A DNA stretch of 64,000 nt. It comes from Alkalimarinus coralli (GTDB taxonomy: Bacteria > Pseudomonadota > Gammaproteobacteria > Pseudomonadales > Oleiphilaceae). How positions within the stretch are numbered: position 1 is the first letter of the stretch; each line of letters opens with the position of its first letter. Below are positions 1 to 64,000 of this stretch, piece after piece. The DNA lies in the NCBI RefSeq assembly GCF_023650515.1, contig NZ_CP096016.1, positions 236,001 through 300,000 of the forward strand, written 5' to 3'. The position numbers were made by a program, and so were the translations under genes. The notes beneath the pieces were generated by a model. That model did not search any database. It saw nothing but the letters and a program-made list of their open reading frames with translations, and was not told where the DNA came from.

Positions 1-950
1 GGATTGTAAGAGAATGTGCCGTAACCTAGCCATAATCCATCTCCGTGGTGGTCGGCTTCAAACCAATTAATGCCGACGGTTGATACTAATTCGATCAGGT
101 TGGCTGCACTGGCTTCTTTTGCTGCTTTGCGCGCCTCCATTTCAGCGACCAGCGTACCCTTTTCAGATTCGTCGATGGCGTTGCTATTGGCGATGGTTGC
201 AATATTGTCAACAGTAAAGTTTTCGCCTTCTTGTTCTACTGCGCTGTTAATGGCTTCGAGGTTTTCCAATACTTTGGCAACCACCATGTCGAGCACTTGA
301 TCGAAGGTGATATCTGTACCTGAAATGGCTTCGTTTACCGCGTCCATATTCTTCTGAATAACCGTGGCGGTTACCTGTGCAACGTGGTGAAGTTTCTGAA
401 ATTCATCTTTCTGTTCTTCAGTAAATTCAGTAGATGCTTTACCTGCCACATAGTCCTCTGAAAGGTCTAGGTCAGTGCCCAGTTTAGCCTTGATAGATGA
501 CTCTGCATCTGCGAGGACAAAGCCATCGTTGTTTTCCAATTCCTGCTGCACCATGGTGGTTAGTGGGCTGACAAATTTATACCCCGCAGGTGCCGCCATT
601 GAGTAGTCGCTGGTAATCTCGATGCCATCTTCATCAGAGGTTACCCCAGCGATGACTTTTACGATTAATGGCTTTAACAGTTGCTCTGTAGTTGCTCCTT
701 CAATTGTAAACTCACCACCGGCTGTTGAGACTGCGCTAGGCTCACCTTCATCACAGACTTTGTTCTCGTTAATATCTAAACAAACAGTAGCATTAACCAA
801 ATAACCATCGGCAACGGTGCCTGATAGAGATTCCGTTGTAGCTGTAGTAGCTGTACCTGAACTTGACCCGCCACCGCAAGCGGCTAATGCCAATGCAATA
901 CTGGATGCTAAAAGAGATCGTTTAAAGAGTGTGGTGCGAGTCGGTGTCAT
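1..950 (-). CDS. Putative surface lipoprotein, C-terminus beyond window
   Basis: Reading leftward from the ATG at 948-950, the frame stays open to the window edge (about 316 codons), so the C-terminus is missing. The N-terminus has basic residues, a hydrophobic stretch and a lipobox LAAC with the acceptor Cys at residue 25. A GGGSSS linker follows, then a stretch rich in Thr and Ser. A segment beginning SLSGTVADGYLVNATVC and containing DINENKVCDEGEP resembles the carboxypeptidase-regulatory-like/beta-sandwich repeat common in proteobacterial surface lipoproteins. The rest is acidic and helical, with no catalytic motif visible. Function is unknown; an outer-membrane or surface-anchored location is inferred from the lipobox and the following flexible linker. 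Confidence 0.8.
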   Translation of the reverse strand, partial: MTPTRTTLFKRSLLASSIALALAACGGGSSSGTATTATTESLSGTVADGYLVNATVCLDINENKVCDEGEPSAVSTAGGEFTIEGATTEQLLKPLIVKVIAGVTSDEDGIEITSDYSMAAPAGYKFVSPLTTMVQQELENNDGFVLADAESSIKAKLGTDLDLSEDYVAGKASTEFTEEQKDEFQKLHHVAQVTATVIQKNMDAVNEAISGTDITFDQVLDMVVAKVLENLEAINSAVEQEGENFTVDNIATIANSNAIDESEKGTLVAEMEARKAAKEASAANLIELVSTVGINWFEADHHGDGLWLGYGTFSYN

Positions 951-1454
951 TTATTGATTCCCCTTGGTGGCGAGAATATCGCCAGATGTTCTGTTGCTTA
1001 AAAATAGACAGAAAAATTATCCAATAATTGATCATCTTGGTCTGCTGTACATCTGTACAGGTATGTTTTCAAATGTTACAAAGACTTTACAGTTGAGTCA
1101 TCAGTCCGGGAGAAATACAGAAAAAGGCTCACCAGCTTTATATTAGGAGAACAAATGCAAGTTTATTTTCGAATAAGTGGGGGCGTCCAATGTTTGAGTT
1201 TTGAGCTGAAATATTAAAAACGGTAGATGATGCCTTTGTAACGCAATAGATTCTGAAAATCATAAGTCGCCTCCCTCGCCGAGGTATCCAGAGGTATACT
1301 CGAGAGGGCTTACACTCAACAAATGAGGCGGTTACTCGCTACAGGATGTCTTAAGGTATTAAAAAAACGGCCTAAAAAGGACAGGGACAGTCGAGGTTCA
1401 TTGTCGGCTGCCCCCTCTCACTATTTTATTACAGGCTTTCGGTTACGCACTTTT
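951..1454. other. Gene-poor 504-bp intergenic region
   Basis: This lies between the lipoprotein start and the stop of the TPP enzyme. It must hold the lipoprotein promoter (leftward) and the end of the TPP-enzyme operon transcript. An imperfect inverted repeat near 1271-1306 (CCCTC...GAGGG, with partly pairing CGAG/CTCG and GTAT/ATAC) could form a hairpin. Short open frames here (about 964-1146 and 1323-1520) lack a convincing ribosome-binding site and show no protein-like features. Confidence 0.5.
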
Positions 1455-3113
1455 TTAAGGCGCAATTTTTTTCTTCAGTGCACGGGTTACCGGCAGTGGC
1501 AAGCTGGGGAGCGAGCGTAGTAGCCAGGGTAATACCTTACGTTTTACGCCGTTCAGGGATTCCGGCACCATTACTTCGATCAGGTTTGGGCCTGAATGTG
1601 CCAATGCGTATTCCAGTGCTTTATTGAGTTCTTCGGCCGTACTCACTCGTATACCGTGGACGCCCATACCTTGTGCCAGTTGTGAGAAGTTCAGCACTGG
1701 GCCATTCAGGTCTAGTTGGGACTTCGCTTTTTCACCCACGGAATCCACGCCCACTCGCTCCAGCTCAATATTCAGCACTGAATAAGAGGCATTGTTAAAG
1801 ATAATGCTGGTGATATTCAATTGTTCCCGTGCCATGGTCCACAATGCCTGATTGGTATACATGGCAGTGCCGTCACCAATCAGCGCCAATACAGGGCGGT
1901 CTGGGCAGGCAATGGCCGCACCCACGGCATTCGGTAAGCCTTGGCCTATGGCGCCTCCCGTAAGGGTTATCATATCGTGACGGGGCGCACCCTCGGTCAT
2001 GCTGTTTAGCATCAGGCCAGAGGTGATAGCTTCGTCGACAATAATGGCGTCTTCTGGCAAGAAATGCCCGACGGCTTTACAGACTTTTTCGGCAGTGAGT
2101 TTGCCTCGTGGACGATCAGGGCGTTTAGCTTCCTGCAATACTGGCGATGCTTGAGAAGCCCCCAACGCGTCTGCGAGTTTGTGCAGGCTGGCAGTGGTAT
2201 CATGTTCTGGGCTAGCCAAGGTATGCACGGTACAGCTATCTGGCACCAGATAACTCTTCTTACCCGGATACGCAAAGAAAGAGACAGGGGCTTTGCTATC
2301 GAGAAGAATCAGGTTGTCGATATCTGCCAGCTGAACACTGGCCAGTTCCGCCAAATACGCAATCCGCTCTACGGGGGGGAGTCCTGCACCACGCTCAATA
2401 CGAACCGGGAAGGTTTCAGCAAAAATCTTAACGCCATTGTTGGCCGCAATTTTGGCTGCAACCAGCAAGCTTGGTTCTCGTAAGGCTCGCCCGCCTAATA
2501 AAAATGCCGAGTTTTTACCAGAACGAATAGCGGCTGCAATCTTTTCGACCTCTGCATCATCGGCTACTGGCACAGCCGGTTGAGGAGGAACGCCACAAGG
2601 TACGCCGCCTTCACCCCAAGAAACATCCGCAGGTAGAATCAGAGTGGCAACCTGGCCAGGAAAGCCGCGCGCAGTAGTGATTGCATCTGCTGCGTCTTTA
2701 CAGAGCTCTTCGGTGGTTTGTGAGGTGCGGACAAATCCGGGTGATACGTTGCGAGCGACAGTTTCAATATCTGACTGTAGTTGGGCATCGTATTTCACAT
2801 GATGGGTGGCATGATCACCCACGATATTAATCATTGGCACCTTGCCTTTACGTGCATTATGCAGATTTGCCAAACCATTGCCTAAACCACAGCCTAAGTG
2901 CAGTAAGGTTGCAGCGGGTTTATCTGCCATGCGTGCGTAGCCATCGGCAGCGCCGGTGGCGACACCTTCAAATAGCGCCAGTACCGCTTTCATTTTGGGC
3001 TCGCTGTCGAGCGCCGCGACAAAGTGCATTTCACTGGTGCCTGGGTTGGTGAAACAGACTTCCACGCCCGCATCGACCAGGGTTTTCATTAGAGCTTGTG
3101 CTCCATTTAGCAT
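1455..3113 (-). CDS. Acetolactate-synthase-like thiamine diphosphate enzyme
   Basis: 552 residues with the three-domain architecture of the TPP-dependent decarboxylase/acetolactate synthase family. The N-terminal pyrimidine-binding domain carries the catalytic Glu in FEGVATGAADGYARM (near residue 49). A central FAD/DHAP-like domain follows. The C-terminal pyrophosphate domain has the TPP motif starting GDGTAM and ending IIFNN, near residues 415-445. Family members make acetolactate or decarboxylate 2-oxo acids, but no small regulatory subunit (ilvN) is adjacent and the sequence is not a standard IlvB/IlvI, so the substrate is unknown. The gene starts 25 bp after the FAD dehydrogenase stop, so the two are almost certainly co-transcribed. 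The enzyme may act on 2-oxo acids in a catabolic or specialised pathway. Confidence 0.85.
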   Translation of the reverse strand: MLNGAQALMKTLVDAGVEVCFTNPGTSEMHFVAALDSEPKMKAVLALFEGVATGAADGYARMADKPAATLLHLGCGLGNGLANLHNARKGKVPMINIVGDHATHHVKYDAQLQSDIETVARNVSPGFVRTSQTTEELCKDAADAITTARGFPGQVATLILPADVSWGEGGVPCGVPPQPAVPVADDAEVEKIAAAIRSGKNSAFLLGGRALREPSLLVAAKIAANNGVKIFAETFPVRIERGAGLPPVERIAYLAELASVQLADIDNLILLDSKAPVSFFAYPGKKSYLVPDSCTVHTLASPEHDTTASLHKLADALGASQASPVLQEAKRPDRPRGKLTAEKVCKAVGHFLPEDAIIVDEAITSGLMLNSMTEGAPRHDMITLTGGAIGQGLPNAVGAAIACPDRPVLALIGDGTAMYTNQALWTMAREQLNITSIIFNNASYSVLNIELERVGVDSVGEKAKSQLDLNGPVLNFSQLAQGMGVHGIRVSTAEELNKALEYALAHSGPNLIEVMVPESLNGVKRKVLPWLLRSLPSLPLPVTRALKKKIAP

Positions 3114-3138
3114 TGTGATTCTCCTAATAAATCGTTGC

Positions 3139-4755
3139 TTAAGCGGTGTCGCTAATAATTGATCGGGCCGCGTTACGGGCTGTCATAATACAACCCGGTA
3201 GGAATGTACCTTCCAGTGACCGTTTGCCATTGGAGCCACCACCGCCAAATCCGGCTGCTTCACCGACACAATATAACCCCGGTACTGGCTGGTCTTCGTT
3301 GCCCAGTACTTTACAATCGATATCGGTGCATAAACCGCCGAGGCTTTTGCGGGTTACCAGCTGTACTCGAATAGCGATAAAAGGCCCGGAGCCCGGTTTT
3401 TGTAACGGTGCGGGTTTGCAAGTGCGTAGCTTGTCTGGCCCCCACTGTCGAGCGTGCAGAATGCTGCGAATCTGGTCGTCGTTTTCCAGTTGATTACCTT
3501 TGTCAAAATTGGCATCAAACTCGTCGGCGGTGGCTTGCAGTACAGCAGGATCTATATCGAGGGAACAGGTGAGGGCGTTCATTTTAGCTGCTAGCCCTTC
3601 CAGCGTGTCATCGACTAGAAAATCATTACTTTCGTTGGCCATTTGTTTGATCAGGTTTTGATTGCCCAACAGCAGATCTTTCGCAAAACGGATAAACTGC
3701 TTGTCACGAATTCGCTGGTTATGCTCTGCGCCGGAAATGGCAAACTCTTTGATGGCAATGCGCCAGTTCAGTAGGTGCCATGTCCAGGGTTTCTCCTGTT
3801 CTACCACACGCAAGCATAACTCGTGGGTATCAAACCCGGTGACCAGAGGTTTTGGGCCAATGCGCTCACCTTTATGATTCAACCAAAGTGCCGATTTACA
3901 GGGAATGGTCGATAACCCGTGACCTTCAAAATGCGGGTAGGGATGCGGAAAACCCGCTGCGTAATTCCACATTTCACCTGCATTAACAATACGGCCACCT
4001 AGTTTATCTTCAACTTCATGATGGAGCTTACCGTCTGCATAAGGGTGAGCGCCATTGAGCATGGTGTCAGGCAGTGCACGGTGCTCCGGCCAATTTTCCC
4101 GGCACTCTTTATGGCTGCCATTAATGCCGCCTGTTGCCATCACCACGACCGGGGCACGGAACTCTATTTGTTCATTGGTTTCTTCGTTAACGCCCAATGC
4201 GCCGACTACCCTGTCGTTTTGTTTAACCAGTTCGGAAATACGGTGCCGATGCAACAATGTTAAGCGGTTATTGCTATTGGCTTCATGCATGGCAGCAATC
4301 ATCGTGCGCGTGAGCTCACGGGAGGCGCCCCATACTACGTGGTAACGGGGCAGGCTGTTGCCATTACCATACAGGCCACGCTCAACCCAGTTCACCGCTG
4401 GCATAAACTTGATGCCTTCGTTTTTTAACCAGTCATATACTTCGGTGCGGGAATTTTCGACATAATACTCTGCCCAGTTAAGGGAGTGTTTGTCGTTGGT
4501 ATCCAGCTCGCCGAACCGAATCCAGTCGCGTAGAGCACGTTCTGGCGAGTCTGGAATTTTCATCGATGCCTGTAGCGGGGTGCCAACCAACATCATGCCG
4601 CCAAAGGCCCATAATGCCAGCCCGCCCAGACGCTCAGGTGTATCACGGTCAACCAGGGTCACGGTTTTACCCGCTCTTAGCAGCTCCAGCGTGGTTACGA
4701 TGCCACTAATGCCGCCACCTACGACCAATACATCGGAAGAAATTTTATTAGCCAT
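3139..4755 (-). CDS. FAD-binding dehydrogenase (KstD/fumarate-reductase family)
   Basis: 538 residues. The N-terminus has a dinucleotide-binding motif, VLVVGGGISGIVTTLELL (residues 9-26), followed by an LVDRD acidic strand end. The segment GGLALWAFGGMM resembles the FAD-contact region of the 3-ketosteroid-1-dehydrogenase / putative FAD-binding dehydrogenase group. A second FAD motif (VVVMATGGI) lies mid-protein. The C-terminus has GLYCVGEAAGFGGGGSNGKRSLEG, typical of this superfamily's flavin-binding end. These proteins catalyse desaturation or flavin-linked redox of organic substrates; the substrate is not predictable here. It is the first gene of a two-gene operon with the TPP enzyme. The start is ATG at 4753-4755, preceded by a purine-rich AGGATCG on the coding strand. 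Confidence 0.85.
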   Translation of the reverse strand: MANKISSDVLVVGGGISGIVTTLELLRAGKTVTLVDRDTPERLGGLALWAFGGMMLVGTPLQASMKIPDSPERALRDWIRFGELDTNDKHSLNWAEYYVENSRTEVYDWLKNEGIKFMPAVNWVERGLYGNGNSLPRYHVVWGASRELTRTMIAAMHEANSNNRLTLLHRHRISELVKQNDRVVGALGVNEETNEQIEFRAPVVVMATGGINGSHKECRENWPEHRALPDTMLNGAHPYADGKLHHEVEDKLGGRIVNAGEMWNYAAGFPHPYPHFEGHGLSTIPCKSALWLNHKGERIGPKPLVTGFDTHELCLRVVEQEKPWTWHLLNWRIAIKEFAISGAEHNQRIRDKQFIRFAKDLLLGNQNLIKQMANESNDFLVDDTLEGLAAKMNALTCSLDIDPAVLQATADEFDANFDKGNQLENDDQIRSILHARQWGPDKLRTCKPAPLQKPGSGPFIAIRVQLVTRKSLGGLCTDIDCKVLGNEDQPVPGLYCVGEAAGFGGGGSNGKRSLEGTFLPGCIMTARNAARSIISDTA

Positions 4756-4843
4756 TAAGACGATCCTTTCTGATCACTTTATACATTTAGATAGAATATA
4801 GGATATTTTTTAAGAAAGGATTGACCTCTCGGGACGCGAAAAT

Positions 4844-5140
4844 TGACCCTGCGGGACTCGCAACCTAACAAATAACCCGAAAAAGGTGGCACTTGGCGGT
4901 GACCTGTCTAAACAGAAAGATGCCGTTCGCCTGGCAGATATACAGGCACTACAGCTGTTATCAGAGCGCTGCACCAGCAGCGGAAATGGTAGTCGAAGGT
5001 CATACTATAGTTATGAGTTAAATCTGATTCTTAACGATGGTAAACGGATAAATGTTATGGATCATGGCAATAAAGCCGCCTTGGTTGAAGACGCGAAAGT
5101 GATCTCAATATTTTTAGATGTACCTGTTTGGGACAGGTGA
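4844..5140 (+). pseudogene. 5'-truncated gene remnant (conserved C-terminal domain)
   Basis: An open frame runs from just after the stop at 4844-4846 to the stop at 5138-5140. Its only plausible start is GTG at 4886, without a convincing Shine-Dalgarno. The translated end (YSYELNLILNDGKRIN, then VMDHGNKAALVEDA and FLDVPVWD) looks like the C-terminal domain of larger bacterial membrane proteins that end in a short PH-like fold. No transmembrane segment precedes it, so I read this as a gene that has lost its 5' portion. It could instead be a short cytosolic protein of 84 residues starting at the GTG. Confidence 0.5.
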
Positions 5141-5171
5141 TAGTCACAATAAAAAGGTAAAGGGAGTTTAT

Positions 5172-5603
5172 ATGATAGGACGCTGTTTGTGCGGTGGTAT
5201 TGAATATGAGGTAACGGGCTTGAGTGGCAACATTTACCAATGCCATTGTACCTTGTGCAGAAAACAAGGCGGCTCTTCATCGAATAGCGGGACGGTTGTC
5301 CCGATGAGTCAGCTTAAATGGCTGAAAGGCGAAGAGAACGTCAAGACATGGACAAAAGAAACCGGTTTCACTTCATGTTTCTGCCAAAACTGCGGGTCAC
5401 CTGTTCCTAATCTGTTAAGAAAACTTGCATATTACTGGGTGCCCATCGGTACGCTTGAAGATGGCCCGTTTAAGATCGTAGCCAATCTGTACCAGGGCTC
5501 GAAAGCATCTTGGGCCGTGGTTTCCCCAACGGGTGAAAAGTTTGAAACGATGCCCGGCGTACAAGACTTTATTGAATTGTTGGGGAATGAATTACACGAA
5601 TAG
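5172..5603 (+). CDS. GFA / CENP-V family zinc protein
   Basis: About 143 residues from ATG 5172, chosen over an upstream in-frame ATG (5118) because AGGGAG sits five bases before it and the protein then begins at the usual family start (MIGRCLCGGIEYEV). Zinc-ligand cysteines are visible in the family pattern: C-x-C near the N-terminus, CHCTLCRK (residues about 24-31) and CQNCGSPV (about 77-84). The family is named for glutathione-dependent formaldehyde-activating enzyme, though most members have no proven reaction. It stands alone, with no linked formaldehyde genes, so a role in thiol or aldehyde metabolism is only possible. Confidence 0.88.
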   Translation: MIGRCLCGGIEYEVTGLSGNIYQCHCTLCRKQGGSSSNSGTVVPMSQLKWLKGEENVKTWTKETGFTSCFCQNCGSPVPNLLRKLAYYWVPIGTLEDGPFKIVANLYQGSKASWAVVSPTGEKFETMPGVQDFIELLGNELHE

Positions 5604-5828
5604 CTGTTGAGTGGAAATGAAGTTTCATACTGGCTTTGCCAGGAAGTTGCCGTTTCCTGCCAAAGGAAAAAGAAAGGGACAGGGTAGCCTTCTGATAATT
5701 TCGCTATTGTTGCTCGCGAATACTGCCTAGGCTCTATAACTCAGCCTTGACGTGTCGCAATCCTGGGGCTGGGTCTATACTCACTAAGCGTCTATATCGA
5801 ATGCCGGGATAGAGCATGGGGGGGAGAA

Positions 5829-6461
5829 ATGGAGCTTTTAGATAAGATCAATCAATGGCATCTGCTTTTTATCTTCGCTGTGATTTTCATTATCCTTTTC
5901 AGAGACTCAATAAGAAGGTTGATTGATCGAACCGAAAAAATTGATAAGAGTGGCCTGTCTGCGGCTGCACCAGAGGCGCAAAATGAAGGAAACTCAAATA
6001 CGGAAAAGTCCGTTGATGAGTTGCTGAACGTGGTCGGTGACTCTTTGGTGATCAATGATCAGGAGGCGAGAATCATTGCCGACTTGGAAAGCCGCGGCCT
6101 GGATACATCAGGCGATACTGTAAAAGTTCTGGTAAAACACTTAGCGGGCGCACAGCTACTAGCTGCCTTTGAACGAATCTACTCTATCATATTTGGTAGC
6201 CAGATTGAGTTATTAAAGCGGCTTAACGAGCTGGCCGGGCAGGGACGTAGCAGGCAATATGTTGAGCAGTTTTTCAAAGAAACCAAAACATCTGCTAAAA
6301 ACACCGCCATTGCACACTGGAAGCTTAATCAATACTTGGAGTTTCTTTTCAGCAATGCCCTGATTGTTCAGAATAATGACCAGTACCATATCACTAATCT
6401 GGGGGGTGAGTTTCTGGCCTGGCTTGTGAAAGCGAATAAATCTGAGCAGCGCGTATTGTGA
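5829..6461 (+). CDS. Uncharacterised membrane-anchored protein
   Basis: 210 residues, family not recognised. One transmembrane helix lies at residues about 10-25 (WHLLFIFAVIFIILF), followed by basic RRLIDR, then a Ser/Glu/Asn-rich linker (about 40-65). The remainder is a soluble mixed helical domain (75-205). The last 60 residues (KLNQYLEFLFSNALIV, then YHITNLGGEFLAWL) resemble a winged-helix-like fold with a hydrophobic core, which is only an impression. The topology predicts a cytoplasmic domain tethered to the inner membrane. A GGGGGAG run directly before the ATG supports the start. It converges on the MerR gene, with only 7 bp between stops. Confidence 0.7.
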   Translation: MELLDKINQWHLLFIFAVIFIILFRDSIRRLIDRTEKIDKSGLSAAAPEAQNEGNSNTEKSVDELLNVVGDSLVINDQEARIIADLESRGLDTSGDTVKVLVKHLAGAQLLAAFERIYSIIFGSQIELLKRLNELAGQGRSRQYVEQFFKETKTSAKNTAIAHWKLNQYLEFLFSNALIVQNNDQYHITNLGGEFLAWLVKANKSEQRVL

Positions 6462-6468
6462 TCGTCTG

Positions 6469-6873
6469 CTACAGCTTATTGGGCTGCTGAAATCGGTTTT
6501 TACCGGCAACCCTCAGTAGCTTCTGAAACTTCGGGCATTCAAAGTGTGATGGGGCCTTGCAGGCGGCTGCGTGGCGAAGACCATCGCGAATCGCGGCTAA
6601 CTCATTAATTTTTTCGTCCAGCTCTTCGGCTTTTTCTATGAGTGCCGTACGATCAATTTCAGGCCTCTTGGGGGTGAATATCGTTTTAATTTCTTCCAGT
6701 GAGAATCCAGCGTTTCTCCCCAATGAGATCAGTGCCAGTGTTTCTATAATGCTTGCTTTGTAAGTTCGCCTTAGGCCGTTTCGCCCTGTTGACTGTATGA
6801 GCCCTTTCTCTTCGTAATAGCGTAGCGTTGAAGGCGGCAGACCAGACGCTTTTGCGACATCCCCTATATCCAT
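6469..6873 (-). CDS. MerR family transcriptional regulator
   Basis: 134 residues. The N-terminal MerR winged HTH is clear: MDIGDVAKASGLPPSTLRYY followed by EEKGLI (residues 1-26), then the second wing with R-R-T-Y and the family's ISLGRNAGFSLEEIK helix. A dimerising coiled coil (about 78-105) and a short tail with two Cys (CKAPSHFEC) follow. The tail cysteines could bind a metal or thiol-reactive ligand, but the spacing does not match a metal-specific subgroup I can name. It is divergent from a thiopurine-methyltransferase gene, and the promoter between them has the over-long spacer that MerR activators correct, so that gene is its likely target. Confidence 0.9.
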   Translation of the reverse strand: MDIGDVAKASGLPPSTLRYYEEKGLIQSTGRNGLRRTYKASIIETLALISLGRNAGFSLEEIKTIFTPKRPEIDRTALIEKAEELDEKINELAAIRDGLRHAAACKAPSHFECPKFQKLLRVAGKNRFQQPNKL

Positions 6874-6896
6874 TTTAGCCCTCGAGTAAGAAATGC

Positions 6897-6927
6897 TTGA
6901 CTTAAAGTCGACTTGAGGTTGTATGCT
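6897..6927 (+). promoter_or_regulatory. MerR-type promoter with 19-bp spacer and dyad
   Basis: TTGACT (6897-6902) and TATGCT (6922-6927) are separated by 19 bp, the abnormally long spacing characteristic of MerR-activated promoters. The dyad CTTAAAGTCGACTTGAGG (6901-6918; 7 of 9 pairs, centred on GTCGAC) fills the spacer. Direction is toward the methyltransferase at 7011. Confidence 0.75.
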
Positions 6928-7010
6928 AACGTCTCATCATACATGTCGCAATGTTAACGTTACTCTGGTTGCGATATATGATTGAATCATTGAATTTAGG
7001 AGGGGTAAAT

Positions 7011-7646
7011 ATGGAAGCATCATTTTGGCATCAGAGATGGGAGTTGGGTGAAATTGCTTTTCATGAAGGTCAGGCAAATGCGTTGCTTGTTCAGTATTTT
7101 GCAAAGTTGAATCTTGAAAAAGGCAGCAAGGTATTTGTGCCGTTATGTGGCAAAACCCGTGATATTGCCTGGTTGTTAACTCAGGGCTATCAGGTGGTGG
7201 GTGCTGAACTGAGCGAGTTAGCGATTAAAGAGCTGTTTAGTGACCTTGAAATCGAGCCCGAAATTTCAGAGGTTGGTGATTTAATCCATTACCATGGTGA
7301 GGGTATTGATATCTATGTAGGCGATATCTTTTCAGTGACAGCCGCACAGCTTGGTCAAGTTGATGCCATATATGATCGGGCGGCTCTGGTAGCGTTGCCT
7401 GAACATATGAGACAGCAATATACATCACACCTGATAACGATAACTGGAACCGCTCCCCAATTGATGATCTGCTACGAATATGATCAGCTAGTGATGCCAG
7501 GGCCTCCGTTCTCAATTTGTGACGAAGAAGTAAAGCAGCACTATGACGGTAGTTATCGGTTGCTGTTACTTGAAAGCAGTCAGGTATCGGGTGGATTAAA
7601 AGGTAAGGCAGCAGCCGTAGAGAGGGTGTGGCTGCTTCAGAAGTAA
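7011..7646 (+). CDS. tpm: Thiopurine S-methyltransferase family
   Basis: 211 residues from ATG 7011, which has GGAGGGG seven bases upstream; an in-frame ATG at 6951 has no such site and would add 20 residues foreign to the family. The start FWHQRWELGEIAFHEGQ is the family signature. The SAM-binding segment KVFVPLCGKTRDIAWLL is followed by GYQVVGAELSELAI and, later, VDAIYDRAALVALP. Bacterial Tpm transfers methyl groups from SAM to thiols and to selenium and tellurium oxyanion derivatives. Control by the divergent MerR protein is strongly suggested by the intervening promoter. Cytosolic. Confidence 0.92.
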   Translation: MEASFWHQRWELGEIAFHEGQANALLVQYFAKLNLEKGSKVFVPLCGKTRDIAWLLTQGYQVVGAELSELAIKELFSDLEIEPEISEVGDLIHYHGEGIDIYVGDIFSVTAAQLGQVDAIYDRAALVALPEHMRQQYTSHLITITGTAPQLMICYEYDQLVMPGPPFSICDEEVKQHYDGSYRLLLLESSQVSGGLKGKAAAVERVWLLQK

Positions 7647-7673
7647 ACATTGGCCTTGGCCGGTGCAGAACAA

Positions 7674-7706
7674 ACGTCTCCAGCCGTTAGTACTGGAGAT
7701 GGTTTT
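7674..7706 (+). terminator. Possible intrinsic terminator after tpm
   Basis: TCTCCAG and CTGGAGA form a 7-bp stem (about 7677-7699), followed by TGGTTTTC. The T-run is short, so activity is uncertain. Confidence 0.45.
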
Positions 7707-7841
7707 CAGTCGGGATTGTTGTCTTCACTGAGTCGTATTTACGCTATAGTGTTAGTTAATCCTACTATGACCCTGTGCAGAATAAGCAACTAAACGCTGT
7801 TTGCTGAGAAGGGTCTTTATTCCTGTATTGTGGAGAGTCAT

Positions 7842-8561
7842 ATGGAGCAGCATAGCAAGGCAAATGCCTTTATTCTGGGCGTATTCATTTTCATCGGTTT
7901 GTCATCACTAGGCTATTTGCTTGGCAATGCGGCAATTGAGTTCAAGCAGTTTGACCGAAGTGTCACCGTGAAAGGTTTATCTGAACGAGAATTTAAGGCG
8001 GATATTGTTATCTGGCCTATTCAGTTTACCGCCGCAGGCAACGACCTGGAGACGCTTTACAGCTCGATTGAAAGCAGCACTCAAAAAATTAAGGACTTTC
8101 TCGGTCAGAGTGGAATCAGCCTTGATGAAATTACATTTTCATCGCCTGCTATTACTGATAAATCTGCCCAGCAGTATGGGGGGAATGCTAAACCTGAGTT
8201 TCGCTACTCGGCGCTGCAAACGGTGACGGTTTATTCAAAAAATATCGAAGCCGTTATAAATGTGATGGGCACGTTATCAACCTTGGGGAAGCAGGGCATT
8301 GTTTTCAGTGGGGGTAACTACCAATCACAAACGGAGTATATTTTTACCCGTTTAAATGAAGTTAAACCCGAAATGATTGAGGAGGCCACCAGGAAAGCAA
8401 GAGAGGTGGCAGAAAAATTTGCGTCAGATTCCGACAGTAAACTGGGCAAAATCAAAAAAGCGTCTCAGGGACAGTTTAGTATCAGCGCCAGAGATAAAAA
8501 CAACCCCCATATTAAAAAGGTTCGTGTTGTTTCAACGGTTCAGTACTACCTGTCTGATTAA
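7842..8561 (+). CDS. SIMPL domain (DUF541) envelope protein
   Basis: 239 residues from ATG 7842, preceded by GGAGAG at a 5-base gap. An uncleaved signal anchor (AFILGVFIFIGLSSLGYLLG, residues 9-28) leads into a SIMPL domain. The family start FDRSVTVKGLSEREFKADI (about 36-54) is conserved, and the remaining alpha/beta repeats run to the C-terminal VVSTVQYYLSD. Related proteins (for example E. coli YggE) are periplasmic or inner-membrane-anchored and linked to oxidative-stress tolerance, with no defined enzymatic activity. Its stop lies 52 bp from the stop of the convergent serine hydrolase gene, with a hairpin between. Confidence 0.85.
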   Translation: MEQHSKANAFILGVFIFIGLSSLGYLLGNAAIEFKQFDRSVTVKGLSEREFKADIVIWPIQFTAAGNDLETLYSSIESSTQKIKDFLGQSGISLDEITFSSPAITDKSAQQYGGNAKPEFRYSALQTVTVYSKNIEAVINVMGTLSTLGKQGIVFSGGNYQSQTEYIFTRLNEVKPEMIEEATRKAREVAEKFASDSDSKLGKIKKASQGQFSISARDKNNPHIKKVRVVSTVQYYLSD

Positions 8562-8595
8562 CCCTTTGTTAACCAAGGGTGCCAAGTGCACCCTT
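8562..8595. terminator. Hairpin between convergent genes
   Basis: AAGGGTGC (8575-8582) and GCACCCTT (8588-8595) make an 8-bp stem with a 5-base loop. A second, overlapping palindrome (ACCCTT...AAGGGT around GTTAAC, 8561-8580) competes with it. No long T-run follows on either strand, so this may be a weak bidirectional terminator. Confidence 0.4.
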
Positions 8596-8613
8596 ATGCC
8601 AAGCCCCTTTTCG

Positions 8614-9816
8614 TTATAAAGTCGCAACAATAGATCTGAATACTTCAACTGTTTCGGTGGCGGATTCGAAACCGTTATCCATGAAGTTGATGTTGGCTGA
8701 GTTCTTAACAATCACAACGCCTGCTTTTTGGTTTACATAAATATACTGATCGTAGATCCCTATCGCCATAAACTCCTGATCGGCATTTTCTGGAATCCAC
8801 CATTGATAGCCGTATCCCAAATTGATATCTGAACTATCTCGCTTGCCTGGTTTTAAATGTGGCGCGTCAGGTGTCGTTGATTCAGTAACCCATTTTGCGG
8901 GGATAATCTGTTTCCCATTCCACTGCCCATTATCAAGGAATAACTTGCCAAATCTGGCGTAGTCACGGGTGCGCAGGTTAAGCCCGCCTAGCACCATCGG
9001 TTCATTGTAGGAGTCAACAATGTACAGTGCGCTGTCTTCGGCGCCTATTTGCGACCATAGCTTCTCATTGAAGTAATCGGCGATCTCTCTGCCGGTGGCA
9101 TTACGCAAAACCATGCCTAACACATGGGTGTCGATGCTGACATAATGCAGGTACTCACCCTGTTCTCGCTCTTTTTCAAGCGACGCTGCGAAGTCGTCAA
9201 ACGAGCCACCTAATGCCATGGTTCTTCCGAAGCGGTTAATATCTGAATTGAATCGACCATAGTCTTCATCAAACCTGACGCCGCTGGACATTTGAAGTAC
9301 GTTTTTTATTGATACGCCGTCGTAGCCTGAGCCTTTCAGCTCGGGGACGTATTGAGTAACAGGATCTTGCAGGCTAGCTATATGGCCCTCTGCAACGGCG
9401 ACCCCAAAAATAGCGGAAAGGAATGATTTTGCTGTCGACCAGGATATGCGGCGATCGCTCTCGGTTGTGCCACGATAGTAGTTTTCAAACATAATATCGT
9501 TGTTTCTTATGACAACCAGTGCGGTGGTACTGGTTTTTTCTAAAAAGTTCTCGGTATCCCTTTTTTCCCCTTTGTATAAATAGGTTTTTGGCAGCGGTTG
9601 ATAGGCTTGACCGAATTTATGTTCAGGCGCTGTTTTTTCAATTTCGACTGTCTCAAATATGTCGCTCATATTTGAAAAGTTCTCGACGATAACGCTTTCA
9701 TTAAAGAGGGTCAGTGAGTGATAAAGCCTTTTGGCTGTTGCATAGTTGAGCGCCGTTAATACCGCGAATGAAGCGATAACCAATCCAACAGCCGAGAGTA
9801 TCGTTTTCCTTGTCAT
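8614..9816 (-). CDS. Class C beta-lactamase-like serine hydrolase
   Basis: 400 residues. A signal peptide or anchor lies at residues 6-24. The catalytic SxxK motif is STAK at 127-130 within SWSTAKSF. A Y-x-S element (YVS, 225-227, followed by IDTHVLG) is in the place of the family's Y-x-N. A conserved RDYARFGKLFLDNG segment and a late GYGYQWWIP are typical of the esterase / 6-aminohexanoate-dimer hydrolase (NylB-like) branch rather than true AmpC. It therefore probably hydrolyses esters or amides in the periplasm, with an unknown substrate. The divergent tetR gene 134 bp away, with a perfect 14-bp inverted repeat between them, suggests repression by that TetR protein. Confidence 0.85.
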   Translation of the reverse strand: MTRKTILSAVGLVIASFAVLTALNYATAKRLYHSLTLFNESVIVENFSNMSDIFETVEIEKTAPEHKFGQAYQPLPKTYLYKGEKRDTENFLEKTSTTALVVIRNNDIMFENYYRGTTESDRRISWSTAKSFLSAIFGVAVAEGHIASLQDPVTQYVPELKGSGYDGVSIKNVLQMSSGVRFDEDYGRFNSDINRFGRTMALGGSFDDFAASLEKEREQGEYLHYVSIDTHVLGMVLRNATGREIADYFNEKLWSQIGAEDSALYIVDSYNEPMVLGGLNLRTRDYARFGKLFLDNGQWNGKQIIPAKWVTESTTPDAPHLKPGKRDSSDINLGYGYQWWIPENADQEFMAIGIYDQYIYVNQKAGVVIVKNSANINFMDNGFESATETVEVFRSIVATL

Positions 9817-9847
9817 TATTATTGTCCTGCTTAATCTGTTGTATTTT

Positions 9848-9879
9848 TTTATATATTTATCGATTGATAAATATATAAA
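9848..9879. promoter_or_regulatory. Perfect 14-bp inverted repeat, likely TetR operator
   Basis: The arms TTTATATATTTATC (9848-9861) and GATAAATATATAAA (9866-9879) are exact reverse complements with a 4-base spacer. The site lies between the divergent serine hydrolase (starts 9816) and tetR (starts 9951), the classic place for an autoregulating TetR operator. A TATAAT at 9910-9915 could be the tetR -10. Confidence 0.65.
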
Positions 9880-9950
9880 CGAATCATATCATCGTGTTTT
9901 GACAATGTATATAATCACTCTCCCACTCATATTAAGGGCCAGCAGTAGCT

Positions 9951-10514
9951 ATGGGTCGCCACAGTAAGTCTGAAGAAAAAAGAAAAATTATTCTGGATGC
10001 ATTCGAGCGAGTGATACTAAGAGAAGGTTATGCCAATGCTTCTCAACGAAAAATTGCTAAAGAAGCAGACATGAACCAGCCGATGATTCATCACTACTTC
10101 TCGGGTGGAGAAGAGATGTTGACTGCTTTTTTAGAGCGGGTTGTTAATAGATACATGTCCGCGTTGCAGCAGTTTACGGCGGATGACGCCTCACCTTCAT
10201 TAGAGAAAATGATCAGTTTTTTGTGTTCGGAAGACTTTCATCAAGTCAGCTTACAGAATGAAGTGTTCTTTGCGCTGATTGGCCAGGGCGGGCATAGCGC
10301 TCAAACATTCGAACAGATGTCGAATATTTACCAGTTCTTTTTTAATGAGATTGCTCAGTACCTTAAGATGGCAGGGGTAAACAACGGTGACCGCGTTGCC
10401 TATACCATGATGTGTATGATCATTGGTCACGATTGGGCAAAAAAACTAGGGTTTGGCGAGCAGCGCAATGCCCAGATGGCAACGATTCTCTCACGCTTAG
10501 CCAGTGAGCCTTAA
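9951..10514 (+). CDS. TetR family transcriptional regulator
   Basis: 187 residues. The N-terminal HTH is typical: RKIILDAFERVILREGYAN, then RKIAKEADMNQPMIHHYF (residues about 12-51), with IHHYF in the recognition-helix position. The C-terminal ligand domain (about 60-187) is helical and of no named class. The start is ATG 9951; upstream purines (AAGGGCCAG) may serve as the ribosome-binding site. Divergent from the serine hydrolase gene; the palindrome between them is the probable operator. The inducing ligand is unknown and could be a substrate or product of the hydrolase. Confidence 0.9.
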   Translation: MGRHSKSEEKRKIILDAFERVILREGYANASQRKIAKEADMNQPMIHHYFSGGEEMLTAFLERVVNRYMSALQQFTADDASPSLEKMISFLCSEDFHQVSLQNEVFFALIGQGGHSAQTFEQMSNIYQFFFNEIAQYLKMAGVNNGDRVAYTMMCMIIGHDWAKKLGFGEQRNAQMATILSRLASEP

Positions 10515-10716
10515 GGTTAACGTAATTCAAATTTGTACAATCTGATACAAAAGCTCGATAGAGCTGTACACAGCCTTCCTTAATTCAGCCTTGCACGGTG
10601 GAACCGTTACGGTAACCGACAGTGTTCTCGGTGGCGCGCGTTTTGTGCTACGCTGGCCCGCAAAATAAGCCATAGCAATATTTATACAGATCACACGAGA
10701 GCAGCACGAGAACTAC

Positions 10717-11301
10717 ATGAGAATTCTGCAAGTCGGGCCTAAGCAGGCGCTTACCATTTTATTGGCATTGTTAGTGCCAGCCATTATTGTTGAAGGGCTG
10801 GATCACTTCAATTTGTTTGATGCTCGTTATCACCGAGGGGCGATAGCCGCAGGAGAGTGGTGGAGGGTATTGACGGGCCATCTTGACCATTTGAACTGGA
10901 GGCACCTGCTAATGAATGGCCTGTGCCTCGCGTTGTTATTGGCGTTGTTCAGGCCGCTTGGAAAACCGTCACGAACGCTCTGTTTGTGGCTTGTGGCGTC
11001 GTTATTAATTAGCCTTTTGATGTGGTTTTTCAGCCCAGGTATCCGCTGGTATGTAGGGCTTTCCGGCAGCCTATATGCGTTGGTGGTCTATGCGATTGCG
11101 ACGGATACCAGCTATCCGATGATCTTCCGACTCTTTGCTCTGGGTTTAACGGTGTTTAAAGTCGTAATGGAGCAGATTAATGGCGATATATCATTTATGA
11201 CCCAGTGGGTATCCGGCCCTGTCGCAGTTGATGCCCATTTGTATGGCGTCATCGTGGGTGTTTTTCTGGTGCTGGTCATGCGATTGAAGGTATTCAGATA
11301 G
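10717..11301 (+). CDS. rrtA: Rhombosortase, rhomboid intramembrane protease
   Basis: 194 residues with about six hydrophobic helices. The rhomboid catalytic serine is in GLSG (S116) within YVGLSGSLYA. The partner histidine is H174 in DAHLYG, and the conserved early segment HLDHLNWRHLLMN (about 55-67) is present. The short length and the motif context match rhombosortase, the rhomboid subgroup that cleaves GlyGly-CTERM tails from surface proteins. No GlyGly-CTERM tail is visible on a complete protein in this window, so its substrates must be elsewhere, unless the edge-truncated lipoprotein is one. Alone in its orientation; the downstream ompA-like gene converges on it. Confidence 0.85.
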   Translation: MRILQVGPKQALTILLALLVPAIIVEGLDHFNLFDARYHRGAIAAGEWWRVLTGHLDHLNWRHLLMNGLCLALLLALFRPLGKPSRTLCLWLVASLLISLLMWFFSPGIRWYVGLSGSLYALVVYAIATDTSYPMIFRLFALGLTVFKVVMEQINGDISFMTQWVSGPVAVDAHLYGVIVGVFLVLVMRLKVFR

Positions 11302-11375
11302 CGTGCGGGTTTAGATAGAAATGCAGTAGAAAGAGAAGGGGGCAAACAGGCAAATAGCGCTTATTTGTACTGTTA

Positions 11376-11407
11376 AGCCAACGCGCAACAGGCGCTGCGC
11401 GTTGGCT
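11376..11407. terminator. Perfect 11-bp hairpin between convergent genes
   Basis: AGCCAACGCGC (11376-11386) pairs exactly with GCGCGTTGGCT (11397-11407) around a 10-base loop, midway between the rrtA and ompA-like stops. There is no flanking T-run, so it may act as a 3'-end protecting hairpin rather than a classical terminator. Confidence 0.5.
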
Positions 11408-11427
11408 GATCAGCTTGATTACAAAGC

Positions 11428-12636
11428 CTAGCTTTTCTTGGTCGCTTCAATAACCGCAACTACCCGGCGGTTCTCTTTACGTCCTGCAGCCGTGCTGTTA
11501 TCAGCGATGGGTTTCTCTTCACCATAACCCACCGCATCTACGCGAGAACTATCTATACCGTATTCGTCTACCAGTACTTTAGCGATAGATTTTGCACGTC
11601 TTTCAGAAAGGTACTGGTTGTATTTTGCTTCACCTGTGCTATCGGAGTGACCTTCAATCGTCACTTTTGTAGAAGGGTAAGAGGTCATAAATACTGCAAG
11701 TTCTTTAATGTCAGACTTTGCGCTATTAGGTACAACAGAGGAGTTGTTGGGGAATTGAACATTAAGCGTCTGTGTTACCGTTTCTGCAATAACTAACTGA
11801 CACCCTTTTTCGTCCACTTTCGCTTCTGCTGGCGTGTCTGGGCAGTTATCTGCACCATCTACAACACCATCCTGATCGGCATCAAGCTCACAACCTTTGG
11901 CATCGACGGTGCGTCCTGCTGGGGTGTTAGGGCACTGATCCAGGCTGTCTTCTATGCCATCGTTATCGCTATCCTTTTTTACCACAGCAGCAACAATTAC
12001 ACAGCCTGCGCTATCAACGTTTGCACCTGCTTCAGTGTTCGGGCACTGGTCATCACTATCTAATACGCCGTCGCCATCACTGTCATAGTCGACCTCTTCT
12101 TCGTAGCTTGAAGAAGAGCTTCCTCCAAACAGATAAACTAAACCAACATTCAGCAAGGTATCTTTGTTGTTCGAGTCGTGACCGTAAAACATTCTGGCTT
12201 CTGCTCGAAGAGACAGGTTTTCAGTAAAATGGCGTCTGAATCCGGCACCTGCGTTGTAGCTGGTTTCGTCATCGTTTTCAGTACCTTCTACGTCAAGATC
12301 CATGTTACCGATACCTGCCACAACATAAGGCTGAATGTCGGTATCGTCGTTCAAATGGTAGAGACCGTCTACGTGGTAATAGGTGCCATCGATGTCTTTA
12401 CCGGTGATATCAGACTCTGAGTTGATGATGCCGTAGGCGGCTTCTGTGGAGAAACGGTTGTTGAACTGATAACCCGCAGCGAAGGTTGCTGTCGGTGCAT
12501 CATCTGCTTCCCGGTTATTGTCGAGAAGAAAGTAGCCGATAGAAGGGAAGATGTAGAAACCGCTATCAATTTCGTCTGCGTTGACGTTAGGGACTGACGC
12601 AGCCAATAAGGCCAGGCCTGAAATTAACTTTTTCAT
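11428..12636 (-). CDS. OmpA/OprF-type porin with thrombospondin type 3 repeats
   Basis: 402 residues. Signal peptide 1-20 (cleavage NVNA/DE). Residues about 22-170 form an OmpA-like beta-barrel with alternating aromatic strands. Three calcium-binding thrombospondin type 3 repeats follow (DSDGDGVLDSDDQCPNTEAG and two more, about 183-278), each with paired Cys and Asp-rich loops. The C-terminal OmpA domain binds peptidoglycan, with IEGHSDSTGEAKYNQYLSERRA followed by VDAVGYGEEKPI. The domain order is that of OprF-like proteins that tether the outer membrane to the wall. It is transcribed alone. Confidence 0.93.
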   Translation of the reverse strand: MKKLISGLALLAASVPNVNADEIDSGFYIFPSIGYFLLDNNREADDAPTATFAAGYQFNNRFSTEAAYGIINSESDITGKDIDGTYYHVDGLYHLNDDTDIQPYVVAGIGNMDLDVEGTENDDETSYNAGAGFRRHFTENLSLRAEARMFYGHDSNNKDTLLNVGLVYLFGGSSSSSYEEEVDYDSDGDGVLDSDDQCPNTEAGANVDSAGCVIVAAVVKKDSDNDGIEDSLDQCPNTPAGRTVDAKGCELDADQDGVVDGADNCPDTPAEAKVDEKGCQLVIAETVTQTLNVQFPNNSSVVPNSAKSDIKELAVFMTSYPSTKVTIEGHSDSTGEAKYNQYLSERRAKSIAKVLVDEYGIDSSRVDAVGYGEEKPIADNSTAAGRKENRRVVAVIEATKKS

Positions 12637-12871
12637 ATGTGGGTCTCGTTTTTTGTGGAGGAGAGTGTAGTTAAACGATTGGTTTACGCAGGGAGGTTAG
12701 GCTTCAACGACAAACAGTGACTCATAGTGCCTCAGCTCCTTGAGTAATCATTTTTGTTCTTCGAGCGCATTGTAGCAAACTTATAGCGGTCTTTGTACGG
12801 CGTTATTTGTTCTACCGGCTATAAAGTGGCAGGACAAATAACGGGTTTGAATCCATCCGCCAGGCTCTGAG

Positions 12872-13717
12872 CTATCCAGAGATGGTTTTTAACAGCGCTT
12901 CTCCATCGCGGCGGCCCAGATCGAAGGTGCGCTGAATACCGCTTGGGTTGGTGTAGTCCCAACTGTCAACGGGAGGCTTTTCTGAAGGAGATAGATAGAT
13001 TCTGCCAGTAACGGGCGGGATATAGCGATAGGGGCGTGTTAGCAGAATCAGTGTTTCTCCGCTATTTTCTGGCACCCCATGTACCGGCGCATTGTCGAAT
13101 AGGCCGCCATCGAGCGCGGGTTTATTGTCCAGGTACATAATTGGCGTCATCGGAGGGGTGCAGGACGATGACAGAATTAGGTCGGTCAGCTCTTCGGGGG
13201 TGTTGCAGTCACTCGCATTAATAAACTCAGACTTAAATCCCAGCTTCCGGCCATAGGTGGGGTGAACAGGCTCTTTAATTTTCTTCTCTAACTGGTATGC
13301 CATTAGACCAATCGCCACGGCACTTTTTGGCCCGAGCCAGCGTGGAATTCTAGCGACCTGAATGGCATTGGTTGGGCCGCTTTTCAGTCGGGCAAAAGCG
13401 TCCCCCTGCATGATCTCCAAGACCATCTCGCGATACAGGCGTTCATGGGGAAAAACCGGAGCAGCCTTAAACAGGTTACCTAAATAACGGTTTTTGGCAT
13501 TGCTGGCAGTCGTTGCTTTAACAACCCTCAAACATTCATGGGATTGCCCGGCAAGAATACCGCATGACATGGCAGAGCCGGCACTGACGGAGACGACTCT
13601 TTTAGGCTTCAGGTTAAGCGGCTCAGCGATAACATCCCAGAGTCCTGCTTGCCAGAAGCAGCGGTTTCCACCGCCGGCAAATACTACGTTCTCGATATGT
13701 GACAGGTCGTTTTTCAT
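12872..13717 (-). CDS. Patatin-like phospholipase
   Basis: 281 residues. The oxyanion-hole glycine loop is FAGGGNRCFWQAG (13-25). The nucleophile elbow reads SVSAG with Ser45, where most patatins have GxSxG, so the first Gly is replaced by Ser. The dyad aspartate is D203 in ALDGGLFDN. No signal peptide is seen. Family members release fatty acids from phospholipids or other lipids. Its start is 34 bp past the RND permease stop, so it is probably the third gene of the adaptor-permease-patatin operon, possibly adjusting lipids under efflux stress; that role is inference. Confidence 0.85.
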   Translation of the reverse strand: MKNDLSHIENVVFAGGGNRCFWQAGLWDVIAEPLNLKPKRVVSVSAGSAMSCGILAGQSHECLRVVKATTASNAKNRYLGNLFKAAPVFPHERLYREMVLEIMQGDAFARLKSGPTNAIQVARIPRWLGPKSAVAIGLMAYQLEKKIKEPVHPTYGRKLGFKSEFINASDCNTPEELTDLILSSSCTPPMTPIMYLDNKPALDGGLFDNAPVHGVPENSGETLILLTRPYRYIPPVTGRIYLSPSEKPPVDSWDYTNPSGIQRTFDLGRRDGEALLKTISG

Positions 13718-13751
13718 TGTTCAAGCATCGTGTTGATTTATCAGTGAGTGT

Positions 13752-16700
13752 TTAAATGAGAGAGTGTTGGGTTGTTCCTCTGCCTCTGCCTTCAGCCAAT
13801 GGCTCAGGTTTTGTAAGCCACTGGTAAAGCACAGGTACGACTAATAATGTCAGCAATGTAGAGACGACTAACCCCCCAATAATAGCCCAGCCCATGGGAG
13901 ACCACATAGATGAACCGCTTAATGTTAACGGTAGTAAGCCGCCGATGGTAGTCATGGTGGTGAGCAGAATAGGCAACAGGCGCGTTTTCCCTGACGCTAT
14001 AATCGCCTTGGCGATATCCTGTTTGCTCTCGGCGATGCGGTTGTTAGAAATTGAACCTCTTAACTGGTTTGCGTAGTCCACCAGTATTATGGAGTTATTG
14101 ACGACTATTCCGACCAGCGAGGTCAGGCCGATAAATGCGGTGAATGAAAACGTGTAACCGGTAATCCATAACCCGAGTATTGCGCCAGTAATCGCGAAAG
14201 GAATGGCGGCAAAAATAATTAACGGCTGAATAAATGATCTGAACTGTAGCACCAGCACGGCGAAAATTCCGAGTAGGGCGATGATTAACGCTTGCAGCAT
14301 CCCCCCGAATGACTCTTTACGGTTTTCTTGCTCGCCACCGATAATATAATGCACCCCATCTGGCCAGCTGTATTGATCAAGCTTTGCAATGATGGCATTG
14401 GTGACCGCTTCGGTCTGATAGCCAGTATTAACATCAGCGGTGACCCTTGCCATGCGCTCCAGGTTGTGATGTTGAAAGCGAGGAATGATGCTTTTCATTT
14501 CGATATCAACCAGATGGCCGAGCATGATCATTCCACCCACGGGAGATTTTAGGTTTACATCTCTTAGCGCGTCGAAGTGAGGTGTTTTTGAACCTGCACT
14601 GCGGATAACAATGGCGTAATCCTCGCCATGTTCATCCCTGTATGAGCCGATGGTTTGGCCGACCAGTGCGGTGCGGATCGCCTGATCAATAGCGTGAATC
14701 GGGATCTGCAAGCGGGCGGCTTTATCCCGGTTTATATTGATTCGAATATCAACTTTATGGCGAGCGACAGGGTTATCAACATTAACCGTGCCTTCAGTTT
14801 CCTTGACCAGATTTTCAATATCAACAGCAACCGTGCGCAAGGCTTCGAGGTCTTCGCCCATGATTCTAACTGCTATAGGCGCAACATACGGAGGCCCTTG
14901 CATAAACTCTTGCACGGTGACTCTTGCGGCGGGCAGCACTTTAAACTCTTCTCGCAGGGTCGATATAAACGCTTCCACATCCCGGTACTGTCGGGTGTCC
15001 TCTAACTGGACATATATCTGCGCATAATTTGGCACTTCGCGCTTAGGAGTAATATTGTAATAAACCCGTGGATTGCCCTTACCTATGTTGGTGGTCACGC
15101 TGGTCACCTGAGGGTGTTTGGCTATTATCTTTTCAACATCGACGGCTAACGCATAGGTCTTGTCAAAGCTTGAGCCTTCGGCGGTTTCGATATTAACGAG
15201 AATTTGTGCTTTCTCTGCTTTGGGAAACAGACTGACCCCGACCTCTTTAAATAGTGACAGCGTTGATAGCAGTATGGCAATTGACGCAACCATTATCAGC
15301 CATGGGTGCTTAAGTGAAAACGAGAGCATACGATGGTATGGCCCATGGGCAAAGCGGTGTATTTGTTTAAGTACCCAGGGGGCATCCTGCTCGGGTTCGT
15401 CAGTATTGCTGTTTGCTTTTTTGGCACAGTTGCCTTGTTTAAGTACACGGCTGGCCATCAGTGGTGTCAGCATCAGGGCTATCACGAGCGATGCGATAAG
15501 TGTAATTACAACGGTGACCGGCATTGATCTGATAAACGTACCGGAGTGGCTAGGGAGTAACAGTATTGGGAAAAATGCCAGAATGGTTGTGAGCGTGCCG
15601 CTGACTACCGCCCAGGCAACCTGTGATGAGCCTTTAACCGCGCTGGTTAGCCGGTCATGACCTTCGCGCATAAAACGACCGACGTTTTCAGTGACAACGA
15701 TGGCATTGTCCACTAATAGCCCTAACGCGATGACCAGACCTGCGATTGACATTTGCTGGATACCAAACCCCGAAACATCCAGCCACCCCAAGCCAATAAG
15801 GATAGACATTGGGATAGCCAGCACCACTACCAGCGATGCGCGGAATCCAAGCACTAAAATGGTAGCCACACCGACCAATAACAGTCCTTGTAGCAGGTTG
15901 TTAAAAAACTCCCCGACACGTTGGTCAACACTGCCACTCTGGTCGAGTACGGTTTCAACCTTGATGGAGTCAGGCAGGGAGGGTTTAAAGCGCTCGACTT
16001 CCTCGTTCAGGGCTTTGGTGATATCAAAGATGTTGCTGCCTTTGCGTTGAATCACGGTGACAAACACCGACCGGACACCCTGATGGCGCGCGAGGTAGCT
16101 GGGCAGGTCATCGCCAAATGCGACCTCGGCAACATCTTGAACGTAAACAACGTGGTCGCCAGTAGATCGAACGATTGTGCGTCTGATTTCATCAATATTG
16201 CTAAAGTCACCACTGGTTTGCACCGTGAAACGCCGTTGCCCAATATTGACATGTCCGCCAGGAATATTGGCAGCAGAAGCCCGTAGCGACTGCGCCAGTT
16301 CCTCCAACGAAATATCAAGTGCGGCCAGTCGTATAAGGTCCGCTTTAATTTGCACTTGTTGCTCAGGGTAGGCTTTAACCTCTACGCGTTTTACACCTGA
16401 TACGCGCTCAAGCTTCTTTTCCAGTTGTTCTGCGATGAGTTTTAACTCGCCGTAACTGGCACTGGGAGACGCAACGGCGAGCTGCAATATAGTGATATCG
16501 GCGGGGGATACTTTGTCGGTTTTAAGCCGACGAATATTGGCTGGTAGCTCGTCTCTAATGGTGGCAATAGCTGCCACCACATCATCATATTTTTCGTCAG
16601 GGTCACTGCCATAAATAAATTCGGTTTGGATAATCGCGACCCCATCTTCGATGTCGGTGCGGATTACGTGAATATCTTCCAGTTCGTTGATGGCATCCTC

Positions 16701-16901
16701 AATTGGATCGACGACCAGTTTTTCCATATCGACGGGGTTTGTGCCCGGATATACCACGCTTGTCATTGTCATCGGGAAGTCAAACTGAGGGTCTTCCGAG
16801 CGGGGCATATTCGCCAGAGAGGCTGTGCCGAGGGCGACTAGCAGCAGTATAACCACCAATGTAAATTGGTGGTTTTTAATCGCAAGTGAGGGAATGTTCA
16901 T
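13752..16901 (-). CDS. RND efflux permease, HAE1/AcrB family
   Basis: 1049 residues, full length for the family. The first transmembrane helix is at residues about 13-30. Next come a large periplasmic loop, a cluster of helices starting about 335 (with VIALGLLVDNAIVVTENVGR, a conserved RND segment carrying the Asp of the proton relay), a second periplasmic loop, and a final helix block with FTAFIGLTSLVGIVVNNSI and the last segment VVSTLLTLLVVPVLYQWL. It works as a proton-driven trimeric exporter with the adaptor encoded just upstream; the outer channel is not encoded here. The N-terminal pattern is closer to MexI/TriC-like pumps than to AcrB itself. Substrate unknown. Confidence 0.92.
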   Translation of the reverse strand: MNIPSLAIKNHQFTLVVILLLVALGTASLANMPRSEDPQFDFPMTMTSVVYPGTNPVDMEKLVVDPIEDAINELEDIHVIRTDIEDGVAIIQTEFIYGSDPDEKYDDVVAAIATIRDELPANIRRLKTDKVSPADITILQLAVASPSASYGELKLIAEQLEKKLERVSGVKRVEVKAYPEQQVQIKADLIRLAALDISLEELAQSLRASAANIPGGHVNIGQRRFTVQTSGDFSNIDEIRRTIVRSTGDHVVYVQDVAEVAFGDDLPSYLARHQGVRSVFVTVIQRKGSNIFDITKALNEEVERFKPSLPDSIKVETVLDQSGSVDQRVGEFFNNLLQGLLLVGVATILVLGFRASLVVVLAIPMSILIGLGWLDVSGFGIQQMSIAGLVIALGLLVDNAIVVTENVGRFMREGHDRLTSAVKGSSQVAWAVVSGTLTTILAFFPILLLPSHSGTFIRSMPVTVVITLIASLVIALMLTPLMASRVLKQGNCAKKANSNTDEPEQDAPWVLKQIHRFAHGPYHRMLSFSLKHPWLIMVASIAILLSTLSLFKEVGVSLFPKAEKAQILVNIETAEGSSFDKTYALAVDVEKIIAKHPQVTSVTTNIGKGNPRVYYNITPKREVPNYAQIYVQLEDTRQYRDVEAFISTLREEFKVLPAARVTVQEFMQGPPYVAPIAVRIMGEDLEALRTVAVDIENLVKETEGTVNVDNPVARHKVDIRININRDKAARLQIPIHAIDQAIRTALVGQTIGSYRDEHGEDYAIVIRSAGSKTPHFDALRDVNLKSPVGGMIMLGHLVDIEMKSIIPRFQHHNLERMARVTADVNTGYQTEAVTNAIIAKLDQYSWPDGVHYIIGGEQENRKESFGGMLQALIIALLGIFAVLVLQFRSFIQPLIIFAAIPFAITGAILGLWITGYTFSFTAFIGLTSLVGIVVNNSIILVDYANQLRGSISNNRIAESKQDIAKAIIASGKTRLLPILLTTMTTIGGLLPLTLSGSSMWSPMGWAIIGGLVVSTLLTLLVVPVLYQWLTKPEPLAEGRGRGTTQHSLI

Positions 16902-16993
16902 AGCAGCTATATGATCTCTGTGGATTGTCGTATGATCTCTGTAGGACGCAGAGCGAAATCAATTGAGTCGTTGTACTTTTAGGTGTGTTCGGG

Positions 16994-18040
16994 CTAGTGG
17001 TGCCCGAACACTGATACAACAGCACCTTCGTGGAGGTATGTGGCGCCCGAGGTCACCACTGAAACGCCTTCTTCGAGCCCTGGTTTTATGGCAACAGAAC
17101 CACTTTCAAGCCACGCGATGTCGACGTTTTTTTGAATCACCTCGAATGCTTCGTTGAGCACAAAAACCTGTGCCTTTTCTGACTTGGCTTCAACAATGGC
17201 CTCGATAGGTAGCAGTGCGACGGGCTCTTGCTGTGAAGGCTCAATCAGCAAGCGGCTGATAAAGCCTGAATGTAATCGCAAATCTGTCGTATCAACCGTG
17301 ACCTCTATTTCGAACAAGTGACTTCTGGCGTCTGCCGCTGCGCCGACTTCTGAGACATGGCCTTTAAGTAACTTGCCCGGGTAAGCATCTAACTGAATCG
17401 TAGTCTGGTCACCTTTGTTAATTCGAACGATATCTTTATCGGTTACGCCACTGCGTATAACCCAGCCTCCCTTGTTCATCGACATGACAAATGCAGTCTG
17501 AAAAGGGGATATCATTTCATTTGCTTCAATCTCTCGCTTCAAAATGCGGCCATCATCGGGCGCAACAATAACCGAGTGCTGTTTGTTGAACTTGGCAATT
17601 CTCAAATTGGAACGAGCGACTTCGAGCCGTGTTTCGGCCGACTGGAGTTGTTCAACGGGGACGACCCCTTTTTCATATAATGCCTGGTAGCGAGCATTGT
17701 TGCGCTTGGCCTCGTCAAAAACCGATTGGGATTGAGCGACTTGTGCATTGATCTCTTCCTGGTTGAGTTGAGCCAAAAGCTGCCCTTTTTTTACTCGATC
17801 ACCTTCATCCACCAGAATCTTGGCGACAGGCCCCGAGGTTTTAAATGACAGTTTTTGCTCTGACTTGTTGGCGAGTCTGCCGCTGGCATCAACGTTTTTC
17901 CCGCGTGCTGAATAGTTAACTTCAGCCGTTTCAACCAGAAAAGCGGTGGGCTGGCTGGTGCTACTCTGCTGCTCTGCCTGTGCAGCTGGTAGAGAGAAGG
18001 AGAAAACAAGCAACACCCCAAAAATTTTTTTAGAAAACAT
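16994..18040 (-). CDS. RND periplasmic adaptor subunit (membrane fusion protein)
   Basis: 348 residues from ATG 18040, which has GAGGGG six bases before it; an upstream in-frame ATG at 18058 overlaps that site. Signal peptide ends about AQA/EQ. A biotinyl-lipoyl-like half-motif appears near 65-85 (GPVAKILVDEGDRVKKGQLL), and the alpha-hairpin follows (about 88-140). The second lipoyl half (VIVAPDDGRIL) and beta-barrel domains complete the family order. It bridges the inner-membrane permease encoded 92 bp downstream to an outer-membrane channel. A palindrome sits 25 bp upstream of its start, in the divergent region shared with tetR. Confidence 0.9.
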   Translation of the reverse strand: MFSKKIFGVLLVFSFSLPAAQAEQQSSTSQPTAFLVETAEVNYSARGKNVDASGRLANKSEQKLSFKTSGPVAKILVDEGDRVKKGQLLAQLNQEEINAQVAQSQSVFDEAKRNNARYQALYEKGVVPVEQLQSAETRLEVARSNLRIAKFNKQHSVIVAPDDGRILKREIEANEMISPFQTAFVMSMNKGGWVIRSGVTDKDIVRINKGDQTTIQLDAYPGKLLKGHVSEVGAAADARSHLFEIEVTVDTTDLRLHSGFISRLLIEPSQQEPVALLPIEAIVEAKSEKAQVFVLNEAFEVIQKNVDIAWLESGSVAIKPGLEEGVSVVTSGATYLHEGAVVSVFGHH

Positions 18041-18064
18041 GACAGACCCCTCATTCATTACTTG

Positions 18065-18087
18065 CTATGTAAACAGTGCTAACATAG
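18065..18087. promoter_or_regulatory. Candidate TetR operator upstream of RND operon
   Basis: CTATGTAAACA and TGCTAACATAG flank a central G, pairing at 9 of 11 positions. The location between the adaptor start (18040) and divergent tetR (18291) fits an operator. A partial copy of the left half, CTATGTAAA, recurs near 18203. Confidence 0.5.
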
Positions 18088-18290
18088 TATTGCTTTAAAG
18101 TGATCAGTGTCAACAATGTTTTCACTATAAACACGTTAATATGAGTTGTCGTGCATCGGCATTTAATTGAATGCACCTCAGACCATTGGTATCTGTGAGT
18201 GACTATGTAAATCTACTCAGTTGACGATTGAGTATGGTTATCGCAAACTTCCCCGGATTGGGATGACTAAAATAAAGGAACGAAAAGATT

Positions 18291-18899
18291 ATGGGCGCTC
18301 AGGTTCAGCCATATCATCATGGTAATCTTAAGCAAGCACTGCTTGATACGGCATTAGAGCATTTACGACTGCACGGGCCAGACAAAATCAGCCTGCGCGC
18401 ACTTGCGCGCGATGTGGGCGTTTCACAAACGGCACCGTACCGGCATTTTGAAGATAAAACTGCACTGCTGGCTGCACTGGCAACGGAAGGGTTCAGACGT
18501 CTATACGATGCGTCGCACTCAACGCTAAAAGCAGAATGTTCAGCCGCAGATGCGCTGCAAATGTCCGGTAAGTCATATATCCACTTTGCATTGGATAACC
18601 CGGAACTTTACCGTCTAATGTTTGGCCCCATGCTCTCACCTGACGATGATTTTCCAGAGCTTGAGGAGGCAGGAGGCAATGCTTTTAGGGTTATTGTCAG
18701 CCTGGTGCAGCGCGGCATTGATTCAGGTGAGTTTGTTAATAAAGACCCGCTGCTTGTCGCTAACTCAACTTGGGCGATGGTGCATGGTATTTCAAGCCTC
18801 ATGCTTGACCGCCGGTTTGACTGTGTCGAAGGGGGCATTTCGGAGTCGGTGCTGGATGAATCTCTAAGCCTTATTATGATTGGCATCACGGTTCGTTAA
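18291..18899 (+). CDS. TetR family regulator, divergent from RND operon
   Basis: 202 residues. HTH: YHHGNLKQALLDTALEHLRL, then ISLRALARDVGVSQTAPYRHF (about 34-54), with APYRHF as the recognition helix end. The C-terminal region (about 80-200) has the WHG-type ligand domain look (ALDNPELYRLMF, then STWAMVHGISSLML). Members next to RND operons usually repress them. The start is ATG 18291, with AAGGAACG eight bases upstream. A perfect regulator/operon divergon, and 18065-18087 is the candidate target. Confidence 0.92.
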   Translation: MGAQVQPYHHGNLKQALLDTALEHLRLHGPDKISLRALARDVGVSQTAPYRHFEDKTALLAALATEGFRRLYDASHSTLKAECSAADALQMSGKSYIHFALDNPELYRLMFGPMLSPDDDFPELEEAGGNAFRVIVSLVQRGIDSGEFVNKDPLLVANSTWAMVHGISSLMLDRRFDCVEGGISESVLDESLSLIMIGITVR

Positions 18900-19088
18900 T
18901 GCTCTGGCAGATCTTCGAGCGGTCAGTTTTGTGTGACTGAATCCAAATTTAGGTATTCCCTATCAAGCATATTGAAACTATTAATTAGTTCTATTCTTTG
19001 GCATCCGATACTATATTTTCACTGACTTTAAGAGGTGCTCAAGCAGAGTTGCTTAAGTGCTTTTCACTAAACTGTTTAGGAGATGGCG

Positions 19089-19340
19089 ATGAAAAGAGTA
19101 ACGATATTCGGTAAACCAGCCTGTGGTTTCTGCCAGCGTGCAAAGCAGCTTTGTGAGATCAAGGGATTTGAGTACCGCTTTATTGATATCCTTGAAGAAG
19201 GAATCAGTCAGGCTGACTTAGAGAAAACGGTGGGCAAAAAGGTTGAAACAGTGCCACAGATTTTTATTGGCCAGCAGTACATTGGCGGCTTCACCGAGTT
19301 TGATAAGCATGTTGCTGAACAGGTCGCCGTATCCCCATAG
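19089..19340 (+). CDS. Glutaredoxin, GrxA-like, CGFC active site
   Basis: 83 residues from ATG 19089; the AGGAG at 19078-19082 abuts an upstream ATG (19083), so the second ATG with a 6-base gap is preferred. The thioredoxin-fold dithiol is CGFC within KPACGFCQRAK, unlike the usual CPYC. The cis-Pro TVPQIF and the GSH-binding GGFTEFD are both conserved. It reduces disulfides with glutathione in the cytosol. The Gly-Phe active site may shift redox potential or cluster binding. Stand-alone gene. Confidence 0.9.
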   Translation: MKRVTIFGKPACGFCQRAKQLCEIKGFEYRFIDILEEGISQADLEKTVGKKVETVPQIFIGQQYIGGFTEFDKHVAEQVAVSP

Positions 19341-19415
19341 AATCTTTGCCCTTTGACTTGAATTGCACTTACTTAAGGCATAATGACCTACTACTGTCAT
19401 TCTCTAGTCTCAAAA

Positions 19416-19491
19416 GTCATTCCCGCGAAGGCGGGAATCCATTTGGAACGGAGTCTACAACCCTATGGATCCCCGCGTTCGCGAGGATGAC
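19416..19491. repeat. Inverted REP-like pair, copy 1
   Basis: Two diverged ~26-bp units face each other. The left (19416-19441) begins GTCATTCCCGCGAAGGCGGG and ends AATCCA; the right (19466-19491) is TGGAT...GAGGATGAC. Each contains its own GC-rich hairpin. The same family occurs at 59552-59576 and 61020-61134. Confidence 0.8.
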
Positions 19492-19646
19492 AAGCTTAAG
19501 TAAGTGCCATTCCCCTCTGGCTCCAATCTAAGGGTGCATTCTACATATATCTACTTACTGAGAACTACTTACAGGTAATTACTTACATACCTAACGAATT
19601 TATTAGCCGAGAATATCGACATTGATTAACCAAATGGAGATTTACC

Positions 19647-19847
19647 ATGGCTCGTATTCAAGCATCCAAAGGTTTACTTGACCGAATAAAGCAGAAGGCC
19701 GAATCATACGCCCAGAAAAACGGAACCTATGGAACCCGTTCTACGTTTGACCTGGGAAAGGTTATTGTAACGTTGGAAACGGTTCTCAGCCGCCAGCCTT
19801 CAATGAGGCTTGCCCCGATTAAAATTGAATCGGGGCGGCGAATGTAG
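19647..19847 (+). CDS. Small hypothetical protein
   Basis: 66 residues, family not recognised. GGAG seven bases before ATG 19647 supports translation. The sequence is basic and polar (ASKGLLDRIKQKAESYAQKN), with a probable helix at about 6-24 and no signal peptide or transmembrane segment. The last 15 codons overlap a perfect 9-bp stem (GCCCCGATT 19812-19820 with AATCGGGGC 19828-19836), so the 3' end doubles as a hairpin. Nothing nearby points to a function, and it may be a spurious frame. Confidence 0.45.
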   Translation: MARIQASKGLLDRIKQKAESYAQKNGTYGTRSTFDLGKVIVTLETVLSRQPSMRLAPIKIESGRRM

Positions 19848-19927
19848 TGTGACGGTTAATGGCACCGGGAGTGTGTTGTTGCCGTGACCTGAAAAGGGTT
19901 GGCATCGTCTACTGCGTCTATAGCACT

Positions 19928-20824
19928 TCATTTCAGGAACCTCCCCAGTTCTACGGTGAAACGCAAAGGTTCATTGAGTAGAGGGATATGACCGCTTTTT
20001 TCAAATATGACGATTTCAGACCGGGGTATCTTCTGATGCATGTAAGCCTGCCCCTGCCATGGGTACATTTCTGATTTTCGCCCCATCATCAAGGTGACGG
20101 GTATAGCAATGTCCGCTAGGTAGGGGCGCATATCGTAGTCCTGACTGAGGTAAGATTCTAGACAGCGTATGTAGGCAAACCAGTTGTCGGTAGGCATCAC
20201 CGATCTCATAAATCGCTCTTTTCTGCATATTTTTCGTGCGGCTTTTTTTAATGCTAACTGTGGCACGGCAGCACCGATAAACTTACCCAATTCATTCCAC
20301 ATCGCTTTTCTTAAATAGAGGGGTAATGCCTCGTAAGGCGTGTTGGGGCTGAACTCTTTGATCACTGAAAGAATATCCTTAAACCGGTTTAACCGGGCTT
20401 CACTTTGCTGGCCAAATATTCCCCACTGCCAGTGTTCAGAGTTAATAACCAGGGGGGATTGATCTATGTTGAGGTAATGGTGGATTCTGTCAAAGCCGGT
20501 TAACCGGTGCAGCTGAAGTGCGGTGAACGCGCCCATTGAAATACCAATCAGGCCAACCTTCGCGAGTCTTAAGTGATCGAGAATATCGTTGATATCCTCG
20601 ACATTGTTGGTGAGCACACAGGGTTTGTTGTAAGAAGTCAGGTGTGATTGCCCAAATCCTCTAAGGTCGGGAATAATAAAGCGATGCTGAGTGAGAAATG
20701 GAGCAAGGAACGGCAGCCAGTGACCTGAGTGCATCCCAAACCCGTGCAGCACCAGGCAAGGTTTGCCTGTGCCAACTATTCGAACAAAGAGTGTCTTACC
20801 GTCTCGCATGGTAAAGTACGGCAT
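19928..20824 (-). CDS. Alpha/beta hydrolase
   Basis: 298 residues. The oxyanion HG motif is HGFGMHSGHW (27-36), the nucleophile elbow is GISMG with Ser96, and the catalytic His is H279 in KSGHIPLL. A mid-protein lid (about 120-200) is Arg/Lys-rich. Substrate not predictable; likely an esterase or a small-molecule hydrolase in the cytosol, since no signal peptide is seen. It is divergent from a LysR gene 89 bp away, making it a possible target of that regulator. Confidence 0.85.
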   Translation of the reverse strand: MPYFTMRDGKTLFVRIVGTGKPCLVLHGFGMHSGHWLPFLAPFLTQHRFIIPDLRGFGQSHLTSYNKPCVLTNNVEDINDILDHLRLAKVGLIGISMGAFTALQLHRLTGFDRIHHYLNIDQSPLVINSEHWQWGIFGQQSEARLNRFKDILSVIKEFSPNTPYEALPLYLRKAMWNELGKFIGAAVPQLALKKAARKICRKERFMRSVMPTDNWFAYIRCLESYLSQDYDMRPYLADIAIPVTLMMGRKSEMYPWQGQAYMHQKIPRSEIVIFEKSGHIPLLNEPLRFTVELGRFLK

Positions 20825-20913
20825 AAGCCCTCACAAACTATATGAGTCTCGATAATTTACTCTATTTAGTATAGGCTGATTTCACTTTTCAGTGGTTAGA
20901 TACGTCTTGGTTT

Positions 20914-21819
20914 ATGTTTAAAAAACTGCCCTCACTACCGTTATTAAGAACCTTTGAAGCTGCGGCGAGAAACCTGAGCTTTAAAAATGCCGCAGATGAA
21001 CTCTGCGTAACCCCCTCTGCTGTAAGCCACCAGATCAAACAGCTTGAAGCGTACCTCTCTGTAAAGCTGTTTTTGCGGCATAATCGCGCTATTGATCTGA
21101 CGCCTGAGGGAAAGCTCTATTTTGCTGAAATAAACAGTGCGCTGTGGAGCATTGAGCGAGCAACCAACAAGTTATGTCACGCGGGTCAGGAAAACTCGGT
21201 CAACCTGAATACCTTTCCATTTATTGCAACTGAACTATTGGTGCCTCAACTCAAAAGGTTTAAGCAGCAACATCCCAATATTGAGCTTAAGATTGGCTCT
21301 ACCTCTCAAAGCCTGGATTTTCAAAACTCTAATATTGATGTGGCTGTAAGAATTGGTAAAGGCGACTGGCCGGGAACGGTAAGTGAAGCGTTAGTGCCGG
21401 TCAATCTTACACCACTTTGTTCGCCTGAGCTTTTAGAACAGCATGATGTTCGCTCGTTTGAAGACTTACTTCGTCAACCTCTAATACATAATGCCTATTT
21501 GAAAAGCCTATGGGCGATTTTGGCAAAGCAGAATGGGTTTACCTATGAGGTCAACGCACAGGACTTATGGCTGGATAGCATCCAATCTATGATTCAGGCT
21601 GCTGAACAGGGGTTGGGTTTTACACTCATGGATGTGCGCTGCATTCCAACCCGAATCAAGAATAAGACGCTGGTTGCCCCGTTTGATGTGAGCCTTTCAT
21701 CTGACGAGAAAGTTTATCTGGTATACCGGGAAAATTCCGGGGAAGCGAAAGGAACAGAACCAACGGCTGGAGTGAAAGCTGTGAATGACTGGATAAAAAG
21801 TATTTTTGCTGATCTGTGA
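20914..21819 (+). CDS. LysR family regulator, GcvA-like
   Basis: 301 residues. The N-terminal LysR HTH is clear: PLLRTFEAAARNLSFKNAAD, then ELCVTPSAVSHQIKQLEAYL (residues about 9-48). The effector domain (about 95-300) has the type 2 periplasmic-binding fold. The AARNLSFKNAADEL and AVSHQIKQLE wording matches the GcvA/AmpR-like subgroup. Divergent from the alpha/beta hydrolase; such pairs often share one control region. The effector is unknown. Confidence 0.9.
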   Translation: MFKKLPSLPLLRTFEAAARNLSFKNAADELCVTPSAVSHQIKQLEAYLSVKLFLRHNRAIDLTPEGKLYFAEINSALWSIERATNKLCHAGQENSVNLNTFPFIATELLVPQLKRFKQQHPNIELKIGSTSQSLDFQNSNIDVAVRIGKGDWPGTVSEALVPVNLTPLCSPELLEQHDVRSFEDLLRQPLIHNAYLKSLWAILAKQNGFTYEVNAQDLWLDSIQSMIQAAEQGLGFTLMDVRCIPTRIKNKTLVAPFDVSLSSDEKVYLVYRENSGEAKGTEPTAGVKAVNDWIKSIFADL

Positions 21820-21998
21820 TGAGTGATGAGTAGTGAGTGTGTTTTGTTAGACCCAGTTGGAAAGGGGAGTGGTTTATTTATCGGATGATTTAGTGTCACT
21901 TGAAGCTGAATTTTTATCGTTTGTCTGGAGGCTATTTTTGTCGATATCCTTGTTTTGATTGAGTGATTTGAGATATTGCTGAAAAGGGGTGGCAGACA

Positions 21999-22877
21999 AT
22001 GAATAAACAGAGCATCTGTATTTTAGCGACCGACCAATTTCCAATTTCATCGACACTGTATTTGCCAGCACAACCCAACAACACCTTTGTTATGGTCTGT
22101 TCTGCTACCGGTGTTAAGCGCAGCTACTATGACCTTTATGCTATACATCTATGCGAGCGTGGTTTTACCGTCTTGACTTATGACTATCGTGGTATTGGAG
22201 GCAGCAAGGTAGGCGATAACTGGAAGGGGAAAACACCTTCCATGTCTGATTGGGGCAGAAAGGACTTAGAGGGCGTTATACAGTGGGTAAACGAGTATTA
22301 TCCTGAAAAATTCTTTACCGCTGTAGTGCATAGTGTCGGCGGTCAACTAATAGGGTTAGCCGCCAGCAATAACAGTATTAAGGCCGTATTGGCGGTTGCG
22401 TCGCAAAGTGGCTATATTGGTCACTGGAGCGGGGTAGAGAAACTAAAATTCTACGGTGTGATGTATTTTGCTATTCCTGTTGCGACGTACTTATTTGGGC
22501 GAATGCCCGGGGTTCTTCTCGGCTCTGAAGATCTGCCTAAAGGCGTTGCCTTGCAGTGGGCGTATTGGTGCCGAAGCAGGCATTACATTGTGGATCGAAA
22601 AGGAGCTCCGGTAAGAGACGGGTTTGAAAAGTATGACCATAAAATACGGTTTTACTGTATCGCAGATGATTTGATGTACGGGCCTCTCAAGTCAGTAGAG
22701 GCATTGGCCGGTTATTACAAAAGCGCAAAAACAGAGGTCGTAGTAAGGCAGGCAGAGGACTATGGTGTGGACAATATCGGCCACTTTGGTTTTTTTCAGT
22801 CCTATATGCCAGCGATAGCATGGGATGAAACGGCAACTTGGCTAAAGGAGAGAGAGGCAGAGTCGTGTAATGCCTAG
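21999..22877 (+). CDS. Alpha/beta hydrolase (serine aminopeptidase-like)
   Basis: 292 residues. The nucleophile elbow is HSVGG with Ser112, where the family has GHSLGG, so the first Gly is His. Conserved early elements are CSATGVKRSYYD and TYDYRGIGGS (60-69). The catalytic Asp is likely in IADDLMYG and the His in NIGHFGFF. A hydrophobic lid (FYGVMYFAIPVATYLFG, about 151-167) suggests a lipid-like or membrane-associated substrate. RBS: AAAAGGGG upstream of ATG 21999. Two hydrolases flank the LysR gene, which may be coincidental. Confidence 0.85.
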   Translation: MNKQSICILATDQFPISSTLYLPAQPNNTFVMVCSATGVKRSYYDLYAIHLCERGFTVLTYDYRGIGGSKVGDNWKGKTPSMSDWGRKDLEGVIQWVNEYYPEKFFTAVVHSVGGQLIGLAASNNSIKAVLAVASQSGYIGHWSGVEKLKFYGVMYFAIPVATYLFGRMPGVLLGSEDLPKGVALQWAYWCRSRHYIVDRKGAPVRDGFEKYDHKIRFYCIADDLMYGPLKSVEALAGYYKSAKTEVVVRQAEDYGVDNIGHFGFFQSYMPAIAWDETATWLKEREAESCNA

Positions 22878-23076
22878 CTTGCGTGTTGAGCGCCAGATAC
22901 TCGTTTTAATTATTGCTAATTTTTACGTTAGCAGCTAAAACTGTATTATCTGCTTTCGGTTTTCGGAGAGAAGAGAGAGGAGAGCGCTTTAAAGCATCCA
23001 ATGTGTTGCAATGGAGAGCAAAACAATTAGTCTTATAACCAAACTCACACTTGAATCATGGAAGGTCTCTATCTCA

Positions 23077-23493
23077 ATGAATGATGAAGATATCGGTATC
23101 ATTCAATCTAGCTGGAACAAGTTGGTTGGAAAAGAGGAAGCGGCTATTGCCCACTTTTATGATCTTTTGTTCAAAAAGCGTCCAGATTATCGCCCGCTAT
23201 TCAGGGGAAAAGAAGAACTCCAGAGAGTAAAATTCATTGCAATGTTAAATGTCGTTATCAATGGCTTGGAGTACCTGGAAGCACTTGAAGGGCAGCTACT
23301 CATATTAGGGAGAAAGCACAGGCACTTGAATATTAGCCAAGAGGACTATGACATTGTCGCCTCTACGTTGATAGAGGCGCTTGATGATATCTCCGATCGA
23401 CCTTTTTCGGAAGCCGAAAAGGCCGCGTGGATGAAAGGTTTGATGCTTGTGTCATCTATTATGATTAGAGAGAGTAGCCCTTCTGATAGCTAG
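23077..23493 (+). CDS. Single-domain globin
   Basis: 138 residues from ATG 23077, whose product starts at the family's usual helix A (DIGIIQSSWNKLV); an ATG at 23011 would add 22 residues. The haem pocket has HFYDLLFKKRPDYRPLF (B-C-D corner) and GRKHRHLNISQEDY, where one His of the RKHRH group is the proximal (F8) ligand. The reductase domain of flavohaemoglobins is absent. Such globins bind O2 or NO in the cytosol. Stand-alone; a role in NO or oxygen handling is inferred. Confidence 0.85.
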   Translation: MNDEDIGIIQSSWNKLVGKEEAAIAHFYDLLFKKRPDYRPLFRGKEELQRVKFIAMLNVVINGLEYLEALEGQLLILGRKHRHLNISQEDYDIVASTLIEALDDISDRPFSEAEKAAWMKGLMLVSSIMIRESSPSDS

Positions 23494-23506
23494 TACAATT
23501 TAAGCT

Positions 23507-23647
23507 TTATAGCTGAAGTTTGACCGCTAACCCGCCTAGTGAAGAGCGGGAAAGCTCAATACTGCCGCGGTAGCTGCTGATGATATCTTTGACTGGCGCA
23601 AGGCCGATACCCTGACCTGAAAGAAATGCATCAGGTCGCGCCCCTTG
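23507..23647 (-). pseudogene. Sensor histidine kinase remnant (ATPase C-terminus)
   Basis: The only frame ending at the stop 23507-23509 runs 46 codons up to a stop at 23648-23650 and reads GARPDAFLSGQGIGLAPVKD, then IISSYRGSIELSRSSLGGL, then AVKLQL. This is the G2 box and final strands of a HATPase_c domain (compare GQGIGLAVVRDI...GGSI in PhoQ-like kinases). The rest of the kinase is absent and no cognate response regulator is nearby, so this is a decayed gene tail. Confidence 0.7.
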
Positions 23648-23701
23648 TTACAAACAGGTTGAAGTGAAGTGGTTTACTTGGTCTTTGCGATATGGTTAAG
23701 C

Positions 23702-23737
23702 ATAAAAAAGGGCCACTCAATGAGCAGCCCTTTCTAA
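23702..23737 (-). terminator. Intrinsic terminator of PPi-PFK gene
   Basis: On the coding strand AAAGGGC...GTGGCCC with an inner CTCA/TGAG pairing forms a stem that is followed by TTTTTT, 27 bp past the pfk stop. Confidence 0.75.
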
Positions 23738-23763
23738 ACGTGCATCGTAACTATATATCAAAA

Positions 23764-25029
23764 CTATATATCAAAACTAGTGCTGAGTTTCTTTTCAGTC
23801 AACGTGTTCTGCAACTTGACGTACTTAGGCAGACCGTTGTGTTGATAAGGAGGGTAGTCTTCACCACGAATAAGTGGTTCCAGGTAACGGCGGCACTCTT
23901 CTGTGATCCCAAACCCGTCATCGGTAATGTAGTGAATAGGCATTTTCTTCTCTTGGTTTGCTACTTGGCTAAGAGGTGCTTCGCCTATTGTCCACTTATA
24001 GTGTTCGCCGGGCTCACGAACGATGATCGGCATTACCGCGTTGCGGCCTTCAATTGCAAACTCTACCGCTGCTTTGCCCATTGCATAGGCCTGGTCTACA
24101 TCGGTTGCTGAGGATATGTGACGTGCTGCGCGCTGAAGGTAGTCAGCAACGGCCCAGTGGTATTTGTAGCCTAACGCTTGTTTAACCATATTAGCCAGCG
24201 CTGGTGCAACGCCGCCTAGCTGGGTGTGTCCAAAGGCGTCTTTCTGGCCTGCATCAGCAACGAAACGACCATCTTCATATTGTGCGCCTTCTGAAGCAAC
24301 GACCACACAGTAACCATACTTTTTAACACTGTCTTCGACGCGAGCGAGAAACTTCTCGCGGTCAAATGCAACTTCAGGAAACAGAATGATATGTGGTGCT
24401 TCGGTAGAATTTTTACCTGCCAAACCACCGGCTGCTGCAATCCAGCCTGCGTGACGCCCCATCACTTCGAGGATAAACACCTTGGTTGATGACTCGCACA
24501 TGGATGCGATGTCCATGGCGGCTTCCTGCGTTGAAATAGCAACATATTTCGCCACAGAGCCGAAGCCTGGGCAGTTGTCAGTAAAAGGAAGGTCGTTATC
24601 AACTGTTTTTGGCACACCGATACAGGTAATCGGGTAACCCATTTTTTCACTTAGTTGAGACACTTTATACGCTGTATCCTGAGAGTCTCCGCCACCGTTA
24701 TAAAAGAAATAACCAATGTTGTGAGCCTGGAATACTGCGATAAGGCGCTCATACTCGCGCTTGTTTTCTTCGAAGTTTTTCAGCTTGTAGCGGCACGAAC
24801 CGAAGGCGCCACTGGGGGTGTGGCGAAGTGCGGCAATGTCTTCTTTGGTTTCGAGGCTGGTATCAATCAGCTCTTCCCTAAGCGCGCCAATAATTCCATT
24901 TCGCCCAGCGTAAACAGTACCTATTTTATCGCTGTTAGCTCTTGCTGTTTCTATCACTCCGCATGCAGATGCGTTGATAACAGCAGTTACACCGCCAGAT
25001 TGTGCATAAAAAGCGTTTTTAATCGACAT
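23764..25029 (-). CDS. pfp: PPi-type 6-phosphofructokinase
   Basis: 421 residues from ATG 25029; a TTG five codons earlier is less likely. The family core is clear: AQSGGVTAVINASACG (start), NGGGDSQDTA (111-120) and PKTVDNDLPFTDNCPGFGS (140-158). Lys141 in PKTVDND, where ATP-dependent PfkA has PGTIDND, marks the pyrophosphate-using group. MGRHAGW and QRAARHISS are further signatures. It interconverts fructose 6-phosphate and fructose 1,6-bisphosphate with PPi, and the reaction is reversible, so it may serve glycolysis or gluconeogenesis. Stand-alone with a strong terminator. Confidence 0.9.
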   Translation of the reverse strand: MSIKNAFYAQSGGVTAVINASACGVIETARANSDKIGTVYAGRNGIIGALREELIDTSLETKEDIAALRHTPSGAFGSCRYKLKNFEENKREYERLIAVFQAHNIGYFFYNGGGDSQDTAYKVSQLSEKMGYPITCIGVPKTVDNDLPFTDNCPGFGSVAKYVAISTQEAAMDIASMCESSTKVFILEVMGRHAGWIAAAGGLAGKNSTEAPHIILFPEVAFDREKFLARVEDSVKKYGYCVVVASEGAQYEDGRFVADAGQKDAFGHTQLGGVAPALANMVKQALGYKYHWAVADYLQRAARHISSATDVDQAYAMGKAAVEFAIEGRNAVMPIIVREPGEHYKWTIGEAPLSQVANQEKKMPIHYITDDGFGITEECRRYLEPLIRGEDYPPYQHNGLPKYVKLQNTLTEKKLSTSFDI

Positions 25030-25192
25030 TACCTTGTGCCTCAAGAAGTATTAATTTCTGGCGCGCATGATACGTGAATTTAATTAATTTTTCATGACTC
25101 GATTTGACAAATTTGGTGAAATCAGAGGTTTTATATGTCACTTTTTATGAGGACTAAACCATCTTAGGGGGGATCAGCATTCAAGGTAGTAG

Positions 25193-25222
25193 AAAAGGTG
25201 TGGGCTGACTGCCACACACCTT
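25193..25222 (-). terminator. Intrinsic terminator after traF-like gene
   Basis: The sequence AAGGTGTG(T)GGC pairs with GCCCACACCTT around AGTCA, followed on the coding strand by TTTT; it starts 23 bp past the stop. Confidence 0.7.
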
Positions 25223-25244
25223 GGGGTGGAAGGTATACCGTTAA

Positions 25245-26468
25245 CTAAAAGGTGAATCCAAGCTCAGCCGCCGCCCCGTACTCGGTGCTGCTGACCAAAC
25301 CTGAGAGTTCGATATGGACGCCGAAGGGCGAAAACCCCAAACCTGCGGTAAACTGGCTGTCTTCCTCAACCCCTTCGCTATCGTTGCTGCTGCCGAAGTT
25401 ATGCCTCGCACCGACTCTGAACTGTGCAATGTCTAACAGGTCAAACTCGCCGCCAACAGAGATGAACTGATTATCATCTTCAAAGCCAAATGCTTTGTTC
25501 TCCGTTAAATCCAGGTCGGCGGTCAGTGTGAATATGTCTCGAGTGTATGCCACACCCACGGTGGCTTGCGGGTCTACATCCATGCTAATACCGGATTTTG
25601 TTTTAAGATCTGTAGGTATTACGTTTCGAATTGAAAGCCCTGTAATCCACTGGCCGCTGTCACCAAACTGGTATGCGACCCCTAGATCCATATTGAATGT
25701 GCTGTCGTCTGTTTCGTGCTCGTCTGAATCAAAGTCGTCATCATCGAACGATGCAACGTTGGCGGTATATTCGTAAGTAACGAGAGAGACGTATTTTGGC
25801 GAAACCCCCAGGGTAAGAGTATTGCCATTATGATCCAGTGCTGTCGCAAAACTAACACCGAATTCACTAATACCGCCAACGATAGCGGTGGCTTCTGATG
25901 TCAACGTGGTTTCGTCTATTTCTGCTGGAGGTGCACCTGCTGCTACGGCATCGAGATAGGCGATATCACTATCACTGATATCACCTCTTACGGTGCCTTT
26001 TACCGTGCCATCAAGAAATACACTAACGGCAAGTGCTTTGTTGGGAATCACCAGTGCGGCACCGACTCCTACGTCTACTCTTGCGGTGTCGTTATCGAGC
26101 TTTGAGAACTGACTGCTCAACCTTGCGGCAGATGCCTGAACGGCTGCCTGGTCGTTACGATTTACTGCTGAGTTAAATGTGTCAATTTCGTTCTGAATGT
26201 CATCAATTTGGTCAACAACGTCTTCATCATCGGCGAACTTTGCATTCGCTGAGGGGAGTATAAGGCCAAACCCATCGTGTTTCTCTTCGTGTTTGATGGC
26301 CAGTAATGCGGGGTTGTGAAAGCTGGCACTGGCAGGGCTAGATGAGGCCACACCGGTTCCACCCATCGCAAATGATCGTGCGTCTTGAAATGGGTTTGGT
26401 GCAGCAACAGCAGTCTGACTGCCAGCAACAATAACGCCAATAGAAAGAGCCAGGAGTTTTTGCTTCAT
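25245..26468 (-). CDS. TraF-like/FadL-superfamily outer-membrane protein
   Basis: 407 residues. Signal peptide 1-23 (cleavage VAA/PN). NPFQDARSFAMGGTGVASSS (25-44) is the hallmark start of conjugal-transfer-TraF-like (TraF_2) outer-membrane proteins, which resemble FadL-type barrels with an N-terminal hatch. An acidic helical segment (about 80-130) contains DEDVVDQIDDIQNEIDTFN, and the rest is barrel strands ending with an aromatic residue (ELGFTF). Despite the name, these proteins in marine Gammaproteobacteria are not linked to conjugation, and their cargo is unknown. The gene is single and ends with a clear terminator. Confidence 0.8.
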   Translation of the reverse strand: MKQKLLALSIGVIVAGSQTAVAAPNPFQDARSFAMGGTGVASSSPASASFHNPALLAIKHEEKHDGFGLILPSANAKFADDEDVVDQIDDIQNEIDTFNSAVNRNDQAAVQASAARLSSQFSKLDNDTARVDVGVGAALVIPNKALAVSVFLDGTVKGTVRGDISDSDIAYLDAVAAGAPPAEIDETTLTSEATAIVGGISEFGVSFATALDHNGNTLTLGVSPKYVSLVTYEYTANVASFDDDDFDSDEHETDDSTFNMDLGVAYQFGDSGQWITGLSIRNVIPTDLKTKSGISMDVDPQATVGVAYTRDIFTLTADLDLTENKAFGFEDDNQFISVGGEFDLLDIAQFRVGARHNFGSSNDSEGVEEDSQFTAGLGFSPFGVHIELSGLVSSTEYGAAAELGFTF

Positions 26469-26710
26469 GATGATTAGATCCTTCAGGTTTATTCACAATA
26501 AGATATGTGGATTAACAGCGACAACGTACTGGCCGTTGCAGGCTGAGTACTGATGACATTAGTTTCAGTCTAGGAGAATATTGCGTATTTTGAAGCAGCA
26601 AAATGTGTTTGTTTGTAGCGAATCTTAGATGATTGATAAGCTCACTGAGCGGCAATAAAGTTCCCTTGTTCTGAGGATGGGGTTTGCCGTATAAAAATTA
26701 ATAAACTGAT
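26469..26710. other. Intergenic region upstream of flagellar module
   Basis: This lies between the traF-like start and the sigma-28 promoter. It should hold the traF-like promoter. Apart from that I see no gene or repeat here. Confidence 0.5.
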
Positions 26711-26737
26711 TAAAGGAATCGCTAAGCGGGCCGATAA
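26711..26737 (+). promoter_or_regulatory. Sigma-28 (FliA) promoter, full consensus
   Basis: TAAA (26711-26714) and GCCGATAA (26730-26737) are separated by exactly 15 bp, identical to the enterobacterial FliA consensus. The start of transcription should be about 26744, 30 bp upstream of the small lipoprotein ATG. Confidence 0.85.
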
Positions 26738-26773
26738 GTGCTGTGAAAGAGACAATAAACAAAAGGATCGTAT

Positions 26774-26938
26774 ATGAAAAAAATGATTAAAATTCTTGCG
26801 TTAGGGACTATAACTTTGATTGTTTCGGGATGTGCTCATCATCATAGCCACCGTTCGTCAGCCTGCGGGTGCTGCAATCAACAAATGCAGATTCCTGTTG
26901 CTGTTCAGCCTATTAGACTTGTTCCCCAGCCGTACTAA
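26774..26938 (+). CDS. Small Cys/His-rich lipoprotein under a sigma-28 promoter
   Basis: 54 residues (too short for most gene callers). The RBS AAAGGA lies before ATG 26774. Lipobox IVSGC with lipidated Cys21, then HHHSH, CGCC and the tail IPVAVQPIRLVPQPY. The mature part, about 34 residues, has clustered His and Cys that could bind a metal. Directly downstream is flgP, whose N-terminus has a similar layout (SGCSH, an acidic/aromatic stretch, CNTCGA, PQLAVQP), suggesting a shared origin. Flagellar membership is inferred from the promoter; function unknown. Confidence 0.75.
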   Translation: MKKMIKILALGTITLIVSGCAHHHSHRSSACGCCNQQMQIPVAVQPIRLVPQPY

Positions 26939-26948
26939 CTCCTTTATG

Positions 26949-26972
26949 TATTGACCAATAATATTGCCCCGA
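26949..26972 (+). terminator. Weak hairpin between lipoprotein and flgP
   Basis: GCCCC and GGGGC surround GATATTAAA near 26957-26985, with no T-run. It may reduce read-through into flgP, so this is an attenuator candidate only. Confidence 0.3.
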
Positions 26973-27156
26973 TATTAAAGGGGCGATGTTGTTAAAGCTA
27001 ACAAGAAATCTCTTAATTGCCGCTTTTGTATCGAATATCTTTGGCAATATATACCGGATAATAAGTAATTTTGCTGGCATTAATCGTTTGTTAATTAGGT
27101 TTGGCATGTATTTTTCATGATGAAAGAAATATTACTGTGTCTATCAGGAGTTTGGC

Positions 27157-27777
27157 ATGACAAGAAAAATTATAGTAGTAACGATATCTATTCTTTTAAG
27201 CGGGTGCTCCCATTATTGGTGGGGCGGGTACCACGACTATGATGATTGCAATACTTGCGGTGCTAACGCTGTGCCCCAACTCGCCGTTCAGCCATCTATG
27301 ACGGCTCAAACTCCAGCGCCGAAACAGGAAAGCTTGCAGCCAATAGTGATAAGAGTTACTGGATATGGTGCGTTGGATACAACACGGAAAGCAGCCTCTG
27401 AAAGAAAGTTGTTAATGGCAATGCGAGCATCTAAATTGGATGCCTATAGGGCATTGGCTGAAAGGGTTTATGGTACACAAGTATTTGGCTCATCAAAGGT
27501 TCAGGACATTGTTATGGAAAATGACCAATTAAGAACAATTGTTGACTCAAATATTAGAGGGGCAAAAGTAATTTCGGTGAATCGCCTGAAGGGGGGAGGG
27601 TATGAAACCATTGTAGAAATGGTGATATCACCCGGTTTGCGCAGATGTCTTGCAAATGGACCATCGTATAATAATGTTTGTTCTATGTTGGTGGGTTCAG
27701 CAGATCATAGCATGACTGAGAAACGGCCTGTTACAGACTCTGCCGATCATGGTGGTGGTTTGTTTTATCTACACTAA
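27157..27777 (+). CDS. flgP: Flagellar outer-membrane lipoprotein FlgP (LPP20 family)
   Basis: 206 residues. Lipobox LLSGC (Cys17), followed by aromatic/acidic and Cys-containing residues (HYWWGGYHDYDDCNTCG), then a disordered Gln/Pro-rich linker, and the LPP20 domain at about 64-170 (VTGYGALD, KLDAYRALAERVYGTQVFGS). The tail has Cys178 and Cys185-like residues and ends at LFYLH. FlgP forms a disc under the outer membrane around the flagellar motor in Vibrio and Campylobacter. It is followed 37 bp later by flgT. The mature part is longer than typical Vibrio FlgP (about 145 residues), largely from the N-terminal extension. Confidence 0.85.
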   Translation: MTRKIIVVTISILLSGCSHYWWGGYHDYDDCNTCGANAVPQLAVQPSMTAQTPAPKQESLQPIVIRVTGYGALDTTRKAASERKLLMAMRASKLDAYRALAERVYGTQVFGSSKVQDIVMENDQLRTIVDSNIRGAKVISVNRLKGGGYETIVEMVISPGLRRCLANGPSYNNVCSMLVGSADHSMTEKRPVTDSADHGGGLFYLH

Positions 27778-27814
27778 ACAGCGGGCTGCGAGCTGAGGTT
27801 GGAGGGGCAGAGTG

Positions 27815-29017
27815 ATGAAACTAGAGGGCATGTTAGTATTTTTTCTGGCCTTGGTTCTAGGTGCCGGCACAGCAAGTGCCGAGTGGGTAACCGTTACAGC
27901 CGATGCGGAGATACTTAACAATGATGTTGAGACAGCAAAGCTCAGCGCCTATAAAAATGCGCTCCGCGAAGCGTCATTACTTGTAGGGGCTACGGTCAAC
28001 AGTAATACGGCAGTAACTAATGGAGTTTTGCAAAGTGATTCGGTCGGTGTTAGTTCCGCAGCAAGAATAAAACGGGCTAATATTATTGAAGAAAAAGTAA
28101 CTGAGAAAAAGGTGGTTGTTACTGTTTCTGCTGATGTTGTTTCGGAGAGCGTCTGTCCGAGTGGAGCTGCTAACGGTTATAAAAAAGAGGTTGCTGTCTT
28201 GGGGTTTTCTGTTCAATATCCGCGGCAGGCTATTTTAGGTGCTTTGAATGATATTGACCGCAAGCTCCCAAGTTATTTGAAAGAGCGGTTGCATGAGCGT
28301 GACAACCTGGTGGTTCACGAGTCTAGCCAATACCAGTTGTATGATGAACCGATCAATGCGCCAACGACCGAAACCAGCCAGCGCACGTTAACTAAAGTTG
28401 TGCAATATGCCCAGCAGATGGGGGTTCAGTTTATTGTCTCTGGCATTGTAAGAGATTTGTCGGTTGCTGATGAGACTGCGTTTGGAAATTCAGTATGGAG
28501 TGCGACGAAGCGTTTTTGGCGGATGGCCGATCGAAATAGGCGGTTTGTCGTGGACGTTTTTATTCACGATGGTTTTAGCGGTTCAATTGTATTTCAGAAA
28601 AGCTACAGGCTAACGGATGTATGGAATGCAGACCCCAATGAGTCAACTGGATTTGCATCGGCTTCATTTTTTAAGACGCCTTATGGCAAGGGGGTTGCGG
28701 AGTTGCTTGAGGGGGCTGCCCAGGAAGTGAACGGCGCGATGCGTTGCCAGCCATTCATGGCTAGAATTACCCGGACTGACGGTAAAACAGTGCACTTTGC
28801 TTCAGGGGCCGCCGCAGGAATACGGCCGGGCGATCAATTGGCGGTTTATAGAACCTATCGCTTTTATGATGCTGATTTGCTGGCGGGTACTGAGTTGACG
28901 AATGCCAAAGCCGCTTTAACGGTGTCTCAGGTGCACCCATCATTTTCAACGGGAACGATCTCTGTTGATAGTGGAAGGCTGAATATTCAGCCGGATGATT
29001 TGTTGATTGCCTGGTAG
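27815..29017 (+). CDS. flgT: Flagellar assembly protein FlgT (H-ring)
   Basis: 400 residues from ATG 27815, seven bases after GGAGGGG; a GTG codon immediately before it is in frame too. Signal peptide ends ASA/EW. The N-terminal domain (WVTVTADAEILNNDVETAKL) is typical, followed by a middle domain (QFIVSGIVRDLSVADE) and a C-terminal SH3-like domain (AAGIRPGDQLAVYRTY) as in Vibrio FlgT. FlgT forms the H ring of the sheathed/polar flagellum base in the periplasm and, with FlgO and FlgP, stabilises the motor. No flgO is next to it here. Confidence 0.88.
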   Translation: MKLEGMLVFFLALVLGAGTASAEWVTVTADAEILNNDVETAKLSAYKNALREASLLVGATVNSNTAVTNGVLQSDSVGVSSAARIKRANIIEEKVTEKKVVVTVSADVVSESVCPSGAANGYKKEVAVLGFSVQYPRQAILGALNDIDRKLPSYLKERLHERDNLVVHESSQYQLYDEPINAPTTETSQRTLTKVVQYAQQMGVQFIVSGIVRDLSVADETAFGNSVWSATKRFWRMADRNRRFVVDVFIHDGFSGSIVFQKSYRLTDVWNADPNESTGFASASFFKTPYGKGVAELLEGAAQEVNGAMRCQPFMARITRTDGKTVHFASGAAAGIRPGDQLAVYRTYRFYDADLLAGTELTNAKAALTVSQVHPSFSTGTISVDSGRLNIQPDDLLIAW

Positions 29018-29115
29018 GCGACTTGCCTGAATGAAAATCTTGGTTTCGTTGGGCTCCGTGCAGCGCGATGAGAGGGGGCAACGCGATGAGAACGGCATTA
29101 AATACTGGGTATCTG

Positions 29116-29210
29116 GTAGCCGTGATGAAAGGAGGTACGACTGGAATCAAGGGATGTAGCTGACCGTGCTGCGGAGCTCAGAAGTGACAAATAAACCCTG
29201 ATTCCGCTTC
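29116..29210. repeat. Repeat-module fragments left of the IS element
   Basis: 29116-29152 matches the right half of the 89-bp module in the suf operon (reversed), including ATGAAAGGAGG and ACTGGAATCAAGG. After a 43-bp linker, 29196-29210 (CCCTGATTCCGCTTC) begins the next module, which is cut by the IS and continues at 30918. Confidence 0.8.
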
Positions 29211-30917
29211 GAGGCTGTGAAAGTATCCATAGGCTCCCCGCTGTATAATATCGTCGCCTAACGACTTCGAAGATATAAGAAAATGGGAAGACAATACAAG
29301 AAAACACACTCCCGCGATCAAGGGGATTTGTTTCCGAGCCATATGGATGACTACGTGCATGAGAGGCATCCCATCAGAGCCCTTGATGCCTATGTTGAAT
29401 GTTTAGACTTAGGAAAGCTCGGCTATCAACATACCTTAGAAAACAAGGTTAATAGCGGGCAGCCTGCCTACCCTCCCGGTGCGTTACTCAAGCTTTACCT
29501 CTACGGATATCTAAACCGCATTAAGTCGAGTCGTCGGTTGGAACAAGAGTGCCACCGTAATATAGAGGTGATGTGGTTAGTTCAAGGGCTTAAGCCAAGC
29601 TATAAGACGATCGCTAATTTTCGCAGCCAAAACCGGCGTGCGATTCGGGAGACTCATAAAGAGTTTATTTTATTCTGCAAGAAACTTTCGTTGTTTGGAG
29701 GCCAGTGCATTGCTATTGACGGCAGTTTCTTTAAAGGAAGCGCGAGCCGCAAGAGCTTTACGACCACCACAGGTCTCAAGAAGAAGCTCAAAAAGCTAGA
29801 GGCGCATATCGAGCAATGGCAGAACGAGCTAGATCAGCAAGATGCGCAGGAAAAGGAAGAAGAAAACAAGCCCAGTGATATTGAACTGGAAAAAGTGCTT
29901 CAGCAACTCGAAGACTGGAAAAAAGAAAAACAAGATAAAGAGAGCGAATTAAAAAGGTTAGAAAAATCTAAAAAAACACAAGAGAGCAGTACAGACAAAG
30001 ATGCCCGTTTACTGAACAAAGGAACTCAAAAGGTATCCGGCTACAGCGTACAGATAGCAGTAGATAACAAGCATCACTTGATCGTTTGCGAAGAAGTCAC
30101 AACGGAGCCAAACGACCTTAAACAATTGCACCCAATGTCGCTAAAAGCAAAGAAAATACTGAATTCAGATGAGTTAGAAGTGCTTGCTGATGCGGGCTAT
30201 TACAGCGGGGCGCATATTGCTAAGTGTGTAAAAGATAAGATAACACCTTATGTTCCCAAGCCTAAAACGGGGGGTAAAGGGAAAAAGGGAAGGTACACAA
30301 AAGACCAGTTCATATATGATGCGAGGAAAAATCATTATGTGTGCCCTGCAGGAGAGTCATTAAACCAACGAGGGTCGCCCCGCACACAGAACGGACAAGT
30401 ATTTCATCGCTTCAGTGCATCAGAAACAGTCTGTAAAAGCTGCCCCCAAAAAGCAAGCTGTCTTGGGGAGAAAATACCTTGCCGAGTCGTGTGGCGAAGT
30501 GAGAATGCAGACCTGCTCACAGCTCATCAAGAACGAATGAAGGTAAGCAAAGGAAAAATGCGCGAGCGAAGTACACTCGTTGAGCACCCATTTGGCACGA
30601 TGAAATCTAGAGCAGGTTGGAGCCACTTCCTGCTAAGAGGCCAAGAGAAGGTAGCGGCTGAGTTTAGTTTAATGGCGTTATGTTATAATCTCACACGTGC
30701 ACTTAATGTGTTGGGGTTCGACAGGCTCCTTGAGGAGATAAAAAATAAAGCTCTGTTTCGCCTTAATAGAAGGAGCCCAGAGCTATATTTAAAGGCCTAT
30801 AAGTATTACCTGTTTCTACAGACAATAATTATAAAGGCCGTTGTAATGACGCCAGATTCGCTTCGAGTTCGTTTTGAAGTCAAAGAATCTCTTGCTTGTT
30901 AATACTTTCACAGCCTC
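29211..30917. mobile_element. IS1182-family insertion sequence, complete
   Basis: 1707 bp. The 16-bp terminal inverted repeats are identical: GAGGCTGTGAAAGTAT (29211-29226) and its reverse complement at 30902-30917. A 3-bp direct repeat TTC (29208-29210, 30918-30920) flanks it. Joined after removing one TTC, the flanks rebuild the palindromic repeat module otherwise seen at 31534-31964, giving a direct view of the target site. Confidence 0.9.
29283..30902 (+). CDS. IS1182-family DDE transposase
   Basis: 539 residues. N-terminal DUF772-like domain (HPIRALDAYVECL and SSRRLEQECHRNIEVMWL, about 30-100). DDE core: first Asp in CIAIDGSFFKG (about 145), second in LADAGYYSG (about 306), and Glu in STLVEHPFGTMKS (about 436). 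A charged coiled-coil insertion (about 165-245) and a four-Cys zinc-ribbon-like segment (VCPAG... CKSCPQKASC, about 357-395) are present. The stop overlaps the right terminal repeat by one base. The frame is intact, so the element is probably still active. Confidence 0.93.
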   Translation: MGRQYKKTHSRDQGDLFPSHMDDYVHERHPIRALDAYVECLDLGKLGYQHTLENKVNSGQPAYPPGALLKLYLYGYLNRIKSSRRLEQECHRNIEVMWLVQGLKPSYKTIANFRSQNRRAIRETHKEFILFCKKLSLFGGQCIAIDGSFFKGSASRKSFTTTTGLKKKLKKLEAHIEQWQNELDQQDAQEKEEENKPSDIELEKVLQQLEDWKKEKQDKESELKRLEKSKKTQESSTDKDARLLNKGTQKVSGYSVQIAVDNKHHLIVCEEVTTEPNDLKQLHPMSLKAKKILNSDELEVLADAGYYSGAHIAKCVKDKITPYVPKPKTGGKGKKGRYTKDQFIYDARKNHYVCPAGESLNQRGSPRTQNGQVFHRFSASETVCKSCPQKASCLGEKIPCRVVWRSENADLLTAHQERMKVSKGKMRERSTLVEHPFGTMKSRAGWSHFLLRGQEKVAAEFSLMALCYNLTRALNVLGFDRLLEEIKNKALFRLNRRSPELYLKAYKYYLFLQTIIIKAVVMTPDSLRVRFEVKESLAC

Positions 30918-30936
30918 TTCGCTGCATCAAGGCTAC
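30918..30936. repeat. Repeat-module fragment right of the IS element
   Basis: TTCGCTGCATCAAGGCTAC continues the module broken by the IS (compare the reverse complement of module ends at 31534-31964). Beyond it the match fades, so this copy is degenerate. Confidence 0.75.
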
Positions 30937-31019
30937 GTTTACAGGGCTGTAATTGTGGCCTTTATGGGAAGGGTTGGATGAATTAGTTTAGCGCTTCTAT
31001 CAGCGACTTAATGTATGGC

Positions 31020-31478
31020 TTATACCATCTGCTCAGCAATACGCTGAACTTTTTTTACCATTGAACGCAACCCGTTACCGCGGGTAGGGCTAACATGTCG
31101 AATAAGATCCATTTTCTCAAATAGTCCTTCTATATCAACGGCAAGTAGTTCGGCGGGTGTTTTGGCATTCATGGCGGCTAAAACAACGGCAGCCAAGCCT
31201 CTGACTATCAGCGCATCGCTTTCGATCAGAAGGTATAACTTGCCGCTTTTCTCATCGAGATAATGAATGAGCCAAACCTGGCTTTGGCAGCCATGAACAT
31301 AGTTCTCTTCGATTTTTTCACTTTCAGGAAACTCAGGAAGCTTTTTGCCCAGATCAATAATATAGGCATACCGTTCTTCCCAATCATCTAAAAACTCAAA
31401 CGTATCGAGTATTTCATCAGTATTGATTGGGCCACCAAAATCATTCTGAGTAAATTGAGCGTGTGTGTTCGTGGTCAT
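31020..31478 (-). CDS. sufE: SufE, sulfur acceptor for SufS
   Basis: 152 residues. The catalytic Cys64 is in VHGCQSQVW, the SufE signature; the N-terminal DDWEERYAYIIDLGKKLPEF and the following ENYVHGC are all standard. The C-terminal VSPTRGNGLRSM is conserved as well. It takes persulfide sulfur from SufS Cys and hands it to SufB. It is the last gene of the leftward suf operon, but four tandem repeats lie between it and sufT, so its expression may differ from that of the upstream genes. Confidence 0.95.
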   Translation of the reverse strand: MTTNTHAQFTQNDFGGPINTDEILDTFEFLDDWEERYAYIIDLGKKLPEFPESEKIEENYVHGCQSQVWLIHYLDEKSGKLYLLIESDALIVRGLAAVVLAAMNAKTPAELLAVDIEGLFEKMDLIRHVSPTRGNGLRSMVKKVQRIAEQMV

Positions 31479-31533
31479 CTAATCGTCCAATCTGTTTAAT
31501 CTGTTCCAGGTTTATCGTACTGCCAGCGGCTTT

Positions 31534-31964
31534 CCTTGATTCCAGTCGTGCCTCCTTTCATCACGGCTACGGTGCGCTTATCGCTGTTTTTGTAGCCTTG
31601 ATGCAGCGAAGCGGAATCAGGGTTTTTGTGTTCAATTGTGACCATTTCCTTGATTCCAGTCGTGCCTCCTTTCATCACGGCTACGATGCGCTTATCGCTG
31701 TTTTTGTAGCCTTGATGCAGCGAAGCGGAATCAGGGTTTTTGTGTTCAATTGTGACCATTTCCTTGATTCCAGTCGTGCCTCCTTTCATCACGGCTACGA
31801 TGCGCTTATCGCTGTTTTTGTAGCCTTGATGCAGCGAAGCGGAATCAGGGTTTTTGTGTTCAATTGTGACCATTTCCTTGATTCCAGTCGTGCCTCCTTT
31901 CATCACGGCTACGATGCGCTTATCGCTGTTTTTGTAGCCTTGATGCAGCGAAGCGGAATCAGGG
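31534..31964. repeat. Four tandem 114-bp hairpin repeat units in the suf operon
   Basis: Four 89-bp modules (31534-31622, 31648-31736, 31762-31850, 31876-31964) with identical 25-bp linkers between them. The modules are identical except one base in the first (GGTGCG for GATGCG). Each has inverted ends (CCTTGATTCC / GGAATCAGGG) and an internal stem (ATCACGGCTAC / GTAGCCTTGAT), predicting a long hairpin in RNA. They are close to a wider bacterial stem-loop family with GTAGCC(C)GGATGCAGCGAAG. The unit is a multiple of 3, so open frames read through on both strands, but there is no gene. Confidence 0.9.
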
Positions 31965-31979
31965 ATGACGGGCCGCTTT

Positions 31980-32519
31980 CTAGAGCATGCCTAGTTCGAG
32001 CTTTGCCTCATCGGTTAGCATATCATTGCTCCAGGGTGGATCAAAAACCAAATCCACGATGACATGATCAACATTAGGAACCTGCTGAACCTTTGATCTT
32101 ACGTCTTCGACGATCACTGGCCCCATGCCGCATCCAGCGGAGGTAAGCGTCATGTCAATTTTGATGACATTGCCTTTGTCGGTTTTATTTTCAACCGAAC
32201 AGTTATAGATCAGACCCAAATCTACCACATTGACTGGGATTTCAGGGTCGAAACACTGTCTTAATGCTTCCCATACCTGGTTTTCGTTGATAGTGCCATC
32301 TGCCGGGGTTTCGAAGTTCTCAAACTTGATCTCTTTGCCCAGCGCATCGGCATCCTTCCCTTCAATTCGGGCGAGATTACCGTTCACCGCGACGCTGAAC
32401 GTACCACCTAACGCTTGTGTGATCGTTACAAAGGTATCTTTAGGGATCATGATCTCGGTGCCAGCCGGCACTAATCTCGCTTCACAATCGCGTTTGGTTA
32501 ATACAACCTCTCTTTCCAT
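31980..32519 (-). CDS. sufT: SufT, Fe-S cluster maturation protein (DUF59)
   Basis: 179 residues. N-terminal domain (VLTKRDCEARLVPAGTEIMI, then QALGGTFSVAVNG) followed by a DUF59/MIP18 domain (about 85-179). Typical elements are DPEIPVNVVDLGLIYN and the Cys-bearing TSAGCGMGPVIVEDV, then VDLVFDPPWSNDML. SufT helps mature Fe-S proteins under high demand. It sits between the A-type carrier gene (12 bp upstream) and the repeat array. The start ATG is 32519. Confidence 0.92.
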   Translation of the reverse strand: MEREVVLTKRDCEARLVPAGTEIMIPKDTFVTITQALGGTFSVAVNGNLARIEGKDADALGKEIKFENFETPADGTINENQVWEALRQCFDPEIPVNVVDLGLIYNCSVENKTDKGNVIKIDMTLTSAGCGMGPVIVEDVRSKVQQVPNVDHVIVDLVFDPPWSNDMLTDEAKLELGML

Positions 32520-32531
32520 CAGATCGAAACC

Positions 32532-32903
32532 TCAGACTACGGTAAAGCTTTCGCCACAACCGCATTCGGCTGTGGCGTTAGGGTTATTGAAATGGAGCAC
32601 GGAGTTTAAGCCCTGAGTAACAAAGTCGATCTCGGTACCATTTAATATAGGCAGGTGCTTTTTGCTGACAAATAGTTTTACGTCGTCTGATGGCGTAAAA
32701 ATCTGGTCATTGTCTTGCTGTTCAAGCGCTTCTTCTTTACTGACCAGTGATGTCTCATACATGTAGCCTGAGCAACCGCTGGTCTCAAGTCTTAGGCGGA
32801 TGCCCTGGCAGTCAGGCTTTTTGGCTATCTCTTTGCGGATGTGCTTGATGGCAGATTCTGTCATCGTGATATTCACATCAGGTGTATATTGTTCGGTGCT
32901 CAT
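32532..32903 (-). CDS. sufA: A-type Fe-S carrier (SufA family)
   Basis: 123 residues. The three conserved cysteines are Cys44 in TSGCSGYMYE, and Cys114 and Cys116 in ECGCGESF. A-type carriers bind and deliver Fe-S clusters to apoproteins. Adjacent to sufS (50-bp gap) and sufT (12-bp gap). ErpA and IscA share the motif, so the SufA name rests mainly on operon position. Cytosolic. Confidence 0.9.
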   Translation of the reverse strand: MSTEQYTPDVNITMTESAIKHIRKEIAKKPDCQGIRLRLETSGCSGYMYETSLVSKEEALEQQDNDQIFTPSDDVKLFVSKKHLPILNGTEIDFVTQGLNSVLHFNNPNATAECGCGESFTVV

Positions 32904-32952
32904 TGTAATTCCTCAACTCAACGTCTGGTGAAGCGCTTTTTACCTATTATGA

Positions 32953-34209
32953 TTAGGCAAAAAGACGTTGGATTTTTTGCAACCCTTCAAAAAACTTTTC
33001 AACTTCGGCCTGGGTGTTGTAGAAGGCGAATGACGCTCTTGCTGTTCCCGGTAAGCCATAGAAGTCCATGAGCGGCATGGCGCAATGGTGCCCAGTGCGG
33101 ATGGCAATGCCTTGCTGGTCTAACAACGTGCCAATATCACTTGGGTGAAGTCCGTCGATCATAAACGACATAACAGGAACCTTGTTAGATGCGTTGCCTA
33201 TAACACGCATCCCTGGAACGCTGCTGACCATTGAGTTGGCATAGTTCAATAGATTGTTTTCATAAAGCTCTATGGAGTGGCGATCAAATGCGGTGAAATA
33301 CTCAATCGCTTTGGCCAGACCTATTGCTTCGCTGATGGGCGGGGTGCCTGCCTCAAATTTATAAGGAAGTTCGTTATAGGTTGTTTTCTCGAAAGTCACT
33401 CTTTCGATCATCTCACCTCCGCCCTGGTAGGGGGGAAGTGCGTTTAGTTTCTCTTCCTTGCCGTAAAGAACGCCAATTCCCGTAGGGCCGAATAGCTTGT
33501 GAGATGAAAACACGTAAAAATCACAGTCCAAGGCTTGAACGTCAACCAGAAAGTGAGGAACCGCCTGCGCGCCATCAATCAGCGTTGTTGCGCCGACCGA
33601 CTGGGCTTTATCGATAATCTCTTTAACTGGGTTAATCGTGCCCAAAACGTTGGATACATGTGTGACAGCAACCACTTTGGTGCGTTCGTTCAGTAGCTGA
33701 TCAAACGCGCCTTCTAACAGTTCGCCCGACTCATTGATTTCAATAACTTTGAGTGTCGCGCCAGTGCGTTCCGCCAGCATTTGCCATGGGACGATATTCG
33801 CATGGTGTTCCATGCGGCTGACAATAATCTCATCGCCCGCTTTAAGAGATGAAGTCAGCCCATTGGCAACAAGGTTGATGGCTTCGGTGGTTCCGCCAGT
33901 CCAGATGATCTCTTTGGTACTTTTTGCGTTGAGAAAACCTCTAACGGTTTCTCGGGCTCCTTCAAAGGCTGCAGTGGCTCTATCGCCCAAAGTGTGCGCA
34001 CCGCGGTGGACATTCGAATTGTCATGGCAGTAGTAGTCGCTGATCGACTGTATAACCGCATCGGGTTTTTGTGCACTGGCTGCATTGTCGAGATAGATAA
34101 GCGGTTTGCCGTTCACATCCTGATTTAATATAGGAAAGGCGTTGCGCGCATTATTGATGTCGAAAATCACTTTGCTGTTGCCACTTGTATCTACTGCCTG
34201 CTGATTCAT
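32953..34209 (-). CDS. sufS: SufS cysteine desulfurase
   Basis: 418 residues. PLP lysine K238 in SSHKLFGPTGIG and catalytic Cys376 in RTGHHCAMP, the class II (SufS/CsdA) pattern. An early conserved IYLDNAASAQKPD and THVSNVLG are present. It removes sulfur from cysteine for cluster assembly, with SufE as acceptor. It starts 6 bp after the sufD stop on the leftward strand, so translation is probably coupled. Confidence 0.96.
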   Translation of the reverse strand: MNQQAVDTSGNSKVIFDINNARNAFPILNQDVNGKPLIYLDNAASAQKPDAVIQSISDYYCHDNSNVHRGAHTLGDRATAAFEGARETVRGFLNAKSTKEIIWTGGTTEAINLVANGLTSSLKAGDEIIVSRMEHHANIVPWQMLAERTGATLKVIEINESGELLEGAFDQLLNERTKVVAVTHVSNVLGTINPVKEIIDKAQSVGATTLIDGAQAVPHFLVDVQALDCDFYVFSSHKLFGPTGIGVLYGKEEKLNALPPYQGGGEMIERVTFEKTTYNELPYKFEAGTPPISEAIGLAKAIEYFTAFDRHSIELYENNLLNYANSMVSSVPGMRVIGNASNKVPVMSFMIDGLHPSDIGTLLDQQGIAIRTGHHCAMPLMDFYGLPGTARASFAFYNTQAEVEKFFEGLQKIQRLFA

Positions 34210-34215
34210 GTCTGT

Positions 34216-35559
34216 TTAGACCTCTTGGAAGGCGCTTTTTATCAAGTTTTCGAGGCGCGCTTCAACCTTTTCTTTGATGACTTCATTTGGGATTTTCTGC
34301 ACCAGTTCATTTACAAAACCAAGGGTTAACATGGTCGCTGCATGGTCTGGCGCAATACCGCGTGTAACAAGGTAGTAGAGCTCTTCTTCGTCCAGTTGGC
34401 CAATGGTGGTTCCATGTGCACACTTGACATCGTCTGCGTAAATCTCTAACTCGGGTTTGGTATCAATCTCAGCATTGGATGAAAGTAGAAGGTTCTTGTT
34501 GCTCATTGCCCCCGAGGTTTTCTGCGCATCACGATGAATCATAATGCGGCCATTAAATACAATATGGGAGCTGTCGCCCGCAATACAACGGTAGTTTTCT
34601 TCACTTTGACAGTGAGCTGAAATATGCTCGATTTCGGTGTGATTGTCGTAGTGCTGTTTTTCAAGGGTTACGCAAACACCATCCAGCGAGCACTCGGCAC
34701 CGGGCTCAATAAGCTTAACTTTAAGATCGTGCCGTCTTAGGTTTCCACCCAGGCCTATGTTGTAACTGTTAAATCGGCTATCTCTGTGCTGAGTCACTTT
34801 GGTCAGGCTTACATTGGAGATCTGTTCTTGCTCGGTGTTCAAGCGGATGTAGTTCAGTTCGGCCTGCGCGTTGAGTACCACTTCGGTTACACCGGCCGTC
34901 AGGAGCTCAGACTCGGTGTTGCCACTGAACTCTTCAATCAAGGTTGCTTCAGCACCTTGCTCTGCGACAAAAAACACTCGGGCTGCATTGGTTCCGTGGC
35001 CTTCAGAGTAGAAGTGCACTTGTATTGGTTTATCAATTTTTGCATTTTTTGAGACGGAGATATAAACCCCGTCTGACAAGTAGGATGCATTGATTGCAGC
35101 AAATGGAAACTGTGTACCTGAAGCAAGTGTACCGGGCGCGTCAGCAGTGTCGTCGCCAGAAGGAATAGAGCTGGCAATAACCTGTTCAGCTTCTTCGTTT
35201 GATAGTGCTGAAAATGGTTTAATGGTTAACTGATCGCTCTCAGGCAGCCTTGATTTGCTGGCATCAAAGTGCCCGTTTACGAATACAACCAGATACCCAT
35301 CCAGGTCTACGAAATCGTTGTTGGGGGTGAACTCAGTGATCGCCTGTAAAGGTGCAGCCACTGCGTCTGTCATTTTCAGGTGTCGACTGGAGTAGCGCCA
35401 ATCCTCAGTTTTTCTTGTAGGCAAAGCGCATTGCTCTAACTGGTGCTGTTGGCTCTCCCTGAAGGCCACCAGCCACGGGGCTGAAGAGCGGGCTTCATCA
35501 TGATTTAGTGCTTTTGATGCATCAACAAAAGCGTTTGGGAAATTGAGTGTCGCACTCAT
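34216..35559 (-). CDS. sufD: SufD, Fe-S scaffold complex subunit
   Basis: 447 residues. Recognisable from KTEDWRYSSRHL (about 46-57), the beta-helix core (about 150-380) and the C-terminal CAHGTTIGQLDEEELYYLVTRGI, followed by a helical end. With SufB and SufC it forms the SufBC2D scaffold that builds clusters. It is separated from sufC by an unusually long 143-bp gap for this operon, in which I see only short direct repeats (GCTTGGCA) and no gene. Confidence 0.94.
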   Translation of the reverse strand: MSATLNFPNAFVDASKALNHDEARSSAPWLVAFRESQQHQLEQCALPTRKTEDWRYSSRHLKMTDAVAAPLQAITEFTPNNDFVDLDGYLVVFVNGHFDASKSRLPESDQLTIKPFSALSNEEAEQVIASSIPSGDDTADAPGTLASGTQFPFAAINASYLSDGVYISVSKNAKIDKPIQVHFYSEGHGTNAARVFFVAEQGAEATLIEEFSGNTESELLTAGVTEVVLNAQAELNYIRLNTEQEQISNVSLTKVTQHRDSRFNSYNIGLGGNLRRHDLKVKLIEPGAECSLDGVCVTLEKQHYDNHTEIEHISAHCQSEENYRCIAGDSSHIVFNGRIMIHRDAQKTSGAMSNKNLLLSSNAEIDTKPELEIYADDVKCAHGTTIGQLDEEELYYLVTRGIAPDHAATMLTLGFVNELVQKIPNEVIKEKVEARLENLIKSAFQEV

Positions 35560-35702
35560 TCAATGACTCCTGAAATTCTAAACACAGCTTGGCAATCGGG
35601 TTAACTTAAGGGCTTGGCAGTCTTGTTTGCGTTGGCCACTACGTTCGGTAGTGACGATTCTGTGCAGTAAAGACGTTCGATCATTAAGACGCTTGATCGT
35701 CA

Positions 35703-36452
35703 CTATTGTTCGTCAATGCCAAGCCAGCCATAGCCTTTCTCTTCCAGTTCCAGGGCTAACTCTTTGCCGCCGGATTTAATAATCTTTCCTTTCGCGAGTA
35801 CATGCACATAGTCTGGTACGATGTAGTCGAGTAACCGCTGATAGTGTGTCACCATAATGACTGACTTATCAGGCGCTCGCAGCGCGTTAACACCATCGGC
35901 CACTACTTTCAGAGCATCGATATCAAGCCCTGAATCTGTTTCATCGAGTATCGCCAGTTTCGGCTCAAGCATCAGCATTTGCATGATCTCGTTGCGCTTT
36001 TTCTCTCCGCCAGAGAAACCTTCATTAACGCCACGCTTCAAGAATGCAGGGTCGAGATTAACCTGTTTGATTTTTTCTTTGGCACGCTTCATGAAGGATA
36101 CGGCATCAATTTCTTCTTCGCCGTTGTACTCACGAATGCTGTTGATTGCGGTTCTGAGAAATTGCAGGTTGCTGACACCGGGAATTTCAACAGGGTATTG
36201 AAAGGCTAGAAAAATACCTTCTCGTGCGCGCTGTTCGGTTGGCATTTCGATTAGCGACTTGCCATCGAGAGTGACGTCACCGCCGGTAATGTCATAGGCT
36301 TCGTTGCCAGCCAGTACTTGAGACAGGGTGCTTTTTCCTGATCCGTTAGGCCCCATGATGGCATGAACTTCTCCAGGGCGAACTTCCAGGTCAATCCCTT
36401 TTAGTATCTGGGTTCCTTCGACTGATGCTTGTAAGTTGCTAATTTTTAACAT
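35703..36452 (-). CDS. sufC: SufC, ATPase of the SufBCD complex
   Basis: 249 residues from ATG 36452 (AGAGAG six bases before); an upstream non-ATG start would add five residues. Walker A GPNGSGKST (about 34-42), ABC signature FSGGEKKRNEIMQ (about 143-155), Walker B LAILDETDSGLDID and the H-loop THYQR are all intact. A family-typical short ABC ATPase; it drives conformational change in SufB and SufD. It follows sufB by about 119 bp. Confidence 0.95.
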   Translation of the reverse strand: MLKISNLQASVEGTQILKGIDLEVRPGEVHAIMGPNGSGKSTLSQVLAGNEAYDITGGDVTLDGKSLIEMPTEQRAREGIFLAFQYPVEIPGVSNLQFLRTAINSIREYNGEEEIDAVSFMKRAKEKIKQVNLDPAFLKRGVNEGFSGGEKKRNEIMQMLMLEPKLAILDETDSGLDIDALKVVADGVNALRAPDKSVIMVTHYQRLLDYIVPDYVHVLAKGKIIKSGGKELALELEEKGYGWLGIDEQ

Positions 36453-36571
36453 TACTATCTCTCTCAAACACTGAATCGTTGCTCATAGTATTGATGAACA
36501 GCTTTATAAATATTCTACTGGGTATTAGCTAGTTCGTGATTAAACCGGGCCGTGATTTAACCAGGTCGTGG

Positions 36572-38020
36572 TTAGCCGACCGAGCCTTCAAGGCTGACTT
36601 CCAGTAACTTGGTGGCTTCTACGGCGAACTCCATCGGCAACTCTTTGAATACCTCTTTACAAAAGCCGTTTACAATCATTGATACGGCTCGTTCTGCATC
36701 CATGCCTCGTTGCTGGCATAGGAAGAGTTGATCATCACTGACCTTTGAGGTAGTTGCCTCATGCTCGATGATGGCGCTTTTATTCTTGCTCTCGATGTAA
36801 GGGAAGGTGTGGGCTCCGCATTTGTCGCCGATGAGCAGTGAGTCGCACTGAGTGTAGTTGCGGGCATTTTCTGCGTTGGGGCCAAACTTGACCAGCCCCC
36901 GGTAGCTGCTGTCGCTTTTACCTGCCGAAATACCCTTGGCGATAATTGTGCTCTTGGTGTTTTTACCCAGGTGAATCATCTTGGTGCCGGTATCGGCTTG
37001 CTGGAAATTATTCGTTAATGCAACAGAATAAAACTCACCCACGCTGTTATCGCCACGCAAAATACAGCTTGGGTATTTCCAGGTGATAGCGGAGCCGGTT
37101 TCAACCTGTGTCCAGGATACTTTAGAGTTTTTACCGATACAGGTGGCACGTTTGGTTACAAAGTTGTAAATACCGCCTTTGCCTTCTTCGTCACCGGGAT
37201 ACCAGTTTTGAACGGTCGAGTATTTGATTTCAGAATCATCAAGAAGCACCAGCTCAACAACGGCGGCGTGCAATTGGTTTTCATCACGCATTGGGGCTGT
37301 GCAGCCTTCGAGATAGCTCACGTGGCTACCTTCATCCGCAATGATCAGTGTGCGTTCAAACTGGCCGGTATTGGCTTCGTTAATTCGGAAATAGGTTGAG
37401 AGTTCTAACGGGCAACGAACGCCCTTGGGAATGTAAACAAAGGAACCATCACTGAATACCGCAGAGTTTAGGGCCGCGTAAAAGTTGTCGCGCTGAGGGA
37501 CAACGGTGCCAAGATACTTCTTAACCAGTTCAGGGTACTCTTGAATCGCTTCGGAGATCGGGCAAAAGATAACACCAGCTTCAGCCAGCTGTTCTTTAAA
37601 GGTTGTTGCAACAGAGACACTATCAAAAACAACATCGACCGCAACCCCTGCCAGACGCGCACGTTCGTGTAGTGGAATACCCAGCTTTTCATAGGTTCGC
37701 AGCAGTTCCGGGTCAACCTCGTCGAGGCTTTTAGGGGCGTTTTCTTGAGACTTTGGGGCAGAGTAATAGGATATGTCATCAAAGTCGATGGCAGGGAAAT
37801 TTACATGAGCCCACTCAGGTGTATCCATTTCAGCCCAGGCTCTATAAGCTTTTAAGCGCCACTCCAGCATCCATTCCGGCTCATTCTTGCGGGCAGAAAT
37901 TTTACGAACGGTCTCTTCATTAAGCCCAGGCGCGAAAGTTTCTGACTCTATATCAGTCACAAAGCCGTGCTTGTACTCTTTCTTAATAAGTTCGTTAACC
38001 GATTTACCGGAGTCTGACAT
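36572..38020 (-). CDS. sufB: SufB, Fe-S scaffold subunit
   Basis: 482 residues. Signature VFCDSVSV-like [29 protein letters not shown]-type start ([13 protein letters not shown]), [18 protein letters not shown] (about 195-212) and the C-terminal [20 protein letters not shown] with the Cys/Glu residues of scaffold binding. It is first in the leftward operon. There is no iscR gene between it and the next gene (38381), although SUF operons of this type often begin with one; the upstream region has an IscR-like site instead. Confidence 0.96.
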
Positions 38021-38380
38021 GCTTTAATTCTCCGCATTCTCTCAAATAATGCTTGGTATGCGTTAATTAATGACACCACATGGCGAGCGGGCTGCCAGCG
38101 ATGTTATCTAGGTTGTATCGCTCTGTTCGTATCTTTTGTTGAGGGTATTTTACAATAACCAAGTAAAATAGTCAGGTATTATTTTTGGTGGTGATCAAAA
38201 GAGAGCAAATTTTAATCTTTTTTGCTGTAAAGTAGAACCGTTAGTTGTGTTCTGAGAGGATTAATTTCAGGTCGGATGCCCGAGATACTGTAGTTAAACA
38301 GCCGCGTGTCGGGCATGCCTTGGTTTAGGTCAAGAAGTCGTGAAAATAACGTCGTGCAAAGGTTTCAATTTAATATGACG
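38021..38380. other. Control region of the suf operon
   Basis: 360 bp without a gene. It holds the IscR-type-1-like site (38155-38179) and the leader of sufB. The right part (about 38260-38380) has no feature I can name. Confidence 0.5.
38155..38179 (-). promoter_or_regulatory. IscR type-1-like site upstream of sufB
   Basis: A 25-bp site: ATAACCAAGT - AAAAT - AGTCAGGTAT. The right half matches the known IscR type 1 consensus half (AGTCrrsTAT) exactly; the left half is partial (ATA, CC, A, T). It lies 135 bp upstream of sufB. Confidence 0.5.
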
Positions 38381-38809
38381 TTATTTTTCAAATAGTGCGT
38401 CTATATCGGTATTGTAGGCGACGTCTACCAGCTTCCACCCTTTGCGTGGCTGATAGTAGTTGATCTCCCATATGATGGCGGCATTATCAAACTTGAGTAG
38501 ATACTTCTGCTTAAAAAAGTGGTCTTTAATGCTGCCGGTTGTAATAAGGTCATAAGAAATTGGCTCGCCTAACTGCTCCCTTACTTTTGTCATGAATGTC
38601 GACATCTCGCTGGCTTGTTGCATCAGGCGCTCCGAATCACCGCCTACTGTGGCCAGCATCTCTTTGTAGGCGTTTTTTGTTTTTCCTTTCATTAACAAAG
38701 ACATAAAGTGATCGCCCGCGGCTGTAAGATCGTCTTTAGTGTCTTTGGCTTGCGCCACGCTGCTGAATGCAAATACCAAGCTGAGTAGTGCAATATAAAA
38801 ACTGCGCAT
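38381..38809 (-). CDS. Periplasmic DUF4019-like protein
   Basis: 142 residues with a signal peptide (cleavage AQA/KD, about residue 21). A cystatin/NTF2-like alpha+beta fold is suggested by helix (LTAAGDHFMSLLMKGKTKNA, about 29-48) followed by strands ending LLKFDNAAIIWEINYYQ and GWKLVDVAYNTDI. DUF4019 or similar small periplasmic families have this order. Function unknown. Single gene, 360 bp away from sufB in the same direction, so probably not part of that operon. Confidence 0.7.
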   Translation of the reverse strand: MRSFYIALLSLVFAFSSVAQAKDTKDDLTAAGDHFMSLLMKGKTKNAYKEMLATVGGDSERLMQQASEMSTFMTKVREQLGEPISYDLITTGSIKDHFFKQKYLLKFDNAAIIWEINYYQPRKGWKLVDVAYNTDIDALFEK

Positions 38810-38967
38810 ATTGTTATATCCCTGGCTGAATTTAAGCGAAAATTGTATTTATGAAAACTTGCAACATCATACCTTAAGGTCCATCTTTAATGTAGTCGTT
38901 GCCTTTGTGGCTTACGTGTTGGCCATTAGTCCAATTAAGGGCTATTAGTAGTGTGTGAGGTGTTGGC

Positions 38968-39135
38968 ATGAGCGATTTTGAAAAAGAGCATCCTCTAATG
39001 AATGAAGTGACTCGAACCATTAATCAGCTTTATACCCATAAAAAAGATGAGAAGGTTCTTCAGGAGTTGCTAAGCCATAAGGGCGTCTCGAAACAGCCGC
39101 AGGCCGTCAAGAATACCAATGCAGACGCCGAATAA
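38968..39135 (+). CDS. Small hypothetical protein
   Basis: 55 residues from ATG 38968, with GAGG seven bases upstream. Polar and helical: MSDFEKEHPLMNEVTRTINQ, then LYTHKKDEKVLQELLSHKGV. No signal peptide or membrane segment. The compact helical look and good RBS favour a real gene; the family is not recognised. The region is followed by a terminator-like stem. Confidence 0.55.
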   Translation: MSDFEKEHPLMNEVTRTINQLYTHKKDEKVLQELLSHKGVSKQPQAVKNTNADAE

Positions 39136-39175
39136 GGCCGTTCTTGAGCCTGTTAATTGAGCCTGCACTTACAGC

Positions 39176-39226
39176 AAGCGTCTTTATTCCCATAGATAGA
39201 TATAAGGGAATAGGGGGCGTTTTTGT
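39176..39226 (+). terminator. Terminator-like stem-loop
   Basis: TATTCCC (39184-39190...) and GGGAATA form a stem extended imperfectly by GCG/GGGCGT, followed by TTTTT. It ends the 55-residue gene. Confidence 0.55.
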
Positions 39227-39288
39227 GTTGAAAAATGCGATTAAGTCGTATTTACGCGATTAAATATAAATGAGGGTATAAGCGGTTT

Positions 39289-39669
39289 ATGGAATATACA
39301 ATTTTGCAGTCTCTTGGTGTTAAAGATATAGATCATATAGAGCGCTACTCTGTTCGCACGGAAGGGGGGAGTGATGTTCTAAAAATATACTATGAGAAGA
39401 AAAAAGGGCAGTTATTCCATAGAAGCGAAAAGTTTAAATTCTCTCGCTCCTCACGGGGTGTCAGGTCTTCGACAGACCCTAACGCATACAAAGAAATAAG
39501 TGAGGTTTCGCCGATGCTGACAAAAGTTATGGCGGAGCTGGATGATATTGTTGAGCACGAACATCAGGAGCAAGATGCGAAGGCAAAGATTCTGGCCGAC
39601 CTGAGGCATCTTGAAAAAGTTGTTCAGCAGAAAATTATGGAAATAGAAGAGCAGCTGGACAGAATATAA
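39289..39669 (+). CDS. yaeH: YaeH family protein (UPF0325/DUF3461)
   Basis: 126 residues. Similar to E. coli YaeH along its length by eye: LQSLGVKDIDHIERYSVRTE, VLKIYYEKKKGQLFHRSEKF, YKEISEVSPMLTKVMAELD and KAKILADLRHLEKVVQQKI align with the corresponding segments. Function is unknown in all species. The C-terminal 40 residues form an amphipathic helix pair. The stop is 2 bp from the stop of convergent ycgB. Confidence 0.88.
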   Translation: MEYTILQSLGVKDIDHIERYSVRTEGGSDVLKIYYEKKKGQLFHRSEKFKFSRSSRGVRSSTDPNAYKEISEVSPMLTKVMAELDDIVEHEHQEQDAKAKILADLRHLEKVVQQKIMEIEEQLDRI

Positions 39670-39671
39670 AC

Positions 39672-41210
39672 CTAGCTGTCTTCTGCTGCCGTGAGCGAGT
39701 CTTCAAGTGGTGGACAATGATAATCGTCGACCACTTTATCTCCATTTTTCTTGTCGTAAATAACGCTTTCCAGATGGATATCGAACCCCCAAAGCCTGTG
39801 GATATGCTTCAACACGTCATCGGTATCGCTCTCCATGGGGACTCGGTCAACAGGGATGTGCCGAAGAGTAAGTGACCGGTCACCTCTAATATCAACATTC
39901 CATACCTGAATATTGGGTTCTCTGTAGCTCAGGTTGTACTGCCTTGCGAGTTGCTCCCTCACAATCTGGTAACCGTTTTCGTCATGTATCGCTTTGATGT
40001 GATATTCGTTCTCCATATCATCATCCATAATGGAAAACAGCTTTAAGTCGCGAATGACTTTGGGCGACAGGAATTGAAGAATAAAGCTTTCATCTTTGAA
40101 GTTCTCCATTGCAAAGTGAATGGTCGTTAACCAGTCACTCCCTGCGATGTCGGGGAACCACTGTTTGTCTTCTTCTGTTGGGTTCTCACAGATACGGCGA
40201 ATATCCTGATACATGGAGAACCCCAACGTGTAAGGGTTGATGCCACTATACCAGGGGCTGTCAAACGGAGGTTGATAAGTAACCGCAGTGTGAGACTGCA
40301 AAAACTCGATCATAAACCCATCGGTGACCAGCCCTTTGTCGTAGAGTCGATTGAGGATTGTGTAGTGCCAGAACGTTGCCCAACCTTCGTTCATCACTTG
40401 GGTTTGCCGTTGTGGATAAAAATATTGAGCTATCTTGCGTACAATCCTGACGATCTCCCGTTGCCAAGGCTCTAATAAGGGGGCGTTTTTTTCAATAAAA
40501 TAGAGCAGGTTCTCTTGAGGCTCTTTTGGGAATCGTTGTTGCTTGCCAGATTTGGCTTTTCCAGGTTTTGTTGGCAGCGTTCGCCAGAGTTCATTCACCT
40601 GCTGTTGCAAATACTCCTCACGTTCTTGCTGCCTGTTCTTTTCCTCTTCCGCAGAGATAGGCGGAGGACGCTTGTAGCGATCCACGCCGTGGTTCATGAT
40701 GGCGTGGCATGAATCCAGAAACTGCTCCACTGTTTCAAGCCCGTGGCGCTCTTCGCACTTGGATATATAGTTTCTGGCAAATAGGAGATAGTCGATAATC
40801 GCACTGGCATCTGTCCAGGTTTTGAACAGGTAATTACCTTTAAAAAACGAGTTGTGTCCATAGGCGGCATGTGCAATGACCAATGCCTGCATGGTGATGG
40901 TGTTTTCCTCCATCAGATAAGCGATACAGGGGTTAGAGTTAATCACGATTTCATAGGCCAACCCCATCTGGCCGCGCTTGTAGCGTTTAGAGGTGTTTAG
41001 AAACTGTTTTCCGAAAGACCAGTGGTGATAACCAACGGGCATGCCAACAGACGAATAGGCATCCATCATTTGTTCGGCACTGATCACTTCGATTTGATTG
41101 GGGTAGGTGTCGAGCTTAAACTCCTGAGCAATTTTGGCAATCTCCTCGTCGTACTGCTCGATTAGCTCAAAAGTCCACTCTGATCCGGTTGAAATCGGTT
41201 TTTTGCTCAT
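39672..41210 (-). CDS. ycgB: SpoVR family protein YcgB
   Basis: 512 residues from ATG 41210; eight in-frame codons upstream lack a family match. Conserved segments: YHHWSFGKQF, YEIVINSNPCIAYLMEENTI, HAAYGHNSFFKGNYLF, CEERHGLETVEQFLDSCHA and MNEGWATFWHYTI. The family is conserved with YeaG and YeaH in stationary-phase or nitrogen-stress regulons, but its biochemistry is undefined. The gene is third of the leftward yeaG-yeaH-ycgB set, with 179 bp between it and yeaH. Confidence 0.93.
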   Translation of the reverse strand: MSKKPISTGSEWTFELIEQYDEEIAKIAQEFKLDTYPNQIEVISAEQMMDAYSSVGMPVGYHHWSFGKQFLNTSKRYKRGQMGLAYEIVINSNPCIAYLMEENTITMQALVIAHAAYGHNSFFKGNYLFKTWTDASAIIDYLLFARNYISKCEERHGLETVEQFLDSCHAIMNHGVDRYKRPPPISAEEEKNRQQEREEYLQQQVNELWRTLPTKPGKAKSGKQQRFPKEPQENLLYFIEKNAPLLEPWQREIVRIVRKIAQYFYPQRQTQVMNEGWATFWHYTILNRLYDKGLVTDGFMIEFLQSHTAVTYQPPFDSPWYSGINPYTLGFSMYQDIRRICENPTEEDKQWFPDIAGSDWLTTIHFAMENFKDESFILQFLSPKVIRDLKLFSIMDDDMENEYHIKAIHDENGYQIVREQLARQYNLSYREPNIQVWNVDIRGDRSLTLRHIPVDRVPMESDTDDVLKHIHRLWGFDIHLESVIYDKKNGDKVVDDYHCPPLEDSLTAAEDS

Positions 41211-41388
41211 AAACACACTCTCATGGTCAATCACTACTTAAGTATAGCTTATGACTGTTTTGAAAACGGAAAATAGAACTGACACCTTTTGTAGGTTTAA
41301 TGGTTACACTAAGTGTCGAAAGGCCTTGGTCATTCCATATTGGCGCTGTTTCTGGTCTTTCTCAGCGTTCACAAAAACTCCCTCAGCC

Positions 41389-42684
41389 TCAGGCATTTTT
41401 CTTCTGAAACAGTTTGCGAAAAACGGGGTAGATATCGCCGGAATCGACAATCTGTTGCATCGCAAAACTGTCTTCAAATTGACCGCTGAGCTTTTCATAT
41501 TCGTGCCACAGCATTTGATGCTCGTGTGGGGTTATTTCGATATACGAATAGTACTGCACCATCGGCAGTATTTTTTCACTGAGTAGTTTGCCGCATAACG
41601 GAGAGTCATCGTTCCAGTTATCGCCGTCTGAGGCTTGAGCGGCATAGATATTCCAATCGCTGGCAGGGTAGCGTTGCTCCATTACTTCGTTCATTAGCTT
41701 TAGTGCGCTGGATACTATGGTGCCCCCGGTTTCGCGTGAATAGAAGAACTCCTCCTCATCGACTTCTTTCGCACTGGTATGGTGGCGTATAAAGACCACA
41801 TCAATTTTCTGATAGTTTCGCCTTAAAAACATATAGAGAAGAATAAAAAAGCGTTTGGCGATATCTTTGTGCATCTGGCTCATTGACCCGGATACATCCA
41901 TCAGGCAGAACATAACGGCGCTGGTGGTGGGAATAGGTTGTTTAATATGTTGATTAAACTTGAGGTCAAACTCGTCTATCCAGGGGATTTTTTTGACCCG
42001 CTCTTTCAATCGTTGGATTTCATCTTTTAAACTTTTAATTAGGTCCTTGTTGCTGAACGCCGGGTCTTTAACCTCCGGTGCGGACTCTAACTCTTCGAGT
42101 TTTCTTTCGAGTTTGCGAATGGCTTCGCGAGACTTGCCTGTGAGGGCAATACGGCGAGCGTAGGCACCTCTTAAGGAGCGCACAATATTGATCTTGGCGG
42201 GTACGCCTTTGTTTGAGAAACCCGCTCTGACGTATTTATATGAGGTGGTATCTTTAAGCTGTTTTTTGATCAGGTTGGGCAGTTCCAAGTCTTCGAACAT
42301 AAAGTCCAAAAACTCTTCCTGAGAGATATTGAAAACAAACTCATCCATGCCTTCGCCGGAGTCACTGGCCTGCCCGGAACCACTGCCAGCACCCGTCCCG
42401 GAAGGCGGTCTGGGGAGTGTATCGCCTGCTACGAACTCTTTGTTGCCGGGGTGAATCGCTTCACGCTTGCCGCCCTGGCCATGCCGGAATACAGGCTCAG
42501 CAATATCCTTGGCGGGGATGCTGACGCTTTCACCCCGTTCAATATCGGTAATACTGCGCTTATCAATCGCGTCTGACACGGCCTTCTTGATATGGTGACG
42601 ATAGCGTTTAAGAAAGCGTTCACGGTTAACTGCGCTCTTATTTTTACCGTTAAGGCGGCGATCGATAACATGGGTTATCCCCAT
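41389..42684 (-). CDS. yeaH: YeaH/YhbH family protein (DUF444)
   Basis: 431 residues. The C-terminal half has a von Willebrand A-like core with a MIDAS motif DVSGSM in [18 protein letters not shown] and a second conserved segment [16 protein letters not shown]. The N-terminus is basic ([20 protein letters not shown]). It acts with YeaG kinase in stress adaptation. It is second in the operon, 103 bp after yeaG. A Gly/Ser-rich linker lies at about 90-115. Confidence 0.93.
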
Positions 42685-42787
42685 AGTTTACCTCCGGTTT
42701 TTGACCTCCAACTACAGTACATGTGTCGGCTTGGCTGTATGTCTGTGATATACCGCCGACACGCTGCCTATATTGCCAGGCTCGCGT

Positions 42788-44710
42788 CTACTGTGACTTG
42801 CGTACTCTGAGATACCATTCTGCCAAAAGGCGAACCTGTTTCTCGGTATAGCCCCTGTCTATCATCCGATCGACAAACTCCTCATGCTTGGTTTTGTCTT
42901 CATTAGACGCTTTAGCATTGAATGATATAACGGGGAGTAGATCCTCTGTATTGGAGAACATTTTTTTCTCGATCACGGTTCTCAGTTTCTCATAGCTTAA
43001 CCAGGAGGGGTTGTTACCTGAATTGTTGGCCCTCGCTCTAAGTACAAAGTTGACAATCTCATTTCTGAAATCTTTTGGATTGCTGATGCCAGCTGGTTTT
43101 TCAATTTTTTCCAGCTCTTCATTGATTGACGCACGATTCAGAATCTCACCGGTTTCGGGGTCTCTGTATTCCTGATCCTGAATCCAGAAGTCGGCGTAGG
43201 TAACGTAGCGGTCAAAAATATTCTGACCATATTCAGAGTATGATTCGAGATACGCGGTTTGAATCTCTTTCCCGATAAACTCGACATAGTGCGGAGCCAG
43301 GTACTCTTTGATATAACGAAGATAGCGTTCTGAAACTTCTGGTGGAAATTGCTCTTGCTCAATCTGCTTCTCAAGCACATACAGCAGGTGAACAGGGTTG
43401 GCGGCAATTTCTGTGGTGTCAAAGTTAAATACTTTCGAGAGTATCTTGAACGCAAAGCGGGTTGATAACCCCTCCATGCCTTCGTTGACGCCCGCCGCGT
43501 CTTTGTATTCCTGAATAGATTTGGCCTTTGGGTCGGTGTCTTTAATATTCTGCCCGTCATAGACTTTCATTTTGGAGAATACGCTGGAATTCTCCGGTTC
43601 ATTGAGTCTTGAAAGCACCGAGAACTGGCCCAGCATTGCCAGCGTGTCAGGGGCGCAATGAGCATTCGATAATGAGCTGTTTTTCAACAGTTTGTCGTAT
43701 ATCTTGATCTCTTCGGTGACCCTGAGGCAGTAGGGCACTTTGACGATATAGATTCGATCAAGAAACGCTTCATTGTTTTTGTTGTTTCTGAATGACTGCC
43801 ATTCAGACTCATTCGAGTGAGCCAGTATAATGCCTTCAAACGGCACTGAGCTCATACCCTCAGTGGTGTTGTAGTTGCCTTCTTGAGTCGCTGTGAGTAG
43901 CGGGTGAAGTACCTTGATAGGCGCTTTAAACATCTCTACAAATTCCATCAGCCCCTGGTTAGCCCGGCATAAGCCGCCACTAAAACTGTAGGCATCCGGG
44001 TCATCTTGAGGGTACTCTTCCAGCATCCTGATATTTACTTTGCCGACCAGAGAGGATATATCCTGGTTATTTTCGTCTCCGGGTTCTGTCTTGGATATCG
44101 CGACCTGGTCTAAAATTGAAGGCCAGAGTTTTACGACCCGAAACTGACTGATATCACCATTGTATTCATGCAGGCGTTTGACGGCCCAGGGCGACATAAT
44201 GGAATTCAGATAACGGCGGGGGATACCGTATTCATCTTCCAGAATCGGGCCATCTTCTTCAGCATCGAACAGAGCCAATGGAGACTCCTGAACAGGGGAG
44301 CCTTTAATGGCATAAAAAGGGATCTTCTGCATCAGCTGCTTTAGTTTTTCTGCGAGCGATGATTTACCGCCACCAACTGGCCCCAGCAGGTAAAGAATTT
44401 GTTTCTTCTCTTCAAGGCCTTGAGCCGCGTGTTTGAAGAACGAAACCATCTGTTCAACACACTCTTCCATGCCGAAGAAGTCATCGAACTCCTGATAACG
44501 TTTGATTATTTTGTTTGAGAAAATACGGCTGAGACGGGGGTCTTTGGAGGTATCGACAAGCTCTGGCTCACCGATAGCGAGCAGTATACGCTCTGCGGCC
44601 GTTGCATACGCGGAAGGGTCATCTTTGCAGACTTTTAAATACTCTTCGAGTGTATACTCTTCTTGCTGTGTCGACTCGTACCGCGACTGGAAGTGGTTAA
44701 AAATACTCAT
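42788..44710 (-). CDS. yeaG: PrkA/YeaG serine protein kinase
   Basis: 640 residues, the usual length. N-terminal AAA-type ATPase domain with Walker A LLGPVGGGKSS (about 108-118), then the PrkA C-terminal kinase domain. Other conserved segments are GLCRANQGLMEFVEMFKAPI, TATQEGNYN and SFRNNKNNEAFLDRI. In E. coli YeaG is induced in stationary phase and nitrogen limitation; regulation here is not visible. It is first in the leftward operon. Confidence 0.95.
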   Translation of the reverse strand: MSIFNHFQSRYESTQQEEYTLEEYLKVCKDDPSAYATAAERILLAIGEPELVDTSKDPRLSRIFSNKIIKRYQEFDDFFGMEECVEQMVSFFKHAAQGLEEKKQILYLLGPVGGGKSSLAEKLKQLMQKIPFYAIKGSPVQESPLALFDAEEDGPILEDEYGIPRRYLNSIMSPWAVKRLHEYNGDISQFRVVKLWPSILDQVAISKTEPGDENNQDISSLVGKVNIRMLEEYPQDDPDAYSFSGGLCRANQGLMEFVEMFKAPIKVLHPLLTATQEGNYNTTEGMSSVPFEGIILAHSNESEWQSFRNNKNNEAFLDRIYIVKVPYCLRVTEEIKIYDKLLKNSSLSNAHCAPDTLAMLGQFSVLSRLNEPENSSVFSKMKVYDGQNIKDTDPKAKSIQEYKDAAGVNEGMEGLSTRFAFKILSKVFNFDTTEIAANPVHLLYVLEKQIEQEQFPPEVSERYLRYIKEYLAPHYVEFIGKEIQTAYLESYSEYGQNIFDRYVTYADFWIQDQEYRDPETGEILNRASINEELEKIEKPAGISNPKDFRNEIVNFVLRARANNSGNNPSWLSYEKLRTVIEKKMFSNTEDLLPVISFNAKASNEDKTKHEEFVDRMIDRGYTEKQVRLLAEWYLRVRKSQ

Positions 44711-45014
44711 AAAGCCCCCTGGAATATTACCCCAATTTACACAATGCTTTCCTCTGTACTTTCTTTAATGAAACGTCCTTTCAATGGTACTTTTCTCTAA
44801 TAAATGTTTTTAGTTTCTCACGTCTCTCAAAACCGCAACCTTGCTGAGCTATACCTAGCTGAACCGTGCTGGCCTGTTAGTAACGGCTCCAGTTTAGAAA
44901 GAGATATTCTTATTATAAGGTTAGTCGAGATTTTTAATATTGGACAGAAATGGTAATGTTTAGTTCCTGATATGAGATATAGACTTCACAGTAGAAATCG
45001 CGTTAGGAGGTTAA
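44711..45014. other. Divergent intergenic region, yeaG/hydroxyacid dehydrogenase
   Basis: 304 bp without a gene. It should contain both promoters. I see no repeat or clear operator. Confidence 0.5.
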
Positions 45015-46001
45015 ATGAAAGGGGTGATCTTAGATGCAGCCAGCTTAGGTGAGGGTGTATCACTGTCTGGTTTAGGTAAGCACATCGAGTCCATTGAATA
45101 TTACGATGGAACGCGGCCTGAAGAGGTCGTCAGCCGCATTCAGGGCAAGCAAATTGTTATTGTTAACAAGGTCGTGCTGGGGGAGGCAGAGCTTGCGCAA
45201 GCCCCTGATCTAAAACTAATTGCCGTCACTGCAACGGGTACGAACAATATAGATTTGGATGCTGCAAAAAAGCATGACATAAGAGTAGTTAATGTCACTG
45301 GTTATGGCAGAGCAACGGTTGTTCAGCACACTTTCTCGTTAATTCTTGCGCTGTCTAATAATTTGATCAACTACGTTGCCGATGTGAGGTCAGGTTTATG
45401 GGCAAAAAGTAAAACGTTCTGCTTAATGGATCACCCGATTCGAGAGCTGGAAGGTAAAACGCTGGGTGTAATCGGGTACGGTGAGTTGGGGCAGGGAGTT
45501 GCCAAAATGGGCGAAGCGTTTGGCATGAATGTTCTTGTCGGTGCCAGGCAGGGCGCTAGTCGAGACTCGGGAACTGAAAATAAGGCAGAACAAAAAGGCC
45601 GTGTTGATCGTGTTTCGCTTGAAACGCTTATACAGACGTCCGATGTGATCTCGTTGCATTGTCTGTTGAGTGCTGAAACGCAAGGTCTTATCGGCAGTCG
45701 AGAGTTAGAGATGATGAAACCTGGTGCTATTCTCATTAATACCTCTCGGGGTGGTTTGATTGATGAAACGGCTCTGGCAGATGCGCTCAGGGAGCGACGC
45801 ATCGCGGGGGCTGCAACCGATGTACTGAGTGAGGAGCCTCCAGTGAATGGCAACCCGCTTTTGGCAGAGGATATTCCAAACCTGATTGTAACCCCTCACT
45901 GTGCCTGGGCTAGTCGTGAGGCGAGGCAGCGGCTGATTGATATTACGGCTGAAAATATCAGTCGTTTTGTCGCTAATACCCAAGAGCGGTTTATCGTTTA
46001 A
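45015..46001 (+). CDS. D-2-hydroxyacid dehydrogenase (glycerate dehydrogenase-like)
   Basis: 328 residues. Dinucleotide motif GVIGYGELGQGVA (about 152-164). Catalytic residues are visible: Arg in NTSRGGLIDE (about 240-249), Glu in DVLSEEPP (about 269-276) and His in TPHCAWAS (about 293-300). Early TGTNNIDLDAA and GRATVVQHTF match the HprA-type group. It likely reduces hydroxypyruvate or a related 2-oxo acid with NAD(P)H. RBS TAGGAGG seven bases before the ATG. The next gene, yjbQ, follows after 21 bp and is probably co-transcribed. Confidence 0.9.
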   Translation: MKGVILDAASLGEGVSLSGLGKHIESIEYYDGTRPEEVVSRIQGKQIVIVNKVVLGEAELAQAPDLKLIAVTATGTNNIDLDAAKKHDIRVVNVTGYGRATVVQHTFSLILALSNNLINYVADVRSGLWAKSKTFCLMDHPIRELEGKTLGVIGYGELGQGVAKMGEAFGMNVLVGARQGASRDSGTENKAEQKGRVDRVSLETLIQTSDVISLHCLLSAETQGLIGSRELEMMKPGAILINTSRGGLIDETALADALRERRIAGAATDVLSEEPPVNGNPLLAEDIPNLIVTPHCAWASREARQRLIDITAENISRFVANTQERFIV

Positions 46002-46022
46002 CCGATCTTAAGTGAGGTTTTT

Positions 46023-46442
46023 ATGTGGTTTCAAAAAGCGCTTTCGTTATCCCCAAAATCGAGAGGGTTTCACCTGGTCACTGATGAGGTTCTAAAGCAG
46101 TTGCCAGAAATTAACTCAGTATCGGTGGGTCTATTACATCTTTTTATACAACACACCTCAGCGTCATTGGCGATTTGTGAAAATGCAGACCCGACCGTGA
46201 GAAGTGACATGGAAGCGCACTTTAACCACTCGGTTCCAGAAGGTGCGCCCTATTATCGGCATACACTGGAGGGAAGCGACGATATGCCTGCACATATCAA
46301 GTCGGTCACGGTGGGGGTAGATCTGATGATTCCCGTCTGTGATGGCAATCTGAAGCTGGGGCTCTGGCAGGGAATATATCTGGGTGAGCACCGAAATTTT
46401 GGAGGATCAAGATGCGTTGTTGCAACCCTGCAAGGTGAATAA
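46023..46442 (+). CDS. YjbQ family protein (UPF0047)
   Basis: 139 residues. Signature [16 protein letters not shown] (about 41-56), the metal-site His in FNHSVPEG... [17 protein letters not shown], and the C-terminal [14 protein letters not shown]. coli YjbQ has a weak thiamine phosphate synthase activity reported for the family, but the physiological role is unclear. A GAGG five bases before ATG 46023 supports the start. Probably in one unit with the dehydrogenase upstream. Confidence 0.9.
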
Positions 46443-46545
46443 CCGGTTATCAGCCGATAGCAGAGGTTAATGCCTGTTTTTTAAGGGCCTTTCGTTGCAA
46501 AAATGACATTTGATTCCTATGCTAAAGGGATGTCTCTTTATAGGT

Positions 46546-49395
46546 ATGTATCGGATGACACCCCCAGTATATTCGTCACTGTTAGCAAAGTTTTTATTGG
46601 CCGCAGCACTGCCTCTACTGCTTCTTTTGGTTTTTGCCAATGTTGTTTACGTTTATTTGAAAACAGATGAACTTAGAGATAGGCAATTAGAGGGAGTAAA
46701 TAACGAAGTTCAACTATTGGCGACCCAGTTATCTATTCCGGTCTGGCAGTTTGATAAAGAGACTGTGGTATCGCTGGTGCAGAGTCTCGGTGAACCCAAT
46801 TATATTGTTTGTGCAAGGCTTGAAGAATACGAAAGCTACAGTGATGTGGTGAGGCAATCCCATCAGGTGGGCAACTGTAGCGAAGAGGCGCTCAGTGAAA
46901 TAGGCGCTATTGAGCGGGTTAGCGCAGATGTTACCTATGACTATGATGGCCAACTGGTTAAGACCGGCCTGCTTGAGGCGACACTCGATTTGAGTCAGGT
47001 AGGGGACTCGTTAGTCGCGTCGCTCCTTAGCGAACTGATTCTCTTTGTACTTTATGTTGTTATCTTCCTTATTGGTTTTACTGTTGCACTGAAAGCGACG
47101 GTGCTTAAACCTTTGCAAATGGTACACACATCTATTTTGTCATATCAGAACTCCGGAAAGCGAGAGCTGGTGGAATGGAGATCAAAAGACGAACTGGGAA
47201 CGCTGATTGAAGAGTACAATAAAAATCTGGTCGGGATGGATAAAGCTGAACAGGCCTTAAAAGACAAAAATATTGTGTTAGAGGCTGCGAAAAAGGATGC
47301 TGAAGAAGCGAGAGATATTGCGGAGCAAACAGCCCGTGCCAAGAGTGAGTTTCTGGCTAATATGAGCCATGAGATACGAACGCCCATGAATGCCATACAG
47401 GGGCTGGCAGAAATGTTAAGCCGCACCCGCCTCAATGTAAAACAGGGCGGTTATCTGCACCGAATTAGAAATTCTGCTGACATACTCTTGGCAATCATCA
47501 ATGATATTCTGGATTTCTCAAAAATCGAAGCAGGCAAGCTAGAACTTGAAAAGGTTGAGTTTTCCCTGGCCGAAACGATAGAGAAAGTGGCTGATGTCGA
47601 ATCTTTTGTGGCAGGCAATAAGGGCATCGATATCATTGTCAGAATCTCCCAGGATATTCCTGACCGGCTCAAAGGCGATGCCATGCGGTTCAGTCAGGTA
47701 CTGATCAACCTGATCAGTAATGCCATAAAATTTACCGAAAGCGGAGAAATTACGGTATCGATTGAGCCGGTCAGTCGTAACAACGAAGATATTGTCATCA
47801 GAGGTGTGGTTACAGATACCGGCGTGGGCATTGCAGATGACGCATTGAACACATTGTTTGACTCTTTTACTCAAGCGGATGGTTCGACTACCCGACGATT
47901 CGGGGGAACGGGGTTAGGGCTTACAATCTGTAAACGGCTTGTTGAGCTAATGAATGGCGAGATCAGTGCCAAAAGCCAGCTAGGAAAAGGAAGTGAATTC
48001 TCGTTTACTGCACACTTTTCTGTTATGTCAGATTGGCAAGAGGGTGATAACCCGTTTGAAATGTTGCAAGGCAATGTGCCTGATGTCATGGTTGTTGGAG
48101 ACAGCCGTTCATGCGATGAGCTGTTTGCTATTTTCAGCAAACAAAAGCTGAATGTTCAGCGGGTGGACTCCGGCGAGGGAGTGATCAGCTTTTTAACCGA
48201 ACTTTCTGAGGGTGAGAAAAACAATCAGCCGTTACGTCCAGCCAATGCTCCGCTGGTGATCTACATCGATATTAATAATGTCAGGGTGAGCTTTTCTGAA
48301 GTCGCAGAGAAAATTTCGCAGCTACAAGACCCGTCCGCATGTAGACTGGTGCCGATATTAACGGTTAGCCAACGGGATAAAATTGAGTCTGAAGAGGAGG
48401 GGGCCTATATAGCGGCAGTGTTGACCAAGCCGATTTTGCAACGAAGGGCTTGCCAGTCCCTAATGGATGCGGTGATGTTGCCTCGCGATGAAAGTGGTCA
48501 TGGACTGTTGCCTGCCACTGAGGAAAGCCTGAGGGGGACGAAAATACTGGTTGTAGAAGACAATCAGGTCAATCAATTGGTGGCTCGCGAAATGCTCGAG
48601 TCCGCAGGCGTGATTGTTCGTGTTGCTGATAACGGTGAACAGGCGTTAAACCGGCTGGAAGACAAGTTCATCACTTATGATGCGGTGTTAATGGACGTGC
48701 ATATGCCGGTGATGGATGGTTATGGCGCAACGAAAGCTATTCGGCAAAAATACGGTGATCGCCTGCCAGTTATTGCGTTAACAGCCAATGCCACAACGGA
48801 AGAGAAAAAGCGCTGCCTTGAAATCGGTATGAGTGACTTCCTAACAAAACCAATCGATAGCGAAACGCTTTTTAAAGTCCTTTCGTACTGGGTGCGTCTG
48901 AGTAAGGGCAGTGCAAGTTACTCTGAACTCAACCAGGCGCCTCAGGGTGATGGCCTCTCTGATATCGCAGCAAGTGATCGTGCAGTGACAGCCGAGCGCG
49001 TTGTGCCCTTGGATGCAGTCTCGACTGACGCGACCATTTCATCTGGCGCAGTGGTATCGATGGACGACCTTGAAACTCGCTTTAAAGCACACCCCACGAT
49101 TATTCCGCGCATCTTTCAGAGTTTTAAAGAGAGCTTTTGTAATTTTGAAACCGAGTTTATGGATGCGCTGGATGCATCAGATGATGAAACCTTGTATCGT
49201 CTGGCTCACTCACTCAAAGGGAGTGCATCAAACATCTCGGCTGAAAGGCTCAGAGAGTTATCTGCAGACCTGGAAGAGATGTTGAAAGAGAACAAGAAAA
49301 TTGAGGCTTTGGAGTGGTTTCCCTGGGTCGTTGATCATTTAAGTAAAGTCCTTGCCTTCATTGACGACTACCTCAAAAGTGAGGAAGCGAAATAA
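46546..49395 (+). CDS. Hybrid sensor histidine kinase with receiver and HPt domains
   Basis: About 950 residues; the start is uncertain (TTG 46510, ATG 46519, 46546 or 46555). Residue numbers below count from TTG 46510. TM1 is at about 26-50, a periplasmic sensor at 51-168, and TM2 at 175-198. A HAMP/linker and coiled coil follow to 280. The HisKA box has the phospho-His H287 in MSHEIRTPMNA. The HATPase has NLISNAIKF, DTGVGI and GGTGLGL. The next 130 residues look like a receiver lacking the acceptor Asp. A canonical receiver has D729 in LMDVHMPVMDGYG, and an HPt ends the chain with H900 in LAHSLKGSA. This is a full BarA-type phosphorelay, with no partner regulator visible nearby. Confidence 0.9.
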   Translation: MYRMTPPVYSSLLAKFLLAAALPLLLLLVFANVVYVYLKTDELRDRQLEGVNNEVQLLATQLSIPVWQFDKETVVSLVQSLGEPNYIVCARLEEYESYSDVVRQSHQVGNCSEEALSEIGAIERVSADVTYDYDGQLVKTGLLEATLDLSQVGDSLVASLLSELILFVLYVVIFLIGFTVALKATVLKPLQMVHTSILSYQNSGKRELVEWRSKDELGTLIEEYNKNLVGMDKAEQALKDKNIVLEAAKKDAEEARDIAEQTARAKSEFLANMSHEIRTPMNAIQGLAEMLSRTRLNVKQGGYLHRIRNSADILLAIINDILDFSKIEAGKLELEKVEFSLAETIEKVADVESFVAGNKGIDIIVRISQDIPDRLKGDAMRFSQVLINLISNAIKFTESGEITVSIEPVSRNNEDIVIRGVVTDTGVGIADDALNTLFDSFTQADGSTTRRFGGTGLGLTICKRLVELMNGEISAKSQLGKGSEFSFTAHFSVMSDWQEGDNPFEMLQGNVPDVMVVGDSRSCDELFAIFSKQKLNVQRVDSGEGVISFLTELSEGEKNNQPLRPANAPLVIYIDINNVRVSFSEVAEKISQLQDPSACRLVPILTVSQRDKIESEEEGAYIAAVLTKPILQRRACQSLMDAVMLPRDESGHGLLPATEESLRGTKILVVEDNQVNQLVAREMLESAGVIVRVADNGEQALNRLEDKFITYDAVLMDVHMPVMDGYGATKAIRQKYGDRLPVIALTANATTEEKKRCLEIGMSDFLTKPIDSETLFKVLSYWVRLSKGSASYSELNQAPQGDGLSDIAASDRAVTAERVVPLDAVSTDATISSGAVVSMDDLETRFKAHPTIIPRIFQSFKESFCNFETEFMDALDASDDETLYRLAHSLKGSASNISAERLRELSADLEEMLKENKKIEALEWFPWVVDHLSKVLAFIDDYLKSEEAK

Positions 49396-49421
49396 TCGGC
49401 ATAGCGGATTAAAATACAGGA

Positions 49422-50738
49422 ATGCAAATGAATTTAAACAACAAGTTTGAGCAGGCGGAACGCTGGTTGTTTACAAGCCAAAAAGAATTTAAGGGTATCA
49501 TGTCATTGCTGCACCGGATAGGCCGCATTTTGTTTGCTGTTATTCGCGATGTGCTAAGTGGTAATTTGACGCTACACGCGATGGGGCTTGTTTATACCAC
49601 TATGCTTTCAATTGTGCCTCTTTTAGCCCTAAGCTTTTCTGTATTGAAAGCCATGGGTGTGCACAATCAATTAACGCCTCTTCTATATAGTTTCTTTGAG
49701 CCAATGGGGCAGCAAGGCGTTAACATCGCAGATAACGTTCTGGGTTTTGTAGACAATATCAAGGTGGGGGTGCTGGGCTCAGTGGGGTTGGTGCTATTAA
49801 TATATACCGTGATCTCGCTTGTCCAGAAAATAGAACGTTCATTTAACTATATCTGGCGAGTGCCTCAACTGAGGTCTGTGAGCCAGAGGTTTAGTAACTA
49901 TTTAAGCGTTATTATGGTGGGGCCATTGCTTATGGCGTCGGCAATTGGCGTATCTGCCACGGTGATGAACTCGTCTTTTGTACTTGAGGTCATGCAAATA
50001 GAGCCTTTTGGGTTTTTGATAGCCAGTGCCAGCAAGCTGATGCCATTTCTGCTGATTATCACTGCATTTACCTTTGTTTATCTGTTTATGCCGAACACTA
50101 AAGTGCATTTCAAAAGCGCGTTAATAGGTGGCATTGTCAGCGGTATTACCTGGCAGATGATTGGTGTGTTGTTCGCCTCGTTTGTCGTTAATTCGGCAAA
50201 GTATGAAGCGATCTATTCCGGCTTTGCGATGGGTATCGTGCTCCTGATATGGCTCTATGTGTGCTGGCTGGTTCTTTTATTGGGTTCCAGCATTGCTTAT
50301 TATGATCAGAACTTTAGTCATATTACACGTAGTTATCAGGTGAAAGTTTCTCCTGAAATCTCTGAACGGCTTGCATTGACCATTATGGAAGAGGTCGCTC
50401 GCCGGTATGATCGCTCAGAAAAGCCGATTACCCAGCTTAAGCTGGAGGAGATGTTGCCGGTGCCTCCGGTATTAACTCGGGATGTTTCAGATAAGTTATT
50501 GAGACAGTCAATGCTGATGGTCGCGGGAGAGAATGGCGATGCCCTGGTACCCGCAACATCGTTGGACAAGCTTTCCTTGCTTGATGTCGTCAAGGCGGTG
50601 CGAGCAGATGAAGAAAATATTGCTATACGGCTGAGGCAGGCCGGTAATCTATCAGAATTCTATGACTCAATCGAACAGGCATTGGAAGCTGAGCTAAAGG
50701 GGTTGACGTTACAGCAACTGGTGAGGCCTTCCGCTTAG
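49422..50738 (+). CDS. YihY/BrkB family inner-membrane protein
   Basis: 438 residues. Six or more hydrophobic segments occur at about 35-320, with the family motif LTLHAMGLVYTTMLSIVPLLALSFSVLKAMG (broken here: LTLHAMGLVYTT then MLSIVPLLALSFS). The C-terminal 120 residues are soluble and end in a probable winged-helix pattern (SERLALTIMEEVARRYDRSE...), an extension many shorter YihY proteins lack. The protein was once annotated as tRNA-processing RNase BN, but it is a membrane protein of unknown role. Located 27 bp after the hybrid kinase stop and likely co-transcribed. Confidence 0.88.
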   Translation: MQMNLNNKFEQAERWLFTSQKEFKGIMSLLHRIGRILFAVIRDVLSGNLTLHAMGLVYTTMLSIVPLLALSFSVLKAMGVHNQLTPLLYSFFEPMGQQGVNIADNVLGFVDNIKVGVLGSVGLVLLIYTVISLVQKIERSFNYIWRVPQLRSVSQRFSNYLSVIMVGPLLMASAIGVSATVMNSSFVLEVMQIEPFGFLIASASKLMPFLLIITAFTFVYLFMPNTKVHFKSALIGGIVSGITWQMIGVLFASFVVNSAKYEAIYSGFAMGIVLLIWLYVCWLVLLLGSSIAYYDQNFSHITRSYQVKVSPEISERLALTIMEEVARRYDRSEKPITQLKLEEMLPVPPVLTRDVSDKLLRQSMLMVAGENGDALVPATSLDKLSLLDVVKAVRADEENIAIRLRQAGNLSEFYDSIEQALEAELKGLTLQQLVRPSA

Positions 50739-50773
50739 CCTGACCAGCGTCTTGTTGCTGGTTTGATTATAGT

Positions 50774-50803
50774 CTTGCGCGCTTACCCGGATAAGCGTGC
50801 AAG
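50774..50803. terminator. Hairpin between yihY and small convergent gene
   Basis: CTTGC-CGCTTA pairs with TAAGCG-GCAAG around CCCGGA, giving an 11-bp imperfect stem. It covers the stop of the leftward small gene (50783-50785). No strong T-run. Confidence 0.45.
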
Positions 50804-50992
50804 CATGCTACAACGTTCGTGAATCATAGACTCGTAGGAACGTAGTGTGCCAAAGGAGGGTCTTGTACGCTGGGTTTCTTCAATTTCCAGCTTTTGAATA
50901 AGTTGGCTGACTTCCTGTAGTAGCTGCCTTCTAATCTGATTGCGCTTTTTAACTTCTTTTCCCAATCGTATCTGACAGAGTTCGCTTGCCAT
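50783..50992 (-). CDS. Small charged helical protein
   Basis: 69 residues. AGGAG seven bases before the ATG supports translation. Highly charged and predicted helical throughout (KEVKKRNQIRRQLLQEVSQL, then LIQKLEIEETQR), with two cysteines (Cys6 and one near the end). No signal peptide or membrane segment. No family is recognised. It converges on yihY, so it is a single-gene unit whose stop is inside a hairpin. Confidence 0.65.
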   Translation of the reverse strand: MASELCQIRLGKEVKKRNQIRRQLLQEVSQLIQKLEIEETQRTRPSFGTLRSYESMIHERCSMLARLSG

Positions 50993-51225
50993 TTCGCTCT
51001 CCTGAGTGCATCCGTTTGAATGTACGGTAATAAAATTTTACAAAAAATCACATTCCAAGGAAAAGTTAAGCTCATCAATGCAGATAAGTCAAAAACTTCG
51101 TAATATTTTTATAAAGCTTTTGTAACTTATTATATTTTAATGAGTTTGTTGCGTATTCTTGGCAAGAAGTGCTTGATGGAAAATATAGTTAAGGGAGATG
51201 TGTCTTTCCGCTACTAGTGAGAGTA

Positions 51226-51248
51226 AACAGCCCTGAAACAGGGCTGTT
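51226..51248 (-). terminator. 10-bp perfect hairpin after the DUF445 gene
   Basis: AACAGCCCTG and CAGGGCTGTT flank AAA, with extended partial pairing. It lies 46 bp past the stop of the leftward gene; there is no long T-run. Confidence 0.55.
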
Positions 51249-51293
51249 ACTACTCAGTGGAGGGTGGATGTCGGGGTAGGCGTTGATGCTAAG

Positions 51294-52520
51294 CTAAAAG
51301 TTAGAACCGAATACAAACACTAGCTGAGCAAGGCCTGCGCCAAACCCTAGCGCGGCACCAATGAGAATGAGCTTAATCTCGTCTTCCTGGAAGCAGGGCC
51401 TGAGTAGATCCTGAAACTCCTCTGAGGAGAGGTTTTCCATTCGCGTTCTCATTATGTTTTCTACCGCCTCAGCTCTGTCATTGTTGAAAACGGGGTCAGA
51501 AAATGCCTCGGCGGATATTGCAATCGCTTTCTCGCCTACCTGATGCTTAAGGTGCGCAAAGCCCTTGGGGCCAAAGGCGATCTGGGTTAGCGGTTTTGAA
51601 ATACCCGCAGTATCATCGACAATAGGTTTAATGTGCTTTTTAACCATGTTCTTGGCTCTGTCAGCACTGGGGCCATTAAGTATGGCGTTAATAATGTTAC
51701 CGATGGTCAGAATTTCGTGGGTGATAATTGCGCAGAAAGAGTGTGCAACAGCCTTTTGTCGCTTCAGAAACAACCCTTGCAGCTCAATGCCCATAACCTT
51801 AACCGGGTTAAGGGGACGGAAAATTACGTTCAGTGCGATCCAGTTGGTTGCGTATCCGACGATAAGCCCGGCAACAGGAAGAATCCACCAGTTCTTGAAG
51901 AAGTACCAGACAGCCATTTGAACAAGGCCAAATAGAAAGCCGAGCCAGGCACCGGAATTGATGATAAAGCGGAACTCTTTGTCTCCACACTCGAGGAAAA
52001 TACGATTCAGCAGTACTTTGTCTTCAGACAGCTGGTCGATTACCATGCCCTTGATGTCCAAAAGCTCTTCAATATTGTTAGACAGATCCTCTACCAGATT
52101 GTCTACCAGATCGGGCGCACTTTTCCTTACTCGGTCGTAGACCATTTGGCGCATTGGCGTGGGCAGGTTTTCCCAGAATGTTGCGTGCTCTTTCAGCATC
52201 AGCTCATCAACATACTCTTCTATCCTTGGTTCTACGGTTTCAATAATATGGGAGGCCAGCACCGTGGGATCAATCTGATCAAATATTTCGCCAACAGTTC
52301 CAATTTTCGATATGGTTGCATCAACGCTAATGGCTGCCATCTTACGCGCTTTTGATGGAATGATGCCCTGCCAACCAAGGAGTGGGGGAATACCGATAAA
52401 CTCTAATGGTAAAAAGGTTAGCTTGATTGCCAGCCAGTTGGTCGTCCAGCCGATGAGTCCGGCAATAAAAGGAATGCTGACGTATTTCCAAAACTCTGGG
52501 TTTTGTAATAGTTCCATCAT
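51294..52520 (-). CDS. DUF445 family membrane protein
   Basis: 408 residues. The N-terminal helix (YVSIPFIAGLIGWTTNWLAIK, about 14-34) contains the family's GxxTNWLAI motif; the same element recurs in the middle (AGLIVGYATNWIALNVIFRP) and a third hydrophobic segment closes the chain (GAALGFGAGLAQLVFVFG). Between these are amphipathic helices. DUF445 proteins are conserved but uncharacterised. Its upstream region (52521-53100) has palindromes that might regulate it. Confidence 0.85.
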   Translation of the reverse strand: MMELLQNPEFWKYVSIPFIAGLIGWTTNWLAIKLTFLPLEFIGIPPLLGWQGIIPSKARKMAAISVDATISKIGTVGEIFDQIDPTVLASHIIETVEPRIEEYVDELMLKEHATFWENLPTPMRQMVYDRVRKSAPDLVDNLVEDLSNNIEELLDIKGMVIDQLSEDKVLLNRIFLECGDKEFRFIINSGAWLGFLFGLVQMAVWYFFKNWWILPVAGLIVGYATNWIALNVIFRPLNPVKVMGIELQGLFLKRQKAVAHSFCAIITHEILTIGNIINAILNGPSADRAKNMVKKHIKPIVDDTAGISKPLTQIAFGPKGFAHLKHQVGEKAIAISAEAFSDPVFNNDRAEAVENIMRTRMENLSSEEFQDLLRPCFQEDEIKLILIGAALGFGAGLAQLVFVFGSNF

Positions 52521-53100
52521 TTATCTACTTCACCTTTTCAAATGCAGAGACCGGTGGGGGCTCGCATTTAATATCAGAGTTATTTAGGTGTCCAGACTAT
52601 GCAGGACAATAATAAATCGTTCGAGAATAGCTGTTTTCGAATTATATATGGCAGTGTTTGAAAACGAACATTTTAAACTGGTGCGTATTATATCGATGGA
52701 AAAGGCATTGAAAAGGCAGCCTGATACTATTTGTAACAAAACACGCATTAGCTCACATTTTGTTCGCTTTTAATGGTTACATTTTGCAGCAATATAAAAT
52801 GATATTCACAGTTGACAAAATGATCTGATCTCCGCGTCATAAAAAAGTAAAAAAATGTCATATGACAATATTGACATTTATAACATGTTGAATTTAAAGA
52901 ATAAACGTTCTTGGTCTATTTTTCGGCCAATTTGTCATGAAGCTAGATAAAACAGGGCCAAGCGCGTGTTTCCCAAAAACTATTCACAGAGTTATCCACA
53001 GAAAATGTGGGTAACTCTTTAACCCTTTAAAATTATTGATTTTCGCGCCATATTTTAACAATTCTCAGGATTCCCTAGTTAGTTTTACTGCTCTGTTTTT
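52521..53100. other. 580-bp AT-rich non-coding region with palindromes
   Basis: No gene seen. It contains a 12-bp palindrome TGTCATATGACA (52856-52867), an adjacent nested repeat AAATGTCA/TTGACATTT, and a stem with two DnaA-box-like sequences (52989-53017). The A/T-rich block at 52770-52930 is unusually poor in G and C for this window. Confidence 0.6.
52989..53017. other. DnaA-box pair in an inverted hairpin
   Basis: TTATCCACA (52992-53000, exact DnaA-box consensus) and TGTGGGTAA (53006-53014; reverse TTACCCACA) face each other and extend into a 12-bp stem GAGTTATCCACA / TGTGGGTAACTC with one G-T pair. It may be a DnaA site, a transcription terminator, or both. Confidence 0.5.
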
Positions 53101-56100
53101 TTATGAGCCGTCATGAATTTCATGTGCCGGCGTTGCTTTGCTGCTAATTAGCTGACGCTGCATAAAGGCTTTACCATCCTCAATTAACGACAGGATAACA
53201 GGGATGACTATGAGCACTAACAGTGTAGCGAAAGCGAGCCCGAATGAAATACTTACCGCCATTGGAATGAGGAACTGTGCTTGCAGTGATGTTTCAAACA
53301 GAAGCGGGGTTAACCCAGCAATGGTGGTAAGTGAAGTGAGCAGTACCGCGCGAAGTCTCAGGCAGGCGGCATCAATAACTGCTTGCTTAATGGCCAGCCC
53401 CTTTTCTCTCAACTCCTGATAGAAAGTCACCAGAATGATTGCATCGTTAATCACAATACCTGAGAGGCCAAAGAAACCAAATAATGAAAGTATGGTGAGG
53501 TCTATATTTAGCAACGCATGACCAAATATCGCCCCAGTCAAACCAAATGGGATAGCCACCATAATGGCAAATGGCCAGGTATATGACCCAAATACCCAGG
53601 CTAGTATCAGGTAGATAAGAGCCAAGGCGATAAGAGCGCCATTTTTCATATCACTGCCGGTCTCTCTTTGCTCTTCGGCTTTACCTTTCAGGTCTACCTT
53701 GAGGCCGTATCGGCTGGCTAGTTCCGGAAAGAATGTTTCCTGCATATCGTCGAGAATGATGTTGGCATTGTTGACGGTGGTATCAACCTCAGAAGTGATA
53801 TGAATGCCGAGTTGACCATTGGTGTGCCTCAGTAGCTCTAAACCTTTACGGCTGTTTAGATTTACGATATTGCTTAGAGGCGCACTGTTGCCGTTGGAGG
53901 TAATGATTGGAAATGTTTCCAGGGTGGCGTAGCTGTCCCGCTCTTCGTCGGGCAGAATTACCCTGACTTCAACTTCCTCGTTGTCATCATAGAATATTTG
54001 AATCAACTGGCCGTCAAACGCTGCTCGCAACTGGTTGCCAACATCCGCAACGGTTAAGCCCAGTGAGTGCCCTAGAGGTGTGAGCTCGTAGATAAACTGC
54101 TGTTTGCCGTAGGGTAAGTCGTCTTGTACATTATTGACGCCCGCATAACTTTTCAGCTTTTCTTTCACTTCTTCAGCGGCGGCCTTCAGGCGTGCAGGGG
54201 CTATACCCGATAAGAATACATCAATATCCTTTCCAGGTGGCCCCCCTTTGGGGCTGGTAACACTGAGTTGCTCGACGCCATCAGGTACATTCATGGCGGC
54301 TTCCCATGTGTTCACAAACTCGGTGTTGCTGACCTCGCGAAGATCAGGGGAGGTTAGTTCTGCGTGAACTGATGCATACTGGTCGCCTGAAGAGTAGTTT
54401 TGGCCACCATCAAATGTGGCTGTGTTCACTCGGAGTACGCTGTGTACCAGAATATCCTCGTCTGACTTCAGCTGCTGGTTGGTGTGCTGTAACTGCTTTT
54501 CCATCTCCATGCCGAAGGCTCGCACTTTCTCCGGTGGCGTGCCCGCTGCAAACTTTACGCTAGCGATGAGTACTTTGTTGTCAGGGGAGGGGAAAAAAGT
54601 AAATTGAATCCGGCCGCTGACAATAAGCGATATGGCCAATGCGAGTGCGCAGATGGCAATCATAACGGTCGTGAGCCGATGTTCCATCGCAGCGGTCACT
54701 AATGGCCGAAATCGCAGATCCCTGAACTGTTCGAAGCCTTTGTCCAGCTTCATGCGAAATGGCCCTGGTGTTTTATGATGGCTCCGGTGAAAGCTGTGCC
54801 GCAGGTGGCCTGGCAGAACTAAAAAGCTCTCGATCAGGGAGGCAATAATCACGCAGATAATCACCAGTGGAATTGCACTCAGAATATTACCAATAATGCC
54901 ACTGACCATCATCAACGGTAGAAAGGCGGATATCGTGGTTAGTGACGAGGAAACGACGGGCACAAACATTCTGCGTGCGCCTCCTTCAGCCGCCTGAAGC
55001 GAGCTTTCGCCGGTGGTGTAGTGGGTAAGCGCGTCTTCACCGACGACGATTGCATCATCAACAATGATCCCTAGCGCCATGATTAACGCAAACAGACTGA
55101 CCATGTTGATACTGCCGCCAACCAGATATAAGACCGCCAGGGTACCCATAAACGATACGGGAATCCCCCATGCCACCCAAAATGCAACACGGCCATTAAG
55201 AAAGATAAACAGGATGCCGATGACCAGTATTAAGCCGCCTAGCCCGTTTTTTAACAGCAGATCGATTCGTTCTTCGACCAGTACATAAGCTTCATTGAAG
55301 GCGTGAAGTTCGGTACCTGGCGACAGCTTGGGTTTTGCGCTCTCCAGCCAGTCGTGCAGCACTTCGGCTGACTTCAGCGTATCAGAGTTTTCGGTGCGCA
55401 TTATCTTCATTAATATCGCGGGGTTTCCCTTATAAAACACCTCGACCTGGCCATCTTTCGAACGCTGGTCTATCTCCGCAATTTCGTCTAATGCTATTCG
55501 CTGAGGTGAGCGAGACGTGAGTATTGCAAGCTCTTTGAACTCTTTGTCTGTGCGCCGCTGTTCCAGGCTGCGAAGTTCCCTGGCCACTTCGTTTTTGCCG
55601 CTGGTACCTGCTGGTATGTCCTGGCTTTGGTTGGTTATCAGGCGACCTAGCTGAGGCAAAGAGAGCTTCAGGCGCTCAATCGTTTGGGCTGGCACTTGAA
55701 TGGCAATTTCCTGTTCGGGCAGCCCTGTGAAATTGACTTTTGCGATGCCTTTGGCTAATAACTCTCGCTCAAACTGATAGGCGAGAGGGCGCAGTTCTTC
55801 GAGGGAGTTGTCAGACGTCAGGATCAGTGTGGCGACATCCTCATTGCGTACCACTTTAGTGACCTTTGGCTCTTCCGCATCGGAGGGTAGGTTGCGAACC
55901 AGGCTGACAAACTCCTTTACCTGATCAAGTGCCAGGCCCATGTCGCTGCCTTCTTCGTATTCTATAATTATGGTGCCAAATCCCCGGCTCGAAACAGATC
56001 GCATCTCCTTAACAAAGTCGAGATTTTTGAGTTCCTGTTCCAGCGGTGTTGTAACTGAGCGTGCAATGTCTTCGGCGGTTGCGCCGGGCCATACGACTCT

Positions 56101-56328
56101 GACGGTAATGTAGTCCAGCGCAAAGTTGGGTAGAAACTGGGTATTTAACCGGCTAAGGCCAATGATGCCGGCCAGCAGCATAATGATCATCAACAGGTTC
56201 GCCGCCACCTTGTGTTGGGCAAACCGGCCAATCAAGTCTTGGTGATGAAATGACGATGCGCCTCCAGAAGGAGGCGTGGCAGGTTTGGAAGAACCGGGAA
56301 TAGCCGTGTCGGGCGTTTTCGAACTCAT
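53101..56328 (-). CDS. RND efflux permease, second system
   Basis: 1075 residues. First membrane helix at about 40-58 with a preceding Ser/Pro-rich cytosolic tail (longer than most). RND signature segments: FALIMALGIIVDDAIVVGED (the proton-relay Asp pair region), VSFMGTLAVLYLVGGSINM, and the second half FGFFGLSGIVINDAIILV. Full-length. It pairs with the adaptor encoded immediately upstream, the ATGA overlap (56325-56328) implying coupled translation. The gene belongs to the branch annotated as general AcrB-like exporters of unknown substrate. No outer channel is encoded here. Confidence 0.93.
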   Translation of the reverse strand: MSSKTPDTAIPGSSKPATPPSGGASSFHHQDLIGRFAQHKVAANLLMIIMLLAGIIGLSRLNTQFLPNFALDYITVRVVWPGATAEDIARSVTTPLEQELKNLDFVKEMRSVSSRGFGTIIIEYEEGSDMGLALDQVKEFVSLVRNLPSDAEEPKVTKVVRNEDVATLILTSDNSLEELRPLAYQFERELLAKGIAKVNFTGLPEQEIAIQVPAQTIERLKLSLPQLGRLITNQSQDIPAGTSGKNEVARELRSLEQRRTDKEFKELAILTSRSPQRIALDEIAEIDQRSKDGQVEVFYKGNPAILMKIMRTENSDTLKSAEVLHDWLESAKPKLSPGTELHAFNEAYVLVEERIDLLLKNGLGGLILVIGILFIFLNGRVAFWVAWGIPVSFMGTLAVLYLVGGSINMVSLFALIMALGIIVDDAIVVGEDALTHYTTGESSLQAAEGGARRMFVPVVSSSLTTISAFLPLMMVSGIIGNILSAIPLVIICVIIASLIESFLVLPGHLRHSFHRSHHKTPGPFRMKLDKGFEQFRDLRFRPLVTAAMEHRLTTVMIAICALALAISLIVSGRIQFTFFPSPDNKVLIASVKFAAGTPPEKVRAFGMEMEKQLQHTNQQLKSDEDILVHSVLRVNTATFDGGQNYSSGDQYASVHAELTSPDLREVSNTEFVNTWEAAMNVPDGVEQLSVTSPKGGPPGKDIDVFLSGIAPARLKAAAEEVKEKLKSYAGVNNVQDDLPYGKQQFIYELTPLGHSLGLTVADVGNQLRAAFDGQLIQIFYDDNEEVEVRVILPDEERDSYATLETFPIITSNGNSAPLSNIVNLNSRKGLELLRHTNGQLGIHITSEVDTTVNNANIILDDMQETFFPELASRYGLKVDLKGKAEEQRETGSDMKNGALIALALIYLILAWVFGSYTWPFAIMVAIPFGLTGAIFGHALLNIDLTILSLFGFFGLSGIVINDAIILVTFYQELREKGLAIKQAVIDAACLRLRAVLLTSLTTIAGLTPLLFETSLQAQFLIPMAVSISFGLAFATLLVLIVIPVILSLIEDGKAFMQRQLISSKATPAHEIHDGS

Positions 56329-57587
56329 GATCGAGGCTCCCTGGCTTTAACTTTTAAACCATTGATGGCATTCGGCAGTTGTGTGGTGATGAATGTTGCG
56401 CCAGAGCGCAATGGTGTATCCAGAATCAGCCGCTGTTTTCCCGCTTTATCAAAATAGGCGCCTATTATTTCAGCATCTACCGACACAAGCCGTTGATCTT
56501 CTATGCTGTAGATGCGGCCGGTGCCGTAAACCGCAGAAATAGGTGCCGTTATCGCTTCATTTATAAGCGGTAAGTTGAGGGTCAATTTGACTGACCCGCC
56601 TATGATGAATGGGGGATTCTCGCTGGTCGCTCTGAATAGGCCGTCTACGCCACCTGCTCCCGTGTTTGTTTTGCCTGATAACCGATCCAGGGTAAGAGTG
56701 ACGGTGTTGCCATAAATTGAAACAGAAGCCTGTAACGGCTTACCTTCTTTTAGTGATGACTGGACGAGGTTGACCGACTTATCAGGTATTTGAGCGCGAA
56801 CTTCAATCTGACTGCTGTCGTATAGCTCTACAACAGATTCTCCTGGCCTGACGCGACCACCAGGAGATACGCTTACTCGGGTGATTTGTCCATTATAAGG
56901 GGCTGTTATTTTGGTTCTTGCTACATCTAGCTGTGCATTTTCTACATTGGCATTTGCCCTGGCGAGCCGGGCCTCAAGCTGATTAAGTCGAGCGCTGTGG
57001 TCGGCAATACTCAGCTCGCGACTGTTAACTGATAGTGCTTGCAGCTCCAACTTATTGCTTGAGTTATCAATCAGTTCCTGGGATGTCAGGTTGGACTTTG
57101 CCAGTTTCTTTTGCCGCGCTACCGAGCGTTTGGCGATATCCAACAGTGCCTGCTCGCTTTTAAGTGCTGCGAGGTCAGATTGGTAACGGTTTTTTTCAGC
57201 GGTGATGGAGGCCTGTAACTCAACTACATCGGCTTGCTTTTGTTGGAGGTTGAGCAATGCCTCGGCATCATCAAGTACGACGAGAATGTCGCCCTTGTTA
57301 ACATAGGCTCCTTCTTTTGCGGGTACATCAATAACATCTGCATTTATCGCTGCAGACAGTTGCGTAGTATGGGGGGACTCTACAGTTCCCAGCAGCTCTA
57401 ATTGGGGGTGCACTGGTTGCCTGGTTGCTACTTCAGTGCTCACTGCCCAAGCTTTCTCCTCTTGCTCCTTGGTCGGAGGGACAGGCCGAGATGCCATTAG
57501 AAAAAAAATAATGATTACCGTGATAGCAATAATAATTAACGGCAGAAAACGCTTAACTATCGATTTGCTTTTTGGTGCATGTTCCAT
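56325..57587 (-). CDS. RND periplasmic adaptor, second system
   Basis: 420 residues. N-terminal membrane anchor (FLPLIIIAITVIIIFFLMA, about 14-32) in place of a cleavable signal. Lipoyl half-motifs: VPAKEGAYVNKGDILVVLDD (about 93-112) and ITAPYNGQITRVSVSPGGRV (about 223-242). The intervening alpha-hairpin is long (about 115-220). It connects the RND permease to an outer-membrane channel. Overlaps the permease gene by 4 bp. No regulator lies next to it. Confidence 0.92.
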   Translation of the reverse strand: MEHAPKSKSIVKRFLPLIIIAITVIIIFFLMASRPVPPTKEQEEKAWAVSTEVATRQPVHPQLELLGTVESPHTTQLSAAINADVIDVPAKEGAYVNKGDILVVLDDAEALLNLQQKQADVVELQASITAEKNRYQSDLAALKSEQALLDIAKRSVARQKKLAKSNLTSQELIDNSSNKLELQALSVNSRELSIADHSARLNQLEARLARANANVENAQLDVARTKITAPYNGQITRVSVSPGGRVRPGESVVELYDSSQIEVRAQIPDKSVNLVQSSLKEGKPLQASVSIYGNTVTLTLDRLSGKTNTGAGGVDGLFRATSENPPFIIGGSVKLTLNLPLINEAITAPISAVYGTGRIYSIEDQRLVSVDAEIIGAYFDKAGKQRLILDTPLRSGATFITTQLPNAINGLKVKAREPRS

Positions 57588-57741
57588 TTTTATTTTCCTG
57601 CTTGGGGTCTGTATAGAGCTTTGCTTTAAATCATGCGGCCTTTTTAGCGCTCATGGCAATAACTTTAGCGCTGATGGCAACAGCGATGTTAACGACTCAC
57701 ATACTAGATGAAAGCGTATAGATGACTGCATGTGCAACTAT

Positions 57742-58476
57742 TTAAGGGTTAAAATCTCCCCATAACCATTGAAGAACAGACAGTACTGCAACAGGGGCCG
57801 TTTCTGTCCTAAACACGCGAGGGCCAAAGGTCGAGGCAATAAACTGACAGCCAATTGCGCGCTCAATTTCTGATTCTGTTAACCCGCCTTCAGGCCCAAC
57901 CAACAGCCTAACACTGTGAGGTTTTTCGATATCAGCGATTTGCTGGGTTGTTCGATGGTGAAGCACCAGGCGGAGGGTCTCTTCCGGCTTGTTGTTAACC
58001 CATTCGTCGAGTGGTGAAATAGGGTGAATAATGGGGACAACGGCACGCCCGCACTGCTCTGCGGCGCTGATGGCTATTTGTTGCCACTGTTTTACCCTTT
58101 TTTCTTCTCGGTCACCTTTCAATTTCACTTCGCAACGCTCACTGGTGAGCGGAGTTATTTCGGTAGCGCCCAGTTCGGTGCTTTTTTGGATCATGTAGTC
58201 CATTCGGTCGCCGCGAGAGATAACCTGGCCGATATGGACTTTAAGTGGCGACTCTGTATTCACCTCCCGGGCGGCTATAACGGAAACCGAGACGTGCTTT
58301 TTAGTGACTTCGCTAATGTGCCCCGTGTAGTCTGTTCCGTTCCCGTTAAATAAGGTCAGCTGTTGTCCCGGTTTCATTCTGAGGACTTTTCCCACATGGT
58401 TGGAAGCGGAAGGGTCGAGTTCAACAGAACTACCCTCGGCTAATGCCATGGGCGTATAGATTCGCGGTATTCTCAT
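57742..58476 (-). CDS. rsmE: RsmE, 16S rRNA m3U1498 methyltransferase
   Basis: 244 residues from ATG 58476; 52 upstream codons in frame are not family-like. Typical start MRIPRIYTPMAL and the N-terminal PUA-like domain, then the SPOUT methyltransferase knot with RLLVGPEGGLTESEIERAI (about 193-211) and the closing RVFRTETAPVAVLSVLQWLW. It methylates N3 of U1498 in 16S rRNA using SAM. No strong Shine-Dalgarno precedes the ATG. It lies downstream of metF in the same direction, and the 158-bp gap contains a hairpin. Confidence 0.93.
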   Translation of the reverse strand: MRIPRIYTPMALAEGSSVELDPSASNHVGKVLRMKPGQQLTLFNGNGTDYTGHISEVTKKHVSVSVIAAREVNTESPLKVHIGQVISRGDRMDYMIQKSTELGATEITPLTSERCEVKLKGDREEKRVKQWQQIAISAAEQCGRAVVPIIHPISPLDEWVNNKPEETLRLVLHHRTTQQIADIEKPHSVRLLVGPEGGLTESEIERAIGCQFIASTFGPRVFRTETAPVAVLSVLQWLWGDFNP

Positions 58477-58593
58477 GTTGTTATTACTTAGAATTAGTTT
58501 GTCTAACGATATGAATAATAGAAGATAGACTGTACATGATCGTGCGACAAAAAGTGAAGGAAATTTACATGTCACCGCGAAGTAGGGAGGGAT

Positions 58594-58627
58594 GACTGGA
58601 ACCAGGAGGGCGTTCTCGATTCCAGTC
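58594..58627 (-). terminator. Hairpin downstream of metF
   Basis: GACTGGAA (58594-58601) and TTCCAGTC (58620-58627) pair exactly around an 18-base loop, 8 bp past the metF stop. GACTGGAAT is shared with the repeat modules at 29-32 kb, so it may be a relic of that repeat family. Confidence 0.45.
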
Positions 58628-58634
58628 TGCATGG

Positions 58635-59504
58635 CTAAAATGCAATTTTTTCGTGATTACTTAGATTCAGGTTGTCCCAAATATTTAAGCTTGGCTCGGC
58701 CTGGTTGAGCGTGTAGAAATGCAGGCCTGGCGCACCTTCGTCCAGTAGGCGCTCACACATTTCAGTGACCACCTCTTCACCAAACTTCTTGATGCTTTCG
58801 ATATCGTCACCGTAGGCTTCAAGCTGTTTGCGAATCCAGCGGGGAACCTCTGCTCCGCACATGTCGCTGAACCTGATCAGGTTTGAGTAATTGGTGATAG
58901 GCATAATACCCGGCACAATCGGGATATCGATCCCCATTGTTTCAACTCTATCCACAAAATAGAAGTAGGCGTCTACGTTGTAAAAGTACTGAGTAATGGC
59001 ACTGTTAGCGCCTGCGTCGACTTTACGTTTGAAGTTAATTAAGTCTTGCTCTGCATTAGCCGCCTGGGGGTGAAATTCCGGGTATGCAGCTACTTCGATA
59101 CTGAAATGATCGCCACTGTGCTTGCGGATAAATTCGACTAGATCATTTGCGTATCGTAACTCTCCATGAGCTCCCATACCCGAAGGCAGGTCGCCACGAA
59201 GCGCGACAATACGTTGAATATCATTGGCTTTGTAGAGGTCTAGCAGCTCGGTCAATGTCTCGGTTGTTGCACCAATACATGATAAATGGGGCGCTGTAGA
59301 GATACCTTGCTTGTGCAGGTTGATCACTGTATTGATCGTGCGCTCTTGTGTGGAGCCGCCTGCACCATAGGTGACAGAGAAAAAATCGGGTTCACGTTTC
59401 GCCAACTCATCACGGACGGTCTGGAGTTTTTCCATGCCTGCTGGTGTTTTTGGCGGGAAAAACTCAAAACTGAAGCGTTGCTTAAATTGTCTTTGCGAAT
59501 TCAT
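58635..59504 (-). CDS. metF: MetF, 5,10-methylenetetrahydrofolate reductase
   Basis: 289 residues. Start segment FSFEFFPPKTPAGMEKL (about 10-26), the TYGAGGSTQERT flavin-site loop, ALRGDLP (about 99-105) and VPGIMPITNY (about 197-206) are signatures of the family. It reduces methylene-THF to methyl-THF with NADH and FAD, supplying the methyl group for homocysteine remethylation. It follows ahcY (94-bp gap with a REP-like hairpin) in the activated-methyl cycle cluster. Confidence 0.96.
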   Translation of the reverse strand: MNSQRQFKQRFSFEFFPPKTPAGMEKLQTVRDELAKREPDFFSVTYGAGGSTQERTINTVINLHKQGISTAPHLSCIGATTETLTELLDLYKANDIQRIVALRGDLPSGMGAHGELRYANDLVEFIRKHSGDHFSIEVAAYPEFHPQAANAEQDLINFKRKVDAGANSAITQYFYNVDAYFYFVDRVETMGIDIPIVPGIMPITNYSNLIRFSDMCGAEVPRWIRKQLEAYGDDIESIKKFGEEVVTEMCERLLDEGAPGLHFYTLNQAEPSLNIWDNLNLSNHEKIAF

Positions 59505-59551
59505 GCTCTAATTCCTTGGGGAGTTTACCCTAATGGCTCTTGGTTAAGCCT

Positions 59552-59576
59552 GTCATCCCGCCTTCGCGGGAATGAC
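59552..59576. repeat. REP-like solo hairpin, copy 2
   Basis: GTCAT-CCCGC-CTTC-GCGGG-AATGAC forms a GC-rich stem between ahcY and metF and belongs to the family at 19416-19491. Confidence 0.75.
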
Positions 59577-59598
59577 AGCTATTCAGGGTTAATGCTAA

Positions 59599-60996
59599 TT
59601 AGTACTTGTAGCTTTCTGGCTTGTATGGGCCATCAACAGGAACGTTGATATAGTTTGCCTGTTCGTTCGTGAGGCGAGTTAAAACACCTCCGAACCCTTC
59701 AACCATATCTTTTGCAACTTCTTCGTCCAGCTTCTTCGGCAGTACTTTAACGTATAGGTTGTCAGCTTTTTCATCTTCTGGAAGATCTGCAAATTTTGCT
59801 TCCCACAAGTAAATTTGTGCCAGTACCTGGTTTGCAAAAGAACCATCCATAATACGTGATGGGTGGCCTGTTGCGTTGCCAAGGTTAACCAGACGCCCCT
59901 CTGAAAGAAGGATCAGGTGGTCGTTGTCTGCTGCATTACGGACAACTTTATGAACCTGTGGCTTAACTTCCTGCCATTCCCAGTTCTCACGCATGTACGC
60001 CGTATCGATTTCGTTATCAAAGTGGCCGATGTTACAAACAACCGCACCACTCTTGAGTGACTGAAGCATGTTCTTGTCACACACGTTTGAGTTGCCCGTG
60101 GTCGTTACAACAAGATCTGTTTTTTGCAGTAGCTCGGTATTAATAGATGAAAGTGTGCCATCGTTAACGCCATCGATAAACGGAGATACCACTTCAAAGC
60201 CGTCCATGCATGCCTGCATTGCACAAATAGGGTCGATCTCTGTTACTTTAACAATCATGCCTTCCTGACTAAGTGAAGCGGCAGAGCCCTTACCCACATC
60301 GCCGTAACCAATAACCAGTGCTTTTTTGCCTGATAAAAGGTGGTCAGTACCACGCTTGATTGCGTCATTCAGACTGTGACGGCAGCCATACTTGTTGTCG
60401 TTCTTAGACTTTGTGACTGAATCATTTACGTTAATAGCAGGGACTTTCAGCTCGCCTTTTTCAAGCATTTCCAACAAACGGTGAACACCTGTCGTGGTCT
60501 CTTCAGAGATGCCGTGGATATCCTTCAGCATGTCAGGGTATTTGTTGTGAGCCATTTCAGTCAGGTCGCCACCGTCATCAAGAATCATGTTGGCGTTCCA
60601 GACCTCGGAGCCATCTTTTTCAGACAAAATTGTTTGCTCGATGCACCATAAAAACTCTTCTTCAGTTTCACCTTTCCAGGCAAAAACCGGGATGCCTGCT
60701 GCTGCAATTGCTGCTGCTGCGTGATCTTGTGTTGAGAAGATATTACATGAAGACCAGCGAACCTCTGCACCCAAATCTACCAGTGTTTCTATCAGCACGG
60801 CTGTTTGGATGGTCATGTGAATACAACCCATGATGCGCGCATCTTTCAATGGTTGTGACGCTTTGTACTTACGGCGAAGCGCCATTAATGCAGGCATTTC
60901 GCCTTCTGCAATTTCTATCTCTCTGCGCCCCCAATCGGCCAGTGAAATATCAGCGACTTTATAATCGGTAAATCCTGCTTCAACTGCTGCGTTCAT
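59599..60996 (-). CDS. ahcY: AhcY, S-adenosylhomocysteine hydrolase
   Basis: 465 residues. NAD-binding [13 protein letters not shown] (about 247-259). Catalytic/substrate segments [15 protein letters not shown] (about 82-96), [20 protein letters not shown] (about 205-224; includes the Lys/Asp pair) and HFDNEID. It hydrolyses SAH to adenosine and homocysteine and so relieves inhibition of methyltransferases. Gene order metK-ahcY-metF is the SAM recycling set. The upstream 166-bp gap to metK contains repeat copy 3. Confidence 0.97.
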
Positions 60997-61019
60997 TGTT
61001 CTGTTTCCTGTATCTGTTT

Positions 61020-61134
61020 GTCATCCTCGCGAAGGCGGGGATCCATTGTTTGGTTTGGGCTCCGATCGGTGGATTCCCGCTCACCCCAGGGTGCTATCTC
61101 TTGCTTCGCAATTCACCTTGTTCGCGGGAATGAC
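61020..61134. repeat. REP-like pair with internal insertion, copy 3
   Basis: Left unit 61020-61045 (GTCATCCTCGCGAAGGCGGG then GATCCA). Right unit starts TGGATTCCCGC (61070-61080) and resumes as GTTCGCGGGAATGAC (61120-61134), split by about 39 foreign bases. It lies between metK and ahcY. Confidence 0.75.
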
Positions 61135-61162
61135 CGGGTATGCCGGTATTGTATCTACTAGA

Positions 61163-62323
61163 CTAAAGACCGGCTGCTGCTTTTAGTGCGGCGGCTTTGT
61201 CTGTGCTTTCCCATGTAAATTCTGGCTCGGTGCGTCCAAAGTGTCCGTATGCTGCAGTGGCTCTATAAATGGGGCGACGCAGGTCTAACATGTCGATAAT
61301 GCCTTGCGGGCGCAGGTCAAAGTGCTCTCGAACCAGACGCTCGATTTTTGCTTCATCGACTTTGTGTGTGCCGAAGGTGTTAATGGAGATAGATGTCGGC
61401 TCTGCGACACCGATGGCATATGAAACCTGAATTTCACAACGGTCTGCCAAGCCAGCCGCAACGATATTCTTAGCAACATATCGGCCTGCGTAGGCTGCCG
61501 AGCGGTCAACCTTTGATGGGTCTTTTCCTGAGAACGCGCCGCCACCGTGACGAGCCATGCCGCCATAAGTATCAACGATAATCTTACGCCCTGTTAGGCC
61601 GCAGTCACCTACTGGCCCGCCAATCACAAAGTTTCCGGTTGGGTTGATGTGGAATAGGGTGTCGCTGTGCAACCACTCAGAAGGCAGTACCGGCTTAACC
61701 ACTTCTTCCAGAACGGCTTCGCGCAAGTCACCTAAAGAGATGCCTTCGTCATGCTGTGTTGAAAGAACGACGGCATCAACGGCAACAGGTTTGCCGTTTT
61801 CATAGCGCAGTGTAACCTGGCTTTTTGCATCTGGGCGTAACCAGGGCAAAATACCTTTTTTCCGCAATTGTGCCTGACGCTCAACCAGTCGGTGAGAGTA
61901 ATAAATAGGGGCGGGCATCAATACGTCAGTTTCGTTGGTCGCATAACCAAACATTAAGCCCTGATCGCCTGCACCCAAATCTTTATCGCTGCCTTCGTCA
62001 ACGCCCATTGCGATGTCTGAAGACTGCTTGCCGATAGCATTCAGTACTGCGCAAGATGCCCCGTCGAAGCCTACCTCTGAACTGTTGTAACCGATATCCA
62101 GAATGACTTCGCGAACCAGATCTTCCAGATCAATATAAGTGCTGGTACGCACTTCACCGGCAATAACCGCCATGCCCGTTTTTACCATTGTTTCAACGGC
62201 AATTCGAGAGTGCTTGTCTTCGGCGATGATTGCATCAACAATGGCATCAGAAATCTGGTCTGCCATTTTATCTGGATGGCCTTCAGAAACGGACTCTGAA
62301 GTAAATAAAGAATATTCGCTCAT
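61163..62323 (-). CDS. metK: MetK, S-adenosylmethionine synthetase
   Basis: 386 residues. Signatures [17 protein letters not shown] (about 16-32; ATP/Mg site), [13 protein letters not shown] (about 117-129), and [20 protein letters not shown] (about 262-281). It joins methionine and ATP to SAM, the first step of the methyl cycle encoded here with ahcY and metF. Preceded by the ArsR-methyltransferase gene (148-bp gap), the arrangement seen in Pseudomonas. Confidence 0.97.
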
Positions 62324-62471
62324 TGTTTTTTCCTTGTGTTAACAGAGGTGTTCTATTAATAATTGTTAGTTTTTAATGCCTTGTTACCGTGCTATCTGTT
62401 CTGTACTATTTGTGCAGTACCAAGTTTTTCTCGATGCTGCTTTTTTAATGCTACTTTCTTGAAGCGATGGG

Positions 62472-63497
62472 CTATCGTTTAATAAACTCTCTAACTTGAA
62501 TCTGGAATCCATTGCGAAGGCCAATATAGAGGCTTTCACCTTCATCCATGCCTGAATTCCTGGCCCACACTGAAAGTTCCTCACTTTCAAACCCAAGCCA
62601 CAGGTCGCCACAATTTTCTTTTACCCAGTTTTGGTCGTGATGGCTGAGGTCGCTAATCAGCATGATGCCATTCTTGTTAAGTAGTTTGGCGCAGTCCGCG
62701 AAGATATCCGCCGGGCTGGGTATGTGGTGCAACACCATGTTCAGTACGATGGCATCAACTGAAATGTTCTGCTGTAGTGCTTTGCTGCTTTCGCCCAAGA
62801 CAAACTCAATATTTGATAATTGGTGTGACTCGGCGTGAGCTTTTGCTTTGTTGAGCATCCCTTCGGAGTTATCGACTGCGTAAACCTGGCTAAAACGCGT
62901 AGAGAGCTGATTTAAGAATGCGCCTTCCCCAGGGCCAATCTCCATCGCGGTGGATGAGGTTGAAAAGTCATGTGCGTCGATGAGTTCAGCTACTGGCAGT
63001 GCATACTGCTCAAAACTGGCGATTAACTCTTGCTGCTCTTTAAATTTGTCTGCGTGCTTAGAGAAAAATGCCTGTGACTGTTCTGCACGCTGCCCTTTTA
63101 TGAGGTTGATACTGTCAACGGTAGCCGGTGCTACAGCCGTTTGATCAATAATCCCGAATAATGAGTGAATGAGTTCGTCATTAATTTCACCGTCCTGCTT
63201 GATTGGGCGGCGATAAAATATTGAATTGCCTTCGCGCTGGGTTTCTACAAGGCCTGCTTTGTGGAGCACTTTTAGGTGGTGACTCATACCTGACTGTCGA
63301 CAGTCGAATATATTGCATAACTCCATCACACCGAAAGTGTCGCGCTGTAGCACCCGTAATATTTCCAGGCGCAAAGGGTCACCACTGGCCTTTAGGATAG
63401 GGGCTATGGAGGACAGGCTCTGCGGTGCAGAGGCTGATTCGCTTACTGCTGTGTTGCTTGCAGATTCTTCTGTTGGGCATGTGAAGTTATTTAACAT
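62472..63497 (-). CDS. ArsR family regulator fused to SAM methyltransferase
   Basis: 341 residues from ATG 63497; a TTG 12 codons upstream would place the start inside a palindrome and has no family support. The N-terminal ArsR winged helix runs about 40-100 (SGDPLRLEILRVLQRDTFG, MELCNIFDCRQSGMSHHLKVL). The C-terminal class I methyltransferase has MEIGPGEGAFLNQL (about 182-195) and VLNMVLHHIPSPADIF. Equivalent genes lie between metK and tkt in Pseudomonas (for example PA0547). It resembles regulators that sense SAH/SAM (SahR type). The palindrome 63532-63565 just upstream is its probable site, suggesting autoregulation and control of the SAM cycle. Confidence 0.85.
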   Translation of the reverse strand: MLNNFTCPTEESASNTAVSESASAPQSLSSIAPILKASGDPLRLEILRVLQRDTFGVMELCNIFDCRQSGMSHHLKVLHKAGLVETQREGNSIFYRRPIKQDGEINDELIHSLFGIIDQTAVAPATVDSINLIKGQRAEQSQAFFSKHADKFKEQQELIASFEQYALPVAELIDAHDFSTSSTAMEIGPGEGAFLNQLSTRFSQVYAVDNSEGMLNKAKAHAESHQLSNIEFVLGESSKALQQNISVDAIVLNMVLHHIPSPADIFADCAKLLNKNGIMLISDLSHHDQNWVKENCGDLWLGFESEELSVWARNSGMDEGESLYIGLRNGFQIQVREFIKR

Positions 63498-63531
63498 GTG
63501 AGGCAGTCTAGCAGTGGATTTTTTATCATTC

Positions 63532-63565
63532 AATATCTATATCAAAAAAAATTGATATAGATATT
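63532..63565. promoter_or_regulatory. Perfect 14-bp palindrome, likely ArsR operator
   Basis: AATATCTATATCAA (63532-63545) and its exact reverse complement TTGATATAGATATT (63552-63565) flank six A. It is 35 bp from the regulator's ATG and on the tkt side as well. The length and symmetry fit an ArsR/SahR dimer site. Confidence 0.7.
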
Positions 63566-63744
63566 TTGCATTGAGGGGTTGTTCACGTTATGGGGGTTAC
63601 GAATTAAAACCCAATAAATTTGCTCAATAGCCCGATATAGGGGAAAATAACCGCCTTTTTTTATTGTGCATTCCGAGGGGCCGTACGTGCTGATTGGCTC
63701 CCTGAAATGCTCAAACATTTAAACTGTCGGTGGGAGACAATTTA

Positions 63745-64000
63745 ATGCCATCTCGTAGAGATCTAGCAAACGCAATTCGTGCACTCAGTATGGATGCTGT
63801 TCAAAAAGCCAATTCGGGGCACCCGGGTGCTCCAATGGGGATGGCCGATATTGCCGAGGTTCTGTGGAATGACCACATGACTCATAACCCGGCTAACCCT
63901 GAATGGGCTAACCGTGACCGCTTTATTCTGTCTAATGGTCACGGCTCAATGCTGATTTATTCTCTACTGCACCTTACAGGTTATGATCTGAGTATCGATG
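63745..64000 (+). CDS. tkt: Transketolase, N-terminal part
   Basis: The ATG at 63745 follows GGGAG. The visible 85 codons begin with [20 protein letters not shown] and include [20 protein letters not shown] and [19 protein letters not shown], the transketolase thiamine-diphosphate signature. The rest is beyond the window. Transketolase moves two-carbon units in the pentose phosphate pathway. Divergent from the ArsR regulator gene, with the palindrome between. Confidence 0.93.

Follow-up and report, generated by a model that had tools for sequence, protein, structure and literature searches.

A 54-residue lipoprotein gene with a sigma-28-type promoter before flgP in Alkalimarinus coralli, a candidate accessory part of the flagellar H-ring

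We analysed a stretch of 64,000 nucleotides of Alkalimarinus coralli (NZ_CP096016.1, positions 236,001 to 300,000; hereafter the window, whose first letter is position 1) and found a 54-codon lipoprotein gene behind an exact sigma-28 (FliA) type promoter match, next to the H-ring genes flgP and flgT. The gene is well supported as a real, well-formed feature. Next to it, FlgP together with the N-terminal domain of FlgT forms, as judged from comparison with congeners, a changed module, which is the firmest new result. Concerning function, the chances seem to us evenly balanced that the product is a late outer-membrane lipoprotein capping or stapling the FlgP/FlgT H-ring. The features concerned are the following:

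26711..26737, + strand: sigma-28 (FliA) type promoter TAAA-N15-GCCGATAA; exact pattern match, with one-mismatch sites before flgM and one flagellin
26763..26767, + strand: Shine-Dalgarno sequence AAGGA, 6 nt before the ATG; read from the sequence
26774..26938, + strand: 54-residue lipoprotein gene; 54-codon ATG ORF, no family above cut-off
26957..26993, + strand: 14-bp hairpin, terminator- or attenuator-like; -19.9 kcal/mol, z -4.5
27101..27119, + strand: sigma-54 (-24/-12) type element TTGGCATGTATTTTTCATG before flgP; from the pattern and local alignment to congeners
27157..27777, + strand: flgP (LPP20 domain), divergent type; from Pfam and identity to congeners
27812..28170, + strand: flgT N-terminal domain, far from the genus type; from Pfam, identity and tree
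28171..29017, + strand: flgT middle and C-terminal domains, native to the genus; from Pfam, identity and tree

The lipoprotein gene and its promoter

The ORF carries all that the first-pass annotation had read in it, a good ribosome-binding site, a lipobox and the clusters HHHSH and CGCC. Its signal peptide (residues 1-19) ends in VSG before the lipid-bearing Cys20 and, read from the sequence, is of type II with the lipobox MKKMIKILALGTITLIVSG followed by CA; as a lipobox is present and the residue at +2 is Ala, not Asp, the product is a predicted outer-membrane lipoprotein. The mature part, CAHHHSHRSSACGCCNQQMQIPVAVQPIRLVPQPY, has 35 residues, with HHHSH at 22-26 and CGCC at 31-34. When the 688 bp from 26469 to 27156 were shuffled by dinucleotides, a lipoprotein ORF of at least 45 residues with Shine-Dalgarno sequence and ATG appeared on the + strand in 0 of 20,000 shuffles, and therefore the full set of lipoprotein signals goes beyond chance expectation.

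Searches of Pfam and NCBIfam gave no sequence family above cut-off for the peptide. In Pfam, neither the FlgO domain PF17680 (matches at E up to 1) nor the LPP20 (SHS2-like) domain was detected, and no YecR-type match was among the Pfam or NCBIfam hits, these libraries including a YecR-type family model. We had considered the peptide as a hidden FlgO homologue and rejected this for want of a FlgO domain match. Sequence comparison with solved structures returned nothing credible (best E 1.3), Rfam gave 0 matches on 25000-33500, and in the open-access literature we found no report of a histidine-rich lipoprotein tied to flagellar flgP. Searching the peptide against its own genome placed FlgP as the second-best match (E 0.059); locus L003 came third.

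The site TAAAGGAATCGCTAAGCGGGCCGATAA at 26711-26737 (+), annotated in the first pass as an exact sigma-28 promoter, is indeed exact and is the only such match in the window with spacers of 14-16 allowed; 1 of 100 shuffles of the window contained one. It lies 36 nt before the ATG, the earlier figure of 37 bp being the count to the A itself. Having a consensus promoter at a workable spacing from its ATG, the gene is a candidate member of the sigma-28 (FliA) regulon. Genome-wide, the exact pattern has 6 matches versus 2 when it is read backwards, and no recognisable flagellar genes lie downstream of the other five; thus, the pattern alone is not specific and context carries the claim. As for known flagellar genes, flgM (L182, FlgM by Pfam with 70 bits versus a cut-off of 25) has a one-mismatch site 35 nt before its start and one flagellin (L205) has a one-mismatch site 118 nt before the gene, and for the other three of the four flagellin-type genes the 350 nt upstream of the start contain no sigma-28-like site at up to two mismatches. 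The 54-codon gene is probably expressed together with the flagellum.

We also noted that L205 and the neighbouring flagellin gene L204 are in divergent orientation, one of the pair with a sigma-54-like TGGCAC-N5-ATGC upstream (seen by eye) and the other with the one-mismatch sigma-28-type site. Finally, GCCGATAA occurs in two congeners (L017, L019) and was rejected there as a sigma-28 site, having a poor -35 and lying within an inverted repeat GGCA-N-TGCC. This repeat could be an activator site, perhaps a FlrC-type half-site.

Separate promoters and a changed FlgP/FlgT module

The gene had been described as lying directly before flgP-flgT. It is their neighbour, but 218 bp separate the ORF from flgP, with the hairpin and the sigma-54-type site between. 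A terminator scan called no terminator at 26957-26993, as a T tract is missing. Sigma-54-type elements with at most two mismatches precede flgP in 19 of 30 loci of family f1 versus 36 of 1,200 base-shuffled regions; the loci with the element include all five of the genus and that of genome G154, and such elements are also scattered among other families, so not unique to f1. Since flgP keeps its sigma-54-type element and a strong hairpin intervenes, the 54-codon gene is probably a transcription unit of its own. Because of that same element, which the first-pass annotation had missed together with the changed FlgP/FlgT-N module, a single operon transcribed from the sigma-28 site is not our default reading. 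For V. cholerae, PMC6504787 lists the H-ring genes under class III (sigma-54/FlrC) and the sigma-28 genes under class IV; flgT is reported as FlrC-dependent in Aeromonas (PMC4960245), and PMC3948606 describes a response to FlrA for flgO of V. fischeri but none for flgT. Following the V. cholerae scheme, the two promoter types found here make flgP-flgT look class III and the lipoprotein gene class IV.

The gene order pfk, traF, flgP, flgT, sufE, sufT, sufS (names by resemblance) is common to the window and four congeners. The traF-flgP spacers of these congeners align with the window up to about 26668; further on, the sigma-54-type element at 27101-27119 was recovered almost in full by local alignment in 2 of 4 and by its pattern in 4 of 4, local hits and pattern being the basis here since the global spacer alignment placed it poorly. 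Between these two points the window has an additional segment that the congeners lack, and this segment contains both the sigma-28 site and the ORF. No congener (0 of 4) has a counterpart of the peptide. A search of 163 family genomes gave a full match to the window alone, plus matches at E about 0.005 in two more genomes, both interrupted by stop codons. On these comparisons, the unit of sigma-28 site and ORF is lineage-specific.

The proteins encoded on both flanks are 72-97% identical to those of the congeners. Window FlgP is only 44-50% identical to congeneric FlgPs versus 76-86% among the congeners themselves. Similarly, over the first 120 alignment columns of FlgT the window shows 21-30% identity versus 40-88% in two congener pairs, and after them window and congeners share 55-100%. 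The boundary near residue 120 is sharp and agrees with Pfam, which places the N-terminal domain at 24-110 and the middle domain at 118-279. Both proteins were matched by sequence in solved flagellar entries (8z5n, 9yec and others).

Trees of the middle and C-terminal part of FlgT place the window inside the genus (96/91). The FlgT-N tree and that of FlgP plus FlgT-N join it to G154 (82/89 and 87/92, respectively, both below the program's star), and FlgP alone leaves it unplaced, with the congeners as nearest rows by path. AU tests of window and genus as one clade were borderline (p 0.096 for FlgP, 0.066 for FlgT-N, 0.057 for both); for FlgP plus FlgT-N minus two long rows p was 0.014, the window then joining another long branch, possibly a false join. 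The simplest reading is that FlgP and FlgT-N were replaced through recombination; fast divergence of the outer part may be the explanation instead. The outer layer of the H-ring (FlgP, FlgT N-domain and lipoprotein) would appear able to change within one species with the rest of FlgT native, and the change point in FlgT marks where an interface probably lies.

Some further observations were made around the locus. In each of the five species of the genus, a TraF_2-type gene (PF13729 in the window, at 25245-26468 on the - strand) is transcribed divergently from the flgP locus. An IS1182-family transposase lies between flgT and sufE at 29283-30902 (NCBIfam, 397 bits versus a cut-off of 270), and the four congeneric loci have no room for this element there. 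Beside sufE, a tandem array at 31531-31964 consists of 3.8 copies of a 114-bp unit with 99% match; a 31-bp piece of this unit is found inverted, with one mismatch, at 29120-29150, on the far side of the IS1182 element.

Small lipoproteins before flgP in other genomes

We surveyed the region upstream of flgP in 150 loci, 139 of them distinct; within the family, the survey covered the best 30 flgP places and a few others, about 100 family genomes being left out. Small lipoproteins other than FlgO precede flgP in at least four genomes of the order, each of a different genus: the window, G154, G168 and G210. Four is a lower bound, as the filter missed one G168 lipoprotein that was found by eye. 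The G154 locus has one such lipoprotein, His/Cys-rich and 97 residues long, and a FlgP with a CxxC tether. G168 and G210, two genera of one family, have two each: a shorter one (57 and 63 residues) that is not His-rich and ends in HC-x-IQPCANY plus one or two aromatic or His residues, and a longer one (171 and 159 residues) with the mature start CEVHHIHHFNK-x-DL-x-GC-x-C. Over aligned codons, the shorter pair is 48% identical and the longer pair 75%, with dN of 0.53 and 0.22, respectively, and dS saturated, and the motifs HC..C and HHIHH..GC.C are kept between the two genomes. Given these dN values against saturated dS, the G168 and G210 lipoproteins are very probably real genes under constraint.

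In all four genomes, the first lipoprotein gene is preceded at 21-51 nt by a sigma-28-like site that deviates from the pattern at one position at most; its spacer in G154 is 16. In G168 and G210 this first gene is the 57/63-residue one; the His-rich second gene has no sigma-28-like site of its own in G168 and a two-mismatch site in G210.

We asked for homology between these lipoproteins and the window peptide. Against the longer lipoproteins of G210 and G168, 19 and 91 of 10,000 shuffles, respectively, scored as well as the mature peptide, and against that of G154 7,021 of 10,000 did; lengths differ, and homology is not established. The longer G210 lipoprotein, searched in 381 genomes of its order, was found in no other family save for one weak match with stops, and the G154 lipoprotein gave eight weak matches (E 0.0004-0.009) besides itself in 163 family genomes. 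Conservation of the ORF in relatives, on which the first-pass annotation had made its proposal depend, fails within the genus, yet three other genomes have small lipoproteins in the corresponding position, and those of G168 and G210 keep their main His/Cys motifs.

FlgO above the model cut-off is absent from all four lipoprotein genomes and from 18 of 22 tested, so that its absence is common rather than specific; the window genome gave a weak hit only (E 0.001) and none over cut-off. Among other flagged ORFs, two (L010, L012) were set aside for lack of a Shine-Dalgarno sequence, one of them also overlapping flgP, and nine lipoproteins of 221-243 residues (L137, L140-L143, L148-L150, L165) were read as FlgO-like, at two (G372, G410) by a FlgO model match and at the rest by resemblance.

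A possible H-ring part and its relation to known systems

Residues 17-60 of window FlgP form a Cys/His/Pro-containing lipid tether with CNTC. A structure model of low confidence (mean pLDDT 59, several aligned relatives starting within the gene) predicts disorder for residues 18-57 and a folded part from near 61; because of this confidence, a fold search with the model gave nothing usable. The mature peptide aligns with the tether around H..C..C and AVQP, with 191 and 130 of 20,000 shuffles as good, a resemblance that is suggestive rather than decisive. Both have the lipid-Cys, His or aromatic residues, a Cys pair and a Pro/Gln-containing stretch with AVQP, whereas the peptide is without the LPP20/SHS2-like domain that follows in FlgP. 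In C. jejuni, as described in PMC12222027, the basal disk still assembled but was no longer in register with the P-ring when the N-terminal linker of FlgP was lengthened, which suggests that the tether bridges a gap in which a peptide of similar build could act. The FlgP tethers of G168 and G210 have His and no CxxC, and many FlgPs with tether cysteines (Cys or His in families f26 and f37) have no small lipoprotein neighbour; therefore the pairing is not strict, and a bond need not involve such a lipoprotein.

Tethers of family f26 (L113-L131, L133, L135) carry C-x-x-[VI]-[AG]-PCNGN in 15 of 17 loci and CTSTSPCVDG in two, with a Cys pair conserved and the rest of the stretch free. In a distant lineage (L102, G853), a FlgP-like frame has a tether starting CAHQHHGHGHGHGHHGQRH, a His-rich membrane linker.

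By considering these features, we propose that sigma-28 would transcribe the gene after completion of the hook-basal body, and that signal peptide and lipobox, with Ala at +2, would bring the product to the periplasmic face of the outer membrane. There, the lipid-anchored peptide of 35 residues would have the shape of a FlgP tether lacking the ring-forming domain (lipid-Cys, His cluster, Cys cluster, Pro/Gln tail) and would most likely pack among the FlgP tethers of the H-ring. Its three non-lipid cysteines, an odd number, and its His cluster may pair with the CNTC/His tether by disulfide or metal, stapling or capping the ring against the outer membrane. The peptide may have come with, or co-evolved with, the alternative FlgP/FlgT-N type. 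The flagellar accessory part proposed in the first pass thus stands as a gene for a small lipoprotein that has a sigma-28-type promoter and neighbours H-ring genes, and its flagellar function as what we infer from that setting.

We hold as rather unlikely the wider reading in which small lipoproteins before flgP, often His/Cys-clustered, are recurring, fast-changing H-ring parts of bacteria without FlgO, the window copy being a tether-like staple added after assembly through disulfide or metal and swapped with a matching FlgP and FlgT N-domain as a module. It was weighted lower because the sigma-28-like site of G168 and G210 precedes the lipoprotein that is not His-rich.

Among the rivals, the one to be taken most seriously, although we think it unlikely, is a sigma-28-regulated outer-membrane lipoprotein that has nothing to do with the ring and lies beside flgP by chance; a metal-binding peptide of motile cells would be an example. 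Sigma-28 regulons include non-structural genes, His/Cys clusters suit metal binding, the peptide belongs to no recognised family, and its contact with FlgP is conjectural; on the contrary, lipoproteins before flgP in genomes of four genera, the first behind a sigma-28-like site each time, and the likeness to the FlgP tether argue against chance. It is improbable, in our view, that the promoter is real and serves as a late boost for flgP-flgT, with the ORF incidental or a leader controlling passage through the 26957-26993 hairpin. Sigma-28-like sites precede flgP itself in 24 of 25 loci of families f6 and f38 with at most two mismatches (12 of 25 with at most one), and the strong hairpin without a T tract might permit read-through, but flgP has its own sigma-54-type element and the lipoprotein signal set exceeds chance. 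Least probable is a functionless, decaying partial duplicate of flgP of which only signal peptide and tether are left: the peptide's 30% identity with the N-terminus of FlgP and the own-genome match would fit, but Shine-Dalgarno sequence and lipobox are intact, the exact promoter is of a different class from that of flgP, no FlgP-core-like ORF lies between the peptide gene and flgP, and the G168 and G210 lipoproteins at the same place appear to be under constraint.

Several known systems bear on the reading of the peptide as an H-ring staple or cap. In Salmonella, yecR is FliA-dependent. Its product is described as a lipoprotein bound outside the L-ring (PMC12222027, PMC11756786), in an organism listed without FlgO, FlgP or FlgT (PMC6375700); both YecR and the window peptide are lipoproteins, but the peptide is without a YecR-type family match above cut-off. 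The window gene occupies the position of flgO, which in Vibrio encodes an outer-membrane lipoprotein of the H-ring together with flgP as flgOP (PMC3948606), but the peptide is far shorter than FlgO, lacks its domain and looks class IV, the V. cholerae H-ring genes being class III. Annotation easily passes over proteins of this size, and motors still show densities without an assigned protein on their outer-membrane side, such as the one reported beside the LP-rings of C. jejuni (PMC12222027); if our reading is true, the 54-residue lipoprotein names a candidate class of ring parts. The working analogy, with no claim of membership, is Helicobacter pylori FapH (HP0838), a lipoprotein whose gene shares an operon with flgP and which PMC11756786 describes as needed for an outer motor ring at the outer membrane, a ring that seems to protect the membrane, and as not required for motility in soft agar. 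FapH is a protein of about 26 kDa encoded downstream of flgP in Campylobacterota, whereas the window peptide, of 35 mature residues, is encoded upstream with its own sigma-28-type promoter; what the two would share is a flgP-linked lipoprotein contributing to an outer ring.
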